NCBI GenBank assembly: GCA_944323675.1
Contig: CALUTK010000010.1
Span: forward strand, 1 to 43,751
DNA from: Candidatus Gastranaerophilales bacterium
GTDB lineage: Bacteria > Cyanobacteriota > Vampirovibrionia > Gastranaerophilales > Gastranaerophilaceae
Reading direction: 5' to 3'
Length of the DNA: 43,751 nt
Shown here: piece by piece, positions 1 to 43,751 of the stretch
Layout of the letters: the number at the start of each line of letters is the position of its first letter
Position numbering within the stretch: the first letter of the stretch is position 1
Translations under genes and position numbers: made by a program
The notes under the pieces: generated by a model
What the model was told of the DNA's origin: nothing
Database searches by the model: none
The model's input: the letters and a program-made list of their open reading frames with translations, nothing else

Positions 1-86
1 TTTATTTCGAGATCTTACAAGCTAAAAGTTTAACTCTTAGTATGTAAGATGCTGCACTTCGTAAGGACAGGCTCACACAAAATTTT

Positions 87-155
87 TAAGATCCTGAAAC
101 AAGTTCAGGATGACAAAAATTTTGGTTCGCTTTGTCAAACAAGTTCAGGGTGACA
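87..155. repeat. Short palindromic intergenic repeat
   Basis: A perfect hairpin CCTGAA-ACAAG-TTCAGG lies at 93-109, followed by GATGACA. A half copy, ACAAGTTCAGGGTGACA, lies at about 139-155. The same hairpin core followed by GTGACA occurs inside the MITE-like elements at 10.5 kb and 39.6 kb, so this is probably a fragment of the same interspersed family. The rest of bases 1-263 holds no gene that I can support. Confidence 0.5.
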
Positions 156-227
156 GTATTACGCATATTTAGTGGAATCTTGTATATTATTTCCGACTAT
201 CCTGCATTCATTTAGTTATTTATTTTA

Positions 228-236
228 TGCTATAAT
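228..236 (+). promoter_or_regulatory. Extended -10 promoter of the AsmA-like gene
   Basis: TGCTATAAT at 228-236 is a perfect TGn-TATAAT extended -10 element, about 34 bases before the start codon at 270. No good -35 hexamer is seen at the usual spacing, which is typical of extended -10 promoters. GAGGG at 255-259 is the ribosome binding site. Confidence 0.5.
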
Positions 237-269
237 ATTACTGTAGATTTTAATGAGGGTTATGTGTTT

Positions 270-3200
270 ATGAATAAGGAAATTTTGAAAAAAACAGGGA
301 TTATTGCAGGTTCGGTAATTGCAGGAATTTACATATTATTTCTGGTTGTGCCGTTCTTTTTAGGCGGGATTGCAACCTCCTGCGGACACTATTTGACAAA
401 GGTTATAAAAGATTCGACAGGCTTCAATGTAAAATTTGAGAATGTCAAAGTTGTTACAACGCCGAAACTTACGGCAGGGGTAAAAATCGGGCATTTGAGC
501 GCGATAACACCTGATAATGAAGAATTTCTTACTCTTGATAATGCGCAGGGTAAAATTTCTCTGCTTCCGTTGCTGCTGGGGAAAGTCGAACTTGATATGA
601 TTGGAACCGACACAATTTCAACGACTCTGAAAATCAAAAAAGACGGGAAATTCCTCCTTGAAGATTACATCCCTGAGCCAGACGAAGTTCAAGAAACAGA
701 TGAAGTTGCGGCACCTATGACCGGACTTCCGCTCGGGCTAAAACTTTCTAATAAACTTCCGGATATTCATATTAAAAACTACAAAATATCATTTGAAGAT
801 ATTCAAACTAAAAAACAATATTATATTGAAGGCTCTCATTTAAACGTAAAAGATTTTATTATCAATAAGAAAATCAATGTATCAACAGAGGGTAAAATAG
901 TCCTTGATGACAGGATTCCTTTCACTTATGACATAAAAGTTCTGAATAAAGTTATGCCGGACGTGAATTTAAACGACATTGTGTTCGCACCGCAAACAGG
1001 ACAGGAAGAGGATAACAACACTCCTGATATTGAAATAAATATAATTGATATATTTAAAACAATATATAAAAATCAATTGACTGCAAATCTGGCAGCAGAC
1101 GTGACAACAGAAGGGTCATTCGATGATATTAACTTTCACGGGCTTATAAACGCTGATAAAATAAGCCTTGCCGTAAACGGAGAACCGCTTCCGGAGGGAC
1201 ATGTTTTAATTAATATGAAAGGTAAAAATATTGATATAGATTCTGCTCTCTACACGGCAAAAGATGAAGAAACGACTATCAAAGGAGATATTAAAACAGG
1301 CAAAAGCCCTCACGTAAACCTTAATTTTAAATCTAATGCACAGATTGATAATATCTTTAATGTACTGGACAGTATCGCACAATCCGTAAACTACAACGAC
1401 CTGCATACATTAAGTGCAAAAGGCTCACTTGATGCGGATTTTTCAGTTAAAGCCGATATGAAAAAAGTCGAATCCTCAGGGTATTTTAAAGTTCCTGATG
1501 CAATGATAAAATATGCACTTTACAATGTTGTAATTGATAAAATCATGGCTGACGTTGATTTTTCAAACAATATGGTTAATGTAAAAAAACTCGGCTTTAC
1601 AATCCTGAACCAGCCGCTCAACGCTTTTGGAACCCTGAAACAGGATACAACAGCAGACCTTCACCTGACAGCTGATAAATTACCGGTAAAGGGATTAATC
1701 ACGGCAGCAGGTCAGGTTGGATTGCTTAAGGATAATGATATTAAATCAGGTGTAATTTCACTTGACGCTTCTGTGAAAGGAAAACTAAAAGAAGCCGTTC
1801 CTGCTGTAAAATTAACCGCAGACAACATTAATGTCAAAAATAAACCGTCTGATACTTCTGTAAAATTAGCAGACGCAGAAGTTAATATAACTTCCGACGG
1901 CAAAACCTTTAAAGGACAGGCTGATGTCAACAATATAAAAATAAATAACCCTATGGCAAGCGTTAATGTTCCGAAAGCAAAAGTCACCCTTGACGCAAAG
2001 GACGTTAATATTGATAACACTTATTTAACTTTCAACAATTCCAGAATTGATATTAACGGAAAAATTTCCGACTATACAACAAAAAAACTTGCTATTGATA
2101 TAACAGCAAAAGGCGGGCTTGTCGCATCGGATATTCGATCTATGATTCCGGCTGATTTAAGAAAAGATATTAAAGCAAGCGGTACGATGCCTCTTTACAT
2201 AAAAATTACAGGAAACGACAAAACCCAGAATATAACAGCTCAACTGCTTGCGACGCCTTCAAACTACCTTAATATAACAAAAGTAGATGAACTTAACGGG
2301 AAAAGCACCCTTATTAATTCAAATATGAAAATCGCAAACGATTCCCTGAAACTTTATGATACGGGAGTATTTGCAATTAGCGGGCTTTCGTCGCTTCCGG
2401 CCGGCGCATTTTCTGGAAATATTTTATCTGTCACGGGCGGTGTTGATAAACTTTCCACAAAACAAACTCTGAACGGACTCACTATCAAAACACCGTCTGC
2501 ATTGAATTTTGCAATACCTGGATTTAATAGTTCAAAAGTCACAGGCACTGCGCATATTACGCTTAACGGTCCAGCGCTGAATCCTACTTTTGCCGGAAAT
2601 ATTGATATTCCGACAATTTCAATCCCGTCAATAAAAACAACCGTCAAAAATGCAACCGTTGATTTAGGCGCAAATGCAATTACAGTAAACACGCCTTCTA
2701 TCAATATTGATAATTCAGTAATGAACGCAAAAACTGTGATAAGTCCGAATTTTTCAAAAGGAGTTATCATAAACAATCTGGATTACCACGCGGTACTGTT
2801 GGATACAGATACCTTAGTAACTGCAATGGCAGGGCTTCCTGCGCAAAACACTTCATCGGGCGGAGGTTCGGGAAGTTCAGCGTCAAAATCTGCCTCACAG
2901 GATTTGGGTGTAATAATCCAGTCAGGCAAAGGCTCTATTAATAAATTTAAATCAGGCGGAATCATTGCAACTGATTTGAATAGCGCAATAAGCCTTGCAA
3001 ATAATACACTTTATTTGAAAAATTTAAAAGGAAACGCCTTTGACGGCAAAGTCAACGGGGATATTGCCTTTAACCTTATAAACGGAAAAACCAATATTGA
3101 TTTCCACGGCAATACAATGAATGCCGCAAAAGCAATAGAAGGGGCAGCAGGACTTAAAAACGCACTCTCCGGCACTCTCGGATTTAATGCGAAATTAACG

Positions 3201-4091
3201 CTAAACGGTTATGCACCATCTCAAAACGCAATGATGCAATCCATAAAAGGTGACATTGATTTTGATGTTAAGAACGGTACACTCGGCAATATCGGACGCC
3301 TTGAAAACCTCCTTTTTGCAGAAAATCTTATGTCTAACGGCGTTATTGCAGCAGTGCTGACGCCTGTTACAAACATGCCTGTTGTCAAAAATACGGCTCT
3401 TTTTGATTCTATTACAGGAAAAATGGAATTGAATAACGGCTGGGCTGATATTGAATACATTAAAACAAGCGGACCTTCTATGGCATACTTTATTTACGGG
3501 AAATATAACCTTCTCAACGCAACAGCAAACCTCACAATACTCGGGCGCTTAGGCGCTGATGTTGTTGCGGCGCTCGGGCCTGTCGGGGAGTTATCTGTTT
3601 CAAAATTAACCTCCTATATTCCGAAATTCGGAACCTTGACAGGTAATCTTATAAACGCATTAACAACCAACCCTAAAGGCGAACGAACATCCGAAATTCC
3701 TGCACTCTCAGGCGGAAATACAAATTATCAGGATTTCAAAGTAACCTTTAACGGCGGTATTGAAAGCAAAAGTTCCGCAAAATCATTTAAATGGTTATCT
3801 GTTTGTGATACTTCAGCAATTGAAGGCGGAAGTTTAAAAGAACAGCTCCAGCAGAGTACAGATGCCTTAAAACAGCTTCAGTCACAGAGAAAAGAAGAAG
3901 TTAAGCAAAATGTTGAAAACGCAAAAAATGTGGCAAAACAAACTGCAGAAGATATTAAAACTCAAATTCAAAATACAAAAGACAGTATAAATGAATTAAA
4001 AAATCTCTTCAAAAAGCCTGCCGCACAATCGCCTGCCACGGAAAGCGCTGCACCCGCAGCCGCAGAAACTGTTCCGGCAGCGGCAAATTAA
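270..4091 (+). CDS. Giant AsmA-like/DUF748-type envelope protein
   Basis: A 1273-residue protein with one N-terminal membrane helix (residues about 10-32) and then a very long, repetitive beta-strand-rich body with many short hydrophobic/Asn/Asp alternations. This architecture fits the AsmA/TamB/DUF748 group, which is anchored in the inner membrane and thought to form periplasmic lipid-transfer bridges. A Gly/Ser-rich linker lies near residues 862-878. The last 90 residues are a predicted coiled coil (about 1187-1250) followed by an Ala/Pro-rich tail. I place the start at the ATG at 270 rather than the in-frame GTG at 264, because GAGGG at 255-259 is 10 nt from this ATG and only 4 nt from the GTG. 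Its stop overlaps the stop of the convergent next gene. The exact subfamily cannot be fixed by eye. Confidence 0.72.
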   Translation: MNKEILKKTGIIAGSVIAGIYILFLVVPFFLGGIATSCGHYLTKVIKDSTGFNVKFENVKVVTTPKLTAGVKIGHLSAITPDNEEFLTLDNAQGKISLLPLLLGKVELDMIGTDTISTTLKIKKDGKFLLEDYIPEPDEVQETDEVAAPMTGLPLGLKLSNKLPDIHIKNYKISFEDIQTKKQYYIEGSHLNVKDFIINKKINVSTEGKIVLDDRIPFTYDIKVLNKVMPDVNLNDIVFAPQTGQEEDNNTPDIEINIIDIFKTIYKNQLTANLAADVTTEGSFDDINFHGLINADKISLAVNGEPLPEGHVLINMKGKNIDIDSALYTAKDEETTIKGDIKTGKSPHVNLNFKSNAQIDNIFNVLDSIAQSVNYNDLHTLSAKGSLDADFSVKADMKKVESSGYFKVPDAMIKYALYNVVIDKIMADVDFSNNMVNVKKLGFTILNQPLNAFGTLKQDTTADLHLTADKLPVKGLITAAGQVGLLKDNDIKSGVISLDASVKGKLKEAVPAVKLTADNINVKNKPSDTSVKLADAEVNITSDGKTFKGQADVNNIKINNPMASVNVPKAKVTLDAKDVNIDNTYLTFNNSRIDINGKISDYTTKKLAIDITAKGGLVASDIRSMIPADLRKDIKASGTMPLYIKITGNDKTQNITAQLLATPSNYLNITKVDELNGKSTLINSNMKIANDSLKLYDTGVFAISGLSSLPAGAFSGNILSVTGGVDKLSTKQTLNGLTIKTPSALNFAIPGFNSSKVTGTAHITLNGPALNPTFAGNIDIPTISIPSIKTTVKNATVDLGANAITVNTPSINIDNSVMNAKTVISPNFSKGVIINNLDYHAVLLDTDTLVTAMAGLPAQNTSSGGGSGSSASKSASQDLGVIIQSGKGSINKFKSGGIIATDLNSAISLANNTLYLKNLKGNAFDGKVNGDIAFNLINGKTNIDFHGNTMNAAKAIEGAAGLKNALSGTLGFNAKLTLNGYAPSQNAMMQSIKGDIDFDVKNGTLGNIGRLENLLFAENLMSNGVIAAVLTPVTNMPVVKNTALFDSITGKMELNNGWADIEYIKTSGPSMAYFIYGKYNLLNATANLTILGRLGADVVAALGPVGELSVSKLTSYIPKFGTLTGNLINALTTNPKGERTSEIPALSGGNTNYQDFKVTFNGGIESKSSAKSFKWLSVCDTSAIEGGSLKEQLQQSTDALKQLQSQRKEEVKQNVENAKNVAKQTAEDIKTQIQNTKDSINELKNLFKKPAAQSPATESAAPAAAETVPAAAN

Positions 4092-5065
4092 AGAATACAT
4101 GCAAGAACCATTAATATAAGCATACCGATTTGAACTCCTGTTGTCATATTTTTGGCAAAGGAGTTTGAATCGTATTTACCTGAAGATTTTTGAGCATTAT
4201 AGGCGCTGGAAATCCTATTCAAACGTGTTTGCTGATCATCGCTGTCAAAAACTGTCCCGAACATATACTGCTCAACCCGCGCAAGACGGTTTTCCATAGT
4301 GTCATCTTTGAAATTTTGATTCATCAATTTCTTTTCAACAGTAGATAACGAGGCTTTTTTAGGTTCTCTGTTAAAAATTGAACCCGAATTATTTTCATAT
4401 TCCTCTGCCAGCGCATTTTGTCTTGCATTAAAAGCGCTGTAATCATAAGGATCGTGCTGCATATATTTATTCATGTGATAATCTCCGCCGAGCGGCACAA
4501 CATCATTTTGATCATAAAATGTATTTGATGATTGAGCAATGCTGTTATCCATAAAGGATTGCGGCTTCAATTCAGCCTTTAAACGTTCAGTTCTGGTGTT
4601 CAAATCATCATTGTAGGTTTTATTAAAAGTTTTCTTTTCAAGATTGGATAACCTTTTAGTGATATCGTCTTTTGGAAAAGTTTTATTAAAGACTAGTTTT
4701 TCGAGTTCATCAACCGCAGGATACGTTATATTAGAGGCTTCTTTTGGCGGATTATCAACCCAGTAGTCAGAATCCTCGGCAAAAGTATCTTCTCTAGGCG
4801 TGATTTCCTGTCCTATTAAATCAGCAGATAAGTCCTTTCTTAATTTCGCAATCCTTTGCGACTGAGATAATTTTGAAGGAGCGCCGTAAACAGAAGTTTC
4901 AATCCTTTCTAATCTTTTCAAATCTGTTTCATCATTATATTGAAACCCGAAAAGTGAATCTTCAAGTTTACCTAAAGTTGCCTGAGTTGTAGTAAGTGCG
5001 AAAACTTCAGTTCCGCAGGTATTAAAGAATAAAACCAATGCAATAAGTAAGATTAATTTCTTCAT
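4088..5065 (-). CDS. Secreted repeat protein with C-terminal membrane helix
   Basis: This 325-residue protein starts with a signal peptide (MKKLILLIALVLFF...) probably cleaved near residue 23. At least four copies of a roughly 40-residue repeat follow. Its pattern is L-x-x-(L/V)-E-x-x-(L/V/K)-(F/M)-x-x-x-(F/Y)-x-x-D-x-x-x-x-R-(L/I)-x-R-(L/V/I)-E-x-x-(V/M)-(F/Y)-G, as in LERIETSVYG, LSNLEKKTFN and LARVEQYMFG. Between the repeats lies an Asn/Tyr/Asp-rich region (about 175-250). The last 18 residues form a hydrophobic helix. Repeats of this kind occur in secreted proteins of Melainabacteria and cyanobacteria, but I know of no assigned function. The Shine-Dalgarno AAGGAG lies 8 nt from the ATG. 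The TAA stop at 4088-4090 overlaps the stop of the AsmA-like gene. Confidence 0.7.
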   Translation of the reverse strand: MKKLILLIALVLFFNTCGTEVFALTTTQATLGKLEDSLFGFQYNDETDLKRLERIETSVYGAPSKLSQSQRIAKLRKDLSADLIGQEITPREDTFAEDSDYWVDNPPKEASNITYPAVDELEKLVFNKTFPKDDITKRLSNLEKKTFNKTYNDDLNTRTERLKAELKPQSFMDNSIAQSSNTFYDQNDVVPLGGDYHMNKYMQHDPYDYSAFNARQNALAEEYENNSGSIFNREPKKASLSTVEKKLMNQNFKDDTMENRLARVEQYMFGTVFDSDDQQTRLNRISSAYNAQKSSGKYDSNSFAKNMTTGVQIGMLILMVLACIL

Positions 5066-5187
5066 AACTGAACTCCTTAAACACAGGATAAGTCCGGTTA
5101 AGAATAAAAACCATTGAACGCGCTCTCAATTTATTAAAAGTAAAAAATAAGTATAAAATAGCACGACAAAAGCACTATATAAAAAAT

Positions 5188-5196
5188 ATTATACCA
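5188..5196 (-). promoter_or_regulatory. Extended -10 promoter upstream of the repeat-protein gene
   Basis: Read on the minus strand, TGGTATAAT is a perfect TGn-TATAAT element about 120 bases before the ATG at 5065. The rest of 5066-5238 is AT-rich and holds nothing else recognisable. Confidence 0.4.
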
Positions 5197-5238
5197 CTTT
5201 AGTATGATAAGAAAGATTATTTTTGCAGAATGTATTTG

Positions 5239-5763
5239 TTATAAAGAACAGCTTATAATAGCGTTTACGCCCCAGTTTTTGCCTGAATTGTCTTTTGTAT
5301 CCTGCAGGTTGTAACGCTGTACTTCCAGCGAAAGCGATGTTTTCGGCGAGAGTTTCTGTGTAACGCCGGCAAATACTCCGGCACTGTTTGTCCACTTTTG
5401 GGTTTTGTAATTGTATTTTCCGACATAATGCGGGTTTGCATAAATACTTGTATTTTTGCCTAACGGGATATTGACACTCAGAGGGGAATATCTTATTTGT
5501 GTCGCAGCACTTTTACTGCCAACAGTGTTTCTCACACGCAGGTTCTGGTTAAATGTGCCGTTTTTGTCGTAATTTAATGCTCCTTTAAAATCCAGAACGG
5601 CCATTGCATCTTTATTAAAATCTGTTCCGATGCCTAAAAATGCAGCAGCTGAGCCATTTCGGGATTTCGCTTTTTCTTCAACCCCGCCTATTGTCAAATT
5701 AGATCCGTCTAAATTCTGATATGAGCTTAATGATGTGCTTCCATCTAATCCTGGTACCGGCAT
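5239..5763 (-). CDS. Hypothetical protein, beta-barrel-like sequence, no signal peptide
   Basis: A 174-residue protein that I do not recognise. It is rich in Gly, Asn, Ser and Thr. The sequence alternates polar and hydrophobic residues in short strands, with turns such as YNYKTQKW, and the C-terminus reads NWGVNAIISCSL, which together resemble a small outer-membrane-type barrel. No N-terminal signal peptide is visible: it starts MPVPGLDGSTSLSSYQ. An F-K-G triplet (LDFKGALN) occurs near residue 59. The start is well supported by AGGAGG 7 nt upstream of the ATG. It lies head to tail behind the following membrane protein on the same strand with a 26-bp gap, so the two may be cotranscribed. Confidence 0.6.
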   Translation of the reverse strand: MPVPGLDGSTSLSSYQNLDGSNLTIGGVEEKAKSRNGSAAAFLGIGTDFNKDAMAVLDFKGALNYDKNGTFNQNLRVRNTVGSKSAATQIRYSPLSVNIPLGKNTSIYANPHYVGKYNYKTQKWTNSAGVFAGVTQKLSPKTSLSLEVQRYNLQDTKDNSGKNWGVNAIISCSL

Positions 5764-5789
5764 AATTTTCCTCCTGTAAAAATCCCCTG

Positions 5790-6338
5790 TTATTTATATA
5801 AAGTTTTTTTAGTTTCGGAAATTGCCAGTTTGTTAACCATTTTTTCAAAATATTTTTGTGTATCAGGTGTATTATATATTATTTGAACACTTTTTGATAT
5901 TGCTGCTTTTACAAGTTCAAAAGCAGAAAGAGGAATAAAACTGTAAAATTCAATGGATTGCCCGTCTGCGGTTATATTTATTTGAATTTCAGGGAACCTC
6001 CGCATTTCAGGACAAATCCCGCCATCAAAGTTTATTGCAATAGTTTTTATATCCTGCCAGTTCAGCGGAGTCGAGACTCTGTTAATATCAACAAGAGTTA
6101 ATTTTTTATCATCCAGTTCCAGAAATCTGTAAGGGGATTTTTTTCTTGAATATAGCAGAACAAGACTTCTTATGACCAGTACAATTATAGTAATAGCCGC
6201 AGCTATTATTAATCCGGTTAATCTTTTTCCCTGCGGGCAAATTACAAAAATTAAACAGACGAAGTATGCAAGCATAGCAGCCGTAAATATTTTGTGTTTC
6301 GGGTGTTCCTGCAAGTATAGATTTAAAACTTTTTTCAT
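5790..6338 (-). CDS. Two-helix membrane protein with a PH-like cytosolic domain
   Basis: A 182-residue protein, MKKVLNLYLQEHPKHK..., with two closely spaced hydrophobic helices (about residues 18-35 and 40-63) and then a soluble domain of about 115 residues. The soluble part begins RFLELDDKKLTLVD and continues with strand-rich sequence, which resembles the PH-like/YdbS-type domain of small bacterial membrane proteins. That assignment is by general appearance only. I use the ATG at 6338 because GGAGA is 4-5 nt upstream. The longer frame from 6353 would start at TTG and would place this Shine-Dalgarno inside the gene. Function unknown. Confidence 0.6.
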   Translation of the reverse strand: MKKVLNLYLQEHPKHKIFTAAMLAYFVCLIFVICPQGKRLTGLIIAAAITIIVLVIRSLVLLYSRKKSPYRFLELDDKKLTLVDINRVSTPLNWQDIKTIAINFDGGICPEMRRFPEIQINITADGQSIEFYSFIPLSAFELVKAAISKSVQIIYNTPDTQKYFEKMVNKLAISETKKTLYK

Positions 6339-6394
6339 AAAATCTCCTATCAAAAAATACCGGCATTTATATGGCCGGTCTTCGGGTACATATT

Positions 6395-8278
6395 TTATTC
6401 AGCCAGAAGTTTTTCCGCAAGTTCGGATTCTGTTCTGCCGTTGAGCGTTTTGTTAACTTTCTGGAGTTTTTGTGCGATAAGTTCCATATTATCAGTCCAT
6501 ACGAAGTTGTCTTTAACGTATTTTTCAGCTTTGTCAAAATCTCCGTCAATTTGAATTCTCACGATTTCAGCAAGCATTTCTTTTGCAATAGGAACTACTT
6601 TATCGATATTTACGTGGATTTTTCCATCAGGTGTAATCTCATACGCGCCGCGTTCCGCAAAATATTTATTTTGCATAACAGTTCGTACTCTGTGTGCCTG
6701 AGAAAGCGTCGGTTTTGATTTCAGGAAATTGTCCGTAATCGTTGTTACAATAATTTGTTTACGCTGTTCTGGAGTATACATACCGAGTTCCGTCAATAAA
6801 TCCACAAATGCAAGTGAGCCCATATCGGCTTTGTTTTCCTCAATGATGTTTCTGTATTTGCCAAGTGACTCGCCGGCTTTTTTAGGCCCGAGGGAGTGAG
6901 CGTTTTCGTGGCCGATTGTGAACCAGTGGTCAGCCTCATCAAGATAATACTTCTGCTGATCTTTATCAAGGATTGCGTCTAACCTTTCCTGTAATTTGGC
7001 TTTGTCGCTGATAAATCTTATCTGTCTATGGTAAACATTACGTCTGCCTCCGCCTATTTTCAATGATAATTTATCATCGTTCGGAAGATTTTCGGCTAAA
7101 GTTATGCCACCTCTGTATTCGCCGACGTTTCCGGTAACTGCGACAAGGTCAACGTCCACCATTGTCTGCTTTGCATCGCCTTTTGTCGAAATATTCTGTT
7201 CGTATTCGTCCTTATAAGGCATATTATCAGCCAGGGTCGGAAGGTATTTTTTTATCGCCATCAGTGCATCAGTGCCTTTTTTATTAACAATTCCGACTCT
7301 GCCGCCGAGAAAATCCTTCGGGATAGGAGAAATCCCGCGTTCTTCAAGCATTTTGCTGAGTTCTTTATTCTCAACAATAGTACCTGTCATTTCATCTTCG
7401 TAGTTTTCTCTCGTAATGGTGAATTCCAGCGGGGTATCCTGTAATGTTGCCCACTGTTTATCCGCATAAGCATCAAGCATCGGATTTGCCATTCTGAGTG
7501 CCTGTGCCTGTAATACCAGATATTTTGTAAATTCTTTGTTTGTGGAAGTTTCTGCTGCTTTATCAAGTTCATCAGCCATTTGGGCAAAATCTTCCTGAAA
7601 CTTATCTATATAGTCAATTCCGACAAGTTCATCCCCGTTGCGCTCAACAACTGAACGCTGGGTGAGGATTTTTTTGACTTCTTCGTCTTTACCTTCATTC
7701 AGCATTTTAGTTAAGATTTTATGAAACTCTTCTTTTGTCAAATCTTCAGGATAGACACCTTTCCCCGGAAGATCAGTATGACCTTTGGCAAGATGAATTT
7801 TTTCAGACATTGAATCTATTGCGTTTATCCCTTTTTGTGCATCAAAGAGAACCTTTGTCATTTCTGCATTTTTGTTTCCTTTTGCAACTTCTTTTTCCAG
7901 ATATTCTTTGAATTCTAAGTTGTGCGGGTTATCAAGCTGCATATTAATTTTTTCTAATATATATGCGGCTTTCACAAGGTGTTTGAGCGCTTTCTTGTCG
8001 CCTTCAGCAAGCGCCAGATACTCAGGCGCATCTGCTTTTAACATCTTTTTTGTTATTAAATAATCTTTATTTGTTCTCTTTTCAAGTTCTTCTTTTGAAA
8101 GGTTAAGTTCAAAATTTCCTTTGAACGCTATATTATTTCCTGCCATTTTATCAAGCTCCTTCATTAAAACTTCGCTTCTGTCGGAATGTTGTGCCGTTAA
8201 AAGCTTAGTATCTTCTTTTTTAGATGTAATATAATTCTGATTTACTATCTTACTGGTTGTAATTTTCTGTATTTCCAT
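6395..8278 (-). CDS. M49-like (dipeptidyl peptidase III-type) zinc metallopeptidase
   Basis: A 627-residue protein without signal peptide or membrane helix. The motif HENAH (H457, H461) followed by SLGPKK, then IIEENKAD about 20 residues later (E480/E481, D485), matches the two zinc-site motifs of M49-like peptidases (HExxxH or HExxH with LGP, then EE-x-x-AD). An upstream stretch GVYPEDLTKEEF (about 175-186) is also typical of that group. The N-terminus is Asn/Lys/Gln-rich and carries NNIAFKGN at 48-55, the F-x-G motif shared by other proteins here. The substrate is probably short peptides, but this is inferred from the family. No Shine-Dalgarno precedes the ATG, and an extended -10 box ends 6 nt upstream, so the mRNA is probably leaderless. 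Confidence 0.7.
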   Translation of the reverse strand: MEIQKITTSKIVNQNYITSKKEDTKLLTAQHSDRSEVLMKELDKMAGNNIAFKGNFELNLSKEELEKRTNKDYLITKKMLKADAPEYLALAEGDKKALKHLVKAAYILEKINMQLDNPHNLEFKEYLEKEVAKGNKNAEMTKVLFDAQKGINAIDSMSEKIHLAKGHTDLPGKGVYPEDLTKEEFHKILTKMLNEGKDEEVKKILTQRSVVERNGDELVGIDYIDKFQEDFAQMADELDKAAETSTNKEFTKYLVLQAQALRMANPMLDAYADKQWATLQDTPLEFTITRENYEDEMTGTIVENKELSKMLEERGISPIPKDFLGGRVGIVNKKGTDALMAIKKYLPTLADNMPYKDEYEQNISTKGDAKQTMVDVDLVAVTGNVGEYRGGITLAENLPNDDKLSLKIGGGRRNVYHRQIRFISDKAKLQERLDAILDKDQQKYYLDEADHWFTIGHENAHSLGPKKAGESLGKYRNIIEENKADMGSLAFVDLLTELGMYTPEQRKQIIVTTITDNFLKSKPTLSQAHRVRTVMQNKYFAERGAYEITPDGKIHVNIDKVVPIAKEMLAEIVRIQIDGDFDKAEKYVKDNFVWTDNMELIAQKLQKVNKTLNGRTESELAEKLLAE

Positions 8279-8284
8279 AAACGT

Positions 8285-8312
8285 ATTATAGCAGTTTTTT
8301 TGAGTAAATCAA
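8285..8312 (-). promoter_or_regulatory. Promoter of the M49-like gene, leaderless geometry
   Basis: On the minus strand, TTGATT, a 16-nt spacer and TGC-TATAAT (perfect extended -10, TATAAT at 8290-8285) precede the ATG at 8278 by only 6 nt. Transcription would start at or next to the ATG. Confidence 0.55.
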
Positions 8313-8315
8313 TAT

Positions 8316-8786
8316 CTATTTATGATAGGTTTCGCCTTTAATAATCTTAAAAGCCCTATATATCTGTTCAACCAAAATTAATCTTGCAAACTGATGCAAG
8401 AATGTCATTTTAGACATACTCATTTTAAAATTCGCGCGTGCACTTACATTTTTTGAAATCCCGCAGGAGGAACCTATTACAAAAACTATTTCACCCTGTC
8501 CGTCGTTGGTAAGTTCAACAATCTTTTCAGCAAATTCTTCCGACGACAGTTCCTTCCCCTTAATCTCCAATGTTATCACGTAAGATTGCGGCTTTATATA
8601 TGATAAAATTTTCTCTCCTTCTTCATCCAAAGCACGCTCTATTAAGTGCTCATCCTTAATCTCAACAGGCGAAAGCTCTATAACCTCCACTGCTGAATAA
8701 GGTGTCAGACGTTTTAAAAATTCGTCAATTCCTTCCTTTAAAAATTTTTCTTTTATTCTGCCAAGCGCTATTATTTTAATCTTCAT
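8316..8786 (-). CDS. rlmH: 23S rRNA (pseudouridine1915-N3)-methyltransferase RlmH
   Basis: A 156-residue SPOUT-class methyltransferase that methylates pseudouridine 1915 in helix 69 of 23S rRNA on the assembled ribosome. The length is normal for RlmH. The N-terminus is typical (MKIKIIALGRIKEKF). The knotted S-adenosylmethionine site is visible as FVIGSSCGIS, where most members have FVIGGAxG, followed by SMSKMTFLHQFARLILVEQIYRA and the signature C-terminus KGETYHK. The start overlaps the 3' end of mscS by 4 bp (8783-8786), so the two are translationally coupled on one minus-strand transcript. Confidence 0.93.
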   Translation of the reverse strand: MKIKIIALGRIKEKFLKEGIDEFLKRLTPYSAVEVIELSPVEIKDEHLIERALDEEGEKILSYIKPQSYVITLEIKGKELSSEEFAEKIVELTNDGQGEIVFVIGSSCGISKNVSARANFKMSMSKMTFLHQFARLILVEQIYRAFKIIKGETYHK

Positions 8787-9628
8787 TTTGCCATATATAA
8801 GGTTCTTGACGGGAATGCAAAATCAATGCCTTCTTCCCTGAAGCGTCTGATTACTTCCAGAAGCACCTGCTCTTTTATTTTTAAATATTTTACATAGTTA
8901 TTTGTTTTAACATATGCGTTAATTTTAATATTAATTGAACTGTCTGCAAGAGTATCAAGATATACAACAAAATCGCTGTAGATTTCGCTGTTCCTGTTCA
9001 GAACATCTTCTATAACCTCAATTGCACGGTGTAACTTTTCATCGCTTGTATCATATGTTACGCCCACAGTTTCAAAAATTCTTCTTTTATGCGCTCTGGT
9101 AACATTTACTATATCGCCGTTTGCAATGTTACTGTTCGGAATTATTGTAAGCGCATTATCTAACGTTCTTATTTTTGTGGAGCGGAGGTTAATATCTTCA
9201 ACAGTACCTTCCATAGTCCCGATTTTTATGTAATCCCCGACCTCGTAAGCTTTATCGGAAAAAATGGCAATACTTCCAAAGATATTTGCAATAGTCGCGT
9301 TTGCCGCAAACCCCACCGCTAAACCGGTGATTCCAAAACCTGCAATTAATGAAGATATTGAATATCCGTGATTCTGCAACAATGCCGCTATCAGTATAAA
9401 CGCTATGATAAACTTCAACAACTTTGTGAGTATCGGTATAAATTTTATAACCTGTGAAGTTTTATTCTCGGAAAACTTTTTCTTTAAGTTATTTTCGAAA
9501 ATGTCAACAAGCTTAAATAAAGCTGCGAGAATAATTATATTGATAATAATTTCGGCAATAAGTCCGAAATGTATGCTGTCGAGTACCCGTTGAATTTTTT
9601 GTACGTAATTAATAATTTGATCTATCAT
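8783..9628 (-). CDS. mscS: Small-conductance mechanosensitive channel, MscS family
   Basis: A 281-residue MscS-type channel that opens under membrane tension and releases solutes during hypo-osmotic shock. It has three N-terminal membrane helices (about 18-38, 57-80 and the pore helix). The pore-lining helix is clear: GFGITGLAVGFAANATIANI. It runs into the conserved beta-domain motif IFSDKAYEVGDYIKIG and then TVEDINLRSTKIRT and PNSNIANGDIVNVTR. The C-terminal alpha/beta vestibule is complete. The Shine-Dalgarno AGGGA lies 8 nt from the ATG. It is first in a two-gene unit with rlmH. Confidence 0.92.
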   Translation of the reverse strand: MIDQIINYVQKIQRVLDSIHFGLIAEIIINIIILAALFKLVDIFENNLKKKFSENKTSQVIKFIPILTKLLKFIIAFILIAALLQNHGYSISSLIAGFGITGLAVGFAANATIANIFGSIAIFSDKAYEVGDYIKIGTMEGTVEDINLRSTKIRTLDNALTIIPNSNIANGDIVNVTRAHKRRIFETVGVTYDTSDEKLHRAIEVIEDVLNRNSEIYSDFVVYLDTLADSSINIKINAYVKTNNYVKYLKIKEQVLLEVIRRFREEGIDFAFPSRTLYMAK

Positions 9629-9768
9629 AATAAATCCCTAAAGTTTTGATTCCGGTAAACCGCTGAGGCTTCAAGTTAGGAGTATTATAGAACAGAGATT
9701 ATTACAAATCAAGCGGCAAGCAGACTGGCTAGTATGCCGACCACACTGCTTCTTGAATAAACCGACGC

Positions 9769-10120
9769 AAATAATGTTGGGCAGGTATGTCTAACCGACA
9801 GTGCCTTAAGTTAAATGTTTGGTCATTCTGAGGGCAAAGCCCGAAAGAATCCAGCCTTTGAAAATGTGAAAAGTGAAGAGTAAAGCGTGATGAGACCGCT
9901 TATTATTGAACCGCTCACTCCTCATTATTTTTCACCCTCTCCTGTCCTCCGGACATCCTCTCCCAAAGGGAGAGGGTATAAAAGACAGCCTTTCAACCAT
10001 TCACCCGTTCAACCTTTCAACTAAACTGACCCCTCACGCTTCACACTTCACCCTTCACATAGAAAAAAGATAGGATTGTTGTTGGATATGTCGGTTGAAC
10101 ATACCTGCCCAACATTATTT
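9769..10120. mobile_element. 352-bp element with 32-bp terminal inverted repeats, no ORF
   Basis: Bases 9769-9800 and the reverse complement of 10089-10120 are identical over 32 bases except for a CT/TC swap at positions 23-24. The core of each end is AATGTTGGGCAGGTATGT. The 288-bp interior has no gene. It contains short hairpins (for example CTCTCCCAAAGGGAGAG near 9958) and stretches also seen in other intergenic regions of this window (a CTTCACCCTTCACA-like segment recurs near 26.5 kb). The structure is that of a MITE or a repeat-flanked noncoding cassette. No clear target-site duplication is visible. Confidence 0.6.
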
Positions 10121-10197
10121 GTCAGAGGAAAGAGTCCCTCTCTGCCAGCATAAATTAAAAGACCATTAAGATAAAAAATCTTATGGTCTTTTTAATT

Positions 10198-10270
10198 AGC
10201 GGAAGACGAGACTCGAACTCGCGACATTCTGCTTGGAAGGCAGAAGCTCTACCAACTGAGCTACTTCCGC
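10198..10270 (-). tRNA. tRNA-Gly (anticodon TCC)
   Basis: Read on the minus strand the gene starts GCGGAAGTAGCTCAGTTGG and forms a full cloverleaf. The acceptor stem GCGGAAG pairs with CTTCCGC, the D-arm is GCTC...GAGC, the anticodon loop CTTCCAA lies in a TCTGC/GCAGA stem, and the T-arm contains GTTCGAGTC. The discriminator is T, as usual for bacterial tRNA-Gly. CCA is not encoded. Its first 18 bases are duplicated just upstream, see the next entry. Confidence 0.95.
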
Positions 10271-10390
10271 AAGGATTATTCAATTTTGGCGGTTATTTCT
10301 CAGTTGGTAGAGCGAATTATGAACTACGTTGCGCCTCCGGCTCCACTTTAGCAACTGAGCTACTTCCGCAAGGATTATTCAATTTTGGCG
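10253..10390 (-). repeat. 39-bp direct repeat carrying the 5' end of tRNA-Gly, with a broken tRNA-like piece
   Basis: The 39 bases at 10253-10291 (the first 18 bases of tRNA-Gly plus upstream flank) recur exactly at 10352-10390, 99 bp away. Upstream of the intact gene there is thus a second tRNA 5' end (acceptor strand plus most of the D-arm), but after GCTCAGTTGC the sequence no longer folds as tRNA. Between the copies, CTCAGTTGGTAGAGC at 10299-10313 is the tRNA D-arm on the opposite strand, so part of the gene is also present as an inverted piece. It reads as a scar of duplication or recombination at the tRNA. Confidence 0.75.
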
Positions 10391-10470
10391 CTGACTTTAC
10401 TCGTCCACACCTGAACTCTATTTACTTTAATATAAAAATAAAATTATTGCAAGCGGTTTGTTCTGGGACT

Positions 10471-10621
10471 TATATCGCAGTTTACACTAAAAAACGCAGA
10501 AATGTCACCCCTGAAATCAATTCAGGGCAGGCTCTGAACTTGTTTCAGAGTCTAACAGCATAGAGATGCTGAAATAAATTCAGCATGACACTTTTGTGCA
10601 TTTGGTGTAAACTGCGATATA
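10471..10621 (+). mobile_element. MITE-like element, copy A (151 bp)
   Basis: The ends TATATCGCAGTTTACAC (10471-10487) and GTGTAAACTGCGATATA (10605-10621) are perfect 17-bp inverted repeats ending in TATA. The interior holds three nested hairpins of the type CCTGAA...TTCAGG or GCTGAA...TTCAGC and no ORF. An inverted copy lies at 39581-39707. Copy A has an extra hairpin unit of about 20 bases (CCTGAAATCAATTCAGGG) that copy B lacks. TA-rich ends suggest mobilisation by a TA-targeting (IS630/mariner-type) transposase supplied elsewhere, which is inference. Confidence 0.75.
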
Positions 10622-10724
10622 AATTCTTTTGTTCTAACTCTAAAGAATTAATTATTAATTATTATTCAATAGGCTAAAGTTTATCCTCAGGGAGGGTGAA
10701 AAATATTGAAAAATGAGTTATTAT

Positions 10725-10912
10725 ATTAATGTAAGCTTACTGTATCCAGGCACTTTTTCGGGGTTGCGATAAGAGTTTTTCTTTAGCGGGTTTGGTTGAA
10801 AATACGGTAAGCTTATTCCTTTGCCTCGCAATAAATCATTTTATATAATGGTTTTCACGTTTGATATACTTCACAGCCTGTCGTTTCACTTTTCCGGCAG
10901 GTTTTATTTTTA
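10725..10912 (+). ncRNA. Possible small RNA gene ending in an intrinsic terminator
   Basis: No ORF fits here, yet a plausible intrinsic terminator closes the stretch (CCTGTCG 10877-10883, CGGCAGG 10895-10901, then TTTTATTTTT). Upstream sequence has nested complementary segments consistent with an elongated hairpin: AGGCA near 10748 with TGCCT near 10822, ATAAG near 10770 with CTTAT near 10812, and TTTTC near 10779 with GAAAA near 10798. An alternative pairing of TTGCGA with TCGCAA also exists. I do not recognise it as 6S, SRP, tmRNA or a known riboswitch. The 5' end is a guess. Confidence 0.3.
10877..10912 (+). terminator. Rho-independent terminator
   Basis: A 7-bp stem, CCTGTCG with CGGCAGG including one G-T pair and an 11-nt loop, is followed by TTTTATTTTTAT. 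No protein gene precedes it on this strand, which is the main argument for the small RNA proposed above. Confidence 0.55.
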
Positions 10913-10965
10913 TCTGTTTTTTGTTATAATTATCTTTGTAATTATATTAATTCAGGAGTGAAGTT

Positions 10966-11247
10966 ATGACAAATGAAGTACGTGCAAGCCATATTCTCGT
11001 TAAAACTGAAGATGAGGCTAATAAAATTTATGATGAACTTATGAATGGCAGAGATTTTGCTGATGCAGCGGCAGAATATTCTCTCTGTCCTTCAAAGGCT
11101 GAAGGCGGAGATTTAGGATTTTTCGGCAAAGGTATGATGGTGAAACCTTTTGAAGATGCTGCATTTAAACTTGATAAATTCGTGTTGTCAAAACCCGTTC
11201 AAACTCAGTTTGGATGGCATTTAATTATTGTGACTGATAAAAAATAA
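10966..11247 (+). CDS. Parvulin-type peptidyl-prolyl cis-trans isomerase (PpiC-like)
   Basis: A single-domain parvulin of 93 residues that catalyses cis-trans isomerisation of prolyl bonds. It has the full family pattern: RASHILVKTEDEA at the N-terminus, FADAAAEYSLCPS, the GGDLGFFGKGMMVKPFEDAAF core, and the C-terminal TQFGWHLIIV. It has no signal peptide, so it acts in the cytosol. AGGAG lies 8 nt before the ATG. TATAAT at 10924-10929 is a likely -10 box. The stop codon overlaps the start of the aminopeptidase gene by one base. Confidence 0.92.
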   Translation: MTNEVRASHILVKTEDEANKIYDELMNGRDFADAAAEYSLCPSKAEGGDLGFFGKGMMVKPFEDAAFKLDKFVLSKPVQTQFGWHLIIVTDKK

Positions 11248-12815
11248 TGATGAATGATTTGCTTGTAAATTTACGTCAGTTTATTTCTGATGAAAATATT
11301 GATTTGCTTTTGGTCAACTCCACCAATGAATTTTTGGTGGAGTATAATTCATTAGAAGAAAATTCCAGATATGCACTTACGGGTTTTTCTGGTTCTACTG
11401 GTGATGCCGTTGTGACGTTTGATAAGGTTTATTTATTTGTTGACGGAAGATATCACATTCAGGCGGATTTAGAAGTTGATCACGATATTGTTACCGTTGT
11501 CAAACTCAAAACCGGCGAAACAATGTTCGGGAAAATGAAAGAATTGTTTCCGGAGCGCTCATTGCTTGGACTTGTCGCAAGAAAAAATTCTCAGGCGCGC
11601 GTTGAAAGTTTTGAAAAATTCTTCAGAGTAAAACAGCTTGATTCAGATCCTGTGGAACAAGAGTTTGTCTTGCCGGAAGATTGGATTGAAGATATTGATA
11701 CATCTTTGGCTGGGCGTTCTTTTAATCAAAAATTTAATAAAATTACATCGAAATTTACCTCGGATACAGCATTGATATTGACAAATGCCGAAGATGTTTC
11801 GTATCTTTTTAACAAACGTGATTTTTCAAAGCCCTTTGCCTCAAAAATTACAGCAAAAGCTATTGTTACAAAAAGCGGGGCAGAATTTTTTACGCGCAGG
11901 CAAATGCCGGAATTTGAAAATCGGCTTAAATCCTTAACCGGTAAAATTTACGTTGATAAAAAATCAATCAATGCTTACGATTATTCAATCATAAAAGATT
12001 ATGCGGTTGAAATGGATAAAAATCCTGTTCAAGCTATGCGCGCTGTCAAAACTGATGAAGAACTTGAACATTACAAAGAAGCTTTTAAAAAGACGGATTC
12101 AGCACTTTCTGCCGTCAGGGATTATATTGAAAATAGCGATGGTATTTCTGAATACGATATTTCACAGAATCTTGAGGAAGAGTTTAAAAGGTTTGGCGCA
12201 AAAGGTTTAAGCTTTAAATCAATTGTCGCAAAGGATAAGAATTCTGCGCTGGCACATTATTCAAAAGCTTCAAAAGATGAAATTATAAAAGACGGTAGCC
12301 TTATTTTGATTGATTGCGGTGCGTATTACGAAGGCGGGCTTGCAACTGATATTACGAGAGTTTTTGTGAAAGGACAGCCGTCTGCACTTCAAAAAAAAGT
12401 TTATACAACTGTTTTAAAAGTGTTTTTGCATGCTTTTAATTATCCTGTAGAAGTTGAAACATGCGGGTTTGATATAGATGCCCTTGCAAGAAAAATTTTC
12501 AATGAAAACAAAATAGACGGTTTTGTTTTTAATCACGGACTCGGACACGGTATCGGGATAAGCGTTCACGAATATCCGCCGAACCTTTCCAATAACGAAA
12601 TAGCAAAGGTTAAACTGGAAGAAAATATGTGTTTTTCAATCGAACCAGGACTTTACAATCAGGAGCATTTCGGAGTCCGACTTGAAAATTCATGCTATCT
12701 GAAAGACGGACGGATTAATTCTTTTGTAAAAATGAATTACGAAAAAAAGCTGATTGATTTTAATATGCTGACAGAACAGGAAAAGGCGTGGCTGAAAGAT
12801 TTTGAGGTGTTGTAA
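11247..12815 (+). CDS. pepP: Xaa-Pro aminopeptidase, peptidase family M24B
   Basis: A 522-residue metallopeptidase that removes the N-terminal residue preceding proline. The N-terminal creatinase-type domains (about 1-270) lead into the pita-bread catalytic domain. The metal ligands are visible in order: D in LIDCGAYYEGG, D in ATDITRVF, H in HGLGHGIGISVHEYPP, E in FSIEPGLY, and E in GVRLENSCY. Length and domain order resemble the longer three-domain Xaa-Pro aminopeptidases more than E. coli PepP (about 440 residues), so the symbol is approximate. The start codon shares its A with the preceding TAA, and its own TAA shares an A with the next ATG, giving a three-gene coupled operon. Confidence 0.9.
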   Translation: MMNDLLVNLRQFISDENIDLLLVNSTNEFLVEYNSLEENSRYALTGFSGSTGDAVVTFDKVYLFVDGRYHIQADLEVDHDIVTVVKLKTGETMFGKMKELFPERSLLGLVARKNSQARVESFEKFFRVKQLDSDPVEQEFVLPEDWIEDIDTSLAGRSFNQKFNKITSKFTSDTALILTNAEDVSYLFNKRDFSKPFASKITAKAIVTKSGAEFFTRRQMPEFENRLKSLTGKIYVDKKSINAYDYSIIKDYAVEMDKNPVQAMRAVKTDEELEHYKEAFKKTDSALSAVRDYIENSDGISEYDISQNLEEEFKRFGAKGLSFKSIVAKDKNSALAHYSKASKDEIIKDGSLILIDCGAYYEGGLATDITRVFVKGQPSALQKKVYTTVLKVFLHAFNYPVEVETCGFDIDALARKIFNENKIDGFVFNHGLGHGIGISVHEYPPNLSNNEIAKVKLEENMCFSIEPGLYNQEHFGVRLENSCYLKDGRINSFVKMNYEKKLIDFNMLTEQEKAWLKDFEVL

Positions 12816-13564
12816 TGGAGATTACAAGTGTAAATAATGAACTGGTTAAAGAAACCGTAAAATTACAGCAAAAAAAATATCGAGATAAAGAACAAAAATT
12901 TATCCTTGAAGGCGACAAGTGTGTGCGGGAAGCTTTTTCTGCAGGAATTGAAATTGAAAGAGTTTTCGTATTGCAGGAAAAAGCGCCGGATTATTCATTT
13001 TTGCAGGATAAGATTATTCTGACAAGCAATGCCGTCTTAAAAAAAATATCCACAACAGATACACCGCCCGATGTTGTTGCTATCGCAAAACAAAGGCATG
13101 CTGATAAAAGTATTTTAAAAACATGCCGGAAAGTTGTGTTATTAGAAAATATACACGATTTAGGAAATCTCGGCACAATACTTCGCACCTCCGTGGCATT
13201 TGGAGCGGATGCCGTTGTTTTGTACGGAGACTGCGCCGATATGTATAATCCTAAATGCGTGCGTTCATCTGTCGGAAATTTGTGGAAAATTCCCGTGGTG
13301 CAATTAAAGGAGTTGGATGAACTATGTGTGTTTAATTCGTTTTCAAGGGTTGCAACTCTCCCGCGGGCAAATAATTATCTGAAAGATTTTAACGTTCATT
13401 TCCCTTGTCTTATAATGTTCGGGAGTGAAGCTGACGGATTGAGTGATGAACTCATTAATTTTGCAACCGAAGAAGTTAAAATTGAGATGGCAGAGTCTGT
13501 GGAATCTCTTAATCTCAGCGTTTCCTGCGCTGTAACCCTATATAAGCTCTTCTGTCTACAGTAA
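12815..13564 (+). CDS. SpoU (TrmH) family RNA 2'-O-methyltransferase
   Basis: A 249-residue protein with the two-domain layout of RlmB/TrmH enzymes, which methylate a ribose 2'-OH in rRNA or tRNA using S-adenosylmethionine. The N-terminal substrate-binding domain has KFILEGDKCVREA. The SPOUT domain motifs follow: LLENIHDLGNLGTILRTS (motif 1, with N and R conserved), MFGSEADGLS (motif 2), and the knot IEMAESVESLNLSVSCAV (motif 3, with the conserved SLNxSxA-like sequence). Which nucleotide it modifies cannot be read from the sequence. It is last in the PPIase-aminopeptidase operon. Confidence 0.9.
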   Translation: MEITSVNNELVKETVKLQQKKYRDKEQKFILEGDKCVREAFSAGIEIERVFVLQEKAPDYSFLQDKIILTSNAVLKKISTTDTPPDVVAIAKQRHADKSILKTCRKVVLLENIHDLGNLGTILRTSVAFGADAVVLYGDCADMYNPKCVRSSVGNLWKIPVVQLKELDELCVFNSFSRVATLPRANNYLKDFNVHFPCLIMFGSEADGLSDELINFATEEVKIEMAESVESLNLSVSCAVTLYKLFCLQ

Positions 13565-13714
13565 AAAGAAATTATTCTTTGTGTTTGTACAGTATGCAAG
13601 TTTTGTTGCATTGAACTTTGGCTCATAAGAATATGTCTTTTTAGGCTGCTTTTTAAATGCGCATAATCCTATGATTTTTTCGTCGTCCTTAAAAAAGTTT
13701 TTTAATAATTCCAT
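13556..13714 (-). CDS. Small basic protein, 52 residues
   Basis: A short gene convergent with the SpoU methylase and overlapping its end by 9 bp. The start MELLKNFFKDDEK is supported by AAGGA about 9 nt upstream. A candidate promoter on the same strand has TTTACA, an 18-nt spacer and TATACA between 13735 and 13765. The product is rich in Lys, Asn, Thr and Tyr (KKQPKKTYSYEPKFNATKL) and contains two Cys. It has no membrane helix and I do not recognise it. It could be a non-coding frame, but the promoter and Shine-Dalgarno together make a real small gene plausible. Confidence 0.4.
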   Translation of the reverse strand: MELLKNFFKDDEKIIGLCAFKKQPKKTYSYEPKFNATKLAYCTNTKNNFFLL

Positions 13715-13790
13715 ATACACATCCTTCTGTTTAGTGTATAATTTATTTAATGGTAAAGTGTAAAAAGTCAATATAAAAGGAGATAAAATT

Positions 13791-14003
13791 ATGGCAGACA
13801 AAGTTACAAAAGAAATGAATATCATGGATATTGTTCAAGCTCACCCTGAAAGTATTGCAGTATTTCAGAAATACGGTTTAGGCTGTATAGGATGTGCTGC
13901 GGCAAGATTTGAAAACCTTGAAGCGGGTGCAAGAGTTCACGGTTTTGACCCGCAGGCTATGGTTGATGATATCAATATGTTGATTGAAGCTAACGAAGGC
14001 TAG
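13791..14003 (+). CDS. DUF1858 / hybrid-cluster-associated redox disulfide protein
   Basis: A 70-residue protein made of a single DUF1858 domain (the redox disulfide domain found next to hybrid cluster proteins and at the N-terminus of ScdA-type iron-sulfur repair proteins). It shows MNIMDIVQAHPESIAVFQKYG followed by the paired cysteines GCIGCAAA and then HGFDPQAMVDDIN. The two Cys in C-x-x-C are the presumed redox or metal-binding site. Its partner is not in this window. AAAGGAG precedes the ATG by about 8 nt. A very strong terminator follows directly, so it is monocistronic. Confidence 0.85.
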   Translation: MADKVTKEMNIMDIVQAHPESIAVFQKYGLGCIGCAAARFENLEAGARVHGFDPQAMVDDINMLIEANEG

Positions 14004-14020
14004 AGGTTTATATATTTGAA

Positions 14021-14054
14021 GGCGCCGGTGAGTTTACTCACCGGCGCCTTTTTT
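14021..14054 (+). terminator. Strong Rho-independent terminator
   Basis: A perfect 12-bp GC-rich stem, GGCGCCGGTGAG with CTCACCGGCGCC around a 4-base loop, is followed by six T. It ends the DUF1858 gene. The convergent 707-residue gene ends at 14071. Confidence 0.92.
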
Positions 14055-14070
14055 GTGTGATAGTTATATT

Positions 14071-16194
14071 TTATTTGTTTAGAAATCCTGCCATTGTAGG
14101 TTTTTTATGAATAGAATTTGTTATTGCTGCAGCCTGTGGTGCAGTCTGAATAGTTGTAACATTTTGAGGTTTTGTATCAGGCTGAGCTGCTGGCGTTTGT
14201 ACTGCAGATTTTACCTCCGGCTGTTGGGAGGCTGTTTTTTCTGCATTCTGTTGCGCCTGAAGACTTTTCTCTTTTGCTCTGTCATTTTTGGTCATTCTGT
14301 CACAGAACCTTGCAAGCCATATCATAAATGACGGTACAAGAACCAGTGTAGATAAGAAACCGAATGAGCTGTTCATTGTTTTTGCGTAATTGATATATTT
14401 GTTGCCTTTAACATTTCTAAAAATACTGTAAATATTTTCAAGAGATTTATTGTCTTTAGAAACATTTTTGAATGCTGTTTTAATTTCGTCAATAGTTGCA
14501 TCCTTCAACGGTTTGCCGACAATTGCTTCAGCGTTGGCTTTGACATTTTTATCAAGACGAAGCATTTTCTTAATATTCCCGCCGCTGTTTTCAACGAATT
14601 CAAAGAATCCGTTTATGCCGCCAGGGTATTTGTCAATGTTTGTGTATTTGGAGATGATTTCTTCACTTGATAATACGTTGATGCCGGAACCTGCAGTAAA
14701 GTAGTTTTTAGCCTTATGCAGGAAGGATTTTGCGTGATCTGCCGGTTTTGTATTCAAAGCAAGCCCTGAGAGTTTTGAGAAAGCAACCGAACAAGCTCTT
14801 GAAAGTGCTTTTGCGGCAAAGAGGATTGCGACGAAACTTGTAATATCACGTACAAGAATTTCTTTTTTATCGTATTTATCCTGACCGTTCAGGTATCTTG
14901 GCGGCAGGCAGAATCCGAATAACAGGGTCAGCATCGCCGTAACTGACATTGAAGGCCCGTCAAAGTCGAATTTATCTGCTAAATTTTTCAGCCAGCTTGT
15001 ATTCATAACCGTGTCGCCTGTCTTAGCCATAACTTTCTGTATTCCTGCACCCTGGAATGAAACATTTTTGCCGCCGGCTTTTTTATCATCAACTTTATCT
15101 TCTGCTTTTTGTGTTGTAGAAGCCGGTGCCGGTTCTTCGTTCTGGTCTTTCAGTGCCGGGTTGCCTTTTAAACCGAGGTTGTAAAGTTTCGGAATAATCG
15201 TGTAGAATCCGACAACCGCAAAGAACATAGAAAACAGAGTTGTGAATCTTGATCCGATACGTCTTGAAGTATGAGCTTTCAAAAACTCTGCAACATCTGT
15301 TGTCGCGTCTTTTGCCAGTTGTTTATTAACTGATTCAATTGCATCGTTTGAATAGTTCTTCATAGAACCAAGAAGTTTTTTGAATGATTCTGATACAGGC
15401 TCCTGACGTCCTTCTATCTTGAGAGATGCTACCATTTCGTTGATTGAAGGCGAAAGATTTTGTTTTCTCAGCATCATAAAGTCATCTGTAAGGTGCTGGG
15501 TTAAATCTTCTGCAGAGCCGTCGACTTTTATATCCAGTAATTTTTTGAAGAAACCTTTTGATTTTGCGTTTTCAATTTCTATTACTCTGTCTGTGAAATT
15601 TTTAGAATATTTTGAAATTTCTTCATCGCTCAGAGTCTGTGTAACTTTATCTCCGTCTTTCAGAAGGGTGGATTCTTTTAATACGTTATTAAATATTTTT
15701 TCATAGAATTCTTTCTTTGTCTTAGCGACATCGGAAAGGGTGTTACGGTTTTCAACCGCATACTTTTCAAAGTTTTCGCCAAGCCCCTTAATCATATCAA
15801 TGGAAACATTGTTTGCTGTGCCTGAGTATTTAGTTATGAAATGGAGCATAATAGCAGGGATAATGAATGCGCTCGGGCCGCTTAAGATTTCGCGGATACC
15901 TTCTTTTCTGGCGAATTCCCAGTTTAAAGGCCCGTGTTTTTTACCGTTTTCATCTGTTTTTCTGCCGCGGTTTAAACCTTCTGTTATACGCGGAGCAACC
16001 ATGCCGAGTCCGTCCTGAGCAATAAATGATGCGGCAAAACCGCCTCTTTCAATTGCATCCATAAGCATGACAACAGGATTCCCGCCGGTAAATGACTGAT
16101 TATATTTGTTATGTTGATTTTGTTTCTTGTTGTTCTGCTGCTGATTATTCAGACGAGTGTTTTCACTAACCGTATTGATTGCTTTTACTACCAT
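14071..16194 (-). CDS. Lineage-specific multi-pass membrane protein with two F-x-G motifs
   Basis: A 707-residue protein that I cannot assign to a named family. The first 33 residues are Asn/Gln/Lys-rich (NNQQQNNKKQNQHNK) and end in NQSFTGGNP. A second similar motif, KNVSFQGAG, sits near residue 386. Likely membrane helices lie at about 110-124, 317-336, 415-430, 450-468 and 630-650, separated by long charged helical regions (130-300, 500-620). The C-terminal 60 residues are Gln/Ala/Pro-rich and disordered. The segment FIAQDGLGMVAPRITEGLNRGRK resembles the ID/MMD-x-x-x-x-P-x-TKKY region of the 201/207-residue pair at 19.4-20.6 kb. A weak AGGG lies only about 3 nt from the ATG. It is probably a conserved protein of the lineage. 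Confidence 0.65.
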   Translation of the reverse strand: MVVKAINTVSENTRLNNQQQNNKKQNQHNKYNQSFTGGNPVVMLMDAIERGGFAASFIAQDGLGMVAPRITEGLNRGRKTDENGKKHGPLNWEFARKEGIREILSGPSAFIIPAIMLHFITKYSGTANNVSIDMIKGLGENFEKYAVENRNTLSDVAKTKKEFYEKIFNNVLKESTLLKDGDKVTQTLSDEEISKYSKNFTDRVIEIENAKSKGFFKKLLDIKVDGSAEDLTQHLTDDFMMLRKQNLSPSINEMVASLKIEGRQEPVSESFKKLLGSMKNYSNDAIESVNKQLAKDATTDVAEFLKAHTSRRIGSRFTTLFSMFFAVVGFYTIIPKLYNLGLKGNPALKDQNEEPAPASTTQKAEDKVDDKKAGGKNVSFQGAGIQKVMAKTGDTVMNTSWLKNLADKFDFDGPSMSVTAMLTLLFGFCLPPRYLNGQDKYDKKEILVRDITSFVAILFAAKALSRACSVAFSKLSGLALNTKPADHAKSFLHKAKNYFTAGSGINVLSSEEIISKYTNIDKYPGGINGFFEFVENSGGNIKKMLRLDKNVKANAEAIVGKPLKDATIDEIKTAFKNVSKDNKSLENIYSIFRNVKGNKYINYAKTMNSSFGFLSTLVLVPSFMIWLARFCDRMTKNDRAKEKSLQAQQNAEKTASQQPEVKSAVQTPAAQPDTKPQNVTTIQTAPQAAAITNSIHKKPTMAGFLNK

Positions 16195-16426
16195 ATCCCT
16201 ACTTTAACTTTTTATAACTATCTACACATATTTAATAAAAACTGTTCACGTTTACTTATTGCTATTTTATTAGGGGTTTGTTTAAGATTATTAACAAAAC
16301 TCAATTTGAATAAGTGTATTTATTATACTTAATCGCAATAAAATTTGCAAGTAATTTACTACAAATATAATAATAACGTTACAACCTGTAATAAACTCTA
16401 TTTTTAGATAAAAATCAATGGCTAAA

Positions 16427-16455
16427 TTGACATAAACGGTTGTCTATTTTAAACT
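16427..16455 (+). promoter_or_regulatory. trmFO promoter, leaderless geometry
   Basis: A perfect TTGACA at 16427-16432 is followed by a 17-nt spacer and TAAACT at 16450-16455. The ATG of trmFO is 8 nt further on and no Shine-Dalgarno is present, so the transcript should begin at the start codon. The rest of 16195-16426 is AT-rich spacer between divergent genes with nothing else I can name. Confidence 0.65.
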
Positions 16456-16462
16456 TTTTGTT

Positions 16463-17761
16463 ATGAAAGTAAAAGTAGTCGGAGCGGGGCTTGCCGGAAG
16501 CGAGGCGGCTTTACAGCTCGCAAAACGCGGAATAGAAGTTGAATTATATGAAATGCGCCCTGAAAAATCTACAGGTGCGCATAAGACAGGAAAATTTGCC
16601 GAATTTGTCTGCTCTAACAGCTTAGGGGCGGCGGATTGCAGTAATGCATCAGGTTTATTAAAAAAAGAAATGGAAATTCTGGGTGGCGAATTGATTAAGA
16701 TTGCCCGGGAATGTTCTGTCCCTGCCGGAAGCGCACTTGCAATAGACAGGGAACGCTTTTCCGAAACCGTGACAAAAAGAATTGAGGCAGAACCTAATAT
16801 TACTGTTATAAAAGGGGAAGTTGGTGAAATTCCGGAGGGTAACGTAATAATGGCATCAGGTCCTCTAACGTCTGATACGCTTGCTCAATCAATTAAAAAT
16901 TTTACGGAAAGCGAGCATCTCTATTTCTTTGATGCGATAGCGCCGATTGTGGAAAAAGACAGTATTAATTTTGATATAGCGTTCTGGGCAAGCCGTTATG
17001 ATAAGGGAGAAGCTTCCTATATAAATTGCCCGATGAATAAAGAACAGTATGAAAAATTCTATAATGTATTAATTAATGCGCCAAAAATAGAATTAAAAGA
17101 ATTCGAAAAGAACGCGAAATTTTTTGAAAGCTGTCTGCCTATTGAAGTTCTGGCGTCCCGCGGGGTTGATACGCTGAGGTTTGGCCCGATGAAGCCGGTG
17201 GGGCTTGTGGATAAAAGAACAGGCGAGGAAAATTATGCGGTTGTCCAGTTAAGGCAGGATAATTCGGCAAAAACTCTTTTTAACCTGGTAGGCTTCCAGA
17301 CAAATTTGAAATGGGGAGCGCAAAAAGAACTGCTGCAGTCAATTCCGGGGCTGGAGAATGTAAATATTGTCCGCTACGGCGTTATGCACAGAAATACATT
17401 CATAAATTCCCCGAAACTTCTGAACCCGTCTTTGCAAACACGTAAGAGAGAGAACCTCTTTTTTGCGGGACAGATTACGGGGACTGAAGGCTACACGGAA
17501 TCAATTGCCTCAGGACTTCTCGCAGGGATAAATATGGCAAGATTTGTGAGGGGCGAGGAGCTGCTTATTTTGCCTCAGGAAACTATGCTCGGATCTTTGT
17601 GTGCTTATATTTCAAATCCTGAGCATGATAAATTCCAGCCGATAAATTCCAACTGGGGAATAGTCCCACCTGTTGAACTTCCGAAAAAAGAACGCAAAAA
17701 TAAGAAGCTTAAGGCTGAATGTATTGTAAAAAGGTCGATTGATAAGTTAAATAATTTGTGA
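16463..17761 (+). CDS. trmFO: Folate/FAD-dependent tRNA (uracil-54-C5) methyltransferase TrmFO
   Basis: A 432-residue flavoprotein that makes ribothymidine at position 54 of the tRNA T-loop, using methylenetetrahydrofolate as carbon donor and FAD as reductant. The Rossmann motif VGAGLAGSEAALQLA is at residues 5-19, YEMRP follows, and the family signature FVCSNSLGAADCSNASGLL is at about 49-67. The C-terminal FAD-binding signature AGQITGTEGYTESIASGLLA is also intact. Length is normal. The gene stands alone, divergent from the 707-residue membrane protein, and appears to be expressed from a leaderless transcript. Confidence 0.95.
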   Translation: MKVKVVGAGLAGSEAALQLAKRGIEVELYEMRPEKSTGAHKTGKFAEFVCSNSLGAADCSNASGLLKKEMEILGGELIKIARECSVPAGSALAIDRERFSETVTKRIEAEPNITVIKGEVGEIPEGNVIMASGPLTSDTLAQSIKNFTESEHLYFFDAIAPIVEKDSINFDIAFWASRYDKGEASYINCPMNKEQYEKFYNVLINAPKIELKEFEKNAKFFESCLPIEVLASRGVDTLRFGPMKPVGLVDKRTGEENYAVVQLRQDNSAKTLFNLVGFQTNLKWGAQKELLQSIPGLENVNIVRYGVMHRNTFINSPKLLNPSLQTRKRENLFFAGQITGTEGYTESIASGLLAGINMARFVRGEELLILPQETMLGSLCAYISNPEHDKFQPINSNWGIVPPVELPKKERKNKKLKAECIVKRSIDKLNNL

Positions 17762-17889
17762 GGTACATGCTTTCCTGTACGAAAATATGTTAAGTATTGT
17801 TAAATTTTTACTCTTGAAATGCAAATATTAAAATTCAGAACTGTTACCTCTGTATATCTTATTTTAAAAATTTTAATTAAGGAGGCAAT

Positions 17890-18375
17890 ATGCAGTTAAA
17901 TAGTTCAATTAACAATAACCAAACTAGTTTTCAATCAAGATTATATTTACAAAATATCGGCAAAAAGGATTTGGAATTTTTCAAAGGAATCGCAAAAGAT
18001 TTCCATAAAGCAACTAAAGATTTAAAGGGAAAATCTTATACGTTAAAAGATACAGGTGACAAAATTATATTAACTTCTAATCCGCATAAACTGAATACCG
18101 GAATCATTAATAAAAAAGATATAAATACTATAATCAAACAACAAGGTAGAGAAGGATTTTTAAACAACTTAACAATAATGGCACATGCAATAAAATCTTT
18201 TGACTTATTAAACGATACAATTGAAACTTTAAATAAAATAAATACTAATACAAAAAACTTCACTCGTATTGAAAAAACATTTAAAAAGAATTTGAATATC
18301 TCAGAACTTAACAAGTTTACTGAAGAGTTAACAGATGTACTAGAAAAACTTGGTGTAAAGGTTAAAAACAAATAA
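17890..18375 (+). CDS. Small lineage-specific protein with F-x-S/G-type N-terminal motif
   Basis: A 161-residue hydrophilic, mostly helical protein starting MQLNSSINNNQTSFQSRLYL. The Asn-rich start followed by QTSFQS matches the pattern seen in the M49-like and 707-residue proteins. No signal peptide, membrane helix or known catalytic motif is seen. Lys and Asn are very frequent. AAGGAGG lies 6 nt before the ATG, a strong ribosome binding site. It is followed by a terminator, so it is monocistronic. Function unknown. Confidence 0.6.
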   Translation: MQLNSSINNNQTSFQSRLYLQNIGKKDLEFFKGIAKDFHKATKDLKGKSYTLKDTGDKIILTSNPHKLNTGIINKKDINTIIKQQGREGFLNNLTIMAHAIKSFDLLNDTIETLNKINTNTKNFTRIEKTFKKNLNISELNKFTEELTDVLEKLGVKVKNK

Positions 18376-18380
18376 AATAA

Positions 18381-18421
18381 AAAATCCGGAAATATGGACT
18401 GAACACTAAAACCGGGTTTTT
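18381..18421 (+). terminator. Intrinsic terminator of the 161-residue gene
   Basis: AAAATCCGG at 18381-18389 pairs with CCGGGTTTT at 18412-18420 (9 bp, one G-T) around a loop of 22 bases. The T run is part of the 3' arm. The loop is larger than usual, so efficiency is uncertain. Confidence 0.55.
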
Positions 18422-18675
18422 AGTTACCTTGTTTTATATGGTTCAGTTCATATAAGATGTTTTTATAGAATTATTACCATAGGGCACTGCAGTATATTAT
18501 AATGTAACCAAATGTAAAGATAAGTTTAAAAATGGTTAAAATCGACATATAAATTGTTATATGTAGTGCGATAAGAAAAGGCTCAATCAATTTTTTCTGC
18601 ATAAATACTTTATTATACTTTATTAAGATATATAAACATGAGAGAAACATATTATCTTAAGTCAGGAGAATTGAC

Positions 18676-19352
18676 ATGAACACGGATGGAGTGTTTATTA
18701 TTCAAGGCGGATAAGGAGTATCGCAAGGTATTGTTCAAGAATTAGGAATAAGTGCTGATCAGGCTAAAAAAATTGATAAACAGACCTGAAATTCAATATT
18801 TAAGGAAATTGAAAAACAAAACAATCCGATGAAAACTTATATGCCGTCGGTTCTGAACTAGACGAAAAAACAAAACTTTGTTGTTCAATCGGGCCAGACT
18901 GTAAAAATATCTTTAAAAGATTCTTGGAGTAACATTTTAAATATTGTCAACAATAAACTCGGGACAAATTTTGAAGTGGCAGATAACCTAAAGGGCTCGT
19001 CATCAGAGCCTTTAAATACAACGATTAATGATCCTGATGGTCAAATGCTTAAAAAAATATGGAATTACGATCTTATATAGTAGAAAAACAGATGAGATTT
19101 GTGAGTATGCAGATGCAACATATGGTAGCAACAAGTGGACTCAGGAAATACAAGATGAATACAAATAGTATTGTACCTTATGTTATGGAAGAAATAACTA
19201 AACTTATAGGGAAGCCGACACAAAAAGGACAAAATATAACTATTATTGATAATATTTCTAATACAATTCAGTTTAAAGCTATAAAATCAGTAACAAGTAA
19301 TGGCGAATTGGTCAGTTTTTTTGAGCTATATAAGTTGGATATATCAGCCTAA
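18676..19352 (+). pseudogene. Broken gene: three in-frame nonsense codons plus one frameshift
   Basis: From ATG 18676 (AGGAG 7 nt upstream) one frame stays coherent for 135 codons but is interrupted by TAA (18712-18714), TGA (18787-18789) and TAG (18859-18861). All three fit single transitions from Gln, Trp and Gln codons. The frame then runs into a 7-A tract near 19050. Adding one A would join ...QMLKK to NMELRSYIVEKQM and continue through the open frame 19059-19352. The restored product would be about 225 residues, with ISADQAKKIDKQ, VVQSGQTVKISLKDSW and a C-terminal domain ending ELYKLDISA. I do not recognise the family. The open 97-codon 3' part could still be translated on its own, but its start has no Shine-Dalgarno. 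Confidence 0.75.
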
Positions 19353-19378
19353 CCTGCAAATTCACATATAATTATCAT

Positions 19379-19984
19379 TTATGGATTATGCAGTTTTTCT
19401 TTCGGCTTTTCAAGCCCGAGCATTCTTAGTGCAGGGTGGATAAATGCATGGCTTACCTGCGGTGCAAGTATTGCAAGCCCGAGGACAGACCCTATCAGTG
19501 AACCAACCTCAATACTGCCTTTAATTTTTGAGAATTGTTCAGGGTCATCTTTTGTCAAAAGTTCTGTTCTGATTGATGGGGAGAATCTATCCTGAAGTTT
19601 ATTGACATTCAATATGTGCTGTCTGTCCTCCATTGTCTTTTCTGAAAGTTTTCGATAAAGAGCGTAAGTTTTCAGGTCTTTGAATTTATCAAATCCTGCA
19701 TCCGGCATGTTTTTAAAAAGATGATTTTTAGCATACTTAAATGCACCTTTTTTGAATACCGGAACAACCAGCGCCATATAGATTACAAGGCAGGTCGCCT
19801 GATAGAGAAATTCTTTTGCTGCCGCGTATTTTTTTGTGTCAGGCGAAATATCATTATCAATAAGAATAAATCCCGGTCTGCCTATGGCTTTTAAAACAGT
19901 TTCCGTCGCAACAGAGGAACTTGTACTCTGTACAAGATTTGTTAAACCTGAATTTGTGAGTGCACTTGTAATAGGTCCTATCAT
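19379..19984 (-). CDS. Membrane protein, tandem paralogue 2
   Basis: A 201-residue protein with hydrophobic segments at about 61-75 and 158-180. Residues 30-55 (LKAIGRPGFILIDNDISPDTKKYAAAKEFL) align by eye with the upstream neighbour: K-x-I-x-R-P-x-F-x-x-x-D-x-x-x-x-P-x-TKKY-x-A-x-x-E-x-L is conserved. I know no named family for it. It overlaps the upstream gene in an ATGA start/stop (19981-19984), so the two are translationally coupled. It starts MIGPITSALTNSGLTN, with no signal peptide. Confidence 0.62.
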   Translation of the reverse strand: MIGPITSALTNSGLTNLVQSTSSSVATETVLKAIGRPGFILIDNDISPDTKKYAAAKEFLYQATCLVIYMALVVPVFKKGAFKYAKNHLFKNMPDAGFDKFKDLKTYALYRKLSEKTMEDRQHILNVNKLQDRFSPSIRTELLTKDDPEQFSKIKGSIEVGSLIGSVLGLAILAPQVSHAFIHPALRMLGLEKPKEKLHNP

Positions 19985-20604
19985 ACGCCGCCTACTTTCA
20001 TTCCGCTCTGCGGTCTTATTTGATATGCATTAAGCCGGAACTGTTTTCTTATATTGCTGTTGTTGTATGCCGGATTAGTCTGAACCTGCGGGGGTTCAGG
20101 TTTTTCTTCATATTTAGGTGTTTTGAGAATTTTTGACATGACAGGTTTTATTGTTAATGAGCACAATGCCGGAATAGCAACTAAGGCTGCCGCACATACC
20201 CCGACAAACCTTAAGTTGTTTGTCGCGCGGATTTTATATTTCTCAAGCTGCTTTTCCGCATTTTGGACTGCTTTTAATACTTTGTCGCTTTGAACTCCGT
20301 TTGCGATGTCCTGTTTTATCTGATTGGTCAGAAAGTCATCTTTTGTTACTTTCCTTGTTATCAGCGGGGAACATTTCCCTGCAATATAGCCGCATGCTAA
20401 ATATACCGGTATTGCAATAATTTCGGTCAAACCTTCTCTGAGTGCCGTGTATTTTTTAGTTTCAGGTTTTTCCGTTTTGTCCATCATAGTGAAGGTCGGA
20501 CGGCAAATCCCCTTTACAGCCGCAATCGCAACTACAGCATAAGTCGGTTTGTTATTTTCTCCAAGTTTGGAGCATACGTTTCTTAAAAAGTTTTGAAATC
20601 CCAT
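19981..20604 (-). CDS. Membrane protein, tandem paralogue 1
   Basis: A 207-residue protein, first in the pair. The shared block KGICRPTFTMMDKTEKPETKKY lies at about residues 30-51. Hydrophobic segments follow at about 62-78 and 130-150. The C-terminal 50 residues are Pro/Asn/Gln-rich and end GMKVGGV. The short ENNKPTYAVVAI start region and the RPxF motif may relate it distantly to the 707-residue protein at 14-16 kb. Ribosome binding site is weak (CGGAC). Function unknown. A two-protein membrane complex is an obvious guess from coupling and homology, not shown. Confidence 0.62.
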   Translation of the reverse strand: MGFQNFLRNVCSKLGENNKPTYAVVAIAAVKGICRPTFTMMDKTEKPETKKYTALREGLTEIIAIPVYLACGYIAGKCSPLITRKVTKDDFLTNQIKQDIANGVQSDKVLKAVQNAEKQLEKYKIRATNNLRFVGVCAAALVAIPALCSLTIKPVMSKILKTPKYEEKPEPPQVQTNPAYNNSNIRKQFRLNAYQIRPQSGMKVGGV

Positions 20605-20702
20605 TTTGTCCGGTTATTGTTTGATAATCTAATAAATTTTATATTTCGACCTGAATATATTAAAACCAAAAAAATTTTTTTTCAACATTTCCTAAAGAAA
20701 AA

Positions 20703-20732
20703 TGAACAAATTTTTTTCTGATTCGTTATAAT
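20703..20732 (+). promoter_or_regulatory. Candidate ECF-type promoter of the anti-sigma/sigma operon
   Basis: TGAACA (20703-20708) and CGTTA (20724-20728) are separated by 15 nt, the form of many ECF promoters (GAAC near -35, CGT near -10). The CGTTA overlaps a perfect housekeeping -10, TATAAT (20727-20732), which however has no good -35. Autoregulation by the sigma factor encoded just downstream would be typical for this class. Confidence 0.45.
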
Positions 20733-20750
20733 GGTATAGAGGTTAAAAAC

Positions 20751-21098
20751 ATGAAAGAAAAATGTACAAAATACGAAGCTTTATTTACTTTTTCAGATGA
20801 AAAGACCCTGCGTGAGCATGTCGAAAGTTGTGATGACTGCCGCAAGGAACAGGAAATTATGGATAAAGTTTCAGAACTGATAAAGGAGGTAAAACCGGAA
20901 TTTCTAAAACGCCGTAAAAATACGGCAAAGTTGAAGGTAGCGTGTGCCGCTTTTGCAATACTCTTAAGCGGAGTAACCCTCGGGGTAATCAATTTGAATA
21001 CCGATATCTCGGATACAATCAGATACGGACAGGTGCTGAGTATCGAAGATTACGGGTTTCCTGTTGATTCCTACGGGTTAATCATGGTGGATGAATGA
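20751..21098 (+). CDS. Membrane-anchored anti-sigma factor with zinc-finger-like N-terminus
   Basis: A 115-residue protein with C5...H23-VESC-DDC (a C/H-x3-C-x2-C pattern like ZAS-domain anti-sigma factors), a charged helix, a single membrane helix at about 64-83 and a short outside domain of about 30 residues. It would hold the ECF sigma factor at the membrane until an envelope signal arrives. The gene precedes the sigma gene and overlaps it by ATGA (21095-21098), so expression is coupled. The short outside part ends SYGLIMVDE. Confidence 0.75.
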   Translation: MKEKCTKYEALFTFSDEKTLREHVESCDDCRKEQEIMDKVSELIKEVKPEFLKRRKNTAKLKVACAAFAILLSGVTLGVINLNTDISDTIRYGQVLSIEDYGFPVDSYGLIMVDE

Positions 21099-21595
21099 AC
21101 TTTAGTGAGATAATTAAGAAAAACAAGGCAAATGTTAAAAATATAATAAGAATGATTTCAGGCGAAGAAAACGAAGATTTGGAACAGGAAGTTTATCTTA
21201 AAGTCTGGAAAAATTCAAAAAAATATAAAGAAAAAGGCAGCTTCAAAAGCTGGATAAATACTATTGCCAAAAATGTCACAAAAGATTATCTTAAATCCTC
21301 TGTGAAAAAACACGAAACTTTAACCTCGGAAGATGATGATACAGTATTCCAGAATATTAAAGATAAAAAGGCCTCTCCTGAACTAAGACTTATCAAAAAT
21401 GACCGCAAGAAAAAAATTATGGATGCTATCAATCATCTTAAACCAAAGTTTAAACAAGTAATTGTATATTCTGAAATCTACGGTTATACATACGAAGATT
21501 GTGCAAAAAAATTTAATTGTCCTGTCGGAACCGTAAAATCCAGAATATACAACGCGAAAAAAGAACTCGCAGAACAGTTGAAAGATTTACTATAA
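21095..21595 (+). CDS. RNA polymerase ECF-family sigma factor
   Basis: A 166-residue sigma-70 family protein of the extracytoplasmic-function type with only regions 2 and 4. Region 2 shows DLEQEVYLKVWKNSKKY, then GSFKSWINTIAKNVTKDYL. Region 4 has the helix-turn-helix YGYTYEDCAKKFNCPVGTVKSRIYNAKKEL. Many Lys and Asn reflect the AT-rich genome. It sits between the anti-sigma gene and a CpxP-like periplasmic protein gene, which suggests an envelope- or metal-stress regulon. Confidence 0.92.
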   Translation: MNFSEIIKKNKANVKNIIRMISGEENEDLEQEVYLKVWKNSKKYKEKGSFKSWINTIAKNVTKDYLKSSVKKHETLTSEDDDTVFQNIKDKKASPELRLIKNDRKKKIMDAINHLKPKFKQVIVYSEIYGYTYEDCAKKFNCPVGTVKSRIYNAKKELAEQLKDLL

Positions 21596-21629
21596 GCCTT
21601 CGGGCGAATGAAAAGAAAGGAAAAACCTT

Positions 21630-22268
21630 ATGAAAAAAACATTAATTTTAGCAAGTTTACTGGCATTTGCAGTTTCAACTCAATGCTTTGCGGCAGAAGT
21701 TCCTACAGTGGAACCGGCAGCTGCAGTACCTGCTCAAACCGTAGAACAACCGGCTGCGCCTGAAGTGCAAAAACCGCCGAAAAGACCTGACATGCAAAAG
21801 AAAAAAGCAGAATTTGAAAATCGTCTTAAACTTACTGACGAACAAAAAGCAAAGGCTAAGGAAATCCGTATGAAAGGCCATGAGCAAATGAAACCTATTA
21901 TGGAGGCCATCAAAGAAAAACGTCAGGAAATTGATGCTGTAATGCGTTCAAGAATTGCAGTGGAAGCTCAGCAGGAAAAAGTAAAAGCTTTGAAAGCTGA
22001 AATCAGAGATTTGAAAAAACAGGCTCACGAGATTCGTATGAAAAACATGCAGGAATTTGAATCAATTCTTACTAAAAAACAGTTGAAAGAATTGAAAAAA
22101 ATGAAAGAAGAAGGCCGTAAGAATTTTGAGAAAAATTTCAAAAAACATCATCAGCACTGTGATTGCCACAAGCCTCACGGCCCGCACCCTGCACCAAGAG
22201 GTGACAGACCGGATTTTCCGCCTCCGCCTCCTGCTCCGGAAGCAGCTCCTCAGCCTGCAGCTGAATAA
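21630..22268 (+). CDS. CpxP/Spy/ZraP-like periplasmic protein with His/Cys metal-binding tail
   Basis: A 212-residue secreted protein. The signal peptide MKKTLILASLLAFAVSTQCFA is cleaved near AEVPT. A Pro/Ala-rich linker precedes a long helical region with two LTxxQ-type motifs, LTDEQKAKAKEI (about 70) and LTKKQLKELKKM (about 148), as in the CpxP/Spy family of periplasmic stress chaperones. Near residue 170 a cluster HHQHCDCHKPHGPH could bind metal ions such as zinc, copper or nickel. The tail is Pro/Ala-rich. It is third in the anti-sigma/ECF operon and is the likely effector or sensor partner. GAAAGGA lies about 8 nt from the ATG. Confidence 0.82.
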   Translation: MKKTLILASLLAFAVSTQCFAAEVPTVEPAAAVPAQTVEQPAAPEVQKPPKRPDMQKKKAEFENRLKLTDEQKAKAKEIRMKGHEQMKPIMEAIKEKRQEIDAVMRSRIAVEAQQEKVKALKAEIRDLKKQAHEIRMKNMQEFESILTKKQLKELKKMKEEGRKNFEKNFKKHHQHCDCHKPHGPHPAPRGDRPDFPPPPPAPEAAPQPAAE

Positions 22269-22280
22269 GCATTATAAAAA

Positions 22281-22310
22281 ACACCCTCTTATTAAGAGGG
22301 TGTTTTTTTT
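22281..22310. terminator. Bidirectional intrinsic terminator
   Basis: A perfect 10-bp stem, ACACCCTCTT with AAGAGGGTGT around ATT, has T runs on both strands. It serves the CpxP-like gene on plus and the histidine kinase gene (ends 22322) on minus. Confidence 0.92.
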
Positions 22311-22321
22311 CTATTCTTGAT

Positions 22322-22981
22322 TTATTTCATAACCGGAATTTCTATTTTAAATTCGGTTTTTCTTGCTGTTGATTGAATGAGCAAGAGTTTCGCGTTTTGT
22401 AATTTGAGATTATTTTTGCATATATATAATCCGAGCCCGCTGCCTGTTTTTTTTGTTGTGTAGCCTTCGTTGAATATTTCCTTCTGGGCTGATTGAGAGA
22501 TTGGTCTGCCGGTATTAGATACACTTATTACTGCATTATCACCCTGAGTGTTAGCTGTGACTATTATTTCACCCGACATATCAATTGCTTCGATTGCATT
22601 CTTAATTAAATTTATAAGGCAGGCAAGGAATTTGTTTTCGTCAGCATAAATTTTTTCATTGGTTTTAACATTTGCAATTATGTTAATTTTTTTGTCGCTG
22701 ATATAGACTTTTGCAAGTTTAATACTCTCTTCAACAAGGTTTTTGGTGAAGCATACCGCAGGTTTAATATTGTCTAAAGATTTCAAATCTATCAGTGAAT
22801 TATTAATCATTTTTACGGATTTTTGTATGCAGTCGATTGCGTTGTCAATGGATTTATCTTCCAGACCGTTTTTTGCAAGATGTTTTTTTAGGATTTCACA
22901 ATAGACATCACAAATTGATACCTGGTTTCTGATTTCGTGTGCAATGCAGCGGGATTGTTCTTTTATTAATTCTGCGGGCAT
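22322..22981 (-). CDS. Cytosolic sensor histidine kinase without sensory domain
   Basis: A 219-residue kinase core. Dimerisation and phosphoacceptor motif AHEIRNQVS (H15) is near the very N-terminus. The ATP-binding domain has the N-box LINLIKNAIEAI, a G1-like SVSNTGRPIS, EIFNEGYTTKKTGSGLGLYICK, and a normal C-terminus. There is no membrane helix and no PAS, GAF or HAMP domain, so it must take its signal from a partner or by direct interaction. It follows the response regulator gene at an 83-bp gap, which contains a terminator-like hairpin. GAAAGG lies 6 nt before the ATG. Confidence 0.88.
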   Translation of the reverse strand: MPAELIKEQSRCIAHEIRNQVSICDVYCEILKKHLAKNGLEDKSIDNAIDCIQKSVKMINNSLIDLKSLDNIKPAVCFTKNLVEESIKLAKVYISDKKINIIANVKTNEKIYADENKFLACLINLIKNAIEAIDMSGEIIVTANTQGDNAVISVSNTGRPISQSAQKEIFNEGYTTKKTGSGLGLYICKNNLKLQNAKLLLIQSTARKTEFKIEIPVMK

Positions 22982-23010
22982 TTTTGACCTTTCTTCTACT
23001 ACTGTTAATT

Positions 23011-23045
23011 AAAAAGGGCTCAGTGTTTGTTGACTGAACCCTTTT
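23011..23045 (-). terminator. Intrinsic terminator between response regulator and kinase
   Basis: On the minus strand, AAAAGGGTTCAGT and ACTGAGCCCTTTT form a 13-bp stem with an 8-nt loop and end in five T. It lies between the regulator stop (23065) and the kinase start (22981), so kinase expression should depend on read-through or on a separate promoter. Confidence 0.82.
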
Positions 23046-23064
23046 AGTTCTTTTGAACAAAGAA

Positions 23065-23763
23065 TTATGCTGAAATTTTTGCTCGTACTTTATTTGCAAA
23101 ACCGTTATTCAATGCGTAAAGTACGGCTTGAGTTCTGTCATTAACCTGTAATTTTTGGAAAATATTATTTACGTGTGTTTTAACAGTAGTTTCCGAGATA
23201 AATAATTTTGCCGCAATAGCCTTGTAGTTATTACCCTGAGTGAGAAGGTCAAGAACTTCTTCTTCGCGGGTTGTAAGATAATCCAGAAGATTTTCTTCGC
23301 TGCGGCTTGCGGATTCTTCTTTGAATGTTCTCTGGAAGTATTCAAAGAATCTGGAAGAAAGTGCGGAAGGCAGGTAAACTTTTCCGTTTAGAACTTCATC
23401 AATAGCATAGATTAGCTGTGCAGAAGCCATTGTTTTTAAGACATATCCCTTTGCTCCGATTTTCATTGCTCTGAAAATCAAATCTGCATCATCGTAACCG
23501 CTCAATGCAATAATTTTTGTTCCGAGTTCAAGTTTTTCAATCTCCTGAATTGCCTGCAATCCGTCTTTTTCAGGCATATTAATATCCATTAATACTAAAT
23601 CAGGCTGATATTTTTTTACAAGATTAATCCCCATATTAGCACTCGTTGTAGTTCCTACAACATCGTAGCTTGTTTCAATGTTGATTAATTCTTTTACCCC
23701 TCTTAAATGATCTGCGTTGTCATCAATTAATAAAACTCTTGCTTTTCTCTTGAACTCTCTCAT
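23065..23763 (-). CDS. NarL/FixJ (LuxR-type) response regulator
   Basis: A 232-residue two-domain regulator. The receiver domain has the acidic pair VLLIDDNADH, the phosphoacceptor in LVLMDINMPEKDG, the T/S in IIALSGYD, and the K in GAKGYVLK. The C-terminal LuxR-type helix-turn-helix reads LTTREEEVLDLLTQGNNYKAIAAKLFISETTVKTHVNNIFQKLQV, split here by description only at its key helix ETTVKTHVNNIF. It should activate or repress promoters when phosphorylated by the kinase encoded downstream. GAGGGG lies about 8 nt before the ATG. A linker of about 30 residues with SASRSEEN joins the domains. Confidence 0.92.
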   Translation of the reverse strand: MREFKRKARVLLIDDNADHLRGVKELINIETSYDVVGTTTSANMGINLVKKYQPDLVLMDINMPEKDGLQAIQEIEKLELGTKIIALSGYDDADLIFRAMKIGAKGYVLKTMASAQLIYAIDEVLNGKVYLPSALSSRFFEYFQRTFKEESASRSEENLLDYLTTREEEVLDLLTQGNNYKAIAAKLFISETTVKTHVNNIFQKLQVNDRTQAVLYALNNGFANKVRAKISA

Positions 23764-23886
23764 CTTATTCCCCTCTTAAACTTTATTGATTGCTTTCCTC
23801 TACACTGTATATACTACAACTTTCAGAGGGGAAACTTCATCCATGCCTTGATTGATGTTTGTGATTGTAAAGCATGAATTATTGAT

Positions 23887-23956
23887 TTAAATCTAAAGAT
23901 TTAGAGAATCCCTCAACCATGCTCTAGACCATGCTTTGCGGCATGGTTGATTTTTT
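23887..23956 (+). terminator. Hairpin with T run upstream of rmuC
   Basis: TCAACCATGC (23913-23922) pairs with GCATGGTTGA (23941-23950), followed by six T. A second ACCATGC arm at about 23928-23934 can pair with the same 3' arm, so two hairpins compete. A smaller palindrome TAAATC-TAAA-GATTTA lies at 23887-23902. No plus-strand gene precedes it. It may be an attenuator in the rmuC leader or the end of a short RNA. Confidence 0.5.
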
Positions 23957-24042
23957 GGATTGAAAAATTTTCTCTAATATGTTTAGTCTAAACTTCTTGT
24001 GGTAATATTTAGATAGTTTAGTTGAGTGAGAAGAGGAGTTTT

Positions 24043-25128
24043 ATGGAATTTTTGATATTTATTGCAGGGTTTGTTTTAGGAGGGATTGCTGTTTGGGTGC
24101 CATTTTATCTTAGCCGCAGGAATACCGCAGCCGTAAATAATGCTTTGTTTGAACAGATGAAACTGTATTTTGAAAATACTGCAAATAAAGTTATAAAGGA
24201 CAGTTCCGCTGAATTATCCGGACAGAATACGCAAAAACTTGAGGAGTTTTATAAGCGTTTTAAAGAAAAAATTGATGATTTTGAAAAACGCGCTGAGGAA
24301 AATTTCAAAACAGAAACTGAGAATTTTACCCGTTTTGATATTAATATAAAGAATTTTATTGAAGCCGGAAACAAAATTTCTCAGGATACAACGTCTCTTG
24401 TAAATGTAATGCGCTCAGATAACCGCCGGCAGGGTCACTGGGGAGAAATTGTCCTTGAAAGAGTTCTGGAGGCTTCCGGTTTGCGACTTGAGGAAGATTA
24501 TAAAATTCAATCGGGTACTGCGGAAGGCAGACCTGATGCCACAGTATTCCTGCCGGAGGGGAGATGTGTCTATATTGACGCAAAAACTTCTCTTTCTTCG
24601 TGGGATGGGTTCGTCAATGCTGACAATGAGGATGAAAAAAATAACTATTTAAAACAATTTATAGATTCAACAAAATCTCATATTACAGGGCTTGCAAAAA
24701 GAGATTATTCAATAGAAGAGGCGTCACCTGATTATGTTTTAATGTTTATCCCGATAGAAAGCTGTTATTCAATGATATTTTGCGAAGATTGCAAACTCTG
24801 GGATTATGCGTGGCAAAATAAAGTTATGCCGGTATCTCCTTCAACACTTCTCGCAGCATTGAAAATAATAAATTCGTTCCACGTTGTCGAGAGACAAAAC
24901 AAAAATGTTCTGGAAATGGCAAGATTATGCGTAAGCGTGCACGATAAATTCGCAGTATTGCTGGAGGAACTTATAAAAATTCGCAGCAGCTTGAATGCTT
25001 CTCTGAAAAAGCTTGAAGGAAACGGGAATATCTTAAATCAGATTAAGAAAATAGAAAAACTCGGCGGTGTTGTTTCTAAGCAGATTCCTGACCTTCCTGA
25101 TAATTTGAAAGATGAAGAAGATAGTTAA
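24043..25128 (+). CDS. rmuC: DNA recombination protein RmuC
   Basis: A 361-residue member of the RmuC family, predicted nuclease-like proteins that limit recombination between short inverted repeats. An N-terminal membrane helix (about 2-22) is followed by a coiled coil (about 30-110). The PD-(D/E)XK-like core shows RRQGHWGEIVLERVLEASG, SGTAEGRPDATVF and VYIDAKTSLSSW, then FIPIESCYSMIF and VMPVSPSTLLAALKII. I start at ATG 24043 because AGAGGAG is 5 nt upstream. The longer frame from a TTG at 24022 would contain that Shine-Dalgarno. Its presence is notable in a window so rich in short inverted repeats. Confidence 0.92.
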   Translation: MEFLIFIAGFVLGGIAVWVPFYLSRRNTAAVNNALFEQMKLYFENTANKVIKDSSAELSGQNTQKLEEFYKRFKEKIDDFEKRAEENFKTETENFTRFDINIKNFIEAGNKISQDTTSLVNVMRSDNRRQGHWGEIVLERVLEASGLRLEEDYKIQSGTAEGRPDATVFLPEGRCVYIDAKTSLSSWDGFVNADNEDEKNNYLKQFIDSTKSHITGLAKRDYSIEEASPDYVLMFIPIESCYSMIFCEDCKLWDYAWQNKVMPVSPSTLLAALKIINSFHVVERQNKNVLEMARLCVSVHDKFAVLLEELIKIRSSLNASLKKLEGNGNILNQIKKIEKLGGVVSKQIPDLPDNLKDEEDS

Positions 25129-25129
25129 C

Positions 25130-25246
25130 AAAGGAGTTTTTTAGATAATATATTCAGCCCTGAATTATCGTCATCAGCAGACAGATAATCAGGAATGTAC
25201 ATGGCTTGGCACGGAGTATTTCCGTCATTTCCCCTTGCTAAATTTA
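25130..25246 (-). pseudogene. Possible coding remnant, about 39 codons
   Basis: On the minus strand a frame reads LLNLARGNDGNTPCQAMYIPDY and then SADDDNSGLNILSKKLLC before a stop near 25130. It looks like real protein sequence but has no start and is closed by a stop just upstream, inside the XRE gene's 3' end. I cannot name the family. It may be the 3' end of a deleted gene. Confidence 0.3.
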
Positions 25247-25537
25247 AGAGTTTTTTTCAACAGCCGTAATTAAGTCGCTTATGAGAGGCAAATGCTTTGT
25301 ATCCACGGTCTTAATCTGTTCAATAACCTCTTCTCTTTTTCTGTCCTGTTTTTTTGAACCTATATTAAAAAATTCATTTATATCAAATTCAAGTTTTTCT
25401 GCAATCCTGACAAATGTATCAAGCGACGGATAAGAATTCCCTGTCTCAATAATACTCATCTGCCGGGGCGAAAGATAAATCATCTCCGATAACTGTTCCT
25501 GCGAAATCCCTCTAGAAATATTTGTCTCAAACAACAT
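25244..25537 (-). CDS. XRE-family transcriptional regulator, 5'-truncated
   Basis: A 97-residue frame with most of an XRE helix-turn-helix: SRGISQEQLSEMIYLSPRQMSIIETGNSYPSLDTFVRIAEKL, quoted in full only to residue 20 as its recognition part SPRQMSIIETGNSYP, then DINEFFNIG. The usual first helix (about 10-15 residues before SRGISQEQ) is missing and replaced by MLFETNI. The ATG has no Shine-Dalgarno and the frame is closed by TAG directly upstream. The break coincides with the 5' end of the prepilin-like fragment on the other strand, so both genes lost their starts at the same junction. Possibly non-functional. Confidence 0.6.
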   Translation of the reverse strand: MLFETNISRGISQEQLSEMIYLSPRQMSIIETGNSYPSLDTFVRIAEKLEFDINEFFNIGSKKQDRKREEVIEQIKTVDTKHLPLISDLITAVEKNS

Positions 25538-26016
25538 CTGCTACGACTAATGATGACGATCCTTCGTTGTTTAACTTATTCACACATCGTATGAATGTTG
25601 TTAAAACACAAGGTAATACTTATACTGCAAGAGCCACTACATCAACAGGCACATCAGATTCTGGAGTTGTTTTTGGCGGTGAGAATTACACATTATATTT
25701 TAATGACGGTATTACCTTTACATTTGCGACGGATTCATCACAATGTACAATTGGTGATGAGACAATAGATACAGATGATGACACAAAGGGGACAGATACG
25801 ACTCCTGGTAAATGCTACGGAGTAATAGATGTCAATGGTGAAAAGAATCCGAATAGAATTGTTAACTGTGATAAAAAAGCTTGGAATGCAGAGTTTAAGG
25901 ACGGAGATACATGTGTTGTTACAAACCCTACAGATATATATCCTGTAGTTATGTATGACCAATCTGTTCTTCCTTCTACAGAAGCTGGTAGAGCAGTCCT
26001 TTACGGTGATAATTAA
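25522..26016 (+). CDS. Prepilin-like secreted protein, 5'-truncated fragment
   Basis: An open frame of 164 codons that has lost its start. It begins TTGTCTCAAACA without a Shine-Dalgarno and lacks the signal/N-terminal methylation helix expected of type IV pilin-like proteins. The remaining part has the look of their variable C-terminal domain: many Thr/Asp/Gly, TLYFNDGITFTFATDSSQC, GKCYGVIDVNGEKNPNRIVNC, and a conserved end. The four Cys could form two disulfides. The assignment to pilin-like proteins rests on the 'YGVIDVNGxKxPN' type motif and is moderate. A clean terminator follows, showing that the 3' end is native. Confidence 0.5.
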   Translation: MSQTTSATTNDDDPSLFNLFTHRMNVVKTQGNTYTARATTSTGTSDSGVVFGGENYTLYFNDGITFTFATDSSQCTIGDETIDTDDDTKGTDTTPGKCYGVIDVNGEKNPNRIVNCDKKAWNAEFKDGDTCVVTNPTDIYPVVMYDQSVLPSTEAGRAVLYGDN

Positions 26017-26098
26017 TGTGAGCAGGCTTTTTCAAGCTTGACACAATAAACAAGTTTACTTTTCTAATAAAGTAAAGCTAAATGAATCTTTTTGTTAT

Positions 26099-26126
26099 GA
26101 GACTTTCGCAGAAAGTCTCTTTTTTT
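26099..26126 (+). terminator. Intrinsic terminator after the prepilin-like fragment
   Basis: A perfect 9-bp stem, GAGACTTTC with GAAAGTCTC around GCA, is followed by seven T. Confidence 0.9.
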
Positions 26127-26129
26127 ACT

Positions 26130-26545
26130 CACCCTCACCCCCTTGCGGTAGAGGGTGGCACAAAGTGCCGGGTGAGGGGTATAAGAGAAAACCCTCCGGC
26201 GCATTCGCGCCACCTCCCTTACAAAGGGAGGTAATTCTCATTCCCTCTCCCCTTGCGGGATACAAAGGGAGCAGACGAGGCAACGAGTCTTGCGACCCTG
26301 TATGCCTTGTGCTGAGGGTGGAATTTCTTAGCGAACCTCGGTGAGCTTAGAAATTCGGGTGAGGGGTTAATTAGCATAAAGAGCGAAGAGTGAGTGGTGA
26401 ACCACAACGGGAGAGGGGACTAAAAACTCTTCAACCATTCACCATTTCATCCTTTCAACTGCTTTATATTGAACCCTTCACCTCTCACACTTCATCCTTC
26501 ACGTTCCAAAAAGCTGGATTGCTTCGCTATCGCTCGCTATGACTT
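26130..26545. repeat. Noncoding stretch of composite short repeats
   Basis: About 415 bp without a gene, made of pieces seen elsewhere in the window. CACCTCCCTTACAAAGGGAGGT at 26210-26231 resembles the 43389-43410 palindrome. The 54-bp block 26317-26370 (GAGGGTGGAATTTCTTAGCG ... GGTGAGGGGT) recurs inverted at about 43627-43680. The segment GGATTGCTTCGCTATCGCTCGC near 26515 recurs inverted near 39930. Several (A/T)TTCACC(A/C)TTC-like runs match the 9.8-10.1 kb element. They look like mosaic REP/MITE remains. Confidence 0.55.
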
Positions 26546-26551
26546 TATCAA

Positions 26552-27166
26552 TTATATGTTATATGAAAATTGTAAAAAGTTCCCCATCAGGTTTTCGTTC
26601 CAGACCTGTACGTCGTCAGGCACAGCAAGCACTGCCGGCGTAAAATTCCAGATGTGTTTAATCTCCGCTTTTACAAGATAATCTGCCATACTCTGTGCAT
26701 ACTTTTTCGGGACTGTTAATATTGCTATATCTATGTTGGATTTCCGTGACAAATTCGGAAGTTTTGTGATATCAAGTATTACTTTATGGTTAACTGTTGT
26801 GCCTATTTTATTCCTGTCATTGTCAAACAGGGCTACTATATTCAAGCCGTAGTTTGTAAAGTTGTCGTATTTTGCTAACGCCATTCCTAAATTGCCGGCG
26901 CCGACTATAAACGCATTTTTAGTCTTGGAAAATCCTAATGTCGCCTCAATTGACTTCTTTAACTCTTTTACTATATATCCAACCCTGCATTTTCCGGAAT
27001 TATTCAGCAGGCTTATGTCTTTTCGAACCTGTGAATCATCAACTTTTAATAGTGCCGCTATCTGCTTACTGGATATAAATTCTATATTGTCCGTTATGTA
27101 ATCATCCAGTATGCAATGATACAGCGTTAATCTATTTATTACTTTATCCGAAATTTTCTTATCCAT
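26552..27166 (-). CDS. rex: Redox-sensing transcriptional repressor Rex
   Basis: A 204-residue repressor that senses the NADH/NAD+ ratio and controls fermentation and respiration genes. The N-terminal winged helix has ISSKQIAALLKVDDSQVRKD, then GKCRVGYIVKEL. The Rossmann fold starts with FIVGAGNLGMALAKYDNF. Further conserved blocks are VALFDNDRNKIG, DIAILTVPKKYAQSMADYLV and IWNFTPAVLAVPDDVQV. The C-terminal swapped helix is present (LQFSYNI). It is last in a minus-strand cluster of murT, pdxJ and a zinc-ribbon gene, 6 bp behind the latter. No obvious Shine-Dalgarno is present, so translation may depend on coupling. No Rex operator was recognised. Confidence 0.92.
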   Translation of the reverse strand: MDKKISDKVINRLTLYHCILDDYITDNIEFISSKQIAALLKVDDSQVRKDISLLNNSGKCRVGYIVKELKKSIEATLGFSKTKNAFIVGAGNLGMALAKYDNFTNYGLNIVALFDNDRNKIGTTVNHKVILDITKLPNLSRKSNIDIAILTVPKKYAQSMADYLVKAEIKHIWNFTPAVLAVPDDVQVWNENLMGNFLQFSYNI

Positions 27167-27172
27167 AAATTT

Positions 27173-27487
27173 TTAGTTATTATTTCTCTTTTCTTCCTCT
27201 TTTATAAAATCACACAAACCCTCCAGACGCTTGTCCTCCATTGCGTCGATAAGTGTCTGAATATTGTCGAATTTTTTTAAAGCAAAGCCAATCTCAGCTA
27301 TTAATACACAGTCGTTGCAGAGTCTGTAGCCGTCATATTCAATTGAACCGGCAAGACATTTGCTTTGACCGCAGCAGTCACATTCAAATGTTTCGTCTAT
27401 AATATCAGGATTGTCCTCAATGTCATCAAGCCGCATTTGTTCAACTACAGCCTGCATTTCTTCTACTATTTCCTTTTCCGATTTCAT
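27173..27487 (-). CDS. Zinc-ribbon hypothetical protein
   Basis: A 104-residue acidic protein with two C-x-x-C pairs, CDCCGQSKC (about residues 36-44) and LCNDCVL (about 57-63), the pattern of a small zinc ribbon. The N-terminal 30 residues form a Glu-rich helix and the C-terminus is helical and charged. I do not recognise the family. It lies between pdxJ (11 bp) and rex (6 bp), so it is likely cotranscribed. AGGAT is about 9 nt before the ATG. A role with Rex is possible only by position. Confidence 0.65.
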   Translation of the reverse strand: MKSEKEIVEEMQAVVEQMRLDDIEDNPDIIDETFECDCCGQSKCLAGSIEYDGYRLCNDCVLIAEIGFALKKFDNIQTLIDAMEDKRLEGLCDFIKEEEKRNNN

Positions 27488-27498
27488 AATTTTTTATC

Positions 27499-28209
27499 CT
27501 ATTTTATTAAGTCTGACATCTTTCTGACAGCCTCCGGCAGTCCTGTAAATACCGCACGGGAAATTATACTGTGGCCGATATTTAATTCATAAAGCCCCGG
27601 AATTTCATGCATTCTATTTACATTTTCGTAATTCAACCCGTGGCCTGCATTAACCTTTAAACCGAGTTTTTGCGCAAGTGCCGCTGCATTTTTTAGTTTT
27701 AGGAATTCTTTTTCTTCATTTTCTTTGCCAAAGGCTTCGGAGTATGCCCCTGTATGCATTTCTATAAATTGTGCGCCGGTTTTAGCGGAAGCCTCAACCT
27801 GTTCAGAATCAGGGTCTATAAATAAGCTGACTATAATGCCGGCATCAAGCAGAGGTTTTATAAATTCTGTAACTTTATCAAGCTGTCCGGCGACGTCAAG
27901 TCCGCCTTCCGTTGTAATTTCCTGACGCTTTTCAGGAACAAGACATATTGAATAAGGCTTAATGTCAAGTGCAATCTGCTGAATATCTTCTGCCATCGCC
28001 ATTTCAAGGTTTAATTTTGTCTTTATAGTTTTGATAAGAGTATAAACATCCTCATCTTTTATATGGCGTCTATCTTCTCTAAGGTGTGTTGTAATTGAAG
28101 TTGCTCCGTTTTGTTCACATATATCGGCCGCCATAACAGGGTCAGGTTCAACGCCGCCTCTTGCATTTCTTAATGTTGCTACATGATCTATATTTACGCC
28201 TAATAACAT
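27499..28209 (-). CDS. pdxJ: Pyridoxine 5'-phosphate synthase PdxJ
   Basis: A 236-residue TIM-barrel enzyme that condenses 1-deoxyxylulose 5-phosphate with 3-amino-2-oxopropyl phosphate to make pyridoxine 5'-phosphate, the last ring-forming step of the DXP-dependent vitamin B6 pathway. The family start LGVNIDHVATLRNARGG is complete, with THLREDRRHI, the lid region, and GLDVAGQ, SLFIDPD, EMHTGAYSEAF, GLKVNAGHGLNYENV and ELNIGHSIISRAVF. It follows murT by 17 bp and has GAGGT about 8 nt upstream. Confidence 0.95.
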   Translation of the reverse strand: MLLGVNIDHVATLRNARGGVEPDPVMAADICEQNGATSITTHLREDRRHIKDEDVYTLIKTIKTKLNLEMAMAEDIQQIALDIKPYSICLVPEKRQEITTEGGLDVAGQLDKVTEFIKPLLDAGIIVSLFIDPDSEQVEASAKTGAQFIEMHTGAYSEAFGKENEEKEFLKLKNAAALAQKLGLKVNAGHGLNYENVNRMHEIPGLYELNIGHSIISRAVFTGLPEAVRKMSDLIK

Positions 28210-28226
28210 TTTTTATTACCTCTTTT

Positions 28227-29561
28227 CTAAAATTTCATCTTTGCAATCTTTAAAAGCGCTGTGTACGACGGGAGTATGGTAATCTCCTCCTCTGTATCAT
28301 TAGAAGACGCAGCTTTTATTATTGCTTTTTTTATTGACGGTTCGACAATTATCTGGGATTGCGGAATCCCGGCATATTTTAGCCGGAGCGCCATATCGTC
28401 CGCTCTTGTGCCTGACGTTATAACAAGCTTTTGGGCACCCGCAAGACATTCAAAATCGCTGTCCCATAACCATGAAATATCCCGTCCGTCTGCATAATTG
28501 TCATTGATTGCTATTACTATATTGGAATTTAAATCAACAGTTTTTAAGACTTCACTTGCGCCTGTCGGGTTTTTGATTAGCTGTATAAGTGCTTTATGCC
28601 CTTTTATATCTCGGGTTTCTGTTCTGCCGAAGATTGATTTATAAGTGTTCAGAGCCTCCTGAATGGTGTCCGGAGAAATTCCGGATTCTAATGAATAAGC
28701 AATTGCAGCAAGCGCATTGTAGGCGTTATAGAGTCCGGATAAATAGACCTTAAATTCATATTTTTCGTTTTCATGAACTATATTTAACTCTGAAAAATCA
28801 GGATATACCTTAACATCAGCGGCATAATCGCAAGCCGGACGTTTATATCCGCATTTTCTGCAGTAGTAATGTCCCTGCTGTGCAAAGAAACGCTTTTTAT
28901 ACCGCAGAGGAGTTCCGCAGGTGCAGTTAAAAACTTCTGACGGCGCATTGGAAGTGTTTAGGGATTCCTCAGCATATTGCACATTTTCAAATCCGTAATA
29001 TACTGCATTTCCGATTTTGTCAAATGTAGAAACAAGCGGGTCATCAGCATTCAGAATAAGTTTTAAATCAGGATTTTTAGAAATTGCGTTTTGTATAAAC
29101 CCTGCCGTTGTTGCAAGCTCTCCGTATCTGTCCAATTGGTCGCGGAAAAGGTTCGTTACAACAAGGTAATCAGCTTTTATGTAATCATAGAGTTTTTGCA
29201 GATAAGCTTCATCAGATTCAAGAACTGCATAATGAAACCTCCTATAAGGATTCAGGTTCAGTGCAAATACATTTGCGACGCCCGTCAGCATATTGGCGCC
29301 TTTTAGATTATGTATAACCCTGTAGCCGTCAGTTTCTATAATATGTGAAATAATTCCGGAGGTTGTTGTTTTTCCGTTTGTTCCGGTTACCGTAATTATT
29401 GATTTTTTTATATAATCAGGGCAGTATTTTAAAAAATCAGGATAAAATTTTAAAACAAGTTTCCCTGCAAACGATGTCCCCGATGAATGAGAAAAAAGTT
29501 TAATCCCTGTGTAAGCGGCCCTTGCAAGTATTAACGATAAATAGAATTTCAACGGTTTCAT
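28227..29561 (-). CDS. murT: MurT-like lipid II isoglutaminyl synthase subunit (Mur ligase family)
   Basis: A 444-residue Mur-ligase-type protein. The P-loop TVTGTNGKTTTSGII is at about residues 57-71, NLFRDQLDRYGEL follows, and a Cys4 zinc ribbon, CTCGTP...YYCRKCGYKRP, lies in the middle domain, which is diagnostic for MurT. The C-terminal DUF1727 domain has NPTGASEVL and AINDNYADGRDISWLWD with its catalytic Asp. MurT activates the D-Glu carboxylate of lipid II with ATP and its glutaminase partner GatD supplies ammonia. GatD normally sits next to MurT but is absent from this window. AGGAC lies 8 nt before the ATG. Confidence 0.9.
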   Translation of the reverse strand: MKPLKFYLSLILARAAYTGIKLFSHSSGTSFAGKLVLKFYPDFLKYCPDYIKKSIITVTGTNGKTTTSGIISHIIETDGYRVIHNLKGANMLTGVANVFALNLNPYRRFHYAVLESDEAYLQKLYDYIKADYLVVTNLFRDQLDRYGELATTAGFIQNAISKNPDLKLILNADDPLVSTFDKIGNAVYYGFENVQYAEESLNTSNAPSEVFNCTCGTPLRYKKRFFAQQGHYYCRKCGYKRPACDYAADVKVYPDFSELNIVHENEKYEFKVYLSGLYNAYNALAAIAYSLESGISPDTIQEALNTYKSIFGRTETRDIKGHKALIQLIKNPTGASEVLKTVDLNSNIVIAINDNYADGRDISWLWDSDFECLAGAQKLVITSGTRADDMALRLKYAGIPQSQIIVEPSIKKAIIKAASSNDTEEEITILPSYTALLKIAKMKF

Positions 29562-29617
29562 TATAAATAGTCCTTTGGGCGTATTCCAATTCTCTTCCGA
29601 TTAATTTATACTTCAAA

Positions 29618-29623
29618 TATAAT
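29618..29623 (+). promoter_or_regulatory. -10 box of the Cys-rich membrane protein gene
   Basis: A perfect TATAAT lies 20 nt before the ATG at 29644. The predicted leader is about 14 nt and lacks a Shine-Dalgarno. No clear -35 hexamer. Confidence 0.4.
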
Positions 29624-29643
29624 ACAAAAGTGTAAAAAATAAA

Positions 29644-30003
29644 ATGTATTTCTTTATCGCAATAATCTTTATCGCTGAGCTTATAATAGCCTTACATATC
29701 ATTTCGTACATAGTAAAGGCGGATAAATACGTGTGCCGGCTTAATGAACAGGTGAAGGAGTGGCATCCGCAGATTGAGGCGTATCTTTTCTGTATAAAAG
29801 ATTGCGTATCGTGCGCAAAATCTTGCGTTGAAGCTGCGATAAGTTTTATTAGATGCAAAAGGCAGGAGATTGTTAACCGTATAATAAAATCATTATTGAT
29901 TTATTTCCTTCTTGTAATTATGGAAAAGAAATTCAAAAAACTTTCTCCCGCGGTAAAATACATAGTCTTTGCAAAAGATTACTGGGACAGTATTTCAGCC
30001 TGA
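29644..30003 (+). CDS. Cys-rich membrane protein, hypothetical
   Basis: A 119-residue protein with an N-terminal helix (about 2-22) and a second hydrophobic segment near 82-95. Between them lies a Cys cluster, YVC...YLFCIKDCVSCAKSCVEA...FIRCK, with seven Cys in about 45 residues, including C-x3-C-x2-C-x3-C. This could bind a metal or form disulfides, but no known motif is recognised. It is divergent from murT and 63 bp before the YtxH operon, which has its own promoter. Confidence 0.55.
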   Translation: MYFFIAIIFIAELIIALHIISYIVKADKYVCRLNEQVKEWHPQIEAYLFCIKDCVSCAKSCVEAAISFIRCKRQEIVNRIIKSLLIYFLLVIMEKKFKKLSPAVKYIVFAKDYWDSISA

Positions 30004-30008
30004 TTAGC

Positions 30009-30036
30009 TTGTATTTTTGAAAAAATATGATATAAT
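30009..30036 (+). promoter_or_regulatory. Promoter of the YtxH/DUF948 operon
   Basis: TTGTAT at 30009-30014, a 16-nt spacer and TGA-TATAAT (extended -10, TATAAT at 30031-30036). It lies 30 bp before the first YtxH start. Confidence 0.65.
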
Positions 30037-30066
30037 AAAACTCACAAAATGAAAGAAGAGGTCACT

Positions 30067-30378
30067 ATGGGTAAAAATAAATCATTTGCGTTTGGTATGG
30101 GGCTTATAGCAGGTGTTATAGGCGGTATTGTGGCAGGCGTTCTGTATGCTCCGAAACCAGGAGAAGAATCCAGAAGAGAAATTAAAGAAGCTGCCTGTGA
30201 ATTATATGAAAAACATTCCCCTGAAATTAAAAAAGCTAAAAAGCAGGCGCTTGAAAATATTGACTTAATGAAATATAAGCTTGAAAGGCAATTGAGAAAG
30301 TTCAATAACATGGTAAAATCTAAGAAAATGCAGAAAGCAAAAGAGCTTGAAACATCTGATGACAACTTTGAATATTAA
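30067..30378 (+). CDS. YtxH-domain protein 1
   Basis: A 103-residue protein starting MGKNKSFAFGMGLIAGVIGG. The glycine-rich membrane helix followed by GVLYAPKPGEESRREI is the hallmark of YtxH (a membrane-anchored general-stress protein family, gas-vesicle-protein-like annotation). A charged helical tail of about 60 residues follows. The start is the ATG at 30067 because AGAGGT lies just before it; a frame from the ATG at 30049 would be longer but has no Shine-Dalgarno. First gene of a three-gene operon. Confidence 0.82.
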   Translation: MGKNKSFAFGMGLIAGVIGGIVAGVLYAPKPGEESRREIKEAACELYEKHSPEIKKAKKQALENIDLMKYKLERQLRKFNNMVKSKKMQKAKELETSDDNFEY

Positions 30379-30398
30379 AACTAAGAGGTAAACACACT

Positions 30399-30761
30399 AT
30401 GGATTTGACATCTCAAATAGCGCTGAATCAGGGTTTGACCTTTCTTGCCTGGGCAAGCGGCATTGTAATTATCATTGTCGGAGGTTTTCTGGTTAAACTG
30501 ATTTACGATTTGTCTAAATTATCAAAAAATGTAAATGAGACAGCTATTTTATTAAACACTGAATTGAAACCTACAATTAAAGAACTGAATGACACCCTGC
30601 ATTCAATCAATGCAATTGTAAAAAATACCGATCAGGGGGTCGACAGTTTTAAAAACGCTGTAGAAAAGATTTTCGGGAAAACCAAAGTGGTCTCCGAATC
30701 CATTATCGGCGGATTAATTAAAGGTTTTGCAACAGTATATAAATTATTTACTAAAAAATAG
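30399..30761 (+). CDS. DUF948 membrane protein
   Basis: A 120-residue protein with one N-terminal membrane helix (about 12-36, ASGIVIIIVGGFLVKLIYDL) and a long amphipathic helix with the DUF948 pattern LNTELKPTIKELNDTLHSINAIVKNTDQGV. Members of DUF948 are usually encoded next to YtxH proteins, as here on both sides, and are thought to act with them at the membrane in stress. GAGGT lies about 10 nt before the ATG. Confidence 0.85.
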   Translation: MDLTSQIALNQGLTFLAWASGIVIIIVGGFLVKLIYDLSKLSKNVNETAILLNTELKPTIKELNDTLHSINAIVKNTDQGVDSFKNAVEKIFGKTKVVSESIIGGLIKGFATVYKLFTKK

Positions 30762-30826
30762 CAGTTTTGGGTAATGAAAAATTTTCCCGCTGCTGTAAGA
30801 ATGAAAACGAAAGAAAAGGAGATAAT

Positions 30827-31108
30827 ATGTCAGGAACTAAATTTTTAGCAGGTTTTTTAGTAGGCGGTGCAATTGGTGCCATTGCAGGTATTCTGCTTGC
30901 CCCTAAATCAGGCGAAGAAACAAGAGCTTTGATTGCTGATACAACAAAAGACCTTACAAGTCGTGCAAACGAAACTGTAAAAGAAATTCAATCAAAAGCA
31001 GACGATGTTGTATCTGAAATGCAGAAAAAGGGCGACGAATTAAAAGAAAAATTACAAAACGTAATTAATCAGCAAAAAGAAGGTAAAGAAGCAAAAGCCG
31101 CTGAATAA
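30827..31108 (+). CDS. YtxH-domain protein 2
   Basis: A 93-residue paralogue of the first YtxH gene: MSGTKFLAGFLVGGAIGAIAGILLAPKSGEETRALI, of which the key parts are the glycine helix and APKSGEETR. A coiled-coil tail (KSADD-like, rich in Lys/Glu/Ala) follows. AAAGGAG is 6 nt before this ATG; a longer frame from 30767 has no such site. It ends the operon at a strong terminator. Confidence 0.85.
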   Translation: MSGTKFLAGFLVGGAIGAIAGILLAPKSGEETRALIADTTKDLTSRANETVKEIQSKADDVVSEMQKKGDELKEKLQNVINQQKEGKEAKAAE

Positions 31109-31135
31109 ATTCTATTAAAATTTTTATTACGAAAG

Positions 31136-31165
31136 GTCCGGAATTTTTAATTCCGGACTTTTTTT
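31136..31165 (+). terminator. Intrinsic terminator of the YtxH operon
   Basis: A perfect 10-bp stem GTCCGGAATT / AATTCCGGAC around TTT, then seven T. Confidence 0.93.
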
Positions 31166-31193
31166 GTATTAATACAAAGGCGTCAAATTTGAA

Positions 31194-31568
31194 CTATCTG
31201 CTTAACGCATCACGCAGGGCTTTTTCAAGCACCTGAACCTTTGCTTCCAATACTCTTACCTTAGAGGAACTTGTATCTGATTTAACTTCACGTCTTTCAA
31301 GTTCACGGCGGTATGCGGCAATTTTATCAAGTTCCGCAAAGTAGAATGGAAGTGTCAGGGCAATACCAGCAAACAAACCAGCAATCATTATACATATCGT
31401 ATAAAATGCAACATTCAATGTCTTTGTCAAATGATAGGTCATCTCAGCCGCAGCATCATATCGCGGCCCCCATACCTGTATCGTAACACTTTCATTTGCA
31501 TTTAATATAACTAAAAACAAAACACCCAGTATCGCTAAATAAGCCATTATCTGCATCAATCTTTTCAT
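31194..31568 (-). CDS. LapA-domain (DUF1049) inner membrane protein
   Basis: A 124-residue protein with two membrane helices (about 5-22 and 52-78) and a C-terminal coiled coil (about 82-122), the build of LapA/YciS-type proteins, which in enterobacteria take part in lipopolysaccharide assembly and LpxC control. Length and layout fit, while sequence identity cannot be judged. Given the Kdo genes and LspA nearby, an envelope role is plausible. It overlaps rluD by 4 bp (31565-31568) and is last in that operon. GAGGGT lies 8 nt upstream. Confidence 0.62.
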   Translation of the reverse strand: MKRLMQIMAYLAILGVLFLVILNANESVTIQVWGPRYDAAAEMTYHLTKTLNVAFYTICIMIAGLFAGIALTLPFYFAELDKIAAYRRELERREVKSDTSSSKVRVLEAKVQVLEKALRDALSR

Positions 31569-32476
31569 AATTTTCTACCCTCAAAATACTTTAGAACCTT
31601 TGCCACCTTTTCGTCAGGTTCTATTTTCAATTCAATTATCTCATCTGAAAACGGTTTTGTAAACCTCAAAAAGTATGATTGTAAAACCTGCTCCTGTGTC
31701 GCAACTTTTCCTTTGCCTGCACCATAGAGAGTATCATTGTATACAGGATGCTTCATATATGATGTATGCACGCGTATCTGGTGTGTGCGTCCGGTCACAA
31801 GTGTTAATTCAACGTAAGTTGCCTCTTTAAAACGCTTTAGTACCTTCAATATGGTTGTACTTTCTTTCCCGTCCTCTCTTACCATCATCTTATGCGGCTG
31901 ATTAGGGTTTCTGCCGATTGGAAGATTAATCACATCCTCATTTTTAGGGTAATCACCTTTTAAGATTGCGCGGTATTTCTTCTGTATTGTATGGTTTTTA
32001 ATCTGTTCTGCCAGAAATTCATGCACTCTGTTATTTTTGGCAATCATTAAAAGCCCCGAGGTGTTTCGGTCCAGCCTGTGCAATATTCCGCGGCGGAATT
32101 CACCGTTTATATCCGATAAATTTTCTCCGTACTTAAATAAAAGAGCATTCACTAATGTGTTTTCCGTCTCTAGTGCCGTCGGGTGAGTCAGCATTCCGGA
32201 AGGCTTATTCACCACAAGCATATTCTCATCTTCATAAATAATATCAAGCGGAATATCCTGCGGTTTTATACATATTTTCTTTTCCTGCGGAAGTTCAACT
32301 TCAATTCTATCATTTTCCCGTAAGATGTAGGATGACTTCTTTTCGCTTCCGTTAACCAGAATATTCCCATCTTTTATAAACGATTGGATTTTTGAACGCG
32401 AAATATCCGGCAAAATTTCTTTTAAGAAATTATCAAGCCTCTGTAATTCATCATTTTCATCAACATATAAAATCAT
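31565..32476 (-). CDS. rluD: RluA/RluD-family 23S rRNA pseudouridine synthase
   Basis: A 303-residue enzyme that converts uridine to pseudouridine in rRNA. The N-terminal S4 RNA-binding domain (about 12-60, SRSKIQSFIKDGNILVNG) is followed by the catalytic domain with the signature GILHRLDRNTSGLLMIAKN containing the catalytic Asp, then VTGRTHQIRVH. This places it in the RluA family with S4, as in RluD (which acts on helix 69). The exact target is inferred. It lies 1 bp behind lspA, an arrangement (lspA-rluD) common across bacteria. Confidence 0.9.
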   Translation of the reverse strand: MILYVDENDELQRLDNFLKEILPDISRSKIQSFIKDGNILVNGSEKKSSYILRENDRIEVELPQEKKICIKPQDIPLDIIYEDENMLVVNKPSGMLTHPTALETENTLVNALLFKYGENLSDINGEFRRGILHRLDRNTSGLLMIAKNNRVHEFLAEQIKNHTIQKKYRAILKGDYPKNEDVINLPIGRNPNQPHKMMVREDGKESTTILKVLKRFKEATYVELTLVTGRTHQIRVHTSYMKHPVYNDTLYGAGKGKVATQEQVLQSYFLRFTKPFSDEIIELKIEPDEKVAKVLKYFEGRKL

Positions 32477-32477
32477 A

Positions 32478-32942
32478 TTACTTAGTTTTTCTTATAAGTA
32501 TAAGAATAATTAATGCGATTACCCCGATATTTATAAAGATATCCGAAATATTAAAAACCGGAAAGTCAACAAATTTAAGTTCAAAAAAATCTCTCACAAA
32601 TCCAAATACAATTCGTTCATGCAAGTTTCCGGCAATCCCTGCTGCTAAAATTGACGAAAAGAATATCGATTTCATGGAAATTGATTTTGCGTGTTTTATA
32701 ATATATCCGAATATCACAACAAGAGCGACAACAGAGAGTATTATTAAAAATTCTCTGGAATTATTCAAAATATTAAAAGCTGCACCGGAATTTTGAACAT
32801 ACGTAAGAGCAATAACTTTACTTGAAAATGCAAAACCGCGTGCTATATTTTTAACAAGGAGTTCTGACAGATATAAGTCTGAAAAAAGAAAGAATACAAA
32901 GCATACTATCAGGTAAATTATTTTACTTAGCTTTTTGGACAT
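32478..32942 (-). CDS. lspA: Lipoprotein signal peptidase (signal peptidase II)
   Basis: A 154-residue polytopic aspartic protease that cleaves the signal peptide of prolipoproteins before the lipid-modified Cys. Four membrane helices are evident. The conserved boxes are present: VQNSGAAFNIL (box C), AAGIAGNLHERIVFGFVRDF with the first catalytic Asp, and FPVFNISDIFINIG with the second. AGAGGAGA lies 5-6 nt before the ATG. The start lies 20 bp inside the 3' end of the upstream gene, giving tight coupling. Confidence 0.94.
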   Translation of the reverse strand: MSKKLSKIIYLIVCFVFFLFSDLYLSELLVKNIARGFAFSSKVIALTYVQNSGAAFNILNNSREFLIILSVVALVVIFGYIIKHAKSISMKSIFFSSILAAGIAGNLHERIVFGFVRDFFELKFVDFPVFNISDIFINIGVIALIILILIRKTK

Positions 32943-33837
32943 TTGTCTCCTCTATTTCCACAAAATTGTTTTTCGGAACAACATTTACACGCGTAATAAT
33001 AAACGCAAGCCCGTTCATGTAAACTTTTACATATTCATCACTCACCTTTTCAGATCTCGTAATCCCTACAGATGCTACGGCATATTCATTTATATTATCC
33101 GAATTAGCATGGAAAACTCTTTCCAGAATCTGTTCCTCAGGCAGACGTTTGAATACTTCAGGATCTTTTTTTACAGGCTGAACAATTCTTTCCTTATTTA
33201 TGGATGCAATAACAATTTGATCTTTCGGCAGATCCACTTTTAATTCAGCGGTGTATTCTTCACCGGCACCTATGAGAGAAGGCGCATTAAGTTCCATTTT
33301 TACAAATCTTGCATCGCCGTACTTTAGTGTAGAGGTTTCTTCAACAACCTGTTCTGCCGAAATCAGCCATTTTTCATTCATTTTTTTTAGATGATAAACA
33401 CATGTTGCGGTTGAATATAATTCACCCTTTGCCGCAATTAAATCAGATTCTTCGTCGTCTGTAGCTATGGCAGTTTCTGCAGTCTGGACAATTGCATAAT
33501 CGCCCTTTAATTTAATGTTTTTGATTTCAGTCTTATAAGTTATATCAGGATAAGTATCCCAGGTATCCTGAATAAGTTTAAAATAAACTTTTTTCACATA
33601 TCCGTCATTATCAACGTAATTATCAGCATAAAGCGTTGCAAGTTTTTCTAAATCGTATTTATTTGTGTATTCCGTCTGCAAATCGAAAAGTGCTTTAATA
33701 TCTTTAATAGTCTGCTTTTCGTTTCTGGAATTTTCAATACGCAGCTTAAAATCAGCAATAGGTCCGGCGTATGAAGGTTCAACATAACCGGCACTAAACA
33801 CAGTACATAAAATTAACGATAAGATAAATTTTTTCAT
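32923..33837 (-). CDS. Secreted NTF2/SnoaL-like protein
   Basis: A 304-residue exported protein. The signal peptide MKKFILSLILCTVFSAGYVEPSYA is probably cleaved before GPIAD. Residues 40-150 have the look of an NTF2/SnoaL-type cone domain: LFDLQTEYTNKYDLEKLATLYADNYVDNDG is typical, cited here by its core YDLEKLATLYADNYVD. A second strand-rich domain follows. Function unknown. I use the ATG at 33837 because it gives a clean signal peptide; the frame from 33852 adds five residues. Neither has a Shine-Dalgarno, and TATAAT lies 6 nt upstream of 33837, pointing to a leaderless mRNA. First gene of the lspA-rluD operon. Confidence 0.7.
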   Translation of the reverse strand: MKKFILSLILCTVFSAGYVEPSYAGPIADFKLRIENSRNEKQTIKDIKALFDLQTEYTNKYDLEKLATLYADNYVDNDGYVKKVYFKLIQDTWDTYPDITYKTEIKNIKLKGDYAIVQTAETAIATDDEESDLIAAKGELYSTATCVYHLKKMNEKWLISAEQVVEETSTLKYGDARFVKMELNAPSLIGAGEEYTAELKVDLPKDQIVIASINKERIVQPVKKDPEVFKRLPEEQILERVFHANSDNINEYAVASVGITRSEKVSDEYVKVYMNGLAFIITRVNVVPKNNFVEIEETNVQKAK

Positions 33838-33843
33838 ACTAAA

Positions 33844-33849
33844 ATTATA
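33844..33849 (-). promoter_or_regulatory. -10 box of the lspA-rluD operon, leaderless geometry
   Basis: On the minus strand TATAAT lies 6 nt before the ATG at 33837, preceded by TATG. No convincing -35 hexamer is seen. The spacing equals that of the M49-like gene and nearly that of trmFO. Confidence 0.5.
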
Positions 33850-33944
33850 CATAAAAATTTCAAAAAGGCTAATAGTTTAAACATAGGATTTTATTTTACG
33901 GCGCCTGACTGAAAATATTCAGGACAAAACTATCGCAAGGAAAC

Positions 33945-33965
33945 ACAGCCGACGGATACGGCTGT
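33945..33965 (-). terminator. Hairpin after the GH13 gene
   Basis: ACAGCCG (33945-33951) and CGGCTGT (33959-33965) form a perfect 7-bp stem with a 7-nt loop, 29 bp past the GH13 stop. On the minus strand it is followed by GTTTCCTT, a weak T tract. Confidence 0.45.
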
Positions 33966-33994
33966 ATTTCTTAGTTTATTTAATGTGTGCCAAA

Positions 33995-35743
33995 TTAGTG
34001 TTGTTTATAAACGTTTCTTGTGTAATTTTCTATATACGGGGTATCAATTTCAAACACATGGACTCTTGCCGGCCCCAGATCGACCCTTAATTCACCGTCA
34101 ACTGCCTGGAAGATACTTTCTTTTCCGTATGAAGGGAGAAGGTTATCAAGCTTCTGGGAAGCTTTTAATGTCGGAATTTTTACCTTACAGGCGACTCCTC
34201 GGTTTACGTTTTTGTTTGCAAGAACCAGCAGAGTTCTTCCGTTATAGTGCCTTGCATAAGCAATTATCTGGTCGTTTTTATCATCCTCTTTTTCAAGTTC
34301 AATAAATGTGCCGTCAGGGCCTACTATATCCGCATAATCTCTACGAAGCTGGTTTGCGTCCTGCAGGAATGTTCTGATGGATTCATCATCTCCGCCCGGT
34401 CTTCTGGAGGCGTTAAAGATATCCAATTTGCCTCTGTGAACTGTCATTTCGTGATTGTCGGTCTGTGTTTCCGGATTATATTTATCTTCATAAGGATAAA
34501 GGTAATAATCCCCGTTTTGGAAACCGTCAACCTGATACATATTAAGCATAGGCAATGTAGCCTGAATTCCAAGAGTCATTTTGCAGTAATCAGCGCCGCC
34601 GTGGAACATAGGGGATATATCATCATGGGTTGCAAATGACCCGATTAGAGATTTTCCGCGGTCTACCCTGTATGACATATCTAGCTGTTCTTTTACATAA
34701 TCCATAAGTGTTTGCGCATTTGCCCATTCATGGAAGATGTGATATTGCCCGTAAATAGCGTCAAACCCTGCCCGCAGTGAATCTTCCGGTCTGTCGTAAG
34801 GCATATTTGCCTGAGGTGAAGCATCTTCATAGGTATATGTTTCCGCAAGCCATGCAAATTCTGGATCCCTCATTCTTGAATATGGAATTAAGATATCCCA
34901 GAATTCAACCGGTTTCGCTCTTGCAACATCGGCTCTTATTCCGTCAACCCCTAAATCAATACAAAAATCTATAAACTGTTTATGTAGTTCAAGGAGTTTC
35001 GGGTTAAGAGTACGTTTACCTTCATCTTCCCACGGCTGGAACATTCTGATATCATTCCACCCTTGAGGAGTTTTGGCTAATCCGTCCGGTTCCACTGCCA
35101 TCCATTCCGGATGATTTAAAAACATCTCGTAAGAAGCACAGCTCGGTAAATCCATCATTACCTTAATATCACGTTTGTGGCATTCATCAATAAATTTTTT
35201 AAACTGGTCTTTTACTGTTCCAGGAGCGGAAGGATCGTAAAGCTTAGGGTCGATTTCAATAAGGTCTTTCGGCGAATAAACAGAACCTGCTGTTCCCATA
35301 GCTTTTAATTTACCGGGAGTACTTATCGGAAGAAGGTGCAGGGTGTTAAATCCGTCCTCTTTTACCTCATCAAGTCTGTCTATTGCATTTATAAACGTTC
35401 CGCCCTGTTCTTTGCCGTCAATATAGCCGTTTTTATTTGTGTCTTTAGCATTGAATGTACGCGGTATAATTGCTAAGATATTAGCCTGTTCGTGTCTGAA
35501 CATACTGCGGAGATTATTTCTGTAGATAATCTTTTTCGGAGGCTGCTGCTCTTGAACAGAAGATGTTTTTGTAACTGCAGGTTTATTTATTGCGGCAAGA
35601 CTTTGAAGATAATTTGAAATCATGCCGGAACGATCAGATTGCCCCGGATAGGTAACAGCAGCCTGAGGTTGAGGGGCATTTTGCTTTCCGGTGCCCTGTT
35701 GTCTATTTATATGCTGAGCTAATAAGTTGGTATTCTGTATCAT
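33995..35743 (-). CDS. Cytosolic GH13 (alpha-amylase family) enzyme with an EF-hand loop
   Basis: A 582-residue TIM-barrel glycosidase or transglycosylase. Catalytic residues are all present: nucleophile D272 in GIRADVAR, acid/base E301 in WLAETY, and the motif IV H373-D374 in FATHDD. Motif I reads VMMDLPSCASYEMF; its Asp (D198) is kept but the usual Asn-His is absent, as in GlgE-type maltosyltransferases. ARAKPVEFWDILI after the nucleophile also recalls GlgE. Before the barrel, residues 101-112 (DTNKNGYIDGKE) match the 12-residue EF-hand calcium loop exactly. The first 70 residues are Gln/Asn/Pro-rich, with no signal peptide. Likely substrates are alpha-glucans, intracellular. It is last in an operon, 6 bp behind the large membrane protein. 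Exact activity unknown. Confidence 0.82.
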   Translation of the reverse strand: MIQNTNLLAQHINRQQGTGKQNAPQPQAAVTYPGQSDRSGMISNYLQSLAAINKPAVTKTSSVQEQQPPKKIIYRNNLRSMFRHEQANILAIIPRTFNAKDTNKNGYIDGKEQGGTFINAIDRLDEVKEDGFNTLHLLPISTPGKLKAMGTAGSVYSPKDLIEIDPKLYDPSAPGTVKDQFKKFIDECHKRDIKVMMDLPSCASYEMFLNHPEWMAVEPDGLAKTPQGWNDIRMFQPWEDEGKRTLNPKLLELHKQFIDFCIDLGVDGIRADVARAKPVEFWDILIPYSRMRDPEFAWLAETYTYEDASPQANMPYDRPEDSLRAGFDAIYGQYHIFHEWANAQTLMDYVKEQLDMSYRVDRGKSLIGSFATHDDISPMFHGGADYCKMTLGIQATLPMLNMYQVDGFQNGDYYLYPYEDKYNPETQTDNHEMTVHRGKLDIFNASRRPGGDDESIRTFLQDANQLRRDYADIVGPDGTFIELEKEDDKNDQIIAYARHYNGRTLLVLANKNVNRGVACKVKIPTLKASQKLDNLLPSYGKESIFQAVDGELRVDLGPARVHVFEIDTPYIENYTRNVYKQH

Positions 35744-35749
35744 TTTATC

Positions 35750-38344
35750 TTAACCCTTTTTACTGTTTTCCGGAAGTTTCATCCGACCGAAGAAGAATTG
35801 TGCCAGCAATGTAACTCCGAGTAATACACCGCCGATTGTTCCGAATGTTTTTGTCCAAGTATGCGAATTATATTTTCTCATACCGATTTTTGAGAACAAG
35901 TCATCCGGCGACATACCCAGAAGCTGGAATTTCCTTACAGAAGTTGCTTCTGACTTACCGTTGTCAACAAAGTGATCCAATTTACAGAAATATTTTGTAT
36001 CTCCGATATCTTTATATACAGCATCTCTGTAAGCCCCGACGCCTGTAATATTTGTATCTCTGAATACGGCTTCCGTTTCAGGATGCAGAGGTTCTTTATA
36101 GAGAGTCTTCATCACTGTTTTAAAGAAGTCCCAATCCCCCGGAATATCAACATTTTCAATATTTTTATTTTTGCCGAGATATTTATTTATAACCTTTCCG
36201 TCTTTAACTTCCACATCACTTAAGTCATCCATATTAGGATATGGATTTCTCAGCATATAGAATTTTGTTTCAAAATCAACCATATGCCTATCGACTGCCA
36301 GATGCTTACAAAATTCAATTATTTCTTCTTTAATTTCACGAGGTCTGTCTTTTAAGGTTTCGATTGAATTTGTTGCAACTTTGCGGTAGAAGTTCATACT
36401 GTTCAAAAGCCCTTCAAAAGTGCTCTTGATACCGAGGAAGCGTTCTTCTACAAAGCTTTTTTGAAGTTGTTTGAGAGATTGGTCTGTAAAATGTTCCTGA
36501 TTCCCGTTTATTATTGCCTTTGGCCCTGTCAAATGCTGGGACATTTTATCAAAATTTACAATTTTGCCGTTTTCAAGTTTAAGGTTTTGGAATGTCTCAG
36601 AGGCTGTATCATAAGTACTGTCAACTGCTTCAATGTAGTTGCTCGGGATAGTATCTGCTTTAACTGTATCTTTTAGTGTGTTAATCTTTTCGCACATGGC
36701 TTTCAGAACACGGTTATATTCCGCACCGTCAGAGGCGATTTTTTCCATCTTTTCACGGAGCAGAGCAGTCATTAATTCTCTGTCCATACGGGTCTTTTTG
36801 ATTTCTTCAGGTGTAAACTTGAAGATTTCCATCAGGTTTTCAGCTACATCATTCCAGTAATTCGCAAGTCCTGTTTCCGGAGCAGACGCAAATTTAATAT
36901 ATGCAAACTTATCAAGAACGTCAGTTTTTGCTTTTAAGTCTGTCATAACTTTTGCCGCACCTTTTACAATCTGCTGGGCTTCAGCATTGAATCTTGCAGC
37001 AGAAGTTGACGCCAGAACTTTTGAAATTGGAGCTTCATCAAATTTTGCATCAACCAGCCTGTTTAAAATAATAGGTTTTTCAATCTCATCAGTAATCGGA
37101 CGAACAGGATTTGAAGCATTATATTCATTAATGTTTCTTCTGACAATCATGCTGATATCATCGAGCAAATCCTGAGCCTGCAGTTTAGTAAAGTCTTTTC
37201 CTGCATACGCTTCACTTTCAAACAAGTTGGTTAACTGTTCAGGTTTTGGAGCAACGGCATCAATCATTTCCTTATCAAGAGGACTCTGTTTCAGAGCTTT
37301 TTTAGCATTTTCGAACATTGACTGCGCAGAGGTTGAAGAAAGCGTATATTTTTCAACCCCGTCCGGTCTCAAAAGTTTTTTCAAATCTTCTTCCATCGCA
37401 TCCGTAGCAAGTCCGTCAAAACCGTCTGTCAAATTTTCAGAAAGAGTTTTTATCATATCATCAGTTAAAGGCTGATCCTTATGAAGTTCAATAAAGCTTT
37501 CGATGTTTTTAATAATCTTATCGGATTTCATTGCCTCTGTGGAGTCAGAGAAGTTATTTAAAAGCTTATCTGCTTTTTTCATCTGCATATTATTAAGATA
37601 TTTATTTACATAGGGTTCGGAAACGCTGCAAATTAAAGCACTCATAACCGGTGTTGCAAAACCTGCAGTCAGCATCCAGAGGGTATTATTTTGAACCGCG
37701 ATTTTTCTCATTTTATCCTGAATAAAGTCGCGGCGGTTGTTCATATCTCTAGGAACGCCTAATCTATCGCCGATTTTATTTATTTCTTTATCGGAATACA
37801 AGTCCCAAGGAATAAACTGCGGATCAAGGTAGAATTTTTTCTTTCTGCCGAAGCTGTCTTCATACTGCTGGGAAATATTTACGCCGTGGATTAACTGTGC
37901 CGGCCACTGAATGGCGACTTTCGGCCAGATACTCATTGAGGCAAGGAATGACGCAAGCCCGATAAATTCCATTGCTTTTGTTTTCGGAGTCTGCTTAATT
38001 GTTGCGAGGAAACCTGCAAGACTTAACCCGCCTACTGCAAGCCCCATATCATTTAATTTCCCGAGCTGGTGGTCATTTGCTTTTCCTGTGTAACCGTCTT
38101 TCAGAGCCTTTAAGTCGTATGCGAAATCTTTTACAAGAACAGCCGGAAGGTCTGTTATTCTGTTTTTTACAAGATGCCCCTGCCCCGGAAGAGGTTTTAT
38201 AAATGTTCTGTTTGCAAGTTCTCTATTTATATCAAAATTCGGTTTGACTTTTTTGACATTGACGATTTCCACATCCTGAGATTTTGTCTGAGGCTGCGGT
38301 TTATTATTATAGTTATGTATGTAAGATGAAATCATATTTACCAT
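35750..38344 (-). CDS. Large membrane-anchored helical protein, paralogue of its neighbour
   Basis: An 864-residue protein of no named family. The N-terminus is disordered (MVNMISSYIHNYNNKPQPQT). Two hydrophobic segments lie at about 98-116 and 125-142, another at 231-251, and one at the C-terminus (about 836-855). The 560 residues between are charged and helical, so it probably forms a long cytosolic or periplasmic domain between membrane anchors. The block IQWPAQLIHGVNISQQY...FIPWDLYS (about 145-184) aligns with QPVKWMTGVDTEQPY...FIRWDLMY in the upstream 345-residue protein. It lies 1 bp behind that gene and 6 bp before the GH13 gene, so the three form one operon. Confidence 0.65.
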   Translation of the reverse strand: MVNMISSYIHNYNNKPQPQTKSQDVEIVNVKKVKPNFDINRELANRTFIKPLPGQGHLVKNRITDLPAVLVKDFAYDLKALKDGYTGKANDHQLGKLNDMGLAVGGLSLAGFLATIKQTPKTKAMEFIGLASFLASMSIWPKVAIQWPAQLIHGVNISQQYEDSFGRKKKFYLDPQFIPWDLYSDKEINKIGDRLGVPRDMNNRRDFIQDKMRKIAVQNNTLWMLTAGFATPVMSALICSVSEPYVNKYLNNMQMKKADKLLNNFSDSTEAMKSDKIIKNIESFIELHKDQPLTDDMIKTLSENLTDGFDGLATDAMEEDLKKLLRPDGVEKYTLSSTSAQSMFENAKKALKQSPLDKEMIDAVAPKPEQLTNLFESEAYAGKDFTKLQAQDLLDDISMIVRRNINEYNASNPVRPITDEIEKPIILNRLVDAKFDEAPISKVLASTSAARFNAEAQQIVKGAAKVMTDLKAKTDVLDKFAYIKFASAPETGLANYWNDVAENLMEIFKFTPEEIKKTRMDRELMTALLREKMEKIASDGAEYNRVLKAMCEKINTLKDTVKADTIPSNYIEAVDSTYDTASETFQNLKLENGKIVNFDKMSQHLTGPKAIINGNQEHFTDQSLKQLQKSFVEERFLGIKSTFEGLLNSMNFYRKVATNSIETLKDRPREIKEEIIEFCKHLAVDRHMVDFETKFYMLRNPYPNMDDLSDVEVKDGKVINKYLGKNKNIENVDIPGDWDFFKTVMKTLYKEPLHPETEAVFRDTNITGVGAYRDAVYKDIGDTKYFCKLDHFVDNGKSEATSVRKFQLLGMSPDDLFSKIGMRKYNSHTWTKTFGTIGGVLLGVTLLAQFFFGRMKLPENSKKG

Positions 38345-38345
38345 A

Positions 38346-39383
38346 TTAGTTCACCACATACTTTCTTGACTTTTCGATTATATCCGCCGAATCCAATTTT
38401 GACGGCTTATGAGAACTTGTCATTGTATTAGCCACACCGATTACGGTACCGAGAACTGCTGCTCCGAGGAGAGTTTTTCCTGCGTAGCGGCTCATTCCGT
38501 TTTTCCCGCCCTTATAAAAATCTTTTATACTTTCGCCTAATGTTTTAACGAATGTTGTAACCGTTTTTGCGAATTGTTTGCCATGCCAGAATTTCCATGT
38601 TCCGACCTCAAAGAATTTATCCCAGCATTCCTGAATTGCAATACCTACTGCTGTTGCAGCCCATAAATAGGATACTATATTTTTTGCGGTTGCGGATTTA
38701 ATTACGATTTCTCTGATGCGGGGTTTTGCTTCCTGGTCAGAATCGTTTAAATTAGTTCCGAGTCCCAATTTTTTTGCAATTTTATCGTAAGGTTCATTAC
38801 GTGTTTTAGCGTTATCCTCAGGCCCGTACATCAAATCCCAGCGGATAAATTCAGAACTTTCCGGAACTTTATGATATTCAATACTTGTAATATCCGTATC
38901 GTTAATATTTTCAGGAAGTTCATACTGAACCTTGGCATAAGGCTGTTCTGTATCGACACCGGTCATCCATTTTACCGGCTGGGTAATCAACATTTTGGAA
39001 GCGCTTTTGGCAAGCGCGTAAAAAACAACTCCCAACCCGAGACGTCTGCCGAGAGATGAAGCATTCTTTTTATCAAACGGCATAAATGTTTTATTTGAAT
39101 TAAATACAGCAATGAGCATGGCGCTCCCGACTAAATACGGAACCATTCCCATTGTCAAAAATTCATAAAAGTTTGCGTTTTTGCTTCCGTTCAAACCTTT
39201 TGCCGGATAAACAGTCAGGGCATTAGTTAATTTATCAACCCCGATTCTCATTCGGTTTGAAAAAGTGTTTTTCAGGACGGTATCGTGGGTATAAGGAAGT
39301 TTATTTTCCTCGCTTTGATCGTCTTTTTGATTATTAGCAGAAAAATTTAAGCTGTTATGTCGATTAGTAATCGGTAAAATCAT
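38346..39383 (-). CDS. Membrane protein, first gene of the GH13 operon
   Basis: A 345-residue protein with N-terminal MILPITNRHNSLNFSANNQ, a weak version of the Asn-rich/F-x-A motif. Hydrophobic segments lie at about 82-100, 120-135, 245-260 and 318-332. It shares the W-x-x-GV-x-x-x-Q-x-Y and F-I-x-W-D-L-x-x blocks and the following K-x-L-G region with the 864-residue protein, so the two are paralogues. I use the ATG at 39383 because GGAG is 6 nt upstream; a longer frame from 39425 has no such site. Function unknown. Confidence 0.65.
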   Translation of the reverse strand: MILPITNRHNSLNFSANNQKDDQSEENKLPYTHDTVLKNTFSNRMRIGVDKLTNALTVYPAKGLNGSKNANFYEFLTMGMVPYLVGSAMLIAVFNSNKTFMPFDKKNASSLGRRLGLGVVFYALAKSASKMLITQPVKWMTGVDTEQPYAKVQYELPENINDTDITSIEYHKVPESSEFIRWDLMYGPEDNAKTRNEPYDKIAKKLGLGTNLNDSDQEAKPRIREIVIKSATAKNIVSYLWAATAVGIAIQECWDKFFEVGTWKFWHGKQFAKTVTTFVKTLGESIKDFYKGGKNGMSRYAGKTLLGAAVLGTVIGVANTMTSSHKPSKLDSADIIEKSRKYVVN

Positions 39384-39420
39384 GGTTTCTCCACACAATA
39401 AGTCTGGTATTTTAAGACCT

Positions 39421-39426
39421 GTCAAA
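39421..39426 (-). promoter_or_regulatory. Candidate -35 box of the GH13 operon
   Basis: A perfect TTGACA on the minus strand, with only a weak -10 candidate (CTTATT/TTATTG) 17-18 nt downstream. If used, the leader would be very short, though it still includes the GGAG. Confidence 0.35.
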
Positions 39427-39580
39427 ACTTTTTTTTGCCACTTAGGATTTTTTAGTTTACATTTTTTTACATAATTTGTAAATTAAATATTGTCCCAAAA
39501 GAAAACTCTAAAAAGCAGATTCTTGACATGCTTAATTCTATCAAAAACAAATATAATTACAAGGAAAAGTTTTAGGGATT

Positions 39581-39707
39581 TATACCGCAGTTTACACCAG
39601 ATGCACAAAAGTGTCATGCTGAATTTATTTCAGCATCTCTATGCTGTTAGACCCTGAAACAAGTTCAGGGTGACATTTCTGCGTTTTTTTGTGTAAACTG
39701 CGATATA
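39581..39707 (-). mobile_element. MITE-like element, copy B (127 bp), inverted relative to copy A
   Basis: Ends TATACCGCAGTTTACAC (39581-39597) and GTGTAAACTGCGATATA (39691-39707) match the copy A ends at 10.5 kb with one change (C for T). The interior matches copy A in reverse orientation nearly base for base (AACAGCATAGAGATGCTGAA and its flanks), except that B lacks one hairpin unit of about 20 bases. No ORF. Bounded by AT-rich sequence, with no clear target duplication beyond TA. Confidence 0.75.
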
Positions 39708-40034
39708 AGTCGTAAGTTTTATTCACAATAAATAATCCCCCCGTCGTTCCGGAAGCTTAGAAAAACTAATTAAGACGGAAGGCGAAATTTAGTTTTTCAC
39801 GCTATGCGAGATCGCAAAATCGTGGAATGCGACGACTTTGCGATCCCGGGTCAGAGCCCGGGATGACGTAACATTTCTCCTTTGTATCTTTTCCATTCTC
39901 TCCCGCAAGGGGTGAGGGTGGTAAAGAGTCATTGCGAGCGATAGCGAAGCAATCCAGTCTTTTAAAATGTGAATAGTGAGTGGTGAATTGACCTACAATA
40001 ATTATAAAAACTTTTAAACAATTCAAACGTTCAA
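39708..40034. repeat. Noncoding stretch with palindromes and repeat fragments
   Basis: No gene supported. It contains the perfect hairpin CCCGGG-TCAGAG-CCCGGG near 39846-39863, a (CTC)TCCCGCAAGGGGTGAGGG piece near 39899, and CATTGCGAGCGATAGCGAAG near 39930, the inverse of a segment near 26.5 kb. The open frames crossing it are built from these repeats and look non-coding. Confidence 0.5.
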
Positions 40035-40880
40035 CTATTTATATACCGAGAAAAATACTGCTGTTGCAATCCCTGCTAAAATACAGTAATAGCCGAAAAA
40101 TGCAAGTGAAAATTTTGATATAAATTTCATGAAATACTTAATGCATAAATACCCGACAACGCCTGATACAACGGTGCCCCAGATTATGGCGTTCCAATTA
40201 AAGGTAAGCGCTTCATGCAAATCTATTTTCAAAAACGGATAGACCATGGAAGATCCGAGAATAATCGGAATACTTAAAAGGAAAGAATATCTTGCTGCAG
40301 TAGTTCTATCAAGGCCTGCGAAAAGCCCCGTTGCAATTGTCCACCCGGAACGGGAAAACCCCGGCATGGCAGCAATCCCTTGCGCCAGTCCGATAAGAAT
40401 TGACGTTTTTAAATCAACGGAATCTTTTTTCGCTGCAACATGTGTTGATACATATTCACTGTACAAAAGCACAAAACCTGTTATAAAAAGCAGACCGCCG
40501 ACAATTGCAGGTGAAAACACAAGTTTTTCAGCAACAACATGCAAAGGAAATGCCACAAGCACTGTTAAAAGAGTCCCTAAAAGTATATAAAGTCCGAGTT
40601 TTGCCTCATTATCAGCCCAGTTTCTATCCTTGCAGGCAATAACCAGAGCGCGGCAGATTTTTATAATATCTTTTCTAAAGAAAATCATGACCGCAACAAG
40701 GGTTCCGAGATGAACCATAATATCAAAAAACACTTCCTGTGTTGATTGTTCATGTATCGGAATTCCTGAAAATACTTTATAAAAATTTGAGGTAAATACC
40801 AGATGCGCTGAACTTGATATCGGAAGGAATTCACTGAGTCCCTGCACTATTCCCATTAATATTGCTTGTACTAAATTCAT
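40035..40880 (-). CDS. uppP: Undecaprenyl-diphosphatase UppP (BacA)
   Basis: A 281-residue polytopic membrane enzyme that dephosphorylates undecaprenyl diphosphate so the lipid carrier can be reused in cell-wall and polysaccharide synthesis. It also gives bacitracin resistance. The two inverted-repeat signatures are intact: GIVQGLSEFLPISSSAHL (with the catalytic Glu and Ser region) near residue 9 and GLAQGIAAMPGFSRSGWTI (with the essential Arg) near residue 158. Length is normal for the family. It is last in the kdsD-kdsC-queD-uppP unit, 23 bp behind queD. Confidence 0.95.
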   Translation of the reverse strand: MNLVQAILMGIVQGLSEFLPISSSAHLVFTSNFYKVFSGIPIHEQSTQEVFFDIMVHLGTLVAVMIFFRKDIIKICRALVIACKDRNWADNEAKLGLYILLGTLLTVLVAFPLHVVAEKLVFSPAIVGGLLFITGFVLLYSEYVSTHVAAKKDSVDLKTSILIGLAQGIAAMPGFSRSGWTIATGLFAGLDRTTAARYSFLLSIPIILGSSMVYPFLKIDLHEALTFNWNAIIWGTVVSGVVGYLCIKYFMKFISKFSLAFFGYYCILAGIATAVFFSVYK

Positions 40881-40903
40881 TTTTCTCTCTCGTAATTATT
40901 CGG

Positions 40904-41266
40904 TTAGTCTTCTTCAAAATAACTGCAGCATGATGTCTGGGTTTCCCATACAGTAATCTTGCTGAGCAAAACAATTTTTTCTTTTAATTTGTTATAAATA
41001 AATGCGGCAATCATTTCGCTGGAAGGGCTTTCGCCTCTGAATTCCGGAAGTTCGTTTATATCTTTATGATCAAGCAAATCCAGAACCGCATTCAATTCAC
41101 GTTTCAGAAGTTTATAATCAATCAAAATATTGCTTTTATCAAGCGTTTCGCCTCTTACAAAAGCTTCTACCATCCAGTTATGCCCGTGCTGGTTTTCGCA
41201 TTCGCCCTCGTAGTTTAACAGGTGATGGGCTGCTGAAAAAAATGCCTGTGTTTTTATTTCATACAT
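40904..41266 (-). CDS. queD: 6-carboxytetrahydropterin synthase QueD
   Basis: A 120-residue enzyme of the 6-pyruvoyltetrahydropterin synthase fold, which makes 6-carboxy-5,6,7,8-tetrahydropterin, an early step to queuosine and other deazapurines. Zinc ligands are visible as H in FSAAHHL and the pair in QHGHNW. The catalytic Cys is in GECENQHGH, and PSSEMIAAFIY plus the substrate-anchoring E in VWETQTS are conserved. AAGGAG lies about 10 nt upstream. The other queuosine genes are not in the window. A role with the Kdo genes is not expected; this may be simple cotranscription. Confidence 0.93.
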   Translation of the reverse strand: MYEIKTQAFFSAAHHLLNYEGECENQHGHNWMVEAFVRGETLDKSNILIDYKLLKRELNAVLDLLDHKDINELPEFRGESPSSEMIAAFIYNKLKEKIVLLSKITVWETQTSCCSYFEED

Positions 41267-41281
41267 AATTATAATCTCTCC

Positions 41282-41752
41282 TTAATTACGGTTTAAATTC
41301 AAAATACAATCACAGAATTCACGGACAGCGCCACAGCCGCCGTTTTTTTCTGATTCAAAATTCGCAACATCTTTAACTTCCTGAACAGCGTCTTTCGGGC
41401 ATCCGGCGAGTTCGACTTTTTCGAGAACACAGATATCCGGAATATCATCGCCCATATAGGCGGCTTCTGCGGGAGTAAGTTCATATTTTTGTAAAAGTTC
41501 ATCGAGAACTGCGGCTTTGTCTTTCACGCCCTGATAAACTTCCGTTATATGAACATCTTTAGCGCGGCGTGCAACGGCTTCGCTGGTTCTGCCTGTTATA
41601 ATTGCAGTTATTATTCCTTCTTTATGAAGAGCGGCAAGCCCGTGCCCGTCTTTGGAATTAAATGTTTTTAATTCATTCCCGTTGCTGTCATAGGTAATAC
41701 TTCCGTCAGTCATGACTCCGTCCACATCAAAGGCTGCTAATTTAATACTCAT
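41282..41752 (-). CDS. kdsC: 3-deoxy-D-manno-octulosonate 8-phosphate phosphatase KdsC
   Basis: A 156-residue HAD-type phosphatase that releases Kdo from Kdo 8-phosphate for lipopolysaccharide core synthesis. The nucleophile motif AFDVDGVMTDGSI (D9 and D11) is followed by FNSKDGHGL, the motif II region ITGRTSEAVARRA, the Lys-containing VYQGVKDKAAVL, and MGDDIPDICVL with the metal-binding Asp pair. There is no cap domain beyond the short hairpin, which is normal for KdsC tetramers. Its ATG shares a base with the kdsD stop codon (TAATG). Confidence 0.94.
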   Translation of the reverse strand: MSIKLAAFDVDGVMTDGSITYDSNGNELKTFNSKDGHGLAALHKEGIITAIITGRTSEAVARRAKDVHITEVYQGVKDKAAVLDELLQKYELTPAEAAYMGDDIPDICVLEKVELAGCPKDAVQEVKDVANFESEKNGGCGAVREFCDCILNLNRN

Positions 41753-42723
41753 TATGCAACACCTGCTTTCAGTAAATCATGGATGTGGATTACGCCGACA
41801 GGTTTGTTGTTTTCATCAACTACCGCAAGAGCTGTGATGGAATATTTTTCCATCAGATGAAGAGCGCTGGCACCGTATGCTGTCGGGTTAATCCGTTTAG
41901 GTTCCGCTGTCATAACATCTTTTATAATAAGATTTGAAGTATTGCCGTATTTCATAAGAGTTCTTCTGATGTCGCCATCTGTGAGGACGCCGGATAGTTC
42001 TCCTTTTGAATTTAAAATCATTGCCATACCGAGTTTATGGGCGGTAATAATTTCCACAACTTTATTAAAGCTGTCGTTTTCTGAAGCAACCGGCAAATCT
42101 TCTGTTTTCATTAAATCCGAAACTTTATATAAGAAGCCTTTTCCGAGTGCGCCTGACGGGTGGAAAATAAGGAAATCTTCCTCAGTAAACCCTCGTTTTT
42201 CAAGCAGACAAACTGCCAACGCGTCGCCCATAGCAAGAGTTGCTGTAGTTGATGCCGTCGGCGCTTTATTCAATGGACATGCTTCTCTTTCAACTGAAAT
42301 ATCCAGAACAACATCAGAAGCCTGCGCAAGAGTTGAACCCATTTTACCGGTCATACCTATCATCAAGACTCCGAACCTTTTTATAATAGGTAAAAGGTTT
42401 AACAGTTCCTGAGTTTCGCCGCTATTGGAAATTGCAATCACAACATCCTGTTTAGTAATAATACCGCTGTCGCCGTGGGTGCTTTCAGCCGGATGGAGAA
42501 AATATGAAGGCGTACCCGTTGAAGATAAGGTTGCTGCAATTTTTTTACCGATAAGCCCTGATTTTCCCATGCCGGTCACAATTACGCGGCCTTTACAATT
42601 ATATAAAATTTCAATAGCTTTATCGAAATTTTCTCCGATATTATCTTTCAATCGGAGAATTGATTTTGCTTCAATATCAAAAACTTCTTTTGCTAAATCA
42701 TTAATACTTGTTGCAGTCATCAT
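41752..42723 (-). CDS. kdsD: D-arabinose 5-phosphate isomerase KdsD
   Basis: A 323-residue isomerase converting ribulose 5-phosphate to arabinose 5-phosphate, the first committed step to Kdo. The SIS domain (about 35-170) has VTGMGKSGLIGKKIAATLSS and HPAESTHGDSGI, AISNSGETQELL, and a His-containing FHPSGALGKGF. Two CBS domains follow (about 200-320: LTDGDIRRTL, VGVIHIHDLLKAG). The length is normal. It heads the operon. GAGGTGG lies 6 nt before the ATG. Confidence 0.95.
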   Translation of the reverse strand: MMTATSINDLAKEVFDIEAKSILRLKDNIGENFDKAIEILYNCKGRVIVTGMGKSGLIGKKIAATLSSTGTPSYFLHPAESTHGDSGIITKQDVVIAISNSGETQELLNLLPIIKRFGVLMIGMTGKMGSTLAQASDVVLDISVEREACPLNKAPTASTTATLAMGDALAVCLLEKRGFTEEDFLIFHPSGALGKGFLYKVSDLMKTEDLPVASENDSFNKVVEIITAHKLGMAMILNSKGELSGVLTDGDIRRTLMKYGNTSNLIIKDVMTAEPKRINPTAYGASALHLMEKYSITALAVVDENNKPVGVIHIHDLLKAGVA

Positions 42724-42843
42724 ATTTCCACCTCATATTCTCATTTTGCCGATTTGACGCGGCACACAAAATTATTATACATCAAAAGTAGGAATTGCAG
42801 TCAAAACGTTAAATTTTCTTATCATTCAGCCGACGAAAAAGTT

Positions 42844-43104
42844 ATGAAATTCATAAGTTTTGACAAGAATAATTCAGCGGAAATTCTAGAACGCGTTGAA
42901 AAATATATAGAGGAATCCGACTGTAAGGAAATGGGTCTGGATATAACATCTTTGAACATATTCGACGCCTCGAGGGTAATCCTTGTATCGTCTGCTATGC
43001 ACTACAACAAATACCCCGACGGGAAACTAAAATGTAAAGTTCATACAGAAGGGATAAAAAATTTAATATCGGAATTTACAACAGCCAATCTAGAAATTGT
43101 GTGA
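42844..43104 (+). CDS. Small STAS-like protein
   Basis: An 86-residue protein with alternating strands and helices: MKFISFDKNNSAEILERVEK, then the strand-turn LDITSLNIFDASRVILVSSA and a final GIKNLISEFT helix. Positioning of the buried strand followed by D-A-S-R resembles the STAS fold of anti-anti-sigma factors, whose phosphorylated Ser follows Asp. This is weak evidence. I place the start at ATG 42844, which gives the compact domain; the frame from 42754 adds 30 poor-quality residues. No strong Shine-Dalgarno. A promoter-like TTGCAG with 17-nt spacing to CTTATC precedes it. Confidence 0.5.
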   Translation: MKFISFDKNNSAEILERVEKYIEESDCKEMGLDITSLNIFDASRVILVSSAMHYNKYPDGKLKCKVHTEGIKNLISEFTTANLEIV

Positions 43105-43128
43105 AAGATACATAAGGTAAGGGTATAA

Positions 43129-43158
43129 ACTAGTGCGCAAGTGGCACTAGTCTATTTT
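43129..43158 (+). terminator. Intrinsic terminator after the STAS-like gene
   Basis: Perfect 8-bp stem ACTAGTGC (43129-43136) with GCACTAGT (43144-43151), followed by CTATTTTAT. Confidence 0.7.
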
Positions 43159-43164
43159 ATATAT

Positions 43165-43603
43165 GGGGCTTGTGCAGCCCCAAGCCCCGCACAGACATTC
43201 TTTTTCTTTTTTGCGATGAAAAGAAAAAGAATGTCTGCCAAGAAAAAGAAACACGCTTTATTACAGCGCTGCTTCGCAGCGCAAGACCGAATGGATGTCG
43301 TTAAATGCTAGCGCATTTAACCTTTCAGCCTCACTATTGCACTTCGTGCACGTTCGGCAACCTGCCTACGGCAATTCTAAATTTCCCTCACCTCCCTTAT
43401 AAGGGAGGTGGTGCGTAAGCGCCGGAGAGTTTTCATGCGAGCGTGCGGCGTAGCCGCGATAGCGAGCAAAAAAGGTTGAAGGCTTTGCCTTCAACTGCTT
43501 CCATTTTATTTCGCGGCGCGCAGCGACGCTGGAAACTTTTGCGTGTTTTTCTTTTTCGGTTCACTTTTTCTTTTTTCATCGCAAAAAAAAAGAAAAAGTG
43601 AAC
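43165..43603. repeat. Noncoding chain of perfect hairpins bounded by two long A/T-rich stems
   Basis: No ORF. At the left, CAGACATTCTTTTTCTTTT (43192-43210) pairs perfectly with 43219-43237 around TTGCGATG. At the right, GTTCACTTTTTCTTTTTT (43559-43576) pairs perfectly with 43586-43603 around CATCGCAAA. The loop cores GCGATG and CATCGC are reverse complements. Between them stand many perfect short hairpins: GCGCTGC-TTC-GCAGCGC (43266), GTTAAATGC-TAGC-GCATTTAAC (43300), TGCAC-TTC-GTGCA (43338), CACCTCCCTT-AT-AAGGGAGGTG (43389), GCGGC-GTA-GCCGC (43445) and GTTGAAGGC-TTT-GCCTTCAAC (43475). GGGGCTTG/CAAGCCCC lies at 43165-43188. Confidence 0.75.
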
Positions 43604-43626
43604 ATACCTGAAAGAATATAAACTTA

Positions 43627-43680
43627 CCCCTCACCCGAATTTCTAAGCTCACTAAAGTTCGCTAAGAAATTCTACCCTCT
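43627..43680 (-). repeat. 54-bp dispersed repeat, second copy
   Basis: The reverse complement matches 26317-26370 except for about five changes in the middle. Each copy contains an inner inverted repeat, AATTTCTTAGCGAAC... against ...GTGAGCTTAGAAATT. The remaining bases to the window end are similar low-complexity palindromic sequence (CCCTCTCCCTCAAGGGGCGAGGG) and no gene is seen. Confidence 0.65.
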
Positions 43681-43751
43681 CCCTCAAGGGGCGAGGGAAT
43701 ATGATTTACATCCCTTGTAAAGAAATTTGGGGTGTAAACGCCGGAGGGTTT

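Follow-up and report, generated by a model that had tools for sequence, protein, structure and literature searches.

A three-gene unit conserved in Gastranaerophilales: a GH13 enzyme encoded with two paralogous membrane proteins and its possible role in alpha-glucan processing

Related systems

Gastranaerophilales, which are related to cyanobacteria, are common gut bacteria that for the most part have not been cultured. The locus described here encodes two membrane proteins (A and B) and a GH13 enzyme (C) in one contiguous unit. At the level of the enzyme, the nearest described relatives are the GH13 alpha-amylases and their kin; the best profile matches of C among PDB entries were 4gkl (alpha-amylase, 93 bits), 1gju (maltodextrin glycosyltransferase, 86 bits) and 3dhu (alpha-amylase). 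These proteins and C have in common the catalytic TIM-barrel region and its Asp/Glu/Asp residues. In contrast to them, C carries the sequence DLPSCAS in region I, a docking-like N-terminal tail and fixed partners, A and B, and its similarity to their profiles is only about 70–93 bits over parts of the barrel.

GlgE, the maltose-1-phosphate maltosyltransferase, is likewise a cytosolic GH13 enzyme, and the KPV-x-FW that follows the nucleophile in C is presumably common to both. GlgE is only a distant profile match of C (58 bits, below 4gkl and 1gju), so GlgE-type activity on maltose-1-phosphate is not specifically indicated. GlgE is not known to have membrane partners. In the heteromeric amino-acid transporters, a GH13-like SLC3 subunit is joined with an SLC7 membrane protein; the SLC3 ectodomain is extracellular, is not a glycosidase and has its own membrane helix. 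The likeness lies in the pairing of a GH13 fold with membrane proteins. Unlike SLC3, C keeps the catalytic residues and lacks a signal peptide, and A and B matched no such family in the searches described below.

Gastranaerophilales have been inferred to store glycogen or to ferment glycogen or starch (PMC4040986; PMC5877343), and the passages of these two papers on that subject make no mention of a membrane-associated GH13 unit. A full-text literature search that combined Melainabacteria or Gastranaerophilales with GH13, amylase, glycogen or starch returned no description of the A-B-C unit. GH13 as an enzyme type is known, and the A and B families and their fixed association with a GH13 enzyme are undescribed as far as searched.

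Gene layout

The window, the whole stretch of 43,751 nucleotides that was analysed, belongs to a 1.81-Mb draft genome that is 95.5% complete. Three genes lie head to tail on its minus strand, as a first-pass annotation had described: those for protein A (38346..39383, 345 aa), protein B (35750..38344, 864 aa) and protein C (33995..35743, 582 aa). The ORFs are separated by 1 bp between A and B (38345) and by 6 bp between B and C (35744–35749). The longest listed ORF for A begins with a TTG at 39425; an ATG at 39383 opens the sequence MILPITNR..., which is kept in the five closest relatives, and protein A is therefore taken to be 345 aa long. Short palindromic repeats (CATCCCGGGCTCTGACCCGGGATCG; CACCCTGAACTTGTTTCAGGGTC) occur at 39600–39900 of the window, inside the 609-bp gap upstream of A. 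At the other end, an inverted repeat with a 7-bp stem (33945..33965, no strand assigned) begins 29 bp past the stop codon of C. It is a possible end of the transcript, and a weak candidate since eight such sites were found where 5.3 were expected.

Membrane proteins A and B

Proteins A and B are paralogues, as had been claimed. Profile-profile comparison of the two families (A, n = 40; B, n = 41) with hhalign gave a probability of 96.9 and an E value of 1.4e-10 over 190 columns, and an HMM of A retrieves B proteins down to E 1.6e-12. The alignment spans the first hydrophobic segments and the loop that holds the GV-x-x-x-Q-x-Y and W-D-L blocks. The blocks GV-x-x-x-Q-x-Y and F-I-x-W-D-L that had first drawn attention to the pair read GVDTEQPY and FIRWDL in A, and GVNISQQY and FIPWDL in B. 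Protein A also has an N-terminal segment LNFSA, and no further paralogues of A were found in the source genome.

The description of A and B as membrane proteins holds for one solid helix in each, with a 19-residue hydropathy of 1.86 in A and 1.82 in B. Three further segments in each protein, at 1.2–1.5, are only likely membrane segments, so that the number of hydrophobic helices in A lies between one, which is clear, and four. Between its third and last hydrophobic segments, protein B carries in addition some 575 residues (approximately 250–825) that evolve fast and are mostly helical; its last hydrophobic helix lies at 833–853. The invariant residues of B are clustered in its N-terminal core, with W830 and G853 near the end. 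If all four segments span the membrane, the positive charges suggest that the N-terminus lies inside and the large domain of B outside, a topology made uncertain by the weakness of several hydrophobic segments. The AlphaFold model of B, built with only six close sequences, had a mean pLDDT of 42.

Pfam searches with 38 A- and 39 B-family members gave scattered single-member matches and no consistent family. No match to A or B was found in NCBIfam or PADLOC, and A had no meaningful match among PDB sequences. The PDB profile matches of B, to designed helical proteins and coiled coils (E 0.001 or worse), were rejected as generic helix matches. In sequence and profile comparisons with these four collections, A and B match no family consistently, and no transporter or secretion family.

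The GH13 enzyme and its exported paralogue

The assignment of C to GH13 stands. The protein matches Pfam PF00128 at 29.5 bits (cut-off 22) over residues 92–199 and PDB GH13 proteins at E 1e-25. The residues D198, R270, D272, E301, H373 and D374, which include the nucleophile Asp272, the acid/base Glu301 and the transition-state Asp374, are present in all 41 members of the family. In 125 columns, the residue of the window protein occurs in at least 95% of the 41 sequences; such a pattern is that of a working enzyme and not of a degenerate one. Region I reads DLPSCAS (198–204) in place of the usual DxxxNH, the Asp being kept and the Asn-His absent across the family. Region I variants exist inside GH13, so this sequence does not expel C from the family; the replacement does mean that the chemistry of C could differ from that of a standard amylase. 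The AlphaFold model of C reached a pLDDT of 35, with only six close sequences. PADLOC returned only a weak match of C, named for GlgB (E 3e-4), and a defence role was rejected.

No signal peptide is present in C, in agreement with the first-pass annotation. The Gln/Asn/Pro-rich tail that it reported is also present, and can now be placed at the N-terminus, in residues 1–73 (35525..35743, minus strand). Gln, Asn and Pro make up 33% of this tail, which is rich in these residues in 41 of 41 members (fraction 0.20–0.44). A second member of the C family, C', is encoded elsewhere in the source genome (C46:6190-7743) and is 42% identical to C. It begins with MKKFLVTAAVLFLVSGQGFA, by eye a clear signal peptide, followed directly by the segment equivalent to C from about residue 76. 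The tail of C thus occupies the place of the signal peptide of C', and the simplest reading of the two sequences is that C and C' may be the internal and exported versions of the same enzyme. Another exported GH13 protein, amylase-like and of 706 aa, was also seen. Near C', C46 encodes unannotated membrane-like proteins with Gln/Asn/Ser-rich N-terminal tails (L129:676-2163, 5198-6157).

Conservation across the order

The locus comparison covered 41 loci, namely the window and 40 stretches from other genomes, representing approximately 40 genera of families f1 and f3–f7; ORFs were called and iterated profile searches were then run across the whole set. The genes follow one another on the same strand in the order A-B-C in 40 of the 41 loci, in six families of Gastranaerophilales, and are thus neighbours in related genomes as well. 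Gene B adjoins C in every locus. In the single exception (L083), B and C lie together and no A was found up to the point where the contig stops. Spacing ranges mostly from overlaps of a few bases to +8 bp, with a few wider gaps of at most 48 bp; in a few cases a large overlap (−98 to −127) was called, probably through a wrongly assigned start codon.

Within the order, a query with C found a match in 141 of 146 genomes and a query with A in 139 of 146, and a query with B matched 48 of 59 relatives. No B was found in either of two genomes of family f2 of the same order, or in 136 other genomes of the phylum (five from another family of the class and 131 others); a single genome representing a further family of the class gave no match either. 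The most widespread of the other gene families reach only 14–17 of the 41 loci, so the conservation of A-B-C does not reflect synteny of the whole region. The A-B-C arrangement is conserved and, as far as searched, specific to the order; this conservation suggests that the three genes form a single functional unit.

A motif common to the N-termini of B and C

A short pattern, N[LM][LI]xxY[LI], is shared by the N-terminal end of B and the tail of C. The corresponding sites in the window are NMISSYI in B (residues 3–9; 38318..38338, minus strand) and GMISNYL in C (residues 40–46; 35606..35626, minus strand), a helix in the low-confidence model. In 22 of 41 B proteins the pattern, which was chosen after looking at the sequences, is present among the N-terminal 25 residues, against a mean of 0.7 and a maximum of 4 in shuffled sequences and a frequency of 1.2% in other ORFs. 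In 26 of 41 C proteins it falls within the N-terminal 90 residues, against a mean of 2.7 and a maximum of 10 in shuffled sequences and 8% in other ORFs. Both counts are far above chance. Motifs of B and C taken from one locus resemble each other more closely than those of shuffled pairs do (p 0.011, a value that ignores the kinship of the genomes), and in family f6 the motif is altered in both proteins, to SMIQSYV in B and DFVKSYA in C. The pattern is absent from most deeper-lineage loci and from A. These motifs favour a binding site that B and C would have in common. The motif and the position of the C tail, where C' has its signal peptide, support tethering of C beyond what co-transcription alone would suggest.

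Many other proteins of the lineage have an Asn/Gln/Ser-rich N-terminal tail that ends, immediately ahead of the folded region, in a short tag, [ILV][ST]F[KTSA]G[NGH]. The tag is found on duplicated glycogen-synthase-like transferases and giant GH13 proteins, and not on canonical GlgA or GH77; outside the glycogen-synthase-like and giant GH13 families its enrichment is weak (1.18 versus 0.40 per 1000 residues). Examples of tailed and tagged proteins are L167:5705-8893, L168:4622-7633, L169:5641-8406, L140:4342-7452, L128:2967-7268, L083:236-4165 and, in the window, 14071-16194 and 6395-8278. The first of these two window ORFs (14071-16194, minus strand) encodes a 707-aa membrane-like protein with an SFTGG tag, a Gln/Asn-rich tail and no credible Pfam match.

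Links to other alpha-glucan enzymes

The first-pass annotation had remarked that glycogen and sugar-transport genes were missing around the unit. For alpha-glucan genes this is correct for the window and does not hold across the order, where a giant GH13 protein, D, adjoins the operon in 10 of 41 loci. In nine of these, which belong to other lineages of the order, D lies on the same strand directly downstream of C; in one it is divergent next to A. D proteins are 1,103–1,384 aa long, some being cut by contig ends, and the two tested match PF00128 at E 1e-21 and 5e-25. The source genome has a relative of D (1433 aa, contig C8) that is convergent with an extracellular solute-binding-protein-like gene.

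A further link is provided by the C-terminal 130 residues of B (735–864; 35753..36142, minus strand), which resemble the membrane tail of giant glycogen-synthase-type glycosyltransferases of genus g7. These transferases terminate in a single hydrophobic helix. The B tail matches their C-terminal segment at E 6e-7 to 2e-5 (the next other ORF being at 0.53), and at E 2e-6 to 9e-5 in another search. The copy in the source genome is a 1062-aa tail-anchored glycogen-synthase-like glycosyltransferase on contig C45 (L167:5705-8893). Relatives of the g7 transferase were detected in only 35 of the 59 genomes searched, and it is therefore not an obligate partner of A-B-C.

Canonical GlgA and two GH77 proteins are also encoded in the source genome. 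Glycogen phosphorylase (PF00343) was not found there, and of the four GH13 genes detected in the draft, which is 95.5% complete, none can be recognized as a branching enzyme. Giant GH77-domain proteins of 1003 to 1558 aa occur in other families of the order, at L147 (G037:C280), L148 (G043:C82) and L153 (G039:C55); in G037 and G043, a branching-enzyme-like ORF adjoins the giant GH77-domain protein. The intact GH13 residues of C, the presence of D in 10 of 41 loci and the likeness of the B tail to glycogen-synthase-like transferases together support an alpha-glucan role for the unit.

Proposed mechanism and alternatives

The membrane-tethered alpha-glucan complex put forward in the first-pass annotation is partly supported: tethering by the motif of B and C and the tail of C, and the alpha-glucan role by the GH13 residues of C, D and the B tail. 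The complex itself, its substrate and its reaction are proposed. We tentatively prefer, at somewhat short of an even chance, the reading that C acts on alpha-glucan in the cytosol as a GH13 enzyme and is held at the membrane by a platform of A and B. The operon-like layout, its conservation across the order, the paralogy of A and B, the intact active site of C and the motif of B and C are shown; docking, topology, substrate and direction of reaction are what we infer. C would be a hydrolase or a transglycosylase whose disordered N-terminal tail brings it to the inside of the cytoplasmic membrane. A and B would form the membrane platform, on which the large variable domain of B would probably face outwards. 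The short helix N[LM][LI]xxY[LI], which lies near the N-terminus of B and within the tail of C, could occupy the same binding site, provided by A or by a partner common to both. The task of the unit would be to shorten or remodel alpha-glucan that is synthesized or taken up at the membrane, and its partners may be other lineage-specific enzymes, namely the giant GH13 protein D, the tail-anchored glycogen-synthase-like transferase and GH77.

Maltodextrin uptake often goes together with GH13 enzymes, and A and B might instead be a maltodextrin or oligosaccharide transporter or channel, with C processing the substrate in the cytosol or serving as a gate, as in heteromeric transporters. Two paralogous membrane proteins would fit such a permease, and the exported GH13 enzymes (C' and the 706-aa amylase-like protein) would supply oligosaccharides outside the cell. 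However, no member of either family matches transporter families in Pfam, the hydrophobic segments are few and weak for a permease, and the bulk of B is a rapidly changing helical domain, not a conserved translocation core. Nor does a conserved transporter gene adjoin the operon in the 41 loci, and we consider a transporter unlikely. The genomic surroundings in the source genus and part of f1, where the operon comes after an undecaprenyl-diphosphate phosphatase gene and has KdsC/KdsD-like genes nearby, would suit modification of an envelope glucan (capsule, LPS-linked or lipid-linked alpha-glucan) in place of storage glycogen. Those neighbours are found in only 14–17 of 41 loci and are absent in deeper families, and C has no export signal, which makes an envelope role distinctly improbable. 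UppP, KdsC and KdsD were themselves rejected as members of the unit, being present in a minority of loci.

It may also be that three co-transcribed pathway genes are functionally linked with no physical complex, the motif of B and C being an unrelated localization or stability signal. Many lineage proteins carry Asn/Gln-rich N-terminal tails with short motifs, so such tails need not mean mutual docking. The B/C motif, however, is seldom seen among other ORFs, of which 1.2% have it in their first 25 aa, and it co-varies between B and C; linkage of this looser kind seems improbable to us. The tethered enzyme on an A/B platform could be part of a wider arrangement, in which Gastranaerophilales would organize alpha-glucan metabolism on a dedicated membrane platform composed of an A/B scaffold, tethered GH13 enzymes (C and D) and a tail-anchored glycogen-synthase-like transferase, with short N-terminal peptide tags mediating the assembly; this extension is speculative and rather unlikely. 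It would be a bacterial membrane-bound alpha-glucan machine for which we know of no described counterpart.

Significance

The energy economy inferred for Gastranaerophilales depends on fermentation of sugars and of stored glucan. The A-B-C unit occurs in almost all members of the order and, by these searches, nowhere else in the phylum, and it includes two unannotated membrane protein families; it is thus a concrete handle on the special cell biology of these bacteria. If C does sit at the membrane with glucan synthases, this would be an unusual spatial organization of bacterial storage-polymer metabolism. The near-universal presence of A-B-C suggests that these bacteria process sugar polymers at the membrane.
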